A stretch of 39,899 nucleotides of DNA from Patescibacteria group bacterium (GTDB lineage Bacteria; Patescibacteriota; Patescibacteriia; Patescibacteriales; JAQVLT01): contig JAQVLT010000009.1 of NCBI GenBank assembly GCA_028704015.1, positions 1-39,899 of the forward strand, given 5' to 3'. Made by a program: the position numbers and the translations under genes. Of this stretch, positions 1-39,899 are shown one piece after another (position 1 is the stretch's first letter; each line of letters begins with the position of its first letter). The notes beneath the pieces are model-generated. The model did no database searches, was not told the DNA's origin, and saw only the letters and a list, made by a program, of their open reading frames with translations.

Positions 1-1
1 T

Positions 2-121
2 TTAAATTTTACTATTATGGAGTTGTTTGAATTCAGACATCGCCGCGATATGACCGATGTTTTCCTGTTTCACGTTCTAGAAGGAAAGAAGATTGTGATA
101 ATTGACGAGTTGGGGATTTAG
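2..121 (+). CDS. C-terminal fragment of an unidentified protein (5' end outside window)
   Basis: The frame starting at base 2 is open from the window edge to a TAG at 119-121 and would give a 39-residue tail ending IVIIDELGI. An internal ATG at 17 could also start a tiny ORF, but the frame stays open to the edge, so this is more likely the end of a larger gene. The sequence is mixed charged/hydrophobic with no motif I recognise. A good terminator follows 70 bases later, which fits the end of a transcription unit. Confidence 0.45.
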   Translation, partial: LNFTIMELFEFRHRRDMTDVFLFHVLEGKKIVIIDELGI

Positions 122-160
122 CGTTGAACTTTTAGTTTATAGCTTTTAGCTGCTTGATTA
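122..160. repeat. AGCTTTTAGC-type linker repeat
   Basis: The spacer contains degenerate repeats of the form CTTTTAG/AGCTTTTAGC. Closely similar linkers recur after mraZ (16084-16120) and after ftsI (19626-19662), always between genes. The function is unknown. Confidence 0.45.
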
Positions 161-190
161 TCACGTTATTTTTATATTTTTTAATTTTTA

Positions 191-216
191 AAACAGGGGG
201 AACAGCCCTGTTTTTT
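191..216 (+). terminator. Rho-independent terminator
   Basis: An 8-bp stem AAACAGGG/CCCTGTTT with a 7-base loop is followed by a T run. It separates the truncated first gene from the polysaccharide locus. Confidence 0.75.
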
Positions 217-242
217 GTTATTTTAGCGAAATTTTTTTCCTC

Positions 243-271
243 TTGACATAGAGATAAAAAACTGGTAAGGT
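243..271 (+). promoter_or_regulatory. Sigma70-type promoter for the Wzz-like gene
   Basis: A perfect -35 TTGACA (243-248) is followed by a 17-base spacer and TAAGGT (266-271), 19 bases before the ATG at 290. The same TTGACA-17-TAAGAT layout with a downstream AAAGTCA occurs at 7888-7916, which supports the weak -10. Confidence 0.6.
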
Positions 272-289
272 ACAAAGTCAATTTATTAT

Positions 290-1273
290 ATGAATTTCAA
301 AGAATTTATTAATTTAATAAAGGGCAAAAAACAGACAATTTTTGTTATTGTTTTTTTTGTTATTGTTTTGGTTAGCGCGAGCGTGATTATTCAGCCGTTG
401 AAATATGGCTCAACATCGCGCCTTTTGGTATTGCAAAATTTTGCTTCAAATATTGATCCTTACGCGGTCTCCCGCTCCAATGAATTATTGAGTAATGTTT
501 TAGCCGAAGTTTCTACTTCCGATTCATTTTATAACGAAGTAATGAGCTCCGGTTTTAATATTGACAAGAGTTATTTTACTAGCGCCGGCGATGCCAATAA
601 AGAATTAAAAAAATGGATGAAAACGATCAGCGTCAAAGCATATAGCGATCGCGGTATTATTGAAATTAGTGTTTATCATCCCGATCAATATCAGTTAAAT
701 CAGATTGCGCAAGCCGTCAATTATATTTATCAGACCAAACACCAGGAATATCACGGTTCTGGCGATGCGGTATCTATCAAAGTAATTGATAAACCAATTA
801 TTTCGCGCTGGCCGGTTAAGCCGAATATTCTTTTGGATTTGGCCTTGGGTATTGCTTTCGGCTTGATCATTTCCTTGTCTTATATCTATTTATTTCCGGA
901 AGATAAATATGGAATAAAAATTTGGAAGGCAAAAGTTAGATATAGCGAGCCAGAGATTGAGAATGAATATTATGGCAATAATTCAAATTACAGAGAAGCA
1001 TATCCAAGCCAGCCGATTTACAAAGAAGAAAGTGTTAGCGAGCCGATTGAGGCGGCTGAAGCGCCGGCTAGTGTTGAATACGCGAGTGTTGAACCTGAAC
1101 CGCAAAATAACCCCGAGTATATTCCGGCAAACAGTGAATTGGTGGTAGAACCGGTGAGAATTGATGAAGAGGTCAATAGTGAAGGGGTAGAAATGTATAA
1201 TTCTGATAGTTCAGATAATGAAGGAGAAAGTTATTTCAATGGTGAAGGGAATATGAAGAATATATTGGAATAA
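290..1273 (+). CDS. Wzz-like polysaccharide chain-length/co-polymerase protein
   Basis: This 327-residue membrane protein has the layout of Wzz/chain-length determinant proteins. A first membrane segment lies at about residues 17-35. An extracytoplasmic domain (about 36-175) contains the family-typical stretch VIDKPIISRWPVKPN just before the second membrane segment (about 178-200). Such proteins set the length of surface polysaccharide chains together with the polymerase. There is no C-terminal tyrosine kinase domain. Instead, residues ~215-327 form an acidic, Glu/Ser/Pro/Asn-rich tail on the cytoplasmic side, which is not standard for the family. A promoter lies directly upstream. The polymerase/ligase-like gene follows, but only after a foreign-looking 2-kb insertion. 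Confidence 0.75.
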   Translation: MNFKEFINLIKGKKQTIFVIVFFVIVLVSASVIIQPLKYGSTSRLLVLQNFASNIDPYAVSRSNELLSNVLAEVSTSDSFYNEVMSSGFNIDKSYFTSAGDANKELKKWMKTISVKAYSDRGIIEISVYHPDQYQLNQIAQAVNYIYQTKHQEYHGSGDAVSIKVIDKPIISRWPVKPNILLDLALGIAFGLIISLSYIYLFPEDKYGIKIWKAKVRYSEPEIENEYYGNNSNYREAYPSQPIYKEESVSEPIEAAEAPASVEYASVEPEPQNNPEYIPANSELVVEPVRIDEEVNSEGVEMYNSDSSDNEGESYFNGEGNMKNILE

Positions 1274-1275
1274 TT

Positions 1276-1382
1276 CCCTCACCCCAGGCCCCTCTCCCAG
1301 CCAGGAGAGGGGAGTTTAGAAATAGGTAAGTGCGAGAGTTCCCTCGCCTCGGTCGCAACCGGGGAGAGGGATGGGATGAGGG
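1276..1382. repeat. REP/BIME-like multi-hairpin intergenic repeat
   Basis: Outer arms CCCTCA (1276-1281) and TGAGGG (1377-1382) enclose two hairpins. The first is CCCCTCTCC/GGAGAGGGG (1289-1297 and 1304-1312, perfect 9 bp). The second is a 13-bp arm at 1341-1353 pairing with 1358-1370 through one mismatch and one wobble. The element would fold as a cloverleaf. It is GC-rich in an A/T-rich genome and begins 3 bases after the Wzz-like stop. It is probably a mobile intergenic repeat. Nothing else is recognised up to the gene at 1509. Confidence 0.7.
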
Positions 1383-1508
1383 CATTTGTCTCTCCACTTT
1401 TTCAGCAAAGATAAAGATTTTGCTTAAGAGGCGGAGGAAAAATAATGATCTTTACAACTAAAAATTAATATTTTTGTGGGTTAGTTTCAGGACGGAGGAG
1501 GTGAGGAT

Positions 1509-1769
1509 ATGAAACCTGAACTGCCCGAAAAAATGGAAGTTGCGTTTTTGGAAATGGTCCCAGGTAGAAAAGGCGGGTATGGAGTTTCATATCCCGTCGA
1601 TTCGTTTTTGTTCGAGTTATTCAGATCAGTAATTTTCAGCCCAGATGCTGTTAGGGGCTGGTCGTTGAAAACCGGTGACCGACTGGCGGTTTCCGGAATT
1701 GAACAACGCGAGGGGGGACTATGGGCGTGTTGCGTCCAGCGGATCCCCAAGGCAGGAGTAAGATTATGA
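1509..1769 (+). CDS. Unknown 86-residue protein, first gene of GC-rich cassette
   Basis: I do not recognise a family. The protein is short, soluble-looking and slightly basic, with no signal peptide or membrane segment, and has a GDRLAVSG stretch suggesting a small beta domain. The start is well supported by a strong GGAGGAGG-type ribosome-binding site just upstream, which most genes here lack. Its TGA overlaps the next gene's start as ATGA (1766-1769), so the two are probably translationally coupled. Base composition rises through this gene towards the very GC-rich lipoprotein gene. It could be a leader or partner of the lipoprotein; the function is unknown. Confidence 0.55.
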   Translation: MKPELPEKMEVAFLEMVPGRKGGYGVSYPVDSFLFELFRSVIFSPDAVRGWSLKTGDRLAVSGIEQREGGLWACCVQRIPKAGVRL

Positions 1770-3319
1770 AAAAGCACAACGGTTTTTCGGCAATGGCGGC
1801 CATGCTTTTCGCGATGGCCATGTTTTTCTCTATTTCCCTTACGGCCTGCTCCGGCGGGCGGGGGGAACCGGGAAAAAGCACCACAACGCCCGCTGTCCCG
1901 CAGATTGTACAGGCCGTCTGGGTCATCGACGGCCCGATCCAGTTGCTTCAAGCGTTTTTGGATATAAACGGCGACTGGACCCTGTCCGCGAACACGGAGA
2001 CCGCCGCGACGACCGACGCCAACGGCAAAGTGGCCCTGGTTTACACCCAAGGGGTGACCGGAGTACTGGTCGCGAACGGCCATGGCGTCGACACCCTTAC
2101 GGGTTACGACGGGAACTGGCTGCTCGGTGCGCCGCAAAACTCAAGCTACATCACCCCCGTCACCACCCTGGTGGCACGGGGAATGGAGTCGGCGGACGCT
2201 TTGGCGCTCTTGGGCGCTACCGGCTACAACCCTTACACGGAGTCGCCCCTTAACTACCTGCCTTTGTACAGGGCGGGGGCCAAGGGCGACATCATGTTCC
2301 GGGCTTACGCTACGTTGTTAGGCAGCGACCCGGCGAGTGAAATCGGTCGGCTCGACATTGTCGAGCAGGACATCGCGGATGGGAAGATCGTTGGTCTCAT
2401 GGCCAACGCTCTGGCGCCGCTGGCCGAAGATTATGGCATGGACGTCGTCCATGCCGCGGCCTTTGCCGCGGTGCTGGCCGACATGCTGGAGGAAATCTCC
2501 GACGCCGCTTCTCAGGCGGATGTCGTGCTTTGTCAGCAGGCCTTTTACACGAAAGTTCTGCCGGCAATCCGGTCGTTTGTGGCCGGCAAGTTGGATGAAG
2601 CCGACTTTACCAGTGGTTTCACTGGGGATGATCTTCACGCTGTTATCTACGGTGGCGTGGTGACCAATCCCATAGCCAACGCCGGCCCCGACCAGACGGT
2701 CGTCGTCAACTCCGTCGTTACCCTGGATGCCTCGGCGTCCACGGGCGTTGTGGACTACAAGTGGTTGCAAACGTCGGGGATAGCCATGACGCTCAACAGC
2801 GACACGGTGGTCAAGCCGACTTTTGTGGCACCAGCTACGGACGCCACATTGGTCTTTACCATGACTGGCACGGGCGCCAACGGCACCAACAAAAGCGACA
2901 CCGTGACCATCACAGTGACGAGCGGCGGCACCGTCCATGACGACGACGTTACCCTCAACGCCAACGGTACCCTTACCATCAACAACTGGTCCTCGCATGC
3001 GAGCGGGGCCGGCTGGGAGATGGTTGGGGACTTCAACGGCTGGGGCAATGTGGGAGGCGCTCCGGTCGTCATCGTCGGCGACGTCGCCACCGTCAATCTC
3101 GGACCGGTGGCGTTGCTCGAAGGTACGAACCGGTTCAACCTGCGCAACGGCGCGGGTGTTTGGTTCGTCACGGCCAGCCTGTCGGCCACGGATCGCGCGC
3201 TCATCGAGCGTACGACCTCGGCCTCCTGCGCGTTGGGCGCTGGCGATGTCGTGATGGCGGTCAGCAAGACCGGCACGACCTACTCGTCGGCGCCGGTCGG
3301 TACCGTGCCCTGCCGGTAG
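1766..3319 (+). CDS. Secreted lipoprotein with PKD/REJ-like and starch-binding-like domains, foreign composition
   Basis: The start at 1766 is chosen because AGGAG lies 8 bases upstream, the ATG overlaps the previous stop, and translation from it gives a clean lipoprotein signal. That signal has a KKH basic start, a hydrophobic Ala/Met/Phe-rich core and a lipobox SLTAC with Cys at about residue 28. The mature 490-residue protein has an N-terminal alpha/beta part of unknown type. A PKD/REJ-like beta-sandwich follows at about residues 305-390 (AGPDQTVVVNSVVTLDASAS). The C-terminal segment is CBM48/isoamylase-N-like, with MVGDFNGWGN near residue 428. These domains suggest binding of glycans or proteins at the cell surface. 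Codons end mostly in G or C, unlike every neighbour, and a strong terminator follows. Long opposite-strand frames here are by-products of GC richness. Domain names are inferred by eye. Confidence 0.75.
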   Translation: MKKHNGFSAMAAMLFAMAMFFSISLTACSGGRGEPGKSTTTPAVPQIVQAVWVIDGPIQLLQAFLDINGDWTLSANTETAATTDANGKVALVYTQGVTGVLVANGHGVDTLTGYDGNWLLGAPQNSSYITPVTTLVARGMESADALALLGATGYNPYTESPLNYLPLYRAGAKGDIMFRAYATLLGSDPASEIGRLDIVEQDIADGKIVGLMANALAPLAEDYGMDVVHAAAFAAVLADMLEEISDAASQADVVLCQQAFYTKVLPAIRSFVAGKLDEADFTSGFTGDDLHAVIYGGVVTNPIANAGPDQTVVVNSVVTLDASASTGVVDYKWLQTSGIAMTLNSDTVVKPTFVAPATDATLVFTMTGTGANGTNKSDTVTITVTSGGTVHDDDVTLNANGTLTINNWSSHASGAGWEMVGDFNGWGNVGGAPVVIVGDVATVNLGPVALLEGTNRFNLRNGAGVWFVTASLSATDRALIERTTSASCALGAGDVVMAVSKTGTTYSSAPVGTVPCR

Positions 3320-3382
3320 TTTTACCGGCTCGGCCTCCGTTCGTTCTTTCATCAACCCCGTTCCGGTTTACCGGAACTAACA

Positions 3383-3434
3383 GTCAAGGCGGAGAGTGGT
3401 TCGCAAGAATCATCTCTCCCCTTGACTTTTTTTT
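3383..3434 (+). terminator. Strong rho-independent terminator of the GC-rich cassette
   Basis: The outer stem GTCAAGG/CCTTGAC (3383-3389, 3420-3426) continues into GGAGAG/CTCTCC and six further pairs. One bulged base and a GCAA tetraloop complete the hairpin, which is followed by eight T. This closes the inserted cassette as its own transcription unit. Confidence 0.85.
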
Positions 3435-3486
3435 ATTTTTGTTTTAAAGTTATCTATTAAATTATGAATTTTCGCTGTTTATTTTT

Positions 3487-4878
3487 ATGCAGAAAACTAA
3501 TAAAAATAATTTAATATTAGCAAATTTTTTTGCAACAACAAGAATTGGCGTTCTGGCGCGCTTGCTAATATTAACTTTGCCTTTTTTGGTTTTACTCATT
3601 TGGCTTGATATTGCCAATATTTATATCATTTCCGCTATTTTTGTTTTGGCCCTAGTTTATGTTTTCAAAAAGCATATTTGGCTTTTGCCAATTATTTCTC
3701 TGCCGCTTTTGGCGTTTGGCCAGATTATTTATATTCCCATTACCCCGAGCTGGGTTTATGAAGCGAGCATTGCCGAGGCGGCGATAATTTTTTCCACCTT
3801 GGTTATATTAATTGACGCATTCATCAACCAGAAAATAAAAGATCTAAAATTTAATAATTTATTTATCGGGTTGTTTATTTATTTTGTTTTGTCCGTTGCT
3901 TCTTTTACTCGCATTATTGATTTTCGGCTGTATGTTTATGGAATAAAAATAGTCGCCTTGGCGATGCTCTCTTATTTTATAGCTTTGAATTTATTCAATA
4001 CGCGCGAAAGAATCAGGGCTTTTTTTCTCGGCTTAGCGTCGTTAATTCTTGTATTAAGCGCTCAAATTTTTGTAAAGTTTTATGCCCTGGGATTTTCGCT
4101 TAAATTTTTCTTTTTTCGTAACGATATTAGCATCGCGATTGGACCGATAGCAATAGTATCAGCGATTCTTGTTCTTGCCTTACCGCTTATTCTGGCCGCC
4201 AGTTTTGTTTCCAAAGGAAGAGATAAATTATTTTTGTCTATCGCTTTTTCATTTGGCTCTTTGGCGGTTTTTTTGAGTTTGGGCAAGGGCGCGATTATTA
4301 GTCTGTCGCTCGGGCTTGTTTATTTGTTTGTCCGGTTCAAAACAAAACGCGTCGCATTTTTTTCCGCCGCTTCGTTATTTGTTGCGGCGAGTTATCTTTT
4401 TTTTGAATCATTTTTTTCCGGCATTTTTTTTCGCATGAGCCAGATGTTTACTGACGTCAGCAGTAAATTCAGAGTAATGGAACTGGAAGCGATAGCAAAA
4501 ATTATCAGCGAACATTTTTGGCTGGGCGTTGGTTCGGGCCAGCAGATGATTTATTATACGCGGTACCTGTTTCGCGATTACCGGCAATTAGCCAATAATT
4601 TTTTACTCCAATCGTGGATGGATCTCGGAATTGTCGGCTTGTTGGCCATTATCGTTTTAATAATAATTTTTGTTAAAAATACTAAGCGAGTCAAAAAAGA
4701 ATTAAATACCAGATTTCTAGTGCTTTATTACGGTTTTGTTGCGTGTTTTTTAGTAGCTTTATTTAATGGATTGGTGGAGGTTACTTTTTTTGCTATTCCT
4801 TATGCCATTATTTTTTGGCTAATGGCCGGAGCGTTTAGCAATTTGAAAAAATATGAAACTGTCAATAATCATAATTAA
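3487..4878 (+). CDS. O-antigen ligase/polymerase-like integral membrane protein
   Basis: This 463-residue protein is almost entirely hydrophobic, with about ten to twelve predicted membrane segments. A larger external loop follows the central helices (about residues 315-380). That loop holds the WLGVGSGQQMIYYTRY motif, matching the G-x-G-pattern loop of the O-antigen ligase (WaaL/RfaL) and polymerase (Wzy) superfamily. Such enzymes join or transfer lipid-linked glycan chains on the outer face of the membrane. Position beside Wzz-like and glycosyltransferase genes supports this role. Ligase and polymerase cannot be told apart by eye. Its end overlaps the next gene by 26 bases, indicating one operon. 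Confidence 0.75.
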   Translation: MQKTNKNNLILANFFATTRIGVLARLLILTLPFLVLLIWLDIANIYIISAIFVLALVYVFKKHIWLLPIISLPLLAFGQIIYIPITPSWVYEASIAEAAIIFSTLVILIDAFINQKIKDLKFNNLFIGLFIYFVLSVASFTRIIDFRLYVYGIKIVALAMLSYFIALNLFNTRERIRAFFLGLASLILVLSAQIFVKFYALGFSLKFFFFRNDISIAIGPIAIVSAILVLALPLILAASFVSKGRDKLFLSIAFSFGSLAVFLSLGKGAIISLSLGLVYLFVRFKTKRVAFFSAASLFVAASYLFFESFFSGIFFRMSQMFTDVSSKFRVMELEAIAKIISEHFWLGVGSGQQMIYYTRYLFRDYRQLANNFLLQSWMDLGIVGLLAIIVLIIIFVKNTKRVKKELNTRFLVLYYGFVACFLVALFNGLVEVTFFAIPYAIIFWLMAGAFSNLKKYETVNNHN

Positions 4879-6682
4879 TTATAAAACCAAAGAAATGACA
4901 GCGCGGGCGGTGGAAGCGGCCTTGGTTTCGGCTAGCCAAATTCCCGTCGAAATTATTTTATTTGATAATAATTCCGGCGATGGCAGCGCGGAATTTTTTC
5001 GCGATAAATATAAAGAAGACCGGAGAATTAAATTTATTTCCAATTCAGAAAATTTAGGATTCGCCAAAGCGGTTAATCAAGGCATTGGGGTAGCGGCAGG
5101 CGAGTACGTATATTTAGTAAATTCCGATGTGATATTAGAAAAAGACGCAATTGGAAAAATATTGTCGTATATGGAAAGAGATCAGGCAATCGGTATTTTG
5201 GGCAGTAGATTGAATAATCCTGACGGTTCTTGGCAGGCGAGCTTTGGCCGCGTGCCGACCCTAGACAATGAATTTGCTCGTTTATTTTGGCTTTATAAAT
5301 TTTTGCCTATTGGTACGGTAATTTTAAAAAACAGATTTACCAGAAGAATCGTGAGTAGCATTTCCCGGGCTGGCTGGGTGAGCGGCGGATCAATGTTAAT
5401 CCGCAGGAAATTGATAGAAGAGATCGGACTGTTTGATGAGAATTATTTTTTTGGCGTTGAAGATATGGATTTCTGCTACCGCGCCAAGCTTGTTGATTGG
5501 AAAGTTGTCTATTATCCTTTGGCCAGCGCGGTTCATTACCACGGTTTTTCTTCCGGCGGCAAACGGTCGTTATTTAAATTAGAATTAGAGAAAAAAGGTT
5601 TAGATTATTTTTTTACGAAGAATTATCCGGTCAAAATATTTAGCCAGAAAATGCTTAATTTTTTGTACAAAGTAAAAATTTATTTAGTCAGAAAAATTAT
5701 TGATAAAAATTTGCGGAATATAGAAGACGCGGTAATTGCCGTCACTTACGCTTGTAACTCTCGCTGTCGGATGTGTAGTATTTGGCAAAGAACCGACAAT
5801 ATTAATTTATTAGAGCCGGAAGATTTTCGGCACCTGCCCGATAATTTGCGCGCGATAAACATCACGGGCGGCGAGCCGTTTCTGAGAGATGATTTGGCGC
5901 AGATTATTGGCGTGATTAAGGAAAGATGCCAAAAAGCGAAAATTACTATTTCCACCAATGGTTTTGCCACTGATTTAATAATCCGCCAGATACGCGAGAT
6001 TATTAAAATTTGTCCCGATATTGGCATAGCGGTATCTATAGACGGCATTGGCGAAGCGCATGACAAAATTCGGGGAATTACCGGCGGCTATAATAAAGTC
6101 ATCGCCACGATTGAGGCTTTAAAGAATTTGGGAATAAACAATTTAAAAATTTCTTTTACGCTCGGCGACTATAATTATGGCGAGCTGGAAAAAGTTTATA
6201 AACTGGCTAAGGTTTATAATCTTGAATTCAGCCTGGCCTTGGTGCATTCCAGTGAAATTTATTTTGGCGAAGCAAATGAACTAAAAAATTTAGAAGAAAT
6301 AAAGAAAACTTTGGATTGGCTGATAAAAGAGGAATTACACGGCTTTAATCTCAAAAAATTTGCTCGCGCGTATTTCGCTTTTGGCCTAAAAAAGTACGCC
6401 GAAACCGGCAAGAGAATATTACCGGATTATTCCGGCAAAAAAAATATTTTTTTGGACCCGAGCGGAAATATTTACCCGAATAATGTTACAAGCGAACGGG
6501 AGGGGAATATTGATAAAAAATTAGGAATTTTATTGAATACGCCAAAAAACATCGGCAATAGCTGGATGGTTTGCACGGCGCGGTCGGCGATAAAGAAGCA
6601 TTGGTTTAAAGCCGGAATGTGGCTGATAAAAAATAAATTAAGATTTATTATTCGTAATGCTTGGAAAAAATCAGCGGATTAG
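4853..6682 (+). CDS. Glycosyltransferase family 2 fused to a radical SAM domain
   Basis: One uninterrupted 609-residue frame carries two enzyme modules. Residues 1-270 are a GT2 (rhamnosyltransferase-like) domain, with the IIIINYKT opening strand, DNNSGDGS, the VNSDVIL metal/nucleotide-site equivalent and a FFGVEDMDFCYRA acceptor-site motif. Residues ~290-500 are a radical SAM domain. Its cluster cysteines lie at 301, 305 and 308 (CNSRCRMC, spacing CxxxCxxC), with the SAM-binding GGEP at about 340. The C-terminal part has the DPSGNIYPNNV layout of a SPASM-type tail but lacks the cysteines for auxiliary clusters. It could transfer a sugar and modify the same glycan or a peptide, but the substrate is unknown. 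The start overlaps the ligase-like gene by 26 bases. The fusion is unusual, though both halves are intact and in frame. Confidence 0.85.
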   Translation: MKLSIIIINYKTKEMTARAVEAALVSASQIPVEIILFDNNSGDGSAEFFRDKYKEDRRIKFISNSENLGFAKAVNQGIGVAAGEYVYLVNSDVILEKDAIGKILSYMERDQAIGILGSRLNNPDGSWQASFGRVPTLDNEFARLFWLYKFLPIGTVILKNRFTRRIVSSISRAGWVSGGSMLIRRKLIEEIGLFDENYFFGVEDMDFCYRAKLVDWKVVYYPLASAVHYHGFSSGGKRSLFKLELEKKGLDYFFTKNYPVKIFSQKMLNFLYKVKIYLVRKIIDKNLRNIEDAVIAVTYACNSRCRMCSIWQRTDNINLLEPEDFRHLPDNLRAINITGGEPFLRDDLAQIIGVIKERCQKAKITISTNGFATDLIIRQIREIIKICPDIGIAVSIDGIGEAHDKIRGITGGYNKVIATIEALKNLGINNLKISFTLGDYNYGELEKVYKLAKVYNLEFSLALVHSSEIYFGEANELKNLEEIKKTLDWLIKEELHGFNLKKFARAYFAFGLKKYAETGKRILPDYSGKKNIFLDPSGNIYPNNVTSEREGNIDKKLGILLNTPKNIGNSWMVCTARSAIKKHWFKAGMWLIKNKLRFIIRNAWKKSAD

Positions 6683-6691
6683 AATATTTTT

Positions 6692-7891
6692 ATGAAAGTA
6701 TTATTAATCAACAAATTTTATTATCAAAAAGGCGGCACGGAACGCTATGTTTTTAATTTATCTAAATTGTTGGAAAAAAACGGCCACGAAGTTATTCCTT
6801 TTTCTATGAAAGATAAACTTAACGCCCCATCGCCTTTTAGCCGTTATTTCGCGGACAGAGTTGATGTTAATAAATTCAGCATCAAAGACGTCATTAAATA
6901 TTTTTATAATTACGATGCCGTGTGCCAGCTACAAAAAATAATCAAAGCGGAAAAACCGGATATCGCGCATCTCAATAATATCGCGCATCAGTTAAGCCCG
7001 GCGATTATAAAAATTTTGAAAAAAAATAAAATTCCGATAATTCAAACGCTTCACGATTACAAAATAATTTGTCCGAATTATAAATTATTTGCCGGTGGAA
7101 AGATTTGTGAAAAATGCCAAGGCGGAAAATATTATAATTGTGCGGCGAGTAAATGCGTAAAAAATTCATACGCCAAAAGTTTGTTGGCCGCGCTGGAAGC
7201 TTATTGTAATAGAAATATTTATAAACAAGTTGATTTATTTGTGGCGCCATCGCAATTTGTAAAAAATAAATTTATGGAATTCGGATTGCCGACAGAAAAA
7301 ATAGCAGTTATTAATAATTTTTTAACCGACGAGCAATTTAGCGTAGCGACATCGGAGAGTAGTAATTATTTATTATATTTTGGCCGCTTAGAAAAAGAGA
7401 AGGGAATTGGTGTCATCATTAAGGCGTTAGCTATCAGCAAAGGAAATTTAAAATTAAAAATTGTCGGCGAAGGAGCGGAGATGAGCGCTTTGGAAAAAAT
7501 GGTTAGAGAAAATAATTTGACCGAACGCGTGGAATTCGCGGGTTACAAAAGCGGCGCCGAACTTCGCGATATAATCTCTCGCGCCAAAGCGGTAGTTGTG
7601 CCGTCGGTTTGGCAGGAAGTCTTCGGTTACACCGCGCTTGAAGCTATGGCCCTGGGGAAAGTTGTGATCGCTTCGCACATTGGCGGTTTGGGAGAATTAA
7701 TAGAAAATAAGATAAGCGGATTCTTATTTGAAAGCGGAAATGAGCGGGAATTAGCGCGGGTTATTGATAAAATGGACGATTATAATTTAATTAAGATTGG
7801 TAATGCCGCCAAAGAAGCTTCTTTGGCATTTGGCGAAGATAAACATTTTAAGCTAATTTTAAATAAATATTTAGAGATTTTAAAGTCTTGA
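6692..7891 (+). CDS. Glycosyltransferase family 4
   Basis: This 399-residue protein has the GT-B fold layout of GT4. The N-terminal acceptor domain opens with KVLLINKFYYQKGGTERYV and contains the family's TLHDYKIICPN. A small cysteine cluster (KICEKCQGGKYYNC and a later Cys) lies near residues 135-155. The donor-binding domain has NYLLYFGRLEKEKGI (about 230) and the E-x7-E motif in EVFGYTALEAMALG (about 310). It should transfer a nucleotide-sugar-derived residue during surface polysaccharide synthesis at the cytoplasmic face. The gene starts 9 bases after the GT2-radical SAM gene without a clear Shine-Dalgarno. Donor and acceptor cannot be told from sequence. A promoter for the next gene overlaps its stop codon. 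Confidence 0.88.
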   Translation: MKVLLINKFYYQKGGTERYVFNLSKLLEKNGHEVIPFSMKDKLNAPSPFSRYFADRVDVNKFSIKDVIKYFYNYDAVCQLQKIIKAEKPDIAHLNNIAHQLSPAIIKILKKNKIPIIQTLHDYKIICPNYKLFAGGKICEKCQGGKYYNCAASKCVKNSYAKSLLAALEAYCNRNIYKQVDLFVAPSQFVKNKFMEFGLPTEKIAVINNFLTDEQFSVATSESSNYLLYFGRLEKEKGIGVIIKALAISKGNLKLKIVGEGAEMSALEKMVRENNLTERVEFAGYKSGAELRDIISRAKAVVVPSVWQEVFGYTALEAMALGKVVIASHIGGLGELIENKISGFLFESGNERELARVIDKMDDYNLIKIGNAAKEASLAFGEDKHFKLILNKYLEILKS

Positions 7892-7916
7892 CATTTATAC
7901 TGTTTTTAGTTAAGAT
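7888..7916 (+). promoter_or_regulatory. Sigma70-type promoter before the secreted propeller-like gene
   Basis: Perfect TTGACA (7888-7893), 17-base spacer, TAAGAT (7911-7916), followed by AAAGTCA as at the 243-271 promoter. The -35 overlaps the TGA of the GT4 gene. The distance to the ATG at 7943 is 26 bases. Confidence 0.7.
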
Positions 7917-7942
7917 ATAAAGTCAAAATTGCTAAATAATAT

Positions 7943-9253
7943 ATGAAAATGAAAAACTTACAAAAGATATCAATAACGTGCTTTTTTAGCCTTTTCTTTT
8001 TGTGCGCATTTGTTTTTAATGCCAATGCGCAAAGCCAGGCTTATTATTATGGCGATACTCTGAATTATCGGAGTAATATCATAATCGCCACTACCAATAA
8101 TGGCTATTTGGAATTGTTTAAATTTGTTAAAGGAAAAATTACCAAGGTAAATGAAATTTATCCCTTAGTTGAAGACTCGGCAAGCAACAAAATTGATGGT
8201 CAATTTTTCGACGTCTCGTTAATGGAAAACAACGGCGAGCTTTATGCATATTTAGTGGATGGGAGATTTTTGTATAAATATAAAATTTCCAATTTAGCTA
8301 ATCCGGAATTAATAAGCAGAAAACGAGATAATTCTTGGGATTGGTTTACGGGCGTGGAAAAAAGAGGTGATACTATCGCCACCATTGGTTTGCAGAATAT
8401 GAAAATCTGGAATCAAAACTTGGAAGTTATAAATAGCTACAGAATAACTAATGCCTTGGAGGAAAATATTAGTTTTGGCGGCGATAATAAATACGTTTTT
8501 GATTTTGGAACCGACAATTTCAAAACTTATAATGCGAGTAGCCAAAAATTGATTAATAATTTAGAAGTTGACGCAAAAGAGAAACATTTCCGCAGAGTTT
8601 TCTATGACGAAGCAAAAGATTCTCTTTTTTTGGCGGATGATAGTTATTTGAAAAATTTTGTATTTAATAAAACTATTGGCAGATGGGAGGAAAAAAGCAA
8701 ATTTAAACATAGCGGAAACACTGCTTACGACGTTGTCGGTTCAACTGATGGAAAATTTGTATATTTCTCCGATGGTGTCGGTATAGTAAAAGCGGAAAGA
8801 AATAAACTAAAGCCGGTGAAATGGGTTTACGCGAATATCCCCGGAGAAAAGCGCGGTTGGGCGCAGGGAATAAAATTAGTTAAAGACGGTTCCGGAGACA
8901 AAATAATTGTTTTTAATACAAATAATATTTTAGTGCTTGATGAAAACTTGAAAGAAATCGGCTATTATCGCCCCTTGGATGATCGCGGCGGGGGCATGGA
9001 AAAAGTTTGGCTTAATCTTGATAAGTCGTTAGCATTTGCTAATACTGATTTTGTTCTGTATGGCGGCGGTTTTGGGCCGAATGAAAAATTAACAATCAGA
9101 ATATCAAGCCAGGAATATACGGCGACTACCGACAAATTTGGAAAATTAAAAATAGTAATTAAGGCAATAAAGATTAATGAAACCAGAATAGATATAAAGG
9201 TTAACGGTCAGGCTTCGGGTCTGAAATATAGCACGGTAATAGAGATTAGATAA
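7943..9253 (+). CDS. Secreted propeller-like protein of unknown function
   Basis: This 436-residue protein has a standard signal peptide: basic MKMK start, a hydrophobic FFSLFFLCAFVF core and a probable cleavage after NANA at about residue 29. The mature part is built of repeated short beta-strand units with the rhythm of a beta-propeller (for example NGYLELFKFV, GRFLYKYKIS, NNILVLDENL), so a WD40/NHL-like fold is likely. The last ~75 residues (from about 365) read as a small Ig-like domain, with GGFGPNEKLTIRIS and TDKFGKLKIVIK. It probably acts outside the cytoplasmic membrane with the polysaccharide machinery. I recognise no catalytic motif. It has its own promoter and sits 4 bases before the next glycosyltransferase gene. 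Confidence 0.7.
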   Translation: MKMKNLQKISITCFFSLFFLCAFVFNANAQSQAYYYGDTLNYRSNIIIATTNNGYLELFKFVKGKITKVNEIYPLVEDSASNKIDGQFFDVSLMENNGELYAYLVDGRFLYKYKISNLANPELISRKRDNSWDWFTGVEKRGDTIATIGLQNMKIWNQNLEVINSYRITNALEENISFGGDNKYVFDFGTDNFKTYNASSQKLINNLEVDAKEKHFRRVFYDEAKDSLFLADDSYLKNFVFNKTIGRWEEKSKFKHSGNTAYDVVGSTDGKFVYFSDGVGIVKAERNKLKPVKWVYANIPGEKRGWAQGIKLVKDGSGDKIIVFNTNNILVLDENLKEIGYYRPLDDRGGGMEKVWLNLDKSLAFANTDFVLYGGGFGPNEKLTIRISSQEYTATTDKFGKLKIVIKAIKINETRIDIKVNGQASGLKYSTVIEIR

Positions 9254-9257
9254 ATTT

Positions 9258-10412
9258 ATGAAAATAGCTTTTATCGGACAAAAAGGAATACCAGCGGTAT
9301 GCGGCGGAGTAGAGAAGCACGTTGAGAGCTTAGCAACGCGCTTGGTTAAGGCTGGACATGAAGTAATAGTCTATACTCGGCCGAATTACACCGATAAAAA
9401 TTTAAAAGAATTCAAAGGAGTTACTTTAATTAGCTTGCCAAGTATTGGCACCAAGCATCTTGATGCTATTACCCACACTTTTTTTGCCTGCCTTGATATT
9501 ATATTCAGAAGAAAAGTTGATATAGTTCATTTTCATGCGATCGGGCCGTCTTCACTGATTTGGCTTATAAAAATTTTTAAACCAAGCTTGCCGGTTGTTT
9601 CAACTTTTCATTGTCAGGATTATTATCACAAAAAATGGGGTAGTTTTGCGCAAGCTTATTTAAAATTCGGCGAATTTATCGCTTGCAAATTAAGTGATGC
9701 GACAATTGCTGTTTCACCGAGACTAAAAAAATATTCAGAAGAAAAATATAAAAAAGATATTTTATATATCCCGAACGGCGTGGAAGAAGCGAATTTTAAA
9801 AAAGCCGATAAAATAAAAAAATGGGGATTGGAAAAGGATAATTATATTTTGTCGGTTTCGCGCCTGGTAAAACACAAAGGAATTCATTATTTGATTGAAG
9901 CGTTCAATAATATCAGAACAGATAAAAAATTAGTAATCGCTGGCGCAGGCGTATTTACCGACGATTATGTGGTTGAGCTAAAAGAGTTGGCTAAAAATAA
10001 TCCCGATATTATTTTTACCGGCAATCAGACCGGAGACGCGCTTAGTGAATTATATTCCAATGCCTGCGTTTTTGTTCATCCTTCGGAATCTGAGGGTTTA
10101 TCTCTGGCATTGCTTGAAGCGATGTCTTATGGCTTGCAAATAATTTCCAGTGATATTCCTGAGAACGTAGAAGTGCTTCGCGATAACGGTGCGATTTTTA
10201 GAAATAAAGACGCAAAAGATTTAGAGGAAAAAATTATATACTTCTTAAATAACCCAGAAGATTTTAAAATTAAATCCTCGGAGGGTAAAAAGCGCGCGCA
10301 AAATTCGTATAACTGGGAAAATATTTGCCAAGAAACCATTTCTCTTTATGAAAAGGTTAAAAGCGAAAAGCTAACAATAATCACGGAGGAATATGCTGAA
10401 AAAAATTTTTAA
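9258..10412 (+). CDS. Glycosyltransferase family 4 (rhamnosyltransferase-like N terminus)
   Basis: The 384-residue GT-B glycosyltransferase opens with KIAFIGQKGIPAVCGGVEKH, the signature of GT4 enzymes with a DUF1972-type N-terminal half seen in exopolysaccharide loci. The middle contains VVSTFHCQDYY and IYIPNGVEE typical of GT4. The donor domain carries ILSVSRLVKHKGIHYL and the E-x7-E motif in ESEGLSLALLEAMSYG (about residue 278). It is expected to add a sugar to the growing surface glycan in the cytoplasm. It begins 4 bases after the propeller-like gene, and its last 20 bases overlap the next gene, whose ribosome-binding site (GGAGG) lies inside it. The rhamnose pathway genes at 21-23 kb make a deoxyhexose donor plausible, but this is inference. 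Confidence 0.88.
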   Translation: MKIAFIGQKGIPAVCGGVEKHVESLATRLVKAGHEVIVYTRPNYTDKNLKEFKGVTLISLPSIGTKHLDAITHTFFACLDIIFRRKVDIVHFHAIGPSSLIWLIKIFKPSLPVVSTFHCQDYYHKKWGSFAQAYLKFGEFIACKLSDATIAVSPRLKKYSEEKYKKDILYIPNGVEEANFKKADKIKKWGLEKDNYILSVSRLVKHKGIHYLIEAFNNIRTDKKLVIAGAGVFTDDYVVELKELAKNNPDIIFTGNQTGDALSELYSNACVFVHPSESEGLSLALLEAMSYGLQIISSDIPENVEVLRDNGAIFRNKDAKDLEEKIIYFLNNPEDFKIKSSEGKKRAQNSYNWENICQETISLYEKVKSEKLTIITEEYAEKNF

Positions 10413-12408
10413 GACATTGGCGGTTGTTTTTCTGCTTAGTCAATTATTTTTGCCATCAAGAGTCCAGGCGAGCGAAGAATATCCGCGTTTAGCTAATTAT
10501 TATTTGAAGTTTTTTGATAAAAAAGATTATGAGGATTTGTATAAATGGGATCTGATTATTACGCCGGCGGAGATGGTTTATAAAAATAGCGATTTTTTCA
10601 AAGAATACCGCCAGCGCAATAAGGAAGGAATGCTTTTCGCTTATGTTTATCCGGCGATGGTGAATGTTTATGACGTAAACGAGCCGACCGGTTTGATCCC
10701 TTATGTTTATAATAATATAGAGAAAAATAATTGGTGGCTGCGAGGCGGCAATGGCGAGAAATTGGAGATGTGGCCTTATGTTTATGTTGTTAATGCCGCT
10801 CGCGAAGAATGGCGGAATTTCAATGTTGATTATATAAATAGTAAAATCAAATTAGAACAATGGGATGGTGTTTTTTATGATATTGTAGACGCGGAAATTT
10901 CGCATTATAGCAAGCAAGGCACCGGTATAGACATTAATTCTGACGGCAAGAGCGAAACGCAGAATTACGTAAATCAGGAATGGCAGAAAGGCATGGCTGA
11001 ATTATTTAGAAAAACTCGAGAAAAAACTTCTTCCGATAAAAAAATTTTAATAAATGGAAATTCAATCAGCGCTTATCAACCCGATGTAAACGGGCGTATG
11101 CTTGAAACTTTTCCCACTCCCTGGGAAGGTAACGGCACTTGGGAGGCGAGCATGAATTCTTATTTGAAAATATTGCCGGCGCAAAATGAAAATCCGCAAA
11201 TTTACGTCATTAACTCAAATACCAATAATACCGGCGCGCAAAATGATTACAAGAAGATGCGTTACGGCTTATCCAGCGCTTTACTAGGAGATGGGTATTT
11301 TTCTTTTGATTATGGCGATCAGAGCCATGCGCAGACTTGGTGGTATGACGAATACAATGTCAATTTAGGGAAGGCAATTTCCGCCCCTTACAATCTTTTG
11401 GATAAAAATAATTCAACTATTAAACCGGGACTTTGGCGTAGAGATTTTGCCAATGGTATTGCTATTGTTAATTCAACCAAAGAAGAACAAAATTATTTAT
11501 TTAGCAAGGAAGAATTTGAAAAAATTAATGGCATACAGGATAGAAGCGTAAATAATGGCGCAAAAATAAATTATATCAAAATAGCTCCTTCGGATGGCGT
11601 AATATTATTAAAAATAAAAAACGAAGTTTTGGATTCCAGTTTTGATAATGGCAGTTTCGTTCGTGTTTTTAATAAAATTGGCGCGCAGGTAAAAAATGGT
11701 TTTTTTGCTTATTTAAATAATTATTCCGGTGACACGCAGATTGTTTTGACTGATATAGACAATGACAGCGTGAAAGAAACTGTTGTTAATGGCGGCGGTT
11801 CGTTGTCAATTTATAAAAACGGTAAAAAAACAAAAGAATTTTGGCCCTACTCGGACAAATTTAAAAAGAAAGTATCTTTTGTCGTAACTGATATGAATAA
11901 CGACGGAACCAAAGAAATAATCACCGGCACTGGCGCGGGCGGCGGTCCGCAAGTAAGGATTTTTAATAAAGACGGCAAATTATTATCAGGCGGATTTTTC
12001 GCTTATGACAAAAATTTTCGCGGCGGCGTAAATATAGCGGTTAGCGATATTAATGGTGACGGACAAAAAGAAATAGTCACCGCGCCCGGCAAAGGCGGCG
12101 AACCGCAGATAAAAGTTTTTAATGAAAAAGGCAAATTATTATCAGGTGGATTTCTCGCTTATAGTAAAACTTTTCGCGGGGGAGCGAGTGTAGCTGTCGG
12201 CGATGTTGACGGCGATGGCGCGAAAGAAATAATCACCGGCGCTGGCGCCGGCGGCGGACCGCATGTTAGAATATTTAATAGAAACGGCAAATTAGAAAGC
12301 CAATTTTTCGCTTATAGCCAGAATATGCGTTCAGGCATCAATGTGATAGCGAATGATATTGATAAAAATGGAGTTGAGGAAGTGTTAGTTGAGACAGTTA
12401 GTTTTTAG
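10393..12408 (+). CDS. Secreted glycoside-hydrolase-like protein with C-terminal FG-GAP/VCBS repeats
   Basis: The 671-residue protein starts with a signal peptide (LKKIFKTLAVVFLLSQLFLP, probable cleavage after VQA near residue 26). Residues ~30-340 look like a TIM-barrel hydrolase of the GHL15/GH114-like kind. They include MLFAYVYPAMV, a strand ending in candidate acidic residues (WDGVFYDIVDAE, about residue 160), and late-barrel ALLGDGYFSFDYGDQ. Residues ~420-671 contain four or five calcium-site FG-GAP-type repeats with DxNxDGxxE cores, such as DINGDGQKEIVTAPGKGG and DVDGDGAKEIITGAGAGG. These usually form a propeller for cell-surface binding. Placement among glycosyltransferases suggests trimming or release of the polysaccharide. 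GGAGG precedes the ATG, which overlaps the upstream gene by 20 bases. The catalytic assignment is tentative. Confidence 0.75.
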   Translation: MLKKIFKTLAVVFLLSQLFLPSRVQASEEYPRLANYYLKFFDKKDYEDLYKWDLIITPAEMVYKNSDFFKEYRQRNKEGMLFAYVYPAMVNVYDVNEPTGLIPYVYNNIEKNNWWLRGGNGEKLEMWPYVYVVNAAREEWRNFNVDYINSKIKLEQWDGVFYDIVDAEISHYSKQGTGIDINSDGKSETQNYVNQEWQKGMAELFRKTREKTSSDKKILINGNSISAYQPDVNGRMLETFPTPWEGNGTWEASMNSYLKILPAQNENPQIYVINSNTNNTGAQNDYKKMRYGLSSALLGDGYFSFDYGDQSHAQTWWYDEYNVNLGKAISAPYNLLDKNNSTIKPGLWRRDFANGIAIVNSTKEEQNYLFSKEEFEKINGIQDRSVNNGAKINYIKIAPSDGVILLKIKNEVLDSSFDNGSFVRVFNKIGAQVKNGFFAYLNNYSGDTQIVLTDIDNDSVKETVVNGGGSLSIYKNGKKTKEFWPYSDKFKKKVSFVVTDMNNDGTKEIITGTGAGGGPQVRIFNKDGKLLSGGFFAYDKNFRGGVNIAVSDINGDGQKEIVTAPGKGGEPQIKVFNEKGKLLSGGFLAYSKTFRGGASVAVGDVDGDGAKEIITGAGAGGGPHVRIFNRNGKLESQFFAYSQNMRSGINVIANDIDKNGVEEVLVETVSF

Positions 12409-12451
12409 TTTATAAATAAAAAAAGGTAAATTTATAATATTATTTGACAAT

Positions 12452-14329
12452 ATGGACAATAACCAAGATAAAAAAGAATATAGCGAAGAAAAAGATAACG
12501 TGGAAATTATCAAACGAAAGGATTTGGAAATTGAGAAAAAAGCCGAAGACGCCGTGATTGTCAACCAAGAAGGGCTTGACGTCAAAAAGGGCGGCAATAT
12601 TATCATTGGCACCCTCAATGTTTTTGCTAAAGGTTTGAAAAATCGCCACGAAAAACATTACAAAAATAGTAAATTTCATTTAGTTGCCGACTTGGTTCTA
12701 TTGGCTATTATTTTAGCTCTCGCAGGAGTTTTGGTTTGGTTAAATTTTTGGCCGACGCAGAATAAAGATTTGGTTTTGGATATTAAGCAGAGCAGCGAGG
12801 TGATAGTAAGCGGCCAGCCAGAGACTTTTGAAATAGATTATAAATACACCGCAGAAGGTGGAATTGATAACGTAAATTTGGCGGTTGATTTACCGAAAAA
12901 TTTTATTTTGGAAACCGTTGTTCCAAAAAATATTTTTGATGAAAAAAATAATACTTTTGCGATTGGCTCTCTCGGCGAAGGCGCAAACGGCAAAATAAAA
13001 ATAACCGGCATAGTGGTGGGTGAGGTTGGCAGCCGGCAGGTATTATCCTCGGCGATGAGCTACAAAAGAAACGGGCGGATTTTAAATAATCTTGGTTCAT
13101 TAGCATATAATATTGAAAGTTCAGTATTAAATTTAAAGATGAATCTGCCGGAGAAAATTTATCGCAATTTTGAATTTGGCGGGCAAGTAGACGTTGAAAA
13201 TAACTCCGACAGGGATCTGAAAAATGTGGAATTAACTTTCGGTAATGGTTGGCAAATAAGAGAAACCAAATGTTCCGCGTCAATATCGCTAAAAGATAAT
13301 ATTATCAGCATTAAAGAAATCAAAGCTCATGAAAAAATTAATATTGAATTTTTTGCCCAGACTGACAAAGAAGGCGAGACGCAAAGTTTTGCAATTATCA
13401 GTTATTTAAAAATAAATAATGAATTATTCAAACAAGGAGAAATAGAGAAGAAAGTCGGAGTTAAAGAATCAAATTTCAAAATAAATTTGTCAACTTCCGA
13501 TCGCATTCTATCGCTTGGCAAAAAAGCTAATTTTAATATTGCCTACAAAAATTTAGAAAGTGAAACAATAAAAAATGTTGAGATCATAATAGCTCCCGGC
13601 AACGCCAATTTTATTATTGACAGTTCGCAAATAAATAATAACAAGAAAGCATATAAGATGATTGGCAATCGGATATTGGTGGGTGATATTAAGCCGGGCG
13701 AGGAAGGCGGGTTTGATTTAGCTGTTGATTTTGATAGAATAAAGAAAGAACCGGAGCAAGAGTTTTATTTAGCTACGCGTTCTGTATTTAATATTTCCGG
13801 GCAAGAATTAAAATATAATTTATTGTCGCCAAAAATAAAAATTCTTACCGACCTTAAAGTAAAATCAAACGGATATTATTATAGCCCGCAAGGCGACCAG
13901 CTGGGAGTCGGACCCGTGCCGCCGATAGTAGGCGTGCCGACAACCTATTGGGTAATTTGGGAAGTTGATAATTACGGCAACGGTTTAAATAATTTTAAAT
14001 TATTAGGCGATTTGCCGGCCAATGTCGCTTGGACGGGAAATGACAGCATGCTCGCCGGTAAATTAAGCCACGGCGAAGTTGGCAATCAGGTTATTTGGGA
14101 AATTGACAATATTGATAAATCGGGCGGAAATTACAAGGCTGGCTTTGAGATACAAATAATTCCGACAAAAGATGATGTTGGAAAATTGCTAACGCTTTTA
14201 TCGGATATTCACTACCAAGCTACTGATAATTTCTGTTCCCAAGAACTTAGCGGCAATTTTAAAAATATTACTACAAATCTGGAATCGGACAAATTTGTTT
14301 TTGGAAAAGGCGTTGTAGTTAGCGAATAA
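12452..14329 (+). CDS. Single-pass membrane protein with extracytoplasmic DUF11/CARDB-like repeats
   Basis: This 625-residue protein has a highly charged cytoplasmic N terminus (about residues 1-75, Lys/Glu/Asp rich). One membrane segment follows at about 77-97 (LVADLVLLAIILALAGVLVW), and the large remainder is outside. That remainder is built of repeated Ig-like beta domains with the ENNSDRDLKNVELTF / KNLESETIKNVEII / VDNYGNGLNNFKLLGDLP pattern, which resembles CARDB or DUF11 domains. No enzyme motif is visible. The size and layout suggest a structural or adhesive surface protein. It is the last long gene of the polysaccharide region, 43 bases after the hydrolase-like gene. Its direct role in glycan synthesis is unproven. 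Confidence 0.7.
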   Translation: MDNNQDKKEYSEEKDNVEIIKRKDLEIEKKAEDAVIVNQEGLDVKKGGNIIIGTLNVFAKGLKNRHEKHYKNSKFHLVADLVLLAIILALAGVLVWLNFWPTQNKDLVLDIKQSSEVIVSGQPETFEIDYKYTAEGGIDNVNLAVDLPKNFILETVVPKNIFDEKNNTFAIGSLGEGANGKIKITGIVVGEVGSRQVLSSAMSYKRNGRILNNLGSLAYNIESSVLNLKMNLPEKIYRNFEFGGQVDVENNSDRDLKNVELTFGNGWQIRETKCSASISLKDNIISIKEIKAHEKINIEFFAQTDKEGETQSFAIISYLKINNELFKQGEIEKKVGVKESNFKINLSTSDRILSLGKKANFNIAYKNLESETIKNVEIIIAPGNANFIIDSSQINNNKKAYKMIGNRILVGDIKPGEEGGFDLAVDFDRIKKEPEQEFYLATRSVFNISGQELKYNLLSPKIKILTDLKVKSNGYYYSPQGDQLGVGPVPPIVGVPTTYWVIWEVDNYGNGLNNFKLLGDLPANVAWTGNDSMLAGKLSHGEVGNQVIWEIDNIDKSGGNYKAGFEIQIIPTKDDVGKLLTLLSDIHYQATDNFCSQELSGNFKNITTNLESDKFVFGKGVVVSE

Positions 14330-14367
14330 ATTGAAGTTTGAAAGTTTTAGCAATTGAAAATTAAAAT

Positions 14368-14736
14368 ATGATTTTTTATATAAATACAACTCTAAATCAA
14401 GAGATAGAAATTGCGATTAAGGATAACGGAGCTATTTTGGCGCAAAAAAAGTTTAACGCGCCATATCAGCAAGCGGAAAAATTATTGCCAGCAATTAATG
14501 AATTATTAAAAAAAAATAAAATAAAATGGTCTCAGATTAGAGAGATTGAAGTGGAAAATAGGGGAGGAAGTTTTACTTCTTTGAGGATCGGAGTGATTAC
14601 GGCTAATGCCCTAGGTTATGCGTTGGGGATCCCGGTCAAAGGCAAGGGGTCAAAGGTAAAAGGCCAAAAATGTAGTTTTGATATTGTTGAACCAATTTAC
14701 GACAGAGAGCCAAATATTACCATGAAAACGAAATAA
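14368..14736 (+). CDS. tsaB: Short TsaB-like protein (tRNA t6A synthesis)
   Basis: The 122-residue protein matches the N-terminal half of TsaB (YeaZ). It begins FYINTTLNQEIEIAI and contains the family hallmark GGSFTSLRIGVITANALGYALGIP region at about residues 66-90, split here for length. TsaB partners TsaD and TsaE in making threonylcarbamoyladenosine at position 37 of ANN-decoding tRNAs. Typical TsaB is about 220-230 residues, so the C-terminal half is missing. The tail ends with PIYDREPNI, similar to the end of many TsaB proteins, so a natural internal deletion is more likely than a frameshift. A GSKVKG-type insert precedes it. An mtaB-like gene acting on the same nucleotide lies at 30 kb. 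A strong terminator follows. Confidence 0.75.
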   Translation: MIFYINTTLNQEIEIAIKDNGAILAQKKFNAPYQQAEKLLPAINELLKKNKIKWSQIREIEVENRGGSFTSLRIGVITANALGYALGIPVKGKGSKVKGQKCSFDIVEPIYDREPNITMKTK

Positions 14737-14743
14737 ATAAAGG

Positions 14744-14797
14744 CAGAAATAAAAAAGCAGGAACAGGGCATGCCCTTTTCCTGCTTTTTTATTTCTG
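14744..14797 (+). terminator. Long perfect-stem terminator after tsaB
   Basis: A 20-bp perfect stem (14744-14763 with 14778-14797) carries an inner AGGGC/GCCCT stem. The T-rich 3' arm serves as the U-tract. It ends the polysaccharide/tsaB unit and closely resembles the rplU terminator. Confidence 0.85.
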
Positions 14798-14833
14798 TGT
14801 ACATCTTGTTGACAACTATGTGGAAAACAATAA

Positions 14834-14869
14834 AAATTTTAAATTTTAAATTTTAAATTTTAAATTTTT
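14834..14869. repeat. (AAATTTT)n A/T tandem repeat
   Basis: About five copies of a 7-bp AAATTTT unit lie in the 490-base stretch between tsaB and the four-helix-bundle gene. Apart from this repeat, the promoter, the MraZ boxes and the RNA-like hairpins described separately, I see nothing else in that gap. One DnaA-box-like TGTGGAAAA occurs at 14819-14827. Confidence 0.7.
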
Positions 14870-14949
14870 CAATAGTTAGCAGTACACAAGCATTAAAAAA
14901 TTATTCTTTTTCTCTTTAATATCAGAAGAAATTTTGTGGTTATGCATGG

Positions 14950-14978
14950 TTGACCAAAGCGTAAAAGTGGTGTATAAT
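14950..14978 (+). promoter_or_regulatory. Near-consensus promoter of the dcw operon
   Basis: TTGACC (14950-14955), 17-base spacer, perfect TATAAT (14973-14978). It is the best -10 in the window and is followed 10 bases later by MraZ-type boxes. Confidence 0.8.
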
Positions 14979-14988
14979 TATAGTATTG

Positions 14989-15013
14989 AGGTGACAAGTG
15001 GGGAATATAGGTG
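14989..15013 (+). promoter_or_regulatory. Probable MraZ operator: three 10-bp-spaced boxes
   Basis: AGGTG (14989), TGGGG (14999) and AGGTG (15009) are separated by 5-base spacers. This matches the known MraZ operator design of three to four TGGGN-like repeats with 10-bp period just downstream of the dcw promoter. The boxes cover the likely transcription start, so MraZ would repress its own operon. The mraZ gene is about 640 bp away, not the usual few tens of bases. Confidence 0.65.
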
Positions 15014-15052
15014 AATTAATGAAAATTGATATTTGAAACAAAAATAAAATAT

Positions 15053-15201
15053 TTCTCGATTTTAGTTAGCCAAGACAATTCGCGCTAACTGCGAGAAGCG
15101 TAAACAAGGCTTGCTCCGGGCCTATCGGAACAAATCTTTAATAATTAAGACAAAGAAGGGGTCTAGTAAGCTATCAAGGCTTACGAGACTTCTCTTGGGC
15201 C
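15053..15201 (+). ncRNA. Predicted structured RNA in the dcw leader (unknown class)
   Basis: Three strong hairpins lie in tandem. The first is TTCTCG/CGAGAA plus AGTTAGC/GCTAACT (15053-15097). The second is TTGCTCCG/CGGAACAA around loop GGCCTAT (15111-15133). The third is a 16-bp arm at 15156-15171 pairing with 15179-15194, with one mismatch and two wobbles. GGCC in the second loop could pair with GGCC at 15198-15201. No Rfam class I know (rnpB, tmRNA, 6S, group I core) fits. It may be part of the inserted element or a regulatory leader. Confidence 0.4.
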
Positions 15202-15203
15202 TT

Positions 15204-15645
15204 AATGAATAATGAGTAAAGAAAAATGAATAATAATCCTAAAGATAGAGATAGATTTAAAAAAGAATTTGCCCGTAGAGTTCATAAATTTATTTTAGAA
15301 CTTATAAAATTTATTGATAGTTTAGAAAAGAATGATCCGACTTGTAGAATAATCGGTAATGATCAGTTGTTGCGCAGCGGGACAAGTATTGGAGGAAACT
15401 ATTTTGAAGGTCAATCTGCGGGGACTAGTAAAGAGTTAGCTAGATATTTCACAATGTCACTTAAATCAGGAAATGAATCAAAGTATTGGTTGATACTTTT
15501 AAGAGACTCAGGTAAATGCGATAAAAATAAAGCGAATTATTTATTAAAAGAATTAATAGAAATTTGTAATGTTTTAGCGACAAGTGTTAAAACTTTAAAG
15601 AATAAATTTTAAGCATTACTCATTTTCCATTATTAATTATTCATT
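15204..15645. mobile_element. IVS-like element: inverted repeats flanking a four-helix-bundle ORF
   Basis: AATGAATAAT (15204-15213) is the reverse complement of 15636-15645, and ATGAGTAA (15212-15219) of 15616-15623. The pair forms an imperfect terminal stem around the ORF at 15226-15612. This is the layout of intervening sequences known from bacterial 23S rRNA genes, where an S23-family ORF sits in a terminal stem. Here it lies in the leader of a protein operon. The true left border may be further upstream and include the RNA hairpins. Confidence 0.45.
15226..15612 (+). CDS. Four-helix bundle protein (23S rRNA IVS/S23 family, Avd-like fold)
   Basis: The 128-residue basic protein has the hallmarks of the S23/TIGR02436 family. 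These are an N-terminal helix with FARRVHKFILELIKF, the conserved LLRSGTSIGGNYFEGQSAGT turn (about residues 46-65), SLKSGNESKYWLILLRDSG, and a final KELIEICNVLATSVKTLK helix. These proteins form pentameric nucleic-acid-binding bundles, and the fold is shared with Avd of diversity-generating retroelements. No reverse transcriptase or variable repeat is seen here. The gene lies between the dcw promoter and mraZ, inside inverted repeats. Its own function is unknown; RNA binding is a plausible inference. Confidence 0.85.
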   Translation: MNNNPKDRDRFKKEFARRVHKFILELIKFIDSLEKNDPTCRIIGNDQLLRSGTSIGGNYFEGQSAGTSKELARYFTMSLKSGNESKYWLILLRDSGKCDKNKANYLLKELIEICNVLATSVKTLKNKF

Positions 15646-15652
15646 CACATTT

Positions 15653-16084
15653 GTGTTTATTGGAGAATACAATCACAATCTTGACGAAAAAGGACGCTTG
15701 GCAATTCCTGCTAAAATGCGGACTTTATTAAAGGGCGGAGCAGTTGTTACCAGGGGCTTGGATAACTGTCTTTTTTTGTACCCCAAAAAACAATGGAATA
15801 TTTTAGCTGAAAAATTAGCAAAATTACCAATTAGTCAGGCAAAAGCTCGGGCTTTTTCACGTTTAATGCTGGCCGGCGCCATGGATGTTGAGTTTGATAA
15901 TCAAGGCCGTATTACTTTGCCGGAATATTTACGCCAGTTTGCCGGTTTGGATAAAAAAACCATAGTTGCCGGATTGTATGACCGCTTGGAAATTTGGGAT
16001 GAAGAAAAGTGGAATAAATATAAAACAAATTCAGAAAAAGACAGCAATGATATAGCCGAGACAATGGGAGCGTTGGGCGTATAG
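15653..16084 (+). CDS. mraZ: MraZ transcriptional regulator
   Basis: This 143-residue protein is of normal MraZ length with two SpoVT/AbrB-like halves. The N-terminal half begins FIGEYNHNLDEKGRLAIPAK and the C-terminal half carries the matching EFDNQGRITLPEYLR. Each holds the D-x(2)-GR-x-x-(I/L)P core that contacts DNA. MraZ forms a ring and represses the dcw operon by binding repeated boxes after the promoter. The start is GTG at 15653, the only start giving the canonical N terminus. It has no Shine-Dalgarno and lies 7 bases beyond the inverted repeat. rsmH follows 40 bases downstream across an AGCTTTTAG linker. Confidence 0.92.
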   Translation: MFIGEYNHNLDEKGRLAIPAKMRTLLKGGAVVTRGLDNCLFLYPKKQWNILAEKLAKLPISQAKARAFSRLMLAGAMDVEFDNQGRITLPEYLRQFAGLDKKTIVAGLYDRLEIWDEEKWNKYKTNSEKDSNDIAETMGALGV

Positions 16085-16120
16085 CTTTAAGCTGTGAGCT
16101 TTTAGCTTTTAGAATTTTAA
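16084..16120. repeat. AGCTTTTAGC-type linker between mraZ and rsmH
   Basis: Repeated GCTTTAAGCT/AGCTTTTAGC units, like those at 122-160 and 19626-19662. They share short inverted symmetry (AGCTTTAAGCT). Confidence 0.5.
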
Positions 16121-16124
16121 GTTT

Positions 16125-17099
16125 ATGGAATACAAACATGTGCCAGTAATGCTTAAGGAGGTAATTGAATATTTGCAGCCGAAAAAAGGACAATATTTTT
16201 TTGATGGAACGTTGGGAGGGGGAGGATACACTGTCGAGATTTCTAAACTTGTTGGTGAGAAAGGGAAAGTGTTGGCAACTGATTTGGATGAGATGGCAAT
16301 CGAAAATTTTAAATTTAAAATTTTAAATTTAAAATTAAATAACATAAATATATATCATGGAAATTTTAAAGACATTTCAAAAATCAGCGAAGAAACATTG
16401 GGGTCTAGCGTCAGGTATGATGGCATTGTACTTGATTTGGGGTTATCATCAGCTCAACTCGAAGATAGAAGTCGGGGATTTTCTTTCCGTTTTGATGCGC
16501 CGTTAGACATGGCCTTTGGCGAGACGGCAGACGGCACCTGCCTGCGCAGGCAGGGACGGCAGACGGCAGATATTATTAATAAAACAGGAGAAAAAGATTT
16601 AGAGAAAATAATTAGAGAATATGGTGAAGAGAGGTTTGCTGGTAGAATCGCCAAAGGAATTGTTGAAGCGAGAAAATTAAAAGAAATAAAAACTACAAAA
16701 GAGTTGGTTGAAATAATCGCGGATGCAGTTCCGGCAAACTATAAAAATAATCCGAAAATTAATTTCGCAACACGCACCTTTCAAGCTTTGAGAATTGCAA
16801 CTAATCGTGAATTGGATAATTTAAAAGAATTTTTACCGCAGGCGGTTGAATTATTAAAGCCGCGAGGAAGATTGGTGGTCGTTTCTTTTCATAGCCTGGA
16901 AGATAGAATTATAAAAGAATTTTTCAAAACAGAAAGTATAAATTGTCTTTGTCCGCCGCGTTTTCCGGTTTGTCAATGCGGCCATAAAGCTAGTTTGAAA
17001 ATTATTACCAGAAAACCAATTACGCCCGCTAGCGAAGAATCAAATAACAATCCGCGCGCCCGCAGCGCTAAATTAAGAGTTGCGGAAAAAATAGTTTAA
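16125..17099 (+). CDS. rsmH: 16S rRNA (cytosine-1402-N4)-methyltransferase RsmH
   Basis: This 324-residue enzyme is the SAM-dependent methylase of 16S rRNA C1402, classically the second gene of dcw operons (mraW). Visible family motifs are HVPVMLKEVIEYL at the N terminus, FFDGTLGGGGYTVEI (SAM site), VLDLGLSSAQLED, RGFSFRFDAPLDM, NPKINFATRTFQALRIATN and RGRLVVVSFHSLEDRIIKEF. Two things are odd. About 13 residues (GTCLRRQGRQTAD) after PLDMAFGETAD are encoded by a palindromic repeat inserted in frame. A Lys/Asn/Leu-rich stretch near residue 62 is encoded by AAATTTT-like repeats. Both lie in loops and leave the motifs intact. It sits between mraZ and the ftsL-like gene. Confidence 0.93.
   Translation: MEYKHVPVMLKEVIEYLQPKKGQYFFDGTLGGGGYTVEISKLVGEKGKVLATDLDEMAIENFKFKILNLKLNNINIYHGNFKDISKISEETLGSSVRYDGIVLDLGLSSAQLEDRSRGFSFRFDAPLDMAFGETADGTCLRRQGRQTADIINKTGEKDLEKIIREYGEERFAGRIAKGIVEARKLKEIKTTKELVEIIADAVPANYKNNPKINFATRTFQALRIATNRELDNLKEFLPQAVELLKPRGRLVVVSFHSLEDRIIKEFFKTESINCLCPPRFPVCQCGHKASLKIITRKPITPASEESNNNPRARSAKLRVAEKIV
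16523..16568. repeat. Palindrome with flanking direct repeats inserted in rsmH
   Basis: The 18-bp palindrome CCTGCCTGCGCAGGCAGG (16537-16554) is bracketed by perfect 14-bp direct repeats GACGGCAGACGGCA (16523-16536 and 16555-16568). The insertion keeps the reading frame. It belongs to the CCTGCC...GGCAGG family also seen at 22303, 27157 and 30349. Confidence 0.85.
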
Positions 17100-17126
17100 A
17101 AATTTGAATAATATAAAATAAATTAT

Positions 17127-17477
17127 ATGGATCAAACAAAGGAGGAAGTTAAAAATTCAAAAGGTATTTTAAATAAAATCAAATTTATTAAATTAAATTA
17201 TTCAATTTTAAATAAATTAATAGTTTTTATAATTATCGTTGTAGGTGTTTATTATGTAACCGGCGTTAATGATTTGACCGTCAAAGGTTTTGAATTGCAG
17301 AAACTAAAACAGCAAGTCAGCAAATTAACCGAAGAAAATAAATCCTATGAATTAAAGGCTTTGACACTTAAATCATATAATAATTTGACTGAAAAAGTTA
17401 AAGATAAAAAAATGGTATCTTTGGGTACTGACGTAGATTATCTAGTTGTTAAAGGAAGTGTTGTAGCCAAAAGATAA
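17127..17477 (+). CDS. ftsL: FtsL-like division protein
   Basis: This small 116-residue protein has a basic cytoplasmic N terminus, one membrane segment at about residues 31-50 (LIVFIIIVVGVYYVTGV), and an external coiled coil at about 60-85 (LQKLKQQVSKLTEENKSYELK). That topology and its place between rsmH and ftsI are typical of FtsL, the bitopic division protein that works with FtsB and FtsQ to activate septal wall synthesis. Sequence is poorly conserved in this family, so the call rests mainly on topology and gene order. No Shine-Dalgarno is visible. The spacing of 27 bases from rsmH and 33 to ftsI indicates cotranscription. Confidence 0.7.
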   Translation: MDQTKEEVKNSKGILNKIKFIKLNYSILNKLIVFIIIVVGVYYVTGVNDLTVKGFELQKLKQQVSKLTEENKSYELKALTLKSYNNLTEKVKDKKMVSLGTDVDYLVVKGSVVAKR

Positions 17478-17510
17478 AAATAAACGCAGTCCAAGAAATA
17501 AAATTTTGTT

Positions 17511-19625
17511 ATGATGATTTGGGAAAAAAATAAAAATGAAAATGTAAGAAAGAAATATTCAACGTATGGTGATAATCGCATTAGACTGATAATGGCGATT
17601 GTTTTTTTATTGGGGCTATCAATTGTTTATAAATTATATGAGTTACAATTTTTGAAATTTGATCTTTACTCGTCTTTGGCTTCAAGCCAGCACAAAATTT
17701 CGTCGCAGCTAATTCCGGCGCGCGGGCAAATTTATATTAGTGATTATAACAAGGAAAAAAATAGCATAGAGTTATATCCTTTTGCCACTAATAAAGATTT
17801 TGCCGATATTTATGCCGTTCCCAGAGATGTAAAAAATCCCGAAGATATCGCGGAAAAACTGTACACGATTTTTAAAAAGGAGAACGTTGAGAGGGAAGTG
17901 GAGGCATTATTAATTAAAGAAGAAAAAGAAAAAGAAGATGGCGAGCTGGCGGCGCTGGATAATTTGTCTGACGAAGAGAAGGCTATAAAAATTATAGAAG
18001 TAAAAAATAAATTTGCTAATTTTAAAAATGATAAAACGTATTTGGAATATCAAGAGATAAAAAGAGAAAAAGAAATTGGATCAAGAAAAGATAATATTAT
18101 CGCCAAATATTTAAGCATTCTCAAAAAAGAAAATGATCCTTATGAGCCGATTGAAAATAAAGTGGACGAGGAAAAATTGAAAATTTTATACGCCCTGCTT
18201 GCAAGCGATAGCAGCCAGGAGGTTAATGCTGAGAATTTGGAATTGAGAGAGGGGAAGATATTTTACAAAAATGATCAAGATTTAAACAATACAGAGAGCG
18301 AAAAAGAATTGGTGATTAGCGGTGTCGGTTTTCAGCTGACTAATTATCGTTATTATCCCGAAAAAAATATAGGTGCTCATATTTTAGGTTTTGTAAGAAA
18401 TGAAAAAGATGTTGGGCGCGGGTACTATGGACTGGAAGGTTTCTTTAACGATGAGCTATTTGGCAAGTATGGTTCAATAAAAACAGAACAAAGCGCTGAC
18501 AATAACGCTTTAATTTTGAATGACAGCGAATATATCAATGCGGAATCAGGAAGTAATTTAATTTTGACTATTAATCGCTCTATCCAATTTGCCGTTTGCA
18601 ATAAATTGAAAGAAGCGGTTAGGCGGCATGGAGCTGATGGCGGTTCGGTCGTGATTATTAATCCTAATACCGGCGAAATAATTGCTATGTGTTCCGAGCC
18701 CGATTATGACCCAAATTACTACGAGGAAGCGAAAAATATGAATACGTTTAATAATCCGGCGATTTTTTCACAATATGAGCCTGGATCAATTTTTAAAGCC
18801 ATAACCATGGCCATGGGCTTAGACCAGGATAAAGTCAAGCCCGATACAACTTATAATGACACCGGCGTTTATAAAGTTGCCGATTATGAAATAAAAAATT
18901 CTGACAAAAAAGCCAATGGCGTTGTAAGTATGGTGGAGGTTTTGGAGAAATCTTTAAATACCGGAGCAATTTATGTAATGAATCAGATCGGTCCGGAAAA
19001 ATTTTTGGAATACATAAAAAATTTTGGTTTTGGAGAAAAAACAGGCATTGAGCTGGAGGGCGAAAGCAAGGGCGATATTATAAATTTGAACAAAGAAAAA
19101 GGTAAGGTAGCCAAGGAATTAAATTCGGCGACCGCGTCATTCGGCCAGGGCATCGCAGTTACGCCTTTGCAAATGGTTTACGCCTTTGGCGCAATTGCCA
19201 ATGGCGGAACATTGATGAAGCCATACATTGTCAAAGAGGTTATAAAGGCTGACGGAACAAAAGTAGAAACCCAACCCCAAACTATCAGGCGAGTTATTTC
19301 AGAAAGAGCGGCGACTCTTTTGGGAGGCATGTTAGTTGAAGTAGTGGAAAACGGTCACGGAAAAAAGGCTGGCGTTCAGGGTTATTACGTTGGCGGTAAA
19401 ACCGGTACGGCGCAAGTTGCCAGAAAAGATGGCCGAGGTTATGAAGTGGGAGCGCATATTGGCTCTTTTGCTGGTTATGCTCCTGTAAATAATCCAAAAT
19501 TTGCCATGTTGGTGCGTATAGACAGGCCGCGCGACGTGGAATGGGCGGAAAGTTCAGCAGCGCCTCTTTTTGGTGAAATTGCGGAATATTTGTTAAACTA
19601 CTATCAAGTGCCGAAGGAGCGGTAG
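17511..19625 (+). CDS. ftsI: Penicillin-binding protein 2/FtsI-like septal transpeptidase
   Basis: The 704-residue class B penicillin-binding protein has a membrane anchor at about residues 25-43. A PBP dimerisation region starts at SSQLIPARGQIY. The transpeptidase domain has all three active-site motifs: Ser426-x-x-Lys429 in EPGSIFKAI, Ser481-x-Asn483 in SLNTGA, and Lys630-Thr-Gly in GGKTGTAQ. It cross-links septal peptidoglycan outside the membrane. An insertion of roughly 150 mostly charged, Glu/Lys-rich residues (about 115-260) sits inside the N-terminal region, making the protein longer than typical 550-650-residue FtsI. A second in-frame ATG at 17514 is an equal start candidate. Position between ftsL-like and murF fits dcw order. 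Confidence 0.92.
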   Translation: MMIWEKNKNENVRKKYSTYGDNRIRLIMAIVFLLGLSIVYKLYELQFLKFDLYSSLASSQHKISSQLIPARGQIYISDYNKEKNSIELYPFATNKDFADIYAVPRDVKNPEDIAEKLYTIFKKENVEREVEALLIKEEKEKEDGELAALDNLSDEEKAIKIIEVKNKFANFKNDKTYLEYQEIKREKEIGSRKDNIIAKYLSILKKENDPYEPIENKVDEEKLKILYALLASDSSQEVNAENLELREGKIFYKNDQDLNNTESEKELVISGVGFQLTNYRYYPEKNIGAHILGFVRNEKDVGRGYYGLEGFFNDELFGKYGSIKTEQSADNNALILNDSEYINAESGSNLILTINRSIQFAVCNKLKEAVRRHGADGGSVVIINPNTGEIIAMCSEPDYDPNYYEEAKNMNTFNNPAIFSQYEPGSIFKAITMAMGLDQDKVKPDTTYNDTGVYKVADYEIKNSDKKANGVVSMVEVLEKSLNTGAIYVMNQIGPEKFLEYIKNFGFGEKTGIELEGESKGDIINLNKEKGKVAKELNSATASFGQGIAVTPLQMVYAFGAIANGGTLMKPYIVKEVIKADGTKVETQPQTIRRVISERAATLLGGMLVEVVENGHGKKAGVQGYYVGGKTGTAQVARKDGRGYEVGAHIGSFAGYAPVNNPKFAMLVRIDRPRDVEWAESSAAPLFGEIAEYLLNYYQVPKER

Positions 19626-19662
19626 CTAGCTTTAAGCTTTTAGCTATTAGCTTTTAGGTTTA
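19626..19662. repeat. AGCTTTTAGC-type linker between ftsI and murF
   Basis: GCTAGCTTTAAGCTTTTAGC and related units, matching the linkers at 122-160 and 16084-16120. Confidence 0.5.
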
Positions 19663-19702
19663 TAATTTTTTTAAATTTTTAGATTCTTGATTTTTTAAGT
19701 CT

Positions 19703-20998
19703 ATGAAAAAAATATTACAGTTCAAATTAAAAATTTTAGCTAGTCTGATTTTAAAAAAATATAAGCCGGAGGTTATAGGCATCACTGGCAGTGTTGGCAA
19801 AACTAGCGCCAAGGAAGCGATTTTTGCCATATTATCTACTAATTTTAAAGTTAGGCGGAATATAAAAAATTATAATAATGAAATTGGCTTGCCGTTGACT
19901 ATAATTGGCGTAGATTCGCCGGGACGTTCTATCTTTGGCTGGTTCAATGTATTTTTCAAGGCGATTAAGTTAATTCTGTTTCGTGATAAAAATTATCCTG
20001 ATATTTTAATTTTAGAGATGGGTGTTGATCGGCCGGGCGATATGAATTATTTATTAAGCATTGTTACGCCGAATATCGGCGTGGTAACGAGAATTGGACC
20101 GACGCACTTGGAATATTTTGAATCAATTGAGCATATACAAAAAGAGAAGGGTGGATTAATTGGAAATTTGCAAAAAGGCGGTTGGGCAATACTTAATTAT
20201 GATGATGAATTAGTAAGAAAGATTTCTGACAGAAGCAAAGTCAAGGTTATAACCTATGGCTTTGAAAAGGGCGCGCAAGTGCGAGCTGAGGAAATACGTT
20301 TTAGTTTTGAAAACAAGGAGGAGGCGGCAAATTTACTCGGAATTAGTTTTAAGTTAAGTTATAATGGTTCTTTTGTGCCGGTACTGTTACCCAATGTAAT
20401 TAGTTTCGCTTCGGTCTATGCTGCTTTGGCTGGCGCTTCAATCGGCGTTGCTTACGGAATTAATTTATTAAAAATTTCTCAGGCTTTAAAAAGCTACCAA
20501 TCGCCGCGCGGTAGAATGAATTTAGTTGAAGGCGAGAAAGGAACTTTAATTATTGATGATACTTATAATTCTTCGCCGCAATCTACCATGTCAGCGCTTG
20601 ATTTGGTTTGTAAAATAAAAGTTAATAATGGCGGACAAAAATTCGCCGTACTCGGAGACATGTTAGAACTGGGAAGTTATAGCGAGGAAGGACATCGCGA
20701 GGTGGGAAGATATGCAGTTGAATCAAGAATAAATGTTTTGGTAACAGTTGGCGAAAGAGCGCGTGACATTTATCGCGGCGCCGAGGAAGCTGGCATGAGC
20801 CGAGATTTTATATTCCAATTTTCTAATTCCGAAGAAGCGGGAAAATTTATAGAAAAGAGAATGAAAAAAAACGATTTAATATTAGTTAAAGGTTCTCAGG
20901 GCATGAGAATGGAAAAAATTGTCAAAGAAATTATGGGCGATCCGTTGCGAGCCAAGGAACTATTAGTCAGGCAAGATAAAGAGTGGGAAAATAAATAA
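19703..20998 (+). CDS. murF: UDP-MurNAc-tripeptide--D-alanyl-D-alanine ligase MurF
   Basis: The 431-residue Mur ligase has the ATP-binding P-loop IGITGSVGKTSAKEAI near residue 30. The NEIGLPLTIIG stretch is typical of MurF. Other motifs are ILEMGVDRPGDM, the TRIGPTHLEYF segment with the ligase histidine, RGRMNLVEG, and IIDDTYNSSPQSTMSAL, a MurF signature in the C-terminal domain junction. It adds D-Ala-D-Ala to the peptidoglycan precursor in the cytoplasm. It follows ftsI in the dcw operon after an AGCTTTTAG linker. The MurE, MraY and MurD genes usually nearby are absent from this window, so the cluster is abbreviated or split. Confidence 0.93.
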   Translation: MKKILQFKLKILASLILKKYKPEVIGITGSVGKTSAKEAIFAILSTNFKVRRNIKNYNNEIGLPLTIIGVDSPGRSIFGWFNVFFKAIKLILFRDKNYPDILILEMGVDRPGDMNYLLSIVTPNIGVVTRIGPTHLEYFESIEHIQKEKGGLIGNLQKGGWAILNYDDELVRKISDRSKVKVITYGFEKGAQVRAEEIRFSFENKEEAANLLGISFKLSYNGSFVPVLLPNVISFASVYAALAGASIGVAYGINLLKISQALKSYQSPRGRMNLVEGEKGTLIIDDTYNSSPQSTMSALDLVCKIKVNNGGQKFAVLGDMLELGSYSEEGHREVGRYAVESRINVLVTVGERARDIYRGAEEAGMSRDFIFQFSNSEEAGKFIEKRMKKNDLILVKGSQGMRMEKIVKEIMGDPLRAKELLVRQDKEWENK

Positions 20999-21019
20999 TA
21001 ATAAAATAATAATAAATTT

Positions 21020-21292
21020 ATGATTTTATTTTTTGTGGGAATAATTGAAATGATTATTGTTACCGCTTGGACAAAAGTTGTCGCTGATACGAGATTGATC
21101 GCCAGCGGCATCATTACTTTTATTAATATTTTGATCTGGTATTATGTTTTGCGGGTTGTGATTGATAATATTGAAAATTTCACCGTAGTTTTGTCTTACG
21201 CGCTTGGATGTTCTATCGGCACAATGTTTACCACATATTATTTTAGATCCAGAGACAAGAAAAAAAGCATTATTCCGATGATGGTAAAATAA
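21020..21292 (+). CDS. Small membrane protein, DUF5698/DUF2179-N-like
   Basis: This 90-residue protein has two or three membrane segments: about residues 2-20, 27-48 and 57-75. It has the order seen in the membrane half of UPF0316/DUF2179 proteins: a start like FFVGIIEMIIVTAWTKVVAD, then LIASGIITFINILIWYYVL, then VLSYALGCSIGTMFTTYY. The cytoplasmic DUF2179 domain is absent and replaced by a short Lys-rich tail. The function of the family is unknown. It starts 21 bases after murF and is followed by a terminator, so it is probably the last gene of the dcw transcript. Confidence 0.65.
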   Translation: MILFFVGIIEMIIVTAWTKVVADTRLIASGIITFINILIWYYVLRVVIDNIENFTVVLSYALGCSIGTMFTTYYFRSRDKKKSIIPMMVK

Positions 21293-21304
21293 TTTATAAA
21301 TATT

Positions 21305-21343
21305 GGCGGGGATTGCCCATCGGCGATTCCCGCCTTTATTTTT
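21305..21343 (+). terminator. Terminator closing the dcw unit
   Basis: GGCGGGGAT/ATTCCCGCC (9 bp with one G-T pair) with an inner GCC/GGC, followed by TTTATTTTTT. Confidence 0.85.
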
Positions 21344-21354
21344 TGCGCAATTTG

Positions 21355-21363
21355 TGTTAAGAT
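21355..21363 (+). promoter_or_regulatory. Possible extended -10 promoter for rmlD-like gene
   Basis: TGTTAAGAT gives an extended TG-n before TAAGAT (21358-21363), the same -10 word as at 7911. It lies 20 bases before the ATG at 21384 and just after a terminator. The -35 region (TTTATT, 17 bases upstream) is weak. Confidence 0.4.
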
Positions 21364-21383
21364 AGGGGAAAATATTAAATCTT

Positions 21384-22256
21384 ATGAAAATAATAATTTT
21401 AGGCGCCAAAGGAAATTTAGGCACGCAATTGGTTAAAGTTTTTAACCAAAGCGAAAAATACGAAGTTATTGCCTGGGACAAAGACGATATTGATATTACT
21501 GACAAGGAATTAATGGAGAAAAAGCTTAAGGAAATTAAGCCCGACATTATCATTAATGTTGTTGCCTATAACGCTGTTGATAAATGTGAAAAGGACGATG
21601 CCGAATATGAAATAGCTAAGAAAATTAACTGCGATACTGTTGGAAATTTAGCGCAAATTTCCTTGGAAATAAACGCGTTGTTTATTCATTACTCAACTGA
21701 TTATATTTTTGGCGGCATTAAAAAAGAGGGTTATAATGAAGATGACGAGCCCGGGCCGATTAGCCGCTATGCGCAAACTAAATTATCAGGAGAAAAGGAA
21801 ATTATTCGGCGAAGCGGCAAAGGATTGAAATGGTATTTAATTAGAACCTCAAAATTATTTGGACCCAAGGGGAAAAGCGAAGCGGCCAAGCCGAGTTTTT
21901 TTAATTTAATGATTGATTTGTCCAAGACTCGCGATTCGCTTGATGTCGTCAATGAAGAATTAAGCTGCTTTACTTATACGCCGGATTTGGCGCGCGCGAC
22001 GCAAAAAATTATTGAGGAAAGAAAAGGTTATGGAATTTATCATATCGTAAATTCCGGACCGATAACCTGGTATAAAGCGGCCGTAGAATTATTTAAAATT
22101 TTAGGCAATAATAAAATAAAATTAAATTCGGTGGCTTCCGACAAATTTCCCCGTCCGGCCAAACGCCCGAAGTATTCAGTCTTGATTAACAACAAATTGG
22201 AACCGCTCCGCGATTGGCGCGAAGCGCTGCGGGAATATTTACGAAGTAAAAAGTAG
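21384..22256 (+). CDS. rfbD: dTDP-4-dehydrorhamnose reductase-like (RmlD) protein
   Basis: The 290-residue short-chain dehydrogenase/reductase has the RmlD layout. Visible are a Rossmann start IIILGAKGNLGTQLV, an IDITD segment, KPDIIINVVAYNAVDKCE, the catalytic Tyr-x3-Lys in SRYAQTKLSGEK preceded by HYSTDYIFGG, and YHIVNSGPITWYKAA towards the C terminus. RmlD reduces dTDP-4-keto-rhamnose to dTDP-L-rhamnose using NAD(P)H, feeding surface polysaccharide synthesis. The adjacent RmlA-like enzyme supports this, though RmlB and RmlC are not in the window. It starts a new transcription unit after a terminator, with a possible extended -10. Confidence 0.85.
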   Translation: MKIIILGAKGNLGTQLVKVFNQSEKYEVIAWDKDDIDITDKELMEKKLKEIKPDIIINVVAYNAVDKCEKDDAEYEIAKKINCDTVGNLAQISLEINALFIHYSTDYIFGGIKKEGYNEDDEPGPISRYAQTKLSGEKEIIRRSGKGLKWYLIRTSKLFGPKGKSEAAKPSFFNLMIDLSKTRDSLDVVNEELSCFTYTPDLARATQKIIEERKGYGIYHIVNSGPITWYKAAVELFKILGNNKIKLNSVASDKFPRPAKRPKYSVLINNKLEPLRDWREALREYLRSKK

Positions 22257-22302
22257 AAAGTTAAAAGTATAAAGTGTTTAAAAAAATCATAATTCTTAAA
22301 TC

Positions 22303-22323
22303 CCTACCTGCCGTTAGGCAGGT
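22303..22323. repeat. CCTGCC/GGCAGG palindromic repeat
   Basis: ACCTGCC-GTTA-GGCAGGT (22306-22323), preceded by CCT, lies between rfbD and rfbA. It is a member of the dispersed palindrome family. Confidence 0.75.
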
Positions 22324-22340
22324 TAAATCTTAAATTATTT

Positions 22341-23066
22341 ATGCGTGGAATAATTTTATCAGGCGGCAGCGCGACGCGTCTGCGCCCTTGCACCAAGATT
22401 ACCTCTAAACAACTTTTGCCGATCTATAATCGGCCGATGATTTATTATCCTTTGAACACCTTGATTAAAGCCGGTATCAAGGAGATTTTAATCATTGTCG
22501 CGCCGGAGCGTGCCGGCGATTATCTTAATTTACTTGGCAGTGGTAAAGAATTTGGCGTAAAATTTACCTATGAAATTCAGGATAAGCCGCGCGGCCTAGC
22601 TGAGGCGTTTATCATCGGCGAAAATTTTATTGACCAAGAAAATGTCACCATGATTTTGGGTGATAATATTTTTGAAGACGATTTGAAAGACGAAATCATG
22701 AGCTTTGAAAAAGGCGGGCGGATTTTTGCCAAAGAAGTTCCGGATCCGGAGAGATTTGGCGTAGTTGATTTTGACGCCAATGGTAAAGCGATTTCCATTG
22801 AAGAAAAGCCCAAACAGCCAAAAAGCAATTACTGTGTGACGGGTTTGTATATTTATGATCATCGTGTGGTGGAAGTCGCGAAAAATATCAAGCCGTCCGA
22901 TCGAGGCGAGATCGAAATTACCGATGTGAACAATTGGTTTTTGCAAGAAGGGGAGTTAGACGTGAAAAAAATCAAAGGTGAATGGATTGACGCGGGAACA
23001 TTTGACAGTCTGCTCAAAGCGCAAAATTTTGCCAAAGATAAAATGCAGGAGAAGATGGTAATCTAG
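22341..23066 (+). CDS. rfbA: Glucose-1-phosphate thymidylyltransferase-like nucleotidyltransferase (short RmlA)
   Basis: The 241-residue enzyme starts with the sugar-nucleotidyltransferase signature GIILSGGSATRLRPCTKITS. It then has KQLLPIYNRPMIYYPL, the QDKPRGLAEAF substrate loop, the LGDNIFEDD metal site, VPDPERFGVVDFD, EEKPKQPKSNYCVTGLYIYD and EWIDAGTFDSL near the end. These are RmlA hallmarks. It activates glucose-1-phosphate to dTDP-glucose, the first step to dTDP-rhamnose. It is about 50 residues shorter than classical RmlA because the C-terminal allosteric helices are missing, as in many short forms. It follows rfbD by 84 bases containing a palindromic repeat. Confidence 0.88.
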   Translation: MRGIILSGGSATRLRPCTKITSKQLLPIYNRPMIYYPLNTLIKAGIKEILIIVAPERAGDYLNLLGSGKEFGVKFTYEIQDKPRGLAEAFIIGENFIDQENVTMILGDNIFEDDLKDEIMSFEKGGRIFAKEVPDPERFGVVDFDANGKAISIEEKPKQPKSNYCVTGLYIYDHRVVEVAKNIKPSDRGEIEITDVNNWFLQEGELDVKKIKGEWIDAGTFDSLLKAQNFAKDKMQEKMVI

Positions 23067-23093
23067 TATTTAAGGAAGATTTGCAATATAAAT

Positions 23094-23606
23094 ATGAATA
23101 AGAAGGAAGAGTTAAAATTTGCCACTTTTTTTATTAATTGGGTAAACAAAAGGTACGGTTACGATTATAGAGCGGTCCCGAATAACAATGAAAATAAAAG
23201 TGATAATGAGATTGATATTTATGCAATATCAAACAGTGCAGAGTTCCAAACATTAAACCTCCAATTAACTACTTCCGAAGGAAAAATTTTTAAAGAATCT
23301 GCTTTGTTGCTTAATAAAATCAAAAAGACAGGTGCAAGTAGCGCGGTTGGGAGAGGATTGAACGGCGTGGAATGGATTAATGCAATAGAGAGAAAAGAAA
23401 GGGAATATTCAAAAGACGTAAAAAATTCTTTAATTTTATTAATTCAGCAAGATATAGGACCCTTGTTTGATGAGAGTTTTCAAAATTACAAAGAATCTGA
23501 TTTTAAAGGGATATATTTGGTGCATCTTCCTTCTTCTTTCCATGACGGTCAAGTTTTAGTAATAAAAAATGTATGTCTCACAAAAAACTCATCATCGGCT
23601 TTATAA
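23094..23606 (+). CDS. Unknown 170-residue protein, possibly nuclease-fold
   Basis: I do not recognise the family. The protein is soluble with a charged N terminus. The segment NEIDIYAISN followed ~12 residues later by LNLQLTTSEG resembles the D...(E/Q)-x-(K/T) strands of PD-(D/E)xK-type folds, but no lysine is in the expected place, so this is only a hint. The middle is amphipathic helix (ESALLLNKIKKTG), and the end alternates beta strands (LILLIQQD, GIYLVHLPS, QVLVIKNV). Its last 34 bases overlap the glycosyltransferase gene downstream, and it starts 27 bases after rfbA, so it is cotranscribed with sugar genes. No function can be assigned. Confidence 0.6.
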   Translation: MNKKEELKFATFFINWVNKRYGYDYRAVPNNNENKSDNEIDIYAISNSAEFQTLNLQLTTSEGKIFKESALLLNKIKKTGASSAVGRGLNGVEWINAIERKEREYSKDVKNSLILLIQQDIGPLFDESFQNYKESDFKGIYLVHLPSSFHDGQVLVIKNVCLTKNSSSAL

Positions 23607-24577
23607 CTTACGGCGAGTCAACGGCAAAATATTTACCGTATTTTATGCGTTCGCTAGATGAGCAAACTTTTCAGGATTTTGAGATTTTGGTTTGTGATAA
23701 CACCGAAGTAGAAGAAAATGAAAATCGTGAATATTTATTAAAAAATTATACTGACATTGATTTTGAATGGTCGGGAGAAAATATTGGTTTTTCCCGCGGT
23801 TATAATAAATTAATCAGAAAAGCAGTTAAGCTGGGCGCTGAATATTTTTTGGCTTTAAATATTGATATGATTTTGGAGCCAGGCGCAGTGAAGAAAATGG
23901 TTGAAGAATTGGACAGTGATGCCGGCTTGGGTTCGGTAAACGCGAAAGTTTATCGTTGGGATTTCAAAAATAATGTTAAAACGCTTTTTATTGACGCTTG
24001 CGGCATTGCTTTGAGAGGCGGATTGCGGTTTGTCGGTATCGGCCAAGGTGAATTGGATAAAGGGCAATATGATAACGCGGAAATTTTAGGTCCGGACGGC
24101 GGAGCGGTAATGTATCGGATAGATGCTTTGGAAAAAATAAAGATCTCACCCTCCTACGTCAAGGCTTCGGAGTGCAAAGAAGGGGAGTGTTCGCAATATT
24201 TTGATGAACTGATGTTTATGTACAAAGAAGATTGCGATTTGGCTTACCGATTGTTTTTAGCCGGTTATAAATCAAAGTGCGTTAGCGATGCGATTATTTA
24301 TCACGATCGGACGGCGGCGGCGGCGGGCGAGAGTAATTTGGAAGTCGCTTTGAACCGCAAAAACAAAAGCCGGCGCGTTAAAGAATGGTCGTTTCTCAAT
24401 CAGCACATTATATTTTTGAAATATTGGCGATTGCAGAATCGGCGCAACAAAATTGCAATTCTGTGGTATGCTTTTAAAATGTTTGTTTTTGCTATTTTTT
24501 TTGAACGTTATCTATTAAAACAATATTTAAAATTGTGGAAAATAAAAAATAAAATAAATTACCATGGATTACAATAA
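23573..24577 (+). CDS. Glycosyltransferase family 2, rhamnosyltransferase-like
   Basis: The 334-residue GT2 enzyme begins IIGFITYGESTAKYLPYF, followed by FEILVCDNTEVEE, ENIGFSRGYNKLI, FLALNIDMILEPGA (the DxD-equivalent region), GPDGGAVMYRIDAL and FDELMFMYKEDCDLAYRLF (acceptor/catalytic acidic motif). This is the pattern of WbbL/RfbF-type rhamnosyltransferases. The C terminus has hydrophobic, basic segments (about residues 290-315) that may hold it at the membrane. The neighbouring rfbA and rfbD support dTDP-rhamnose as donor, by inference. The start overlaps the preceding unknown gene by 34 bases and its end overlaps the malic enzyme gene by 14 bases. Confidence 0.85.
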   Translation: MSHKKLIIGFITYGESTAKYLPYFMRSLDEQTFQDFEILVCDNTEVEENENREYLLKNYTDIDFEWSGENIGFSRGYNKLIRKAVKLGAEYFLALNIDMILEPGAVKKMVEELDSDAGLGSVNAKVYRWDFKNNVKTLFIDACGIALRGGLRFVGIGQGELDKGQYDNAEILGPDGGAVMYRIDALEKIKISPSYVKASECKEGECSQYFDELMFMYKEDCDLAYRLFLAGYKSKCVSDAIIYHDRTAAAAGESNLEVALNRKNKSRRVKEWSFLNQHIIFLKYWRLQNRRNKIAILWYAFKMFVFAIFFERYLLKQYLKLWKIKNKINYHGLQ

Positions 24578-25700
24578 AAAAGCTTTGGCTTTGCATAAAA
24601 AATTTCGAGGAAAAATTGAAATAAAACCAAAAGTGAAAGTTAATAGCCGATATAATTTATCAATCGCTTATACTCCGGGCGTGGGCGCGGTGAGCATGGC
24701 GATTGCCGGAGATAAGAGCAAATCTTTTGAATTGACCAATCGCGCTAACACCATCGCTATTGTGAGTGACGGAAGTGCCGTATTGGGCCTGGGAAATGTC
24801 GGACCGGAAGCGGGTATGCCAGTCATGGAGGGGAAGGCGGTAATTTTTAAAGAATTCGCCGGCGTGGATGCTATGCCGCTTTGTATCAAGGCGCAGACCG
24901 TAGACGAGATTGTAAATTTTTGCAAAGCGATTGAGCCAAGCTTGGCTGGAATCAATCTGGAAGATATTTCCGCGCCGCGCTGTTTTGAAGTCGTGGATCG
25001 CCTGGAAAAAGAATTGAATATTCCGGTTTTTCATGATGATCAGGATGGCACGGCGGTTGTGGCGCTGGCCGCTCTCATTAACGCTTGCCGCGTGACCGGC
25101 AAAGTGATGAAGGAATTGAAAATTGTCATCAATGGCGCTGGCGCGGCCGGTATCGCGATTGCGAGATTGCTTTTGGCGCAAGGCGTGGGCGAGACAATCC
25201 TTGTTGATAGCAAAGGCGCGATTTATGAAGGCCGAGAAGATTTGAATGACGTTAAAAAAGAATATGCGAAAATTACCAATAGGCAAAAAATTTCCGGCCG
25301 TTTGGATGTGGCGATAAAAAATGCCGATGTTTTTATCGGCGTTTCTAAAGCCGGCTTGGTAAACGGGGAGATGATCAAATCAATGAATGCCAAGCCAATA
25401 ATTTTTGCCATGGCCAATCCGGTACCGGAAATAATGCCGGACATTGCCCATGCCGCCGGCGCGAGCATTGTCGGCACGGGGCGGTCAGACTTTCCTAATC
25501 AAATAAATAATGCTTTAGTTTTCCCCGGAATTTTTCGCGGCCTTCTGGACAGCGGCAAAAAGAAAGTGACGCAAGAGATGAAATTAAACGCGGCATTGGC
25601 CCTAGCCTACACCGTCAAGAAACCAAACGCGAAAAAGATTTTACCTTTGGTTACTGACAAAAATGTCGTAAAGGTGATTGCTAAAGCGATTAAAAAGTAA
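24564..25700 (+). CDS. Malic enzyme (malate dehydrogenase, oxaloacetate-decarboxylating)
   Basis: The 378-residue protein is a short bacterial malic enzyme that converts malate to pyruvate and CO2 with NAD(P)+. Family landmarks are YTPGVGAVSMAIA (catalytic Tyr region), TIAIVSDGSAVLGLGNVGP, MPVMEGKAVIFKEFAGVDA, INLEDISAPRCFEV with metal-binding Glu/Asp, PVFHDDQDGTAVVALAAL, and a Rossmann GAGAAGIAIARLLLAQG. IFAMANPVPEI and GTGRSDFPNQINNALVFPGIF (broken here after 20) close the active site. It is full-length for the short form without a phosphotransacetylase domain. It is likely one of few carbon-metabolism enzymes in a reduced genome. Overlap with the GT2 gene suggests cotranscription without shared function. 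Confidence 0.92.
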   Translation: MDYNKKALALHKKFRGKIEIKPKVKVNSRYNLSIAYTPGVGAVSMAIAGDKSKSFELTNRANTIAIVSDGSAVLGLGNVGPEAGMPVMEGKAVIFKEFAGVDAMPLCIKAQTVDEIVNFCKAIEPSLAGINLEDISAPRCFEVVDRLEKELNIPVFHDDQDGTAVVALAALINACRVTGKVMKELKIVINGAGAAGIAIARLLLAQGVGETILVDSKGAIYEGREDLNDVKKEYAKITNRQKISGRLDVAIKNADVFIGVSKAGLVNGEMIKSMNAKPIIFAMANPVPEIMPDIAHAAGASIVGTGRSDFPNQINNALVFPGIFRGLLDSGKKKVTQEMKLNAALALAYTVKKPNAKKILPLVTDKNVVKVIAKAIKK

Positions 25701-25732
25701 TATATTAGCTAATATTAAATAAAATTTTTATA

Positions 25733-25761
25733 TTGACTTAGCTATTTTTTTGTTGTAATAT
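25733..25761 (+). promoter_or_regulatory. Promoter of rplU
   Basis: TTGACT (25733-25738), 17-base spacer, TAATAT (25756-25761). The ATG at 25809 leaves a short leader of about 40 bases. Confidence 0.75.
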
Positions 25762-25808
25762 AATTATAACGCACATGAGGCGCTTTTTATTTTTATAAAA
25801 TTAATGAT

Positions 25809-26123
25809 ATGACTAAAATTGCAATCATCAAAACAGGTGGAAAACAATATAAGGTCCAGGAAGGACAGGATTTTAAATTTGAAAAATTAGAAGGAGAAAT
25901 CGGCGATGAAATAAAATTTGAAACATTGCTTACGGGCAGTGCTGATGGAGCGGAATTGAACATCGGCAAACCGTCGCTTGGCGAAAAGGTAAGTGGAAAA
26001 ATTATTGAAAATGGTAGGGCCGATAAAATAACTGTCGTAAAATATAAGAATAAAACTCGTTACAAGAAAACTGTTGGCCACAGACAACCATTCACTAAAG
26101 TTCAAATAACTTCAATAGCGTAA
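25809..26123 (+). CDS. rplU: 50S ribosomal protein L21
   Basis: The 104-residue protein is a standard-length L21. It has KIAIIKTGGKQYKVQEGQ at the N terminus, EIGDEIKFETLL in the middle, and the C-terminal RNA-binding signature KYKNKTRYKKTVGHRQPFT. It binds 23S rRNA in the large subunit. The usual partner rpmA (L27) does not follow; instead a long terminator and convergent recR come next, so rplU is a one-gene unit with its own promoter. Confidence 0.95.
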   Translation: MTKIAIIKTGGKQYKVQEGQDFKFEKLEGEIGDEIKFETLLTGSADGAELNIGKPSLGEKVSGKIIENGRADKITVVKYKNKTRYKKTVGHRQPFTKVQITSIA

Positions 26124-26174
26124 AAATAAAAAAGTAGGAACAAGGCATTGACCTGTTCCTACTTTTTTATTTTT
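26122..26174. terminator. Bidirectional terminator between rplU and recR
   Basis: A 21-bp perfect stem (26122-26142 with 26154-26174) is A-rich on one arm and T-rich on the other, so it can stop transcripts from both convergent genes. Its design matches the tsaB terminator. Confidence 0.85.
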
Positions 26175-26769
26175 ATAAATCCGTTCTGTATTTAAGCGCG
26201 TTGGACAGAGTGATCTCGTCGGCGTATTCCAGATCGGCACCCATAGGCAGTCCCTTGGCCAAGCGGGTAATTTTTACGTTTAGCGGTTTTAATAATTTTG
26301 TTAAATACATTGCCGTGGTTTCGCCTTCAACAGTCGGATTCAGAGCCAAAATTATTTCTTCAACGCCGTTATTTTTTATTTTTTCCACTAATTTTTTCAC
26401 ATTCAGATTATCCGGACCGGAATCGGCAAGGGCATTGATCAGTCCGCCCAGAATAAAATACAATCCGTTATATTGTTTTGTATCCTCAATGGTTATTAGA
26501 TCGCGCGTTTTTGCCACGACGCAAATTATTTTTTTGTCTCTTTTGCCGTCAGCGCAAATTGGACAGGGATTCGTGTCAGCGACCGCCAAACAGGATTGGC
26601 AAATGGTAATTTTTTCTTTTAGTTCCGCGATAGCCTGGGCGAATTGTTGTAATTTTTCCGGGTTTTGTTTGAGTAAATAAAAAACATATCGCTCCGCGGT
26701 TTTTGGTCCGACTGTCGGCAGTTGAGAAAATTCGTCAATTAAATTTTGGATTGATTGAGGATATCGCAT
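26173..26769 (-). CDS. recR: Recombination protein RecR
   Basis: The 198-residue protein from the ATG at 26769 has the RecR domains in order. A helix-hairpin-helix is first (FSQLPTVGPKTAERYVFYLL, about residues 12-31). A four-cysteine zinc finger follows (CQSCLAVADTNPCPIC, about 57-72). The Toprim domain contains ICVVAKTRDLITIEDTKQYN and the EEIILALNPTVEGETTA motif. RecR loads RecA at gaps with RecO/RecF. The frame extends upstream to 26820, but those 17 residues (Met/Arg/Tyr/Cys-rich) are a translation of a CGCATAACACATAT repeat. The conserved N terminus begins at RYPQSIQNLI, so I chose 26769. It is followed convergently by rplU and preceded by ybaB. Confidence 0.93.
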   Translation of the reverse strand: MRYPQSIQNLIDEFSQLPTVGPKTAERYVFYLLKQNPEKLQQFAQAIAELKEKITICQSCLAVADTNPCPICADGKRDKKIICVVAKTRDLITIEDTKQYNGLYFILGGLINALADSGPDNLNVKKLVEKIKNNGVEEIILALNPTVEGETTAMYLTKLLKPLNVKITRLAKGLPMGADLEYADEITLSNALKYRTDL

Positions 26770-26852
26770 ATCGCATAACACATATCGCATAACACATAAC
26801 ATTAACAAAAAGTGATGCAAAATTATGTTATGCGTTTTACGTTATGCGTTTT
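26761..26852. repeat. CGCATA(ACA) repeat cluster between ybaB and recR
   Basis: Several copies of ATATCGCATAACACAT-type units are followed by inverted counterparts (TTATGCGTTTTACG, TTATGCGTTTTG) about 50 bases later. The block could form a loose hairpin and covers the recR start. Confidence 0.65.
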
Positions 26853-26857
26853 GTCGT

Positions 26858-27133
26858 TTAATTAAGTCCCGGCAGTCCGCCCATTTCCTGCATTTTTTGT
26901 GCCATGATGCGTTGGGTTTTTTTAATCGCGTCATTAATGCAGTCAGTTATAATTCCTTCCAGAGAATTTTTTTCCAACCCGTCATTGATAGTAAGGGAAA
27001 TTACTTCCATATTGCCGTTCATTACCAATTTTACGCCGCCTTTTTCAATGGTCACTGATTCGTTGGCCAGGGCGCTTTGTAAAGTTTTTGCTTGCGATCT
27101 CAAATCGCGAAATTGTTTTAGTTTGTTGAACAT
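26858..27133 (-). CDS. ybaB: YbaB/EbfC nucleoid-associated protein
   Basis: The 91-residue protein has the YbaB pattern: a charged N-terminal helix (FNKLKQFRDLRSQAKTLQSAL), a central beta sheet (VTIEKGGVKLVMNGNMEVISLTI, shown here as one strand pair), and a C-terminal helix ending KKTQRIMAQKMQEMGGLPG. It binds DNA as a dimer and is nearly always next to recR, as here. The length is slightly short of the usual ~100-110 residues. The gene pair probably forms one unit with the repeat block between them. Confidence 0.92.
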   Translation of the reverse strand: MFNKLKQFRDLRSQAKTLQSALANESVTIEKGGVKLVMNGNMEVISLTINDGLEKNSLEGIITDCINDAIKKTQRIMAQKMQEMGGLPGLN

Positions 27134-27156
27134 AATCTAAGAAATACGAATTTGTA

Positions 27157-27176
27157 CCTGTCTGCCGGCAGGCAGG
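27157..27176. repeat. CCTGCC/GGCAGG palindromic repeat
   Basis: CCTGTCTGCCGGCAGGCAGG lies between dnaB and ybaB (both - strand), a near-perfect 20-bp palindrome of the dispersed family. Confidence 0.8.
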
Positions 27177-27222
27177 CGAATATACAATTCATAATTTTTA
27201 TAATTTTTAAATTCTTGATTTT

Positions 27223-28620
27223 TTAGAATATTGGTGGTTCTTCGCGGCCGCTTCTCTCCAGGCTCTTAAAACTAGCGGTCTCATCTTCAAAATATAAATT
27301 AATTTTTCCGGTCGGTCCATTTCTGTGTTTGTCAATGTGAATTTCCGCCGAATGTTTTTCTTCTTCAGTTAAATCGTCGTAATTATAATTTCTGTCCGCG
27401 GCTTTGCGATAAATAAACATAACAACATCGGCATCCTGCTCGATTGAACCTGATTCGCGTAAATGAGAGAGGCGAGGAATGGCTGGCTTATTTTGTTCTA
27501 CGGCACGAGAAAGCTGCGATAAAGCGAGTACGGGAATATCCAATTCTTTTGCGATGGCTTTGAGGCCACGGCTGATTTCTGAGACTTCTTGAACGCGATT
27601 ATCGCCATATTTACCGCGGCCTTCCATTAATTGCAAGTAATCAATAATTATTAAACCCAGCCCTTTTTCCATCTGTAATCGTCTGCATTTTGTTTTAATT
27701 TCCATAAGGGAACAAGCGGCGGTATCGTCAATAAAAATTGGCGCTTCGGAAAGTTGGCCCATAGCTTCATTAATTTTTGCAAAATCATTATCTTCTTCGC
27801 GGTCAGATAAATTGCCAGTGCGCATTTTCCAAAGATTAATTCCAGCTTGTGCGCAAAGCATTCTGTCTACCAGTTGTTCTTTGCTCATTTCTAACGAGAA
27901 GACACCGATCGGTTTTTTGGTTTTTATCGCTGCCATGCGGGCGATATCCATGGCGAGAGAAGTTTTGCCGACGCTCGGGCGAGCCGCTAAAATAATCAAA
28001 TCGGATTTTTGCAGACCTGCCAAAAGATTATCCAGATCAGGAAAGCCGGTCGGTAAACCGCGTAATTTTCCGCTTTGTTTGTGAAGTTCATCAATACGAT
28101 CAAATGCTTCGGCCAATAGATTGTCAATCGGCTGGAAAACATTTTTTAAATATCTTTGAGAAACATTAAATATTTTTTGTTCTGCCTCATCTATTAATTT
28201 ATCAACGTCTTCGTCTTCTTTGAAACTTAATTCCGCGATTTCACTGGATGCTTGTTGAAGCCGTCTAAGAGTTGCTTTGTGCTGAATGATATTGGCGTAG
28301 TGAACGATATTGGAAGTCGTGGCCACTAAGCTGGAAAGTTTGGCGAGATAAGTTCGTCCACCGATATTTTCTAGATTATTTTTTTCTTCCAAGCGGTTTG
28401 ATAAACTGAGAATATCAATTGGCTCATGGCGGCTGAATAGCTCTTTCATGGTTTCAAAAATAATCCGGTGGCTGTCTTTGTAAAAATCATGTGTGGAAAT
28501 AATATCAGCAACTCTAATAATCGCATCCTTGTCAATAAGCAAAGAGCATAATAAATATTGCTCCGCTTCAAGATTCTGCGGTGGCATTTTTTCAATTATA
28601 TTTTGAGTATTTTCCGTCAT
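27223..28620 (-). CDS. dnaB: Replicative DNA helicase DnaB
   Basis: The 465-residue protein is a full-length DnaB. The N-terminal domain (about residues 12-115) begins with PPQNLEAEQYLLCSLLID. A linker helix follows, then the RecA-like motor with Walker A ARPSVGKTSLAMD (about 217), FSLEMSKEQLVDRML, Walker B LGLIIIDYLQLM, and the LSQLSRAVEQ and RESGSIEQDADVVMF motifs near the C terminus. It unwinds DNA at the fork as a hexamer. No intein is present. It heads the minus-strand block dnaB-ybaB-recR and diverges from the tRNA-Lys unit. An inverted repeat and overlapping divergent promoters lie upstream. Confidence 0.96.
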   Translation of the reverse strand: MTENTQNIIEKMPPQNLEAEQYLLCSLLIDKDAIIRVADIISTHDFYKDSHRIIFETMKELFSRHEPIDILSLSNRLEEKNNLENIGGRTYLAKLSSLVATTSNIVHYANIIQHKATLRRLQQASSEIAELSFKEDEDVDKLIDEAEQKIFNVSQRYLKNVFQPIDNLLAEAFDRIDELHKQSGKLRGLPTGFPDLDNLLAGLQKSDLIILAARPSVGKTSLAMDIARMAAIKTKKPIGVFSLEMSKEQLVDRMLCAQAGINLWKMRTGNLSDREEDNDFAKINEAMGQLSEAPIFIDDTAACSLMEIKTKCRRLQMEKGLGLIIIDYLQLMEGRGKYGDNRVQEVSEISRGLKAIAKELDIPVLALSQLSRAVEQNKPAIPRLSHLRESGSIEQDADVVMFIYRKAADRNYNYDDLTEEEKHSAEIHIDKHRNGPTGKINLYFEDETASFKSLERSGREEPPIF

Positions 28621-28700
28621 AACTTATAGTTTTAATAGTATATTATCGCCAGGAGTTGCGCAAGGTAATTTGTCCACTAATTTTCCACCTTTATTGCAAA

Positions 28701-28720
28701 ATATCAATATTTGTTGATAT
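28701..28720. promoter_or_regulatory. Inverted repeat upstream of dnaB
   Basis: ATATCAA-TATTTG-TTGATAT is a perfect 7-bp inverted repeat 81 bases before the dnaB start. It has the size of a repressor operator, with no assigned factor. On the minus strand TTGACA (28752-28747) could be the dnaB -35, with a weak A/T-rich -10 near 28727. Confidence 0.4.
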
Positions 28721-28745
28721 AAAAATATTTTTTTGTTTAATGATA

Positions 28746-28774
28746 TTGTCAAATTTATTTCATTGTGTTATTAT
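28746..28774 (+). promoter_or_regulatory. Promoter of tRNA-Lys/alaX-like unit
   Basis: TTGTCA (28746-28751), 17-base spacer, TATTAT (28769-28774), about 60 bases before the tRNA. Confidence 0.6.
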
Positions 28775-28836
28775 CTTATTAAATTGTTATCTGCATTTAC
28801 GCAGTTTTTATTTTTGTAGAAAAAATTTATAGTCGA

Positions 28837-28909
28837 GCGCCGTTAGCTCAGCTGGTAGAGCAACTCCCTTTTAAGGAGAAGGTCACTGGTTCAAATCCAG
28901 TACGGCGTA
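28837..28909 (+). tRNA. tRNA-Lys (TTT anticodon)
   Basis: The 73-base cloverleaf has acceptor GCGCCGT/ACGGCGT, D stem GCTC/GAGC, anticodon loop CTTTTAA (TTT), T arm ACTGG-TTCAAAT-CCAGT and discriminator A. CCA is not encoded. The base pair at the top of the anticodon stem is A-A mismatched, and the first acceptor pair is G-T. Confidence 0.93.
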
Positions 28910-28918
28910 CAAAATAAT

Positions 28919-29359
28919 ATGGAAAAAGAAATTTATCCGCCAATGCATACGGCCGAGCATTTGATTAATGGCACGATGGTGAAAAAATTCGGCTGCAATC
29001 GCTGTTTCCGCGATCATATTGAAAAGAAAAAATCAAAACTTGACTATAAGTTTGATAGAAATTTAACAAGTGAAGAAATCAAAAATATTGAAAATAAGGT
29101 AAATGAAATTATTGAAAAAGATTTGCTGGTTTTTGAAGAATTTATTCCAGTGGAAATTGCAAAAGAAAAATATAATTTAAGCAGGCTACCAGAAGATGTA
29201 AGTGGCGATTTGCGTATAATAAAAATTGGTGATTACGATGCCGCGCCTTGCCTTGGTCCGCATGTTAAAAGCACGAAAGAAATTGGCGGAGTAAATATTA
29301 TTTCAACGGATTGGGAAGAGGGGATTTTGAGAGTAAGATATAAATTGAAAGATCTTTAG
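28919..29359 (+). CDS. AlaX-like trans-editing protein (alanyl/threonyl-tRNA editing domain)
   Basis: The 146-residue single-domain protein matches the second additional domain of Thr/Ala-tRNA synthetases. The zinc-site HTAEHLIN gives H-x3-H (about residues 11-15). The CLGPHVKST motif gives C-x3-H (about 113-117). Both are separated by the helical RNLTSEEIKNIENKVNEII segment. Such proteins remove wrongly attached amino acids (Ser/Gly from tRNA-Ala) in trans. The size is that of AlaX-S. It begins 10 bases after tRNA-Lys without a Shine-Dalgarno and is probably cotranscribed with it. Specificity cannot be read from the sequence. Confidence 0.8.
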   Translation: MEKEIYPPMHTAEHLINGTMVKKFGCNRCFRDHIEKKKSKLDYKFDRNLTSEEIKNIENKVNEIIEKDLLVFEEFIPVEIAKEKYNLSRLPEDVSGDLRIIKIGDYDAAPCLGPHVKSTKEIGGVNIISTDWEEGILRVRYKLKDL

Positions 29360-29452
29360 GACGGTTAAGATATTTAGGATTGTTAGTGTGAAGATAGCAA
29401 AAGCGTGAAAAAAAATCTTAAATCTTAAATCTAAAATCGTAAATCAAACAAT

Positions 29453-29524
29453 GCCGATGTAGCTCAGTGGTAGAGCGGCTGTTTTGTAAACAGCGGGTCG
29501 GGGGTTCGAATCCCTTCGTCGGCT
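29453..29524 (+). tRNA. tRNA-Thr (TGT anticodon)
   Basis: The 72-base cloverleaf has acceptor GCCGATG/CGTCGGC, D stem GCTC/GAGC, anticodon stem GCTGT/ACAGC around TTTGTAA (anticodon TGT), T arm GGGGG-TTCGAAT-CCCTT and discriminator T. CCA is not encoded. Its 3' 19 bases recur at 29598-29616. Confidence 0.93.
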
Positions 29525-29556
29525 CTGAATTTGTGTAATAATAAGATTTAATCTTT

Positions 29557-29616
29557 GGGTTCGCCCGGCATACGCCGGGCGCCCCGCGAATGCGGGGCGA
29601 ATCCCTTCGTCGGCTC
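29557..29616. repeat. Duplicated tRNA-Thr 3' end interrupted by a two-hairpin GC repeat
   Basis: GGGTTCG (29557-29563) and CGAATCCCTTCGTCGGCTC (29598-29616) together recreate the tRNA-Thr T-arm and 3' end (original 29502-29525). They are split by about 36 bases forming two hairpins, GCCCGGC/GCCGGGC (29563-29580) and GCCCCGC/GCGGGGC (29581-29598). A CG is duplicated at the junction, which looks like insertion of a REP-type element into a tRNA 3' duplication. Confidence 0.8.
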
Positions 29617-29685
29617 AAAATAAAAATTTATTGCGTTCATTATATATTATTATCCATTAATAAAAAGAGAAAAGGAGATAGGAAG

Positions 29686-29952
29686 ATGTTCTGCAAGGGT
29701 AAAACGTCTCACGCAGTACAGCAGAGTATAGATAGGGGCATTCCCTTAGTATCGGGAAAAATATTGTTAAAGGAATTTAAAAACGGAAAAGCTAAAAGAG
29801 AGGGAGCTGTAGCAGGGCGTTGGGCTTACTATTACCAAGAGTTTGTATATATCACGGATTCTGTTAGCAAGATAGTATTAACAGTTATGACACTTGAACA
29901 ATACATAAGCCAGGGGGTTATTACGTCTTTTAGCCCTACGATGGATAACTAA
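29686..29952 (+). CDS. Small DUF4258-like protein
   Basis: The ATG at 29686 is chosen because a strong AAAGGAGAT ribosome-binding site lies 7 bases upstream; an upstream ATG at 29590 falls in the repeat and would add an unconserved tail. The 88-residue protein has the DUF4258-type order. There is a helix with His and an RGI turn (SHAVQQSIDRGIPLVSGKIL), a charged loop, a strand RWAYYYQEFVYIT and a final strand IVLTVMTLEQ. Family members are small single-domain proteins suggested to have a BECR/RelE-like fold, so a toxin-type role is possible but unproven. No antitoxin-like ORF is adjacent. Codon choice and the Shine-Dalgarno differ from neighbours, and it sits beside a tRNA duplication. Confidence 0.6.
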   Translation: MFCKGKTSHAVQQSIDRGIPLVSGKILLKEFKNGKAKREGAVAGRWAYYYQEFVYITDSVSKIVLTVMTLEQYISQGVITSFSPTMDN

Positions 29953-29963
29953 TTAGATTTTCG

Positions 29964-30008
29964 GGTCTGTTTTATATTATGCGAGTTTATAAACAGACCT
30001 CTTTTTTT
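29964..30008 (+). terminator. Terminator after DUF4258-like gene
   Basis: GGTCTGTTT (29964-29972) pairs with AAACAGACC (29991-29999), followed by TCTTTTTTT. It rules out the ATG at 29979 as the start of the next gene. Confidence 0.8.
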
Positions 30009-31250
30009 ATGTCAGTTAGTTTTAAGATTTACACATTGGGTTGCAAGGTCAATCAATACGATTCAAATGATTTGGCGAGAAAGTTGACTTCCTCTGGTTT
30101 TGAATTAGTAAAAAATTATGCCGATTTAGTGATTGTAAATTCTTGCGCTGTAACGCAGAATGCTATTAGAAAGGGGAGACAGATGATTAATAAAGCAAGG
30201 CGGGAAAATCCGGGCGCTAAAATAGTTTTGATGGGATGTTGGCCAAGGGTCTGCAAAGATAAATTTCAAGAATTAAGCATTGACTTGGTTATTAAGGATA
30301 GGAATATTAGTAAAATTGCAGATAAAATTTTAAATTTTAAATTTTTAACCTTGCCTACCGGCAGGCAGGTTTTAAATAAAATCCAAAATAAAAAATCAAA
30401 AATACAAAAAAATTACAAAACAAGATATTTTTTAAAAGTTCAGGATGGCTGTGAACAATTTTGTTCTTATTGTATAATTCCTTATGCGCGCGGACCATTG
30501 GCAAGTCGGCCAGCGGAAGAAGTTATTGCCGAAGCGGAAAAATTGGTTGAGTCGGGCATGCGAGAAATAGTTTTGTGCGGGATACATCTTGGTCTTTATG
30601 GGAAAGATACAAATTTCAAGAAACAAGAAATAAATTTAACGGTATTACTAAAAAATTTATTAAAAATTAAAAATATCGGAAGAATTAGATTGAGTTCAAT
30701 AGAGGTAACGGAAGTAGGGGATGATTTGATTAATTTAATGGCGAAAAGTAATGAGTTATGTAAACATTTACATATTCCATTACAGTCGGGAAGCGATAAG
30801 ATTTTAAAATTAATGAATCGGCCGTATGATAATAAATATTTTATAGATAAAATAAGAAAACTTAGAAAAAAAATGCCTAATATCGCGATTACAACCGACG
30901 TGATCGTTGGTTTTCCGGTCGAGACTGAGGCAGAATTCCAAGAGACTTATAATTTTATAAAAAAGATTAAATTTTCTAAACTGCATGTTTTTCCTTTTTC
31001 CGCGCACGAGAAAACTCCAGCCGCGAAAATGTCAGGGCGAGTGAATGTAAAAATAATAAAAGAGAGAACGGAGAAATTAAGAAAATTAGGCGAGAAATTA
31101 GAAAAAGAATATAGAAGGAAATTTATTGGAAAAAGATTGGAAGTAATTGTGGATGGTAAAAATAGGGGAATGAGCGAATATTATTTTGATATAAAATTAA
31201 AGAATAAAAATCATAAAATAGGAGGTTTGGAAAAAATTAAAATAAAATAA
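30009..31250 (+). CDS. mtaB: MtaB-like tRNA methylthiotransferase
   Basis: The 413-residue radical SAM methylthiotransferase starts at 30009; the earlier ATG at 29979 lies inside the terminator. The N-terminal UPF0004 domain has its three cluster cysteines in YTLGCKVNQYDSN, VNSCAVTQ and LMGCWPRV. The radical SAM domain has Cys148, Cys152 and Cys155 (CEQFCSYC), then IPYARGPLASRP, LCGIHLGLYG and HIPLQSGSDKILKLMNR. A reduced C-terminal TRAM-like end follows. MtaB converts t6A37 to ms2t6A37 in tRNA, downstream of the TsaB pathway. Residues near 115 (LPTGRQV) are encoded by a dispersed palindrome inserted in frame between the two domains. Confidence 0.88.
   Translation: MSVSFKIYTLGCKVNQYDSNDLARKLTSSGFELVKNYADLVIVNSCAVTQNAIRKGRQMINKARRENPGAKIVLMGCWPRVCKDKFQELSIDLVIKDRNISKIADKILNFKFLTLPTGRQVLNKIQNKKSKIQKNYKTRYFLKVQDGCEQFCSYCIIPYARGPLASRPAEEVIAEAEKLVESGMREIVLCGIHLGLYGKDTNFKKQEINLTVLLKNLLKIKNIGRIRLSSIEVTEVGDDLINLMAKSNELCKHLHIPLQSGSDKILKLMNRPYDNKYFIDKIRKLRKKMPNIAITTDVIVGFPVETEAEFQETYNFIKKIKFSKLHVFPFSAHEKTPAAKMSGRVNVKIIKERTEKLRKLGEKLEKEYRRKFIGKRLEVIVDGKNRGMSEYYFDIKLKNKNHKIGGLEKIKIK
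30349..30370. repeat. Palindromic repeat inside mtaB-like gene
   Basis: CCTTGCCTACCGGCAGGCAGG begins at 30349 as a CCTGCC/GGCAGG-family palindrome, translated as LPTGRQV. Flanking A/T-rich TAAATTTTAAATTTTTAA matches the genome's linker style. Confidence 0.75.
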
Positions 31251-31275
31251 GGTTTTTAGGAAACCTTATTTTATT
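31241..31275. terminator. Bidirectional terminator between mtaB-like gene and the minus-strand cluster
   Basis: A 15-bp perfect stem (31241-31255 with 31261-31275) and 5-base loop overlap the mtaB-like stop codon. A/T-rich arms allow termination from both sides. Confidence 0.85.
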
Positions 31276-31304
31276 ATTTGTATTTTTCTTGCTGATAAAT
31301 ATAA

Positions 31305-31640
31305 TTAAAATTTAAAGATATCAGCGTATCTGCCAATCAACGGTAGCGGTTGTTGTTTGCCGCTCGCAGCATTGGCGATGCCGATAATCAGCAGGACTAA
31401 AGTCCCCAAACTGAGAAGCCAATTAATCGTGTACCAAAAATAGAACGGTATAATCCAACCAACCACGTTTATTAATACCACTAATAAAAATAGTACTAAA
31501 CTTTGCTTGGTGTGGTATTTAACAAACGCGTCTTTTTTCGCATCGCCGGTCAGAAGCGGAACGAAAAATAGAATATACGCCACTATCGCCATGATAGTAT
31601 TTTTTTTGCCGCCGGAAAGCGGCGAAGTATTGTCTGCCAT
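31305..31640 (-). CDS. DUF4870/Tic20-like membrane protein
   Basis: The 111-residue protein has three membrane segments (about residues 17-31, 46-62 and 72-90). The conserved FVKYHTKQSLVLFLLVVL stretch, with KYH-x3-QS before the second helix, is typical of DUF4870-like small membrane proteins. A Gly/Ser/Lys-rich N terminus and a short cytoplasmic C terminus (PLPLIGRYADIFKF) frame them. No enzymatic motif is present and the family function is unknown. It is the last gene of the long minus-strand run and ends just before the bidirectional terminator. Confidence 0.75.
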   Translation of the reverse strand: MADNTSPLSGGKKNTIMAIVAYILFFVPLLTGDAKKDAFVKYHTKQSLVLFLLVVLINVVGWIIPFYFWYTINWLLSLGTLVLLIIGIANAASGKQQPLPLIGRYADIFKF

Positions 31641-31679
31641 AAAAATTTGTTAATAATAATATTTTGTTATATAAAATAT

Positions 31680-32327
31680 TTAATTAGCAGATAATTGCCA
31701 ATACAAAACTTCAATTTCTTGAGTTTCGCCGTTATCGCTATAAGAAAATGTTAGGGTTGATTCTTCGCCTTTCATCATCGTCACGTTGCCGGAGCCGGAT
31801 TCTGCGGAGCTGGACACTACCGCGTAACCTTTATTTTTAAATTCTAAGGATAATTTATTTAAATCATCTGCCGTAACTACGCGCGGTACGCTAAAATTTG
31901 CACCGAAACTGCCATTTTGGCTTACCATGTAACCGGTGCCGTAAGAAGTCATTTTAGTTTCGCCAAAAACTGCTTTTATTGCCGGTTCAATTTCGCTAGC
32001 GACAATCGGCGAAACTTCACCCACTACGGCAGTTTCTTTAGTTTCGTTATATTTATCTTCCGGAGTTTTAGCCGCTTCTTTGGCTTCGTCCGCTTTCTGT
32101 TGGGCTTCTTGTTTGACCGCTTCTTTGGCTAACTCTTGGGCTATTTCCTTGGATATGCCGTTGCCACCAGTTAAGCCGCCGAGTAAACCGGTGTTAACGC
32201 CATACATTTCTTTTAGGATTTGATTGGCCAATCTTTGTTGGCGCCAGCGATTGAACTCAAAATACAAACCACCGACAACAACTACCGCCAATACTACAAT
32301 TACGATTGTTTTCGTTTTTTTGTCCAT
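31680..32327 (-). CDS. Single-pass anchored protein with Ala/Lys/Glu helix and C-terminal alpha/beta module
   Basis: The 215-residue protein has an N-terminal membrane anchor (residues ~7-24, TIVIVVLAVVVVGGLYFEF). A Gly-rich turn follows, then a highly charged Ala/Lys/Glu/Gln helix (about 57-95, EAVKQEAQQKADEAKEAAK). The C-terminal domain (about 105-215) has VVTADDLNKLSLEFKNKGYA followed by strands, ending in EIEVLYWQL. This domain resembles the C-terminal modules of the two ~760-residue proteins in the same cluster (TKDDITAIKTYLEGLGYK). It is probably exposed outside the membrane. Function unknown. Confidence 0.65.
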   Translation of the reverse strand: MDKKTKTIVIVVLAVVVVGGLYFEFNRWRQQRLANQILKEMYGVNTGLLGGLTGGNGISKEIAQELAKEAVKQEAQQKADEAKEAAKTPEDKYNETKETAVVGEVSPIVASEIEPAIKAVFGETKMTSYGTGYMVSQNGSFGANFSVPRVVTADDLNKLSLEFKNKGYAVVSSSAESGSGNVTMMKGEESTLTFSYSDNGETQEIEVLYWQLSAN

Positions 32328-32379
32328 ATTTATTTTGTTAGCCCGAAAATAATATTTCGGGGTTAATTAATATTTTTTG

Positions 32380-32904
32380 TTATTTTACCTCAAAAGGAAT
32401 TACCGCCACCACGATATCGCCAAGGTAAATTTTGTACTCATATTTGCCCCCGGTTTCTATTACTGGCTCGCAACCCGTGCTATTTCCCGGACCCAAGGCC
32501 TGTGGGAATGTTCCCATGCGCGGCTTAATGTCTTGCTTCGCGTTTACGTCATAAATGGCGGTAGAAAGGCTATCGGCAGGAATTTGTTTTTTTATGTTCA
32601 TGCTGGTGCAAAATTGCTCTCCAGCCGCGAAAATTTTTGTTTTTTCAATTTTCCAGGGATTAAATTCTGCGCCAACAGGAAGTTTTGCAATGTATACTTC
32701 GCTAAAAAATTCATCATATTTATCTTTGTTTGGTTGTTCGGAAAGCTTCTCGTCAATTTTTGCTACCGAATTGATATCACTAGCGGCTGGATTGGCGTTA
32801 GTTTGTTTTTGAGTGTCACTATTATTCTTGTTAGCACAGCCAGCGCTCGTGATAATTAAAGCGCCGGCTAAAAAAAGTACAACCGTAAGTATTTTTTTGT
32901 TCAT
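32380..32904 (-). CDS. Small lipoprotein of unknown function
   Basis: The 174-residue protein has a lipoprotein signal: KK start, hydrophobic ILTVVLFLAGALIIT, and lipobox TSAGC with Cys at about residue 23. It is followed by an Asn/Ser/Gln-rich linker. The mature domain (about 50-174) is small and beta-rich, with GTFPQALGPGNSTGCEP and a closing IYLGDIVVAVIPFEVK. It is presumably anchored in the outer leaflet of the cytoplasmic membrane. It lies 30 bases downstream of the 758-residue protein gene and is likely cotranscribed. Confidence 0.65.
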   Translation of the reverse strand: MNKKILTVVLFLAGALIITSAGCANKNNSDTQKQTNANPAASDINSVAKIDEKLSEQPNKDKYDEFFSEVYIAKLPVGAEFNPWKIEKTKIFAAGEQFCTSMNIKKQIPADSLSTAIYDVNAKQDIKPRMGTFPQALGPGNSTGCEPVIETGGKYEYKIYLGDIVVAVIPFEVK

Positions 32905-32933
32905 ACGCGTTTTATTAATTAATAAAAATTAAT

Positions 32934-35210
32934 TTAGTAACTGACAAATAAAGATCCCCGGGTTTTATCGGTTAAGGTAAAGGTTAGGGTTAATGTTCGG
33001 CCGATTTTCATCATAACTAATTGATCAGTATCCGTGGAATAGGTTTTATACCCCAGTCCTTCAAGATATTGTTTGACTGCCGCGATATCTGCTTCTGTCA
33101 CCAAACGGCCAAACACATACTCCATAACGCCGGAAAGATCTTTTTTTAATTTAACTTTGTTTGCGTATAGTTCATTCAGAACAGGCAAAAGTTCTTGATG
33201 GATTTCGGAGGCAGTGTGATAGATTGGCTTGAATTCCGTAAGTCCATCAGTGTTTTCATAAGCGATTTCTGCACAATTCGTTGCTATTGGAGAGGTTGTG
33301 GAAGAAGTTATTTTAGGAAAATTATTTGGGTTTATTGGCGTTGCCGTGCTGGCAGTCGCGGGGCTTATATCCCTGACAATTGTTTTTAAAGAAGATATTT
33401 TGGGTTGCACGGTTTTATTAATTTTAATGACAAGATTTTTGACGGTTGGCGGAAAATCATTAAGAGCAAGAAATGAGTCCACATCTCCGGACGAGAGATC
33501 CGTATAATCGGAAATCATTCCTTGGTTATTTGTCACTTGTCCATTTACATCCAGTTTTATGAGCAAGGTATTCTGGAAATATCCCTGGCCCATACTATTG
33601 CTATAATTCAAAATGGATGTGTTGTAACTGCCGGCAACTATGCATCCGTTGTCTAAGGTCGGTTCAACCGCGTATCCATAAACATAATCTTCCAAGTTAA
33701 TTTTTTTTGACCACAGCGGATTAAAATCGGTGTCTGTTTTTAATAAGACAAGGCCGTTATTTAATTGGGTTTCAAAACTTTTGGCGGTTTTTATATAATC
33801 TTCCCAAGCGAGAAGGATTTCTGGATCATTGGTTATTTTGCCATTCTCGCAATCCTTTACACGATTTTTTCTTTCACATACGGCATCCAGCTGATCAGAT
33901 TTTTCGTTTACAAAATCCATTTTATTTTCCTGATCGTTTCTGGGCGGCGGAAGATAGTTCATTTTGAGAACAAAATTTTCATCTTTGGTTTTGATAACAC
34001 TGGTTTCTCGTATCTCGCTATCCAATTTTATGCCCGGTTTGATAGTTTTTGCCCATTGAAGCTTGCCGGAATAATCAATTTTGACGGCCACAAGATTGTA
34101 TATGCTGGGCGCGGTAGACCAGTTAGGATTGCCGCCGGAAAGAGTCGGGGACAGATAGCCAAAGGCTATATATCCGCCAGATGTTTGTTTGATGGCAATA
34201 AATTTACCGGCCGCATCCCGCAAAGTTCTATACTTCATGCTGGTATGACCGGCTTCATCGGTGGAATATACTGATTCCTCTTTGGGAATAATTTCCAAAC
34301 TTTTTGACCATTCTACGCCAAAATTGGCATTGAATTTTATTATGACCGGCATGGCGGTATCTTTAAATTTTTCTGCCAAATCGCTTTCTCTGCCAGCGGT
34401 TTTGATACTGCCTAAAGCAATGTAACCGCCCTTGGGCAGCGGTTCAATGTCCACGTAGTCTATGTCTATTCTTTTTGCCCATTGATTTTTTCCGTTCTTG
34501 TCATATTTTGCCATCACAAAATATTTTGGCGCTGTTTTTTCTCCAAAACCAGTTTGAGAAAAATATCCGGAAAATACGAAACCGCTGTCTTCGGTGGCAA
34601 AAACTTTGTAGACACGATCCACTGAGTAATCGCCGATCATTTTTGTCCAAAGATGATTACCTTGTTTATCAAATTTTGTGAGAAATACATCGTCCCATTG
34701 CTCTTTCTTTTTAAGGTAAGCGCTGTCAACGAATCCTGTTCCTTGACTCGCCATTAAAAAACTTCCGTCTTTGAGCTCGATAATATCCTTGCCATATTCC
34801 TGACCATTTTTTCCGACATAATCTTTATCAATTCTCACCGAATGAAATGTCTTAAAAAGCTTGGTCCATTGGTGATTGCCCTTGGCATCAATTTTTGTAA
34901 TGAATGCGTCTTCATCATAAACGGACGGTTTGTCATATTTCGCTTGGCCGGTAAAAACATATCCACCGTCTTTAGTCTGCGCGATGCCCCAGGCCGCCGA
35001 GAGATCCTCAATGCGATAATGCTTAATAAACGTATAGGAGCTATTGCTGTTTTGAAGAGTTTGCGCTCCAGCTCCAATAGCCTGAGTAATGCCTCTGGCT
35101 GCTGACAAATCTTTAATACGATCTCCGACGGCGTGCCGGACAATCAAAACAATCGCCAGAATACCAAAAGAAAAAATTAGAGCCTTTATTCTTAATCTCC
35201 GAGTGTTCAT
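32934..35210 (-). CDS. Large exported DGG-repeat (propeller-like) protein, paralogue 1
   Basis: The 758-residue protein has an N-terminal membrane segment (about residues 8-25, IKALIFSFGILAIVLIVRH). About seven repeats of a DGGY(V/I)-(A/T)G...F(I/L)TK(I/F)D..G..(Q/L)W(T/A)K pattern follow (for example TKDGGYVFTGQAKY, AKYDKNGKNQWAKRI), predicting a large beta-propeller. After a Ser/Thr/Pro-rich linker, a C-terminal module (about 655-758) contains LLPVLNELYANKVKL and EADIAAVKQYLEGLGYKTY. Its neighbour upstream (768 residues, 5 bases away) has the same architecture, so they are tandem paralogues. The N-terminal region contains a near-duplicate DLSAA(R/W)GI(T/A)Q segment (residues ~34 and ~69). 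Probably surface-exposed; function unknown. Confidence 0.75.
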   Translation of the reverse strand: MNTRRLRIKALIFSFGILAIVLIVRHAVGDRIKDLSAARGITQAIGAGAQTLQNSNSSYTFIKHYRIEDLSAAWGIAQTKDGGYVFTGQAKYDKPSVYDEDAFITKIDAKGNHQWTKLFKTFHSVRIDKDYVGKNGQEYGKDIIELKDGSFLMASQGTGFVDSAYLKKKEQWDDVFLTKFDKQGNHLWTKMIGDYSVDRVYKVFATEDSGFVFSGYFSQTGFGEKTAPKYFVMAKYDKNGKNQWAKRIDIDYVDIEPLPKGGYIALGSIKTAGRESDLAEKFKDTAMPVIIKFNANFGVEWSKSLEIIPKEESVYSTDEAGHTSMKYRTLRDAAGKFIAIKQTSGGYIAFGYLSPTLSGGNPNWSTAPSIYNLVAVKIDYSGKLQWAKTIKPGIKLDSEIRETSVIKTKDENFVLKMNYLPPPRNDQENKMDFVNEKSDQLDAVCERKNRVKDCENGKITNDPEILLAWEDYIKTAKSFETQLNNGLVLLKTDTDFNPLWSKKINLEDYVYGYAVEPTLDNGCIVAGSYNTSILNYSNSMGQGYFQNTLLIKLDVNGQVTNNQGMISDYTDLSSGDVDSFLALNDFPPTVKNLVIKINKTVQPKISSLKTIVRDISPATASTATPINPNNFPKITSSTTSPIATNCAEIAYENTDGLTEFKPIYHTASEIHQELLPVLNELYANKVKLKKDLSGVMEYVFGRLVTEADIAAVKQYLEGLGYKTYSTDTDQLVMMKIGRTLTLTFTLTDKTRGSLFVSY

Positions 35211-35214
35211 AAGG

Positions 35215-37521
35215 TTAAAAAGTGACTTGTATAAAAGCTTTATCCGCGTTGTCTGTAGAAAATGTGATAACTAGCCAGTACCCAGGTTTATAAGTGGTTA
35301 ATTCATAACGTCGTTCATCCTGCGTTTTATACCCCAGACCTTCTAGATATGTTTTAATAGCAGTTATATCGTCTTTTGTTATGACGCGATCAAAAATATA
35401 ATCCAGCATCGCTCCGCCCATATTATCGGTCATTTTTACTTGATTATTAAACAGTTTATTAAAAATCGGTAATAATTCGCTGTTGATGGTCCGGCTTTTG
35501 TCATTTAATAATTCGCCCGGAACCGCTCGCTCATAATTAATTTGCGGCCAGGTTCTTTGCGTGGTTGAAGTGCTGGTTGTATTTTGAAGCGGAGTTTCTG
35601 AGGCGGAAACATTTGGTGCGAGCGGACAAAGAGTATCTTTGGAACTATTGTACGCGGCGTAAGTGGTAGTTTTTGATTTTTTATAAAGAGAAAATTCCGG
35701 TTTGCGGTTAGTCATTCGTACTAAAAAATTTTTCACTTGCACCGTAAGATCATTTGACGTTGAATAAGGCGTCATCATTTCTGTGATAATTTGGCTTTGA
35801 TAATCGGTTACCCAATCTTTATTGTTTTTGACGTTGCCGCTGGCATCAATTTTTATAATAAATCCATCGCTAAAATATATTTCATTGCCAAGCGTGATTG
35901 ACTTAAGAACATTTGTTCCGTATTCGCCGCTAATAATCGCGCCGCCGTCCTTTGTCGCCTTGACAACATAACTCGTTGCCGAACTCTGAGGATTCACGAT
36001 TTTTGCCCACTTCGGGCTTAGGTCTTTATCGGTTTTCATCATAAAAATAGCGCTACGCTTTGCCATTTCTACAATTTTTATGGCCGCCTTGACTTTTTTC
36101 CAGTCTTCTTGGGATTGCGCAGATCTCTCTTTCATGTCTTTCGCTTCTTCCGCTTCTCCGTATTTTTCTTTATACCATTTTTCTTGCGCCGTGACTTCGC
36201 TTATTTTTGCCCGATAATCATCATCGGCCCAGCCGATTGAACCGACGATCAGAATATTGTTATCCGCTGTTGAAATAATGGAAAATTCTGTCATCGGGGA
36301 TGTAAATTCGTTATAATGCAAGGTAAGTTTTTTCGTCCATTCCAATGCGCCGGAAGAGCTATACTTAGATGCGACAAGATTTGAACTTAGACCCTTGCTC
36401 ACATCCAGATTTTTAATATTCATCGAGTCTGTCATCAATGACAATGAAGAAAGATTTCCAATCACAATATATCCGTTATCCGGAGTTCGAACCGAACCGG
36501 CGATCAGCCCGGCTCCTTGACGTATTTTTTTAATACCCATTTCAAACCCACCGTCCTTTTTTGGAATCACGGTTGGCATTTCCAGGGGGATAGCTTCAAA
36601 ACTTTTGGCCCACTTGAAATTAAAATCTTTGTCAAACTTCGCCAATCCGGGAAATTTGTCAAAATCGTACGGCGGTTCATTTTCCGGATTTGGTTGCGCA
36701 AAATCGCCGGCGAGTGTAAACCCTCCATCCGCTGTTGGCATAAGAAATGAATCGTTCTTGCGCGCAATAAAATTTTTTATATTTTTTGACCACTGAATTG
36801 CGCCGTCTTGACGAAGTTTTATGACTTTGAGAGAGGCGTACGGCAGGTCATTGTAAACCTCAGAATCCTCGCCCCTTTTTGATGGCGCTAAATCAGAGAT
36901 ATTGGTAAAAAACAAAATGCCATTATCATTTGTTTCTAATAAAGAATTTCTCGCGTCAGGAACAAATGCATTAAATGATTTGTTCCATACCAAGTTGCCG
37001 TTTTTATCCAATTTAGTAAGCAATATTTTATTTACTTCCACGCCGGCGCTTGATTCCGCTGTGGTGATAAAACCCCAGACCTTGGAGGCCATTACATATC
37101 CACCATTTTTCAATTCAATAATGGACTGGACATCTTCTTCGCCACGTGGATTCCCGACGCCGGCGCCGTTGGTAGTCTTTAACATTTTCAGCCACTGAAT
37201 ATTGCCCTGTTTATCAAGCTTGGATACAAAACCGTCCGGCGGAATCATCATGACATTCGGATCGGTCGTGCCGGAAACAATATAGCCGCCGTCTTTGGTC
37301 GGCCAAGCGCCGTTGATTTTTGTAAATACTAAAAGGCGATAAGATTTTAGAAAAGTAGTATTAGCCAGAGAAAGAATACAATCCGATTTGACACTGCCAG
37401 CTAAAACATTGGCGGCCAGCGGTGAAGTAATGAATGATATATTATTTCCGATTGCAACCGCGAAAATAGCTCCGCACGCAAAAGCTCCAATCATTAAAAT
37501 GCTCAAAATAATTTTTTTCAT
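35215..37521 (-). CDS. Large exported DGG-repeat (propeller-like) protein, paralogue 2
   Basis: The 768-residue protein has an N-terminal signal or anchor (about residues 4-25, IILSILMIGAFACGAIFAVA). It has the same repeat design as its tandem neighbour: TKDGGYIVSGTTDP, VSKLDKQGNIQWLKML, LTKLDKNGNLVWNKSF, IKIDASGNVKNNK. A charged insertion (about 440-480, EEAKDMKERSAQSQEDWKKV) interrupts the propeller. The C-terminal module (about 675-768) holds INSELLPIFNKLFNNQVKM and KDDITAIKTYLEGLGYKTQ. Copies have diverged strongly, so the duplication is old. A free cysteine sits in each mature N-terminal region. I would guess adhesion or surface-layer function, but no motif proves it. Confidence 0.75.
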   Translation of the reverse strand: MKKIILSILMIGAFACGAIFAVAIGNNISFITSPLAANVLAGSVKSDCILSLANTTFLKSYRLLVFTKINGAWPTKDGGYIVSGTTDPNVMMIPPDGFVSKLDKQGNIQWLKMLKTTNGAGVGNPRGEEDVQSIIELKNGGYVMASKVWGFITTAESSAGVEVNKILLTKLDKNGNLVWNKSFNAFVPDARNSLLETNDNGILFFTNISDLAPSKRGEDSEVYNDLPYASLKVIKLRQDGAIQWSKNIKNFIARKNDSFLMPTADGGFTLAGDFAQPNPENEPPYDFDKFPGLAKFDKDFNFKWAKSFEAIPLEMPTVIPKKDGGFEMGIKKIRQGAGLIAGSVRTPDNGYIVIGNLSSLSLMTDSMNIKNLDVSKGLSSNLVASKYSSSGALEWTKKLTLHYNEFTSPMTEFSIISTADNNILIVGSIGWADDDYRAKISEVTAQEKWYKEKYGEAEEAKDMKERSAQSQEDWKKVKAAIKIVEMAKRSAIFMMKTDKDLSPKWAKIVNPQSSATSYVVKATKDGGAIISGEYGTNVLKSITLGNEIYFSDGFIIKIDASGNVKNNKDWVTDYQSQIITEMMTPYSTSNDLTVQVKNFLVRMTNRKPEFSLYKKSKTTTYAAYNSSKDTLCPLAPNVSASETPLQNTTSTSTTQRTWPQINYERAVPGELLNDKSRTINSELLPIFNKLFNNQVKMTDNMGGAMLDYIFDRVITKDDITAIKTYLEGLGYKTQDERRYELTTYKPGYWLVITFSTDNADKAFIQVTF

Positions 37522-37535
37522 TTATATTTTAATAT

Positions 37536-38609
37536 TTATTTCAATTTGGAAATAATACTACGATATATTTCTTCCGCATCTTCTTTACAAAGATAACCCT
37601 CGCGCGCGTAATTGCTTACCAGCGGAATAATGGCAACGTCCGTAAAAGTTATCCCGCCCTCTTTAGTCTTTGAGGTCACTTCCTCGGTTTGTGTCAGTGA
37701 ATAGCAAGGCGTATTGCCAGAGGGCAAAGAATTAATCGCTGATAATAATGAGCCGTTAATAATGAAATTTTTGTACACAATCCCGATATAAAAAGTATTT
37801 GTCGCTGAGTAAGGTTGTGTTATTTTTGGCAAGGGATCAATGCTGGTATTGCCATAGCCTCCGCCACCCGAAAAATTTCGGCTGGAAGATGTTTTTTGTT
37901 TTGGTTTGGGAGCCGGATTGAGATTGGGGGATTCATAATAGATTGCCTTACAATCCAAATATTTTCCCTCGCGATATTTGATGCCCATCTTTTCATAATC
38001 TTTTTTTACTTGCGGTATTTTTTGTTTAACTTCTTTAAGCGCGGATTGCAATTGTTCAAATTGTTTTTTGGGTACCAAACTTTTTAAAATATCGCTTTTC
38101 AGATAATCTTCCATGGTCATATTTTTTGGCAGTCCAGGCGCTGTTATTCCTCCCGGTATCGGCACGTCAAAACCCTGAGTAGGCATATTTGCTTTGTTCT
38201 TGAGTGTTTGCCAAGCGAATTCCGCATCTTGGCATTGAACAATATCAATATCGCTAACCATATCAGACTCTCCCGGCCGTTTGGCGTTAGGAGTTTCGGT
38301 TAAACCTTTCCATAATTTATCCAAACCGGCCATCGTCATGGAAGGAGGAGCAAAACCGCTTTCTATAAAACCTTTCATCCCTTTATAAAAATCGCTGATT
38401 GGTCTCATGTTTGGCGTTGGAATAGCGACCTTAAAAATGTTTACGTTAGAATTGCTTGATGGCATGGGCTGATCCTGAAGTTTTTTGGAGTCAATATTAG
38501 CTATCGGATTTATATGGCAAATATGAATATTAACTTGATTTTCATTGCCCATGCGAGAAGTTTCTTTCCACGTTTTTGGCAGGTCAATTTTTATTTTTTT
38601 TAAATTCAT
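37536..38609 (-). CDS. Unknown 357-residue protein in envelope cluster
   Basis: I chose the ATG at 38609, which lies just after the preceding gene's stop; an earlier ATG at 38642 would overlap that gene and adds an unlikely 11 residues. There is no clear signal peptide or membrane segment. The N-terminal part has Cys/His-containing NIHICHINPIANID. The centre (about 150-215) is Pro/Gly-rich then helical (QLQSALKEVKQKIPQVKKDY), followed by KYREGKYLDCKAIYYESP. A low-complexity Ser/Gly/Lys linker (SSSRNFSGGGGYGN) leads to a C-terminal beta domain with FYIGIVYKNFIINGSLLSA. Four to five cysteines are spread out. No family is recognised; the 14-base gap to the next gene implies one operon. Confidence 0.55.
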   Translation of the reverse strand: MNLKKIKIDLPKTWKETSRMGNENQVNIHICHINPIANIDSKKLQDQPMPSSNSNVNIFKVAIPTPNMRPISDFYKGMKGFIESGFAPPSMTMAGLDKLWKGLTETPNAKRPGESDMVSDIDIVQCQDAEFAWQTLKNKANMPTQGFDVPIPGGITAPGLPKNMTMEDYLKSDILKSLVPKKQFEQLQSALKEVKQKIPQVKKDYEKMGIKYREGKYLDCKAIYYESPNLNPAPKPKQKTSSSRNFSGGGGYGNTSIDPLPKITQPYSATNTFYIGIVYKNFIINGSLLSAINSLPSGNTPCYSLTQTEEVTSKTKEGGITFTDVAIIPLVSNYAREGYLCKEDAEEIYRSIISKLK

Positions 38610-38616
38610 AAAGTGG

Positions 38617-38853
38617 TTAGACGAATGACACTTTAACGTCATTAAAATTTGCTTTTAGCTGGTCGGCAATTTTATTTTTCATCTCATCTTCAAATTTTAT
38701 GATTTTGCCCTGAACTTTGTATACATCTTGCGACAGGCCGGTCGCTTTTAGTTTTATTTCATTATCCGACAAAGAAACTAGCTCCAACGTACCATTCGGT
38801 ATTGTCGCGGGCTTTATTTGTTTTAGTATTTTTTCCACTTCATACTTGGTCAT
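38617..38853 (-). CDS. NifU C-terminal-like domain protein lacking the cluster cysteines
   Basis: The 78-residue protein follows the NifU C-terminal domain pattern: VEKILKQIKPATIPNGTLEL, then VSLSDNEIKLKATGL, and a final helix-strand ending NDVKVSFV. In true NifU domains the segment after the G-A motif is C-x-x-C and binds an Fe-S cluster. Here it reads TGLSQDVYKVQG with no cysteine at all. It therefore cannot hold a cluster in the usual way and may act as a small scaffold. It sits between an anchored protein gene and the unknown 357-residue gene, not near any Fe-S assembly gene. The assignment is by eye. Confidence 0.5.
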   Translation of the reverse strand: MTKYEVEKILKQIKPATIPNGTLELVSLSDNEIKLKATGLSQDVYKVQGKIIKFEDEMKNKIADQLKANFNDVKVSFV

Positions 38854-38871
38854 ATGAAATAATTATTTAAA

Positions 38872-39480
38872 TTAATATTTAAATCGGAAACTCTTGGCGG
38901 CATTATAAAAAATATCGCGATATTCCGGCCATTTTTCAGCAGTCGTATTATTTGAGATGGTAAAATATTTATCGCCTTTTAGCGCAACGGCCATCATTAC
39001 TTTGAAATCAACATTTTGCATTGTTAGATTGGCTTCAATAAATTTCGCCGGTTCGCCGTCAATTTTTCCGTCCGTTGTTGATTCCAAGACAATCTCCGGA
39101 GCAACCGCCTGGATTTGTGTTTTTACCAATTCAGTTATCTCGTCTAAAGTTTTTCCGCCGGAATTATCAAAGGAAACAGCCAAATAACTGTGAAAATTTA
39201 TTTTTTCCGCTGCGCTACCCGCAGGCTGTTTTTCTTTCGGGTCTTGATAAGACACGAGAGTGCCGGGAAGTTGTGTTCGAATCCAACCCTCAGGCGGTAA
39301 AATAGTAAAATCATCGCCGATATAAGGATTTTTTTGGTCTTCCGTTTTGATCGGCGCTTGAATATTGTCAGTATTTAATTGGCTTAAGTTAATGTCTTTT
39401 TTTTGTTTAAAAAAGTAAAAACCAGTTACTAAAATGATAATTATCACTATAACAATAATAATGAGTAATTTTTTCTTCAT
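38872..39480 (-). CDS. Membrane-anchored PsbP/DUF1795-like protein
   Basis: The 202-residue protein has a short basic start and one strong membrane segment (about residues 5-25, LLIIIVIVIIIILVTGFYFF). An external domain follows. The domain begins IGDDFTILPPEGWIRTQLPG, continues with HSYLAVSFDNSGGKTLDEIT and TTDGKIDGEPAKFIEANL, and ends EYRDIFYNAAKSFRFKY. This order (PPEGW, a conserved G-x-PA, final FxNxxxSF) fits PsbP-like/DUF1795 domains, which are small ligand- or partner-binding folds. Its specific role is unknown. It is cotranscribed with the adjacent minus-strand genes. Confidence 0.7.
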   Translation of the reverse strand: MKKKLLIIIVIVIIIILVTGFYFFKQKKDINLSQLNTDNIQAPIKTEDQKNPYIGDDFTILPPEGWIRTQLPGTLVSYQDPKEKQPAGSAAEKINFHSYLAVSFDNSGGKTLDEITELVKTQIQAVAPEIVLESTTDGKIDGEPAKFIEANLTMQNVDFKVMMAVALKGDKYFTISNNTTAEKWPEYRDIFYNAAKSFRFKY

Positions 39481-39490
39481 AATAGTTAAG

Positions 39491-39772
39491 TTACTTTGTT
39501 AAGTCCGATCCGCAAGAAGGGCAAAATTTAGTATTGAGCGGTGATTGGCGCTGGCAATTGGGATTTTTGCAAACAAGAACCAGATTTGCTCGACAATTAG
39601 GACAAAATTTAGCGGCTTCTTCTTTCACGGGTTTACCACACTTCGGGCATTTGTTTTTAAAAATTTTTATCACCGACTTTATACCTTTATTAGTTCCTCC
39701 TATCACAGCGCTTTGCGCTTGCCATTTAAAATTGTTTTTAACTCCGGAAACAAAATCATTAATGATCCCCAT
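39491..39772 (-). CDS. Double zinc-ribbon protein
   Basis: The 93-residue protein has an amphipathic N-terminal helix (about residues 1-38) and then two zinc ribbons with eight cysteines. The first is KCPKCGKPVKEEAAKFCPNC (about 41-60). The second is VCKNPNC plus KFCPSCGSDL (about 68-90). Such zinc ribbons (DZANK type) usually mediate protein-protein or nucleic acid contacts. There is no signal peptide. It lies 10 bases upstream of the anchored PsbP-like gene, so it is likely the first complete gene of the visible operon. Confidence 0.75.
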   Translation of the reverse strand: MGIINDFVSGVKNNFKWQAQSAVIGGTNKGIKSVIKIFKNKCPKCGKPVKEEAAKFCPNCRANLVLVCKNPNCQRQSPLNTKFCPSCGSDLTK

Positions 39773-39805
39773 ATAATTTTTGTTAGAAAATAAATAGAAA
39801 GTATT

Positions 39806-39898
39806 TTAAAAATAGTTTTTCGTGTTGTTATTATCCTGATAACGGCGATCCTTTTCCAGATGAGCACTGCCCATGGCAGTACGGAGGAGATCACCTTC
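39806..39898 (-). CDS. C-terminal fragment of an unidentified protein (5' end outside window)
   Basis: On the minus strand a frame is open from the window edge to a TAA at 39806-39808, giving 30 residues with a charged, soluble end (GSAHLEKDRRYQDNNN). It is 33 bases before the zinc-ribbon gene and probably part of the same operon. It is too short to identify. Confidence 0.4.
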   Translation of the reverse strand, partial: EGDLLRTAMGSAHLEKDRRYQDNNNTKNYF

Positions 39899-39899
39899 C

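Follow-up and report, generated by a model that had tools for sequence, protein, structure and literature searches.

S23 proteins, for which crystal structures have been available since 2006, have to our knowledge been assigned no function, and we likewise know of no mode of spread for the intervening sequences (IVS) of rRNA genes. REPtrons are units in which a RAYT gene lies between inverted REPs. The 23S rRNA IVS with an S23 ORF, known from Leptospira and Coxiella (PMC4990558), are about 430-440 nt long and carry the ORF in sense in a loop, enclosed by terminal inverted repeats that form a stem of roughly 28-31 nt. In Coxiella, heptameric direct repeats (GACAGAT) lie beside the ORF, and excision of the IVS by RNase III has been shown (PMC4990558). 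Cas loci, too, can contain 23S_rRNA_IVP domains (PMC3936711), and so can the insertions that CPR bacteria carry in rRNA (PMC11270868). Arrays of heptanucleotide (7-nt) repeats between genes are known from cyanobacteria and xanthomonads (PMC4692102), and the TAACTGA repeats (PMC4679880) are of this kind; two arrays are often paired in convergent inverted orientation, with 70-75 such pairs in Xanthomonas (PMC4692102). Those of Xanthomonas and Nostoc were described without a cause and generally not with mobile elements (PMC4692102), and no link to S23 was reported in either paper.

The window analyzed here is a stretch of 39,899 nucleotides from a Patescibacteria genome (GCA_028704015.1, contig JAQVLT010000009.1; G000 below). 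In the leader of its dcw operon, an S23/PF05635 ORF lies between 31-nt inverted arms of degenerate 7-nt units (element 15204-15645, Table 1). We consider it likely, with a probability of about 0.7, that this is one copy of a mobile element consisting of an S23 gene in a hairpin of inverted heptamer arrays, on whose arms the S23 protein may act. The element resembles the 23S rRNA IVS in size, in the sense ORF in the loop and in the inverted-repeat stem, and differs from them in residing in the leader of a protein operon, between the mraZ leader RNA and mraZ, rather than in an rRNA gene. An Rfam search found rRNA at none of the 15 S23 loci of G000. In contrast to the heptanucleotide repeats in the literature, inverted pairs of the window type bracket S23 genes.

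Table 1. Features of the mraZ leader region (positions in the window)
Feature	Coordinates	Strand	Remarks
mraZ/dcw promoter	14950..14978	+	TTGACC 14950-14955, TATAAT 14973-14978, spacer 17; host operon; sigma70-like, read directly
MraZ-type boxes GGTGACAAGT GGGGAATATA GGTGAATTAA	14990..15019	+	host operon; read directly
Hairpin H1, conserved mraZ leader RNA, loop CCAAGACAATTCGC	15064..15090	+	host, not element
Hairpin H3, conserved mraZ leader RNA, AAGAAGGGG core	15142..15208	+	final bases touch element left arm
Left arm	15204..15234	+	degenerate TAATGAA-type 7-nt units; overlaps first ORF codons; inverted repeat, lag-7 periodicity
S23 / four-helix-bundle ORF, 128 aa	15226..15612	+	PF05635 and TIGR02436 matches, AF2 model
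Right arm	15615..15645	+	inverted copy of left arm
mraZ, GTG start	15653..16084	+	TIGR00242 152.7 bits; first gene after element

The two arms are 84% complementary over 31 nt, an inverted repeat that stands out from Markov shuffles (z 5.2). In the predicted RNA fold the arms close around the ORF, and the fold of the whole region is unremarkable (z -1.4). A preliminary description of this DNA had named a consensus promoter with MraZ-type boxes, an S23-family ORF and inverted repeats ending 7 bases before the mraZ GTG, all of which are present at the positions in Table 1. It had also stated that no transposase accompanies the element, and indeed no transposase or recombinase is encoded there, the S23 gene being the only ORF of note, which separates the element from classical insertion sequences and transposons. 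Its central proposal, an IVS-like insertion in the dcw leader, holds as to the insertion, given the rarity of the ORF in mraZ leaders, an empty site in a related genome and the IVS-like architecture, while the borders had been drawn too wide. As read from the G035/G005 pair of genomes and the leader alignment, borders are good to about 10-30 nt.

The protein belongs to the S23 / 23S_rRNA_IVP family by both profile and predicted fold. It scores 59.7 bits against PF05635 (cut-off 33.8; E-value 3.8e-16) and 73.4 bits against TIGR02436 (cut-off 24; E-value 1.6e-20), and its AlphaFold (AF2) model (pLDDT 94.5) is matched by Foldseek to the S23 crystal structures 2rld and 2gsc. The predicted structure is a four-helix bundle, as in the pentameric S23 proteins. 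The same fold is found by Foldseek in Avd of diversity-generating retroelements (PDB 4dwl, 8ub8), to which the model is similar with a TM of 0.68. Unlike Avd, the window protein matches PF05635/TIGR02436, and the window holds no reverse transcriptase; the only RVT_1 match of G000 lies on contig 6. Polar residues along helix 2 are invariant (Q47, R50, S54, N58 and E61 in window-protein numbering), in agreement with the GxxRxxxSxxxNxxE motif noted in PMC3936711. Among related S23 genes dN/dS is 0.04-0.11, at dS>1 and thus with synonymous sites near saturation, and the window gene compared with its G035 counterpart gives about 0.11, again with dS near saturation; by these ratios the S23 ORF is under purifying selection. 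Some S23 matches contain in-frame stops (e.g., G035:C11:229-507, G005:C12:25623-25937 and G059:C21:7979-8290) and are probably decaying elements.

The host order presumably consists of CPR-type bacteria. mraZ was searched in the window genome and 97 others of the order, and 30 leaders, the window's included, were read. A matching -10 region precedes each of the 30 aligned mraZ genes, and the arrangement of MraZ-like GGTGA/GGGGA repeats in the window (at 14990, 15000 and 15010, with 10-nt spacing) recurs in relatives. The start codon is GTG in the window versus ATG in the 29 inspected relatives. The leader hairpins (TTAGCCAAGAYAAT..GCGCTAA and AAGRCRAAGAAGGGGTCTGAT..ATCAGNCTTCTC) are present in 20 of the 30 leaders, some in tandem (L017, L023, L024 and L029). 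In an alignment of 15 relatives, changes on both sides of the stem affect 5 of 7 pairs in H1; in H3 they affect 6 of 17. A covariance model (R1) of H3 scores 66.4 bits in the window (E 2.6e-13) and finds the motif in 31 of the 98 genomes of the order, every coding-strand match falling, by hand comparison with mraZ coordinates, in the roughly 560 nt that precede mraZ. In a search against Rfam 15, no family scored above the gathering threshold in the window, and permissive thresholds brought up only chance-like matches; under strict filters the leader RNA was not found in the sampled genomes of the same class outside the order. This RNA of one order is a candidate for cis-regulation of the dcw operon.

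These leaders alter two points of the preliminary description, which had assigned three hairpins to the element and assumed that mraZ normally has only a short leader. Since the hairpins occur in relatives without the S23 ORF, they were rejected as element parts and belong to the leader RNA of the host operon, at whose 3' edge the element starts; and in the inspected leaders, with the RNA in 20 of them, the start codon follows the -10 region at a distance of about 230-840 nt.

The dcw site itself is only rarely occupied. S23 ORFs are found in 2 of the 30 inspected mraZ leaders, those of the window and of G035, a member of another family, and the two proteins pair as nearest relatives (64-66% identity, SH-aLRT 99). 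Two congeners of G035 differ from it: in G005 neither ORF nor arms are present at the dcw site, which is thus empty, and in G024 a hairpin of the GAATTAT heptamer occupies it, with no ORF. The preliminary description had asked for such an alignment of relatives, some lacking the ORF, and G005, a congener of the second carrier, supplies the empty-site homologue. In the mraZ tree, G035 branches outside G005 and G024. This pattern fits either one old insertion, lost in part of the genus of G035, or two insertions of related elements. Because the closest kin of the window copy resides at the identical site in G035, the window copy may be an old insertion, not an active one.

Elsewhere the element is abundant. 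The window genome contains 15 S23 genes, 14 of them outside the dcw site, so that the element is not particular to the dcw operon; most of them lie within inverted arms, with a heptamer that differs from copy to copy. At least one S23 gene occurs in 57 of the 98 genomes of the order, with 15-19 in some. Significant inverted flanks (p<=0.05) were detected at 26 of 29 S23 loci of the order, versus 24 of 188 control ORFs, and the pooled lag-7 ratio was 1.41/1.38 at S23 loci of the order versus 1.11/1.14 at controls. Between paralogues at unrelated sites, similarity covers the ORF, runs on for 30-75 nt to either side and then ends. Among 93 S23 genes, 144 of the 161 pairs with at least 60% protein identity are at non-homologous sites, and in non-homologous-site pairs the similarity of the arms climbs with protein identity (27.9, 32.8 and 56.3, against a baseline of about 20). 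One subfamily (L101, L113, L115, L116 and L118), 85-90% identical, occupies five different sites in three congeners. That paralogues share ORF and arms, and that arm similarity tracks protein similarity, indicates that arms and ORF travel together. As is general for mobile elements, related copies are found elsewhere with similarity stopping at their ends, and relatives have empty sites. Four S23 matches are clustered on one contig of another genome (G014:C19 8534-12855). Several S23 arms of G000 (flanks of L008, L011, L014 and L015) contain or adjoin a REP-like palindrome of the CCTGCCTGCCGGCAGGCAGG type.

Nearly the whole G005 genome was compared with the S23 loci of its congeners, and for eight congener elements the G005 site is empty, ORF-less or changed. 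At L047 (dcw), L112 and L060 the site is empty, with no hairpin; at L088 and L122 the same hairpin is kept and holds no ORF; at L058 and L113 there is an ORF-less hairpin of a different heptamer unit; and at L136 there is half an array. No consistent target-site duplication or fixed target was seen at these eight aligned sites, where borders are imprecise. In the 1.06 Mb of G005 that were scanned, 39 strong inverted repeats were detected, 9 of which bracket S23 genes.

The same architecture extends far beyond the order. A scan of GTDB genomes yielded 80 S23 loci, which are distributed over about 15 phyla plus one archaeal MAG; these are the best matches to a cyanobacterial query via one peptide pattern and thus an uneven sample of the S23 family. 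Across phyla, inverted flanks are significant in 63 of 78 testable S23 loci, versus 12 of 103 neighbouring ORFs, and 7 is the best period in 38 of 49 loci at p<=0.01. The S23 genes of cyanobacterial plasmids and of one Riemerella plasmid mostly lie between inverted 7-nt arrays (for example of GGGAGTA, GGGAACA, AGGGTGT or GGTTCAA), the exceptions among 13 plasmid loci being 2 without arrays and 1 with direct arrays. Between co-directional genes, S23 is in sense 78 times and in antisense 4 times in the order set including plasmid loci, which by themselves are in sense in 10 of 12 cases; in the broad, cross-phylum set the counts are 56 and 1. Because control ORFs between co-directional genes are also mostly in sense (36 versus 4), the orientation of S23 indicates residence in operons and not, by itself, mobility. 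A CRISPR-cas operon of Picosynechococcus (L070) contains S23, with cas10 and a cmr3-family gene as its neighbours, and so does one of Pseudanabaena (L065), where S23 lies between cas6 and cas4; the S23 genes previously reported from cas loci may therefore represent insertions rather than cas functions.

Several other explanations have to be weighed against a mobile unit of ORF and arms. That S23 is an ordinary operon gene, a dcw-linked and non-mobile regulator of cell division, would agree with the purifying selection on it, its sense orientation and the identical site of sister proteins in two families; it is nevertheless very improbable and already largely refuted by the scarcity of S23 in mraZ leaders (just 2 of 30), the empty dcw site of G005 and the 14 other S23 genes of G000. 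The heptamer hairpins could instead be host-derived, through slippage and hairpin-templated repair, and S23 ORFs would then home into the loops of these pre-existing structures. G005 has just such hairpins without an ORF, identical at L088 and L122 and of another unit in the same place at L058 and L113, and the mraZ leaders L025, L029, L032 and L020 carry arrays without S23. We consider this unlikely, however, as related S23 genes have related arms even at different sites, the G005 sites of dcw, L112 and L060 are without any hairpin, and merely 39 strong inverted repeats exist in 1.06 Mb of that genome, with 9 around S23; moreover, the ORF-less hairpins may be read as deletion derivatives.

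The remaining alternatives concern the mover. The unit could be non-autonomous and depend for its movement on a Y1 (RAYT-like) or other host transposase acting in trans, with S23 as an accessory or passenger, which is a variant of the mobile-element reading and compatible with the part of it that is shown; we hold it to be possible though doubtful. REPtrons and MITEs, from general knowledge, resemble the window element in the small gene between inverted repeats, in ORF-less derivatives and in intergenic spread, and differ from it in that REPtrons have a Y1 transposase, not S23, and a fixed palindrome, not variable heptamer arms. Y1_Tnp matches number 5 in G000, on contigs 3, 11 and 23 and thus outside the window, and 1-3 in each of G005, G024 and G035, and family f8, with almost no S23, has few of them. 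On the other hand, G039 (11 S23) and G030 (6 S23) have no Y1 match, an absence that is weak evidence in draft genomes, and the arms lack one fixed recognition sequence and show no duplication. As a mover the Y1 transposase is suggestive and inconsistent, being found in many S23-bearing genomes and missing from others. Movement through an RNA intermediate by a reverse transcriptase acting in trans, as Avd works with the reverse transcriptase of diversity-generating retroelements, would accord with the fold similarity to Avd and the strong sense orientation, and is improbable in view of G005 (11 S23) and G024 (15 S23), which have no RVT_1 match; the enzyme was set aside for being missing from such S23-rich genomes. 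With Y1 and reverse transcriptase unevenly distributed among S23-bearing genomes, no mobilizing enzyme was found.

Under the preferred reading of a mobile S23 hairpin, the element would have landed in sense between the conserved leader RNA and the mraZ start codon and would, owing to that position and orientation, presumably be part of the dcw operon transcript. There the arms would pair and hold the ORF in a loop, as in the 23S rRNA IVS, and by analogy with these, host RNase III may cut the element out. The S23 protein probably acts on the arms of its own element, in RNA or single-stranded DNA form, and such action would probably help the unit to spread or persist. A role at the RNA level would fit the strong sense orientation. 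Were the arms at dcw cut, the resulting mraZ mRNA would lack the leader RNA and have a very short 5' end, and the insertion could thereby uncouple mraZ from leader control.

With 14 further sites in G000 and a presence in many unrelated phyla, the design would seem to represent a class of mobile element that is widespread, poorly recognized and not specific to cell division, and the 23S rRNA IVS are best read as one case of a mobile, operon-dwelling S23 element. A wider proposal, the odds of which we judge to be even, is that S23 genes with inverted heptamer arrays constitute one class of mobile, operon-dwelling hairpin across bacterial phyla and in at least one archaeal MAG, with rRNA IVS as its rRNA-resident members, many intergenic heptanucleotide repeats as arms or remains, and S23 as a protein that handles nucleic acid and is matched to the arms of its own element. 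No open-access paper linking S23 with heptamer arrays was found; the link ties S23 proteins, the spread of rRNA IVS and the heptanucleotide repeats together and makes all three testable, since the ORF and the arms are defined, empty sites are at hand and the sense orientation is strong.

Heptamer-like arrays without an ORF were also noticed around the window element, one of AAATTTT units upstream of the promoter (14834-14869) and one of AGCTTTT-like units between mraZ and mraW (16085-16124), besides those in the several S23-free mraZ leaders mentioned above. Within mraW (rsmH), at about 16518-16575, an in-frame stretch ETADGTCLRRQGRQ consists of GGCAGAC-type repeats and a CCTGCCTGCGCAGGCAGG palindrome, and it sits in a loop whose length varies among relatives.
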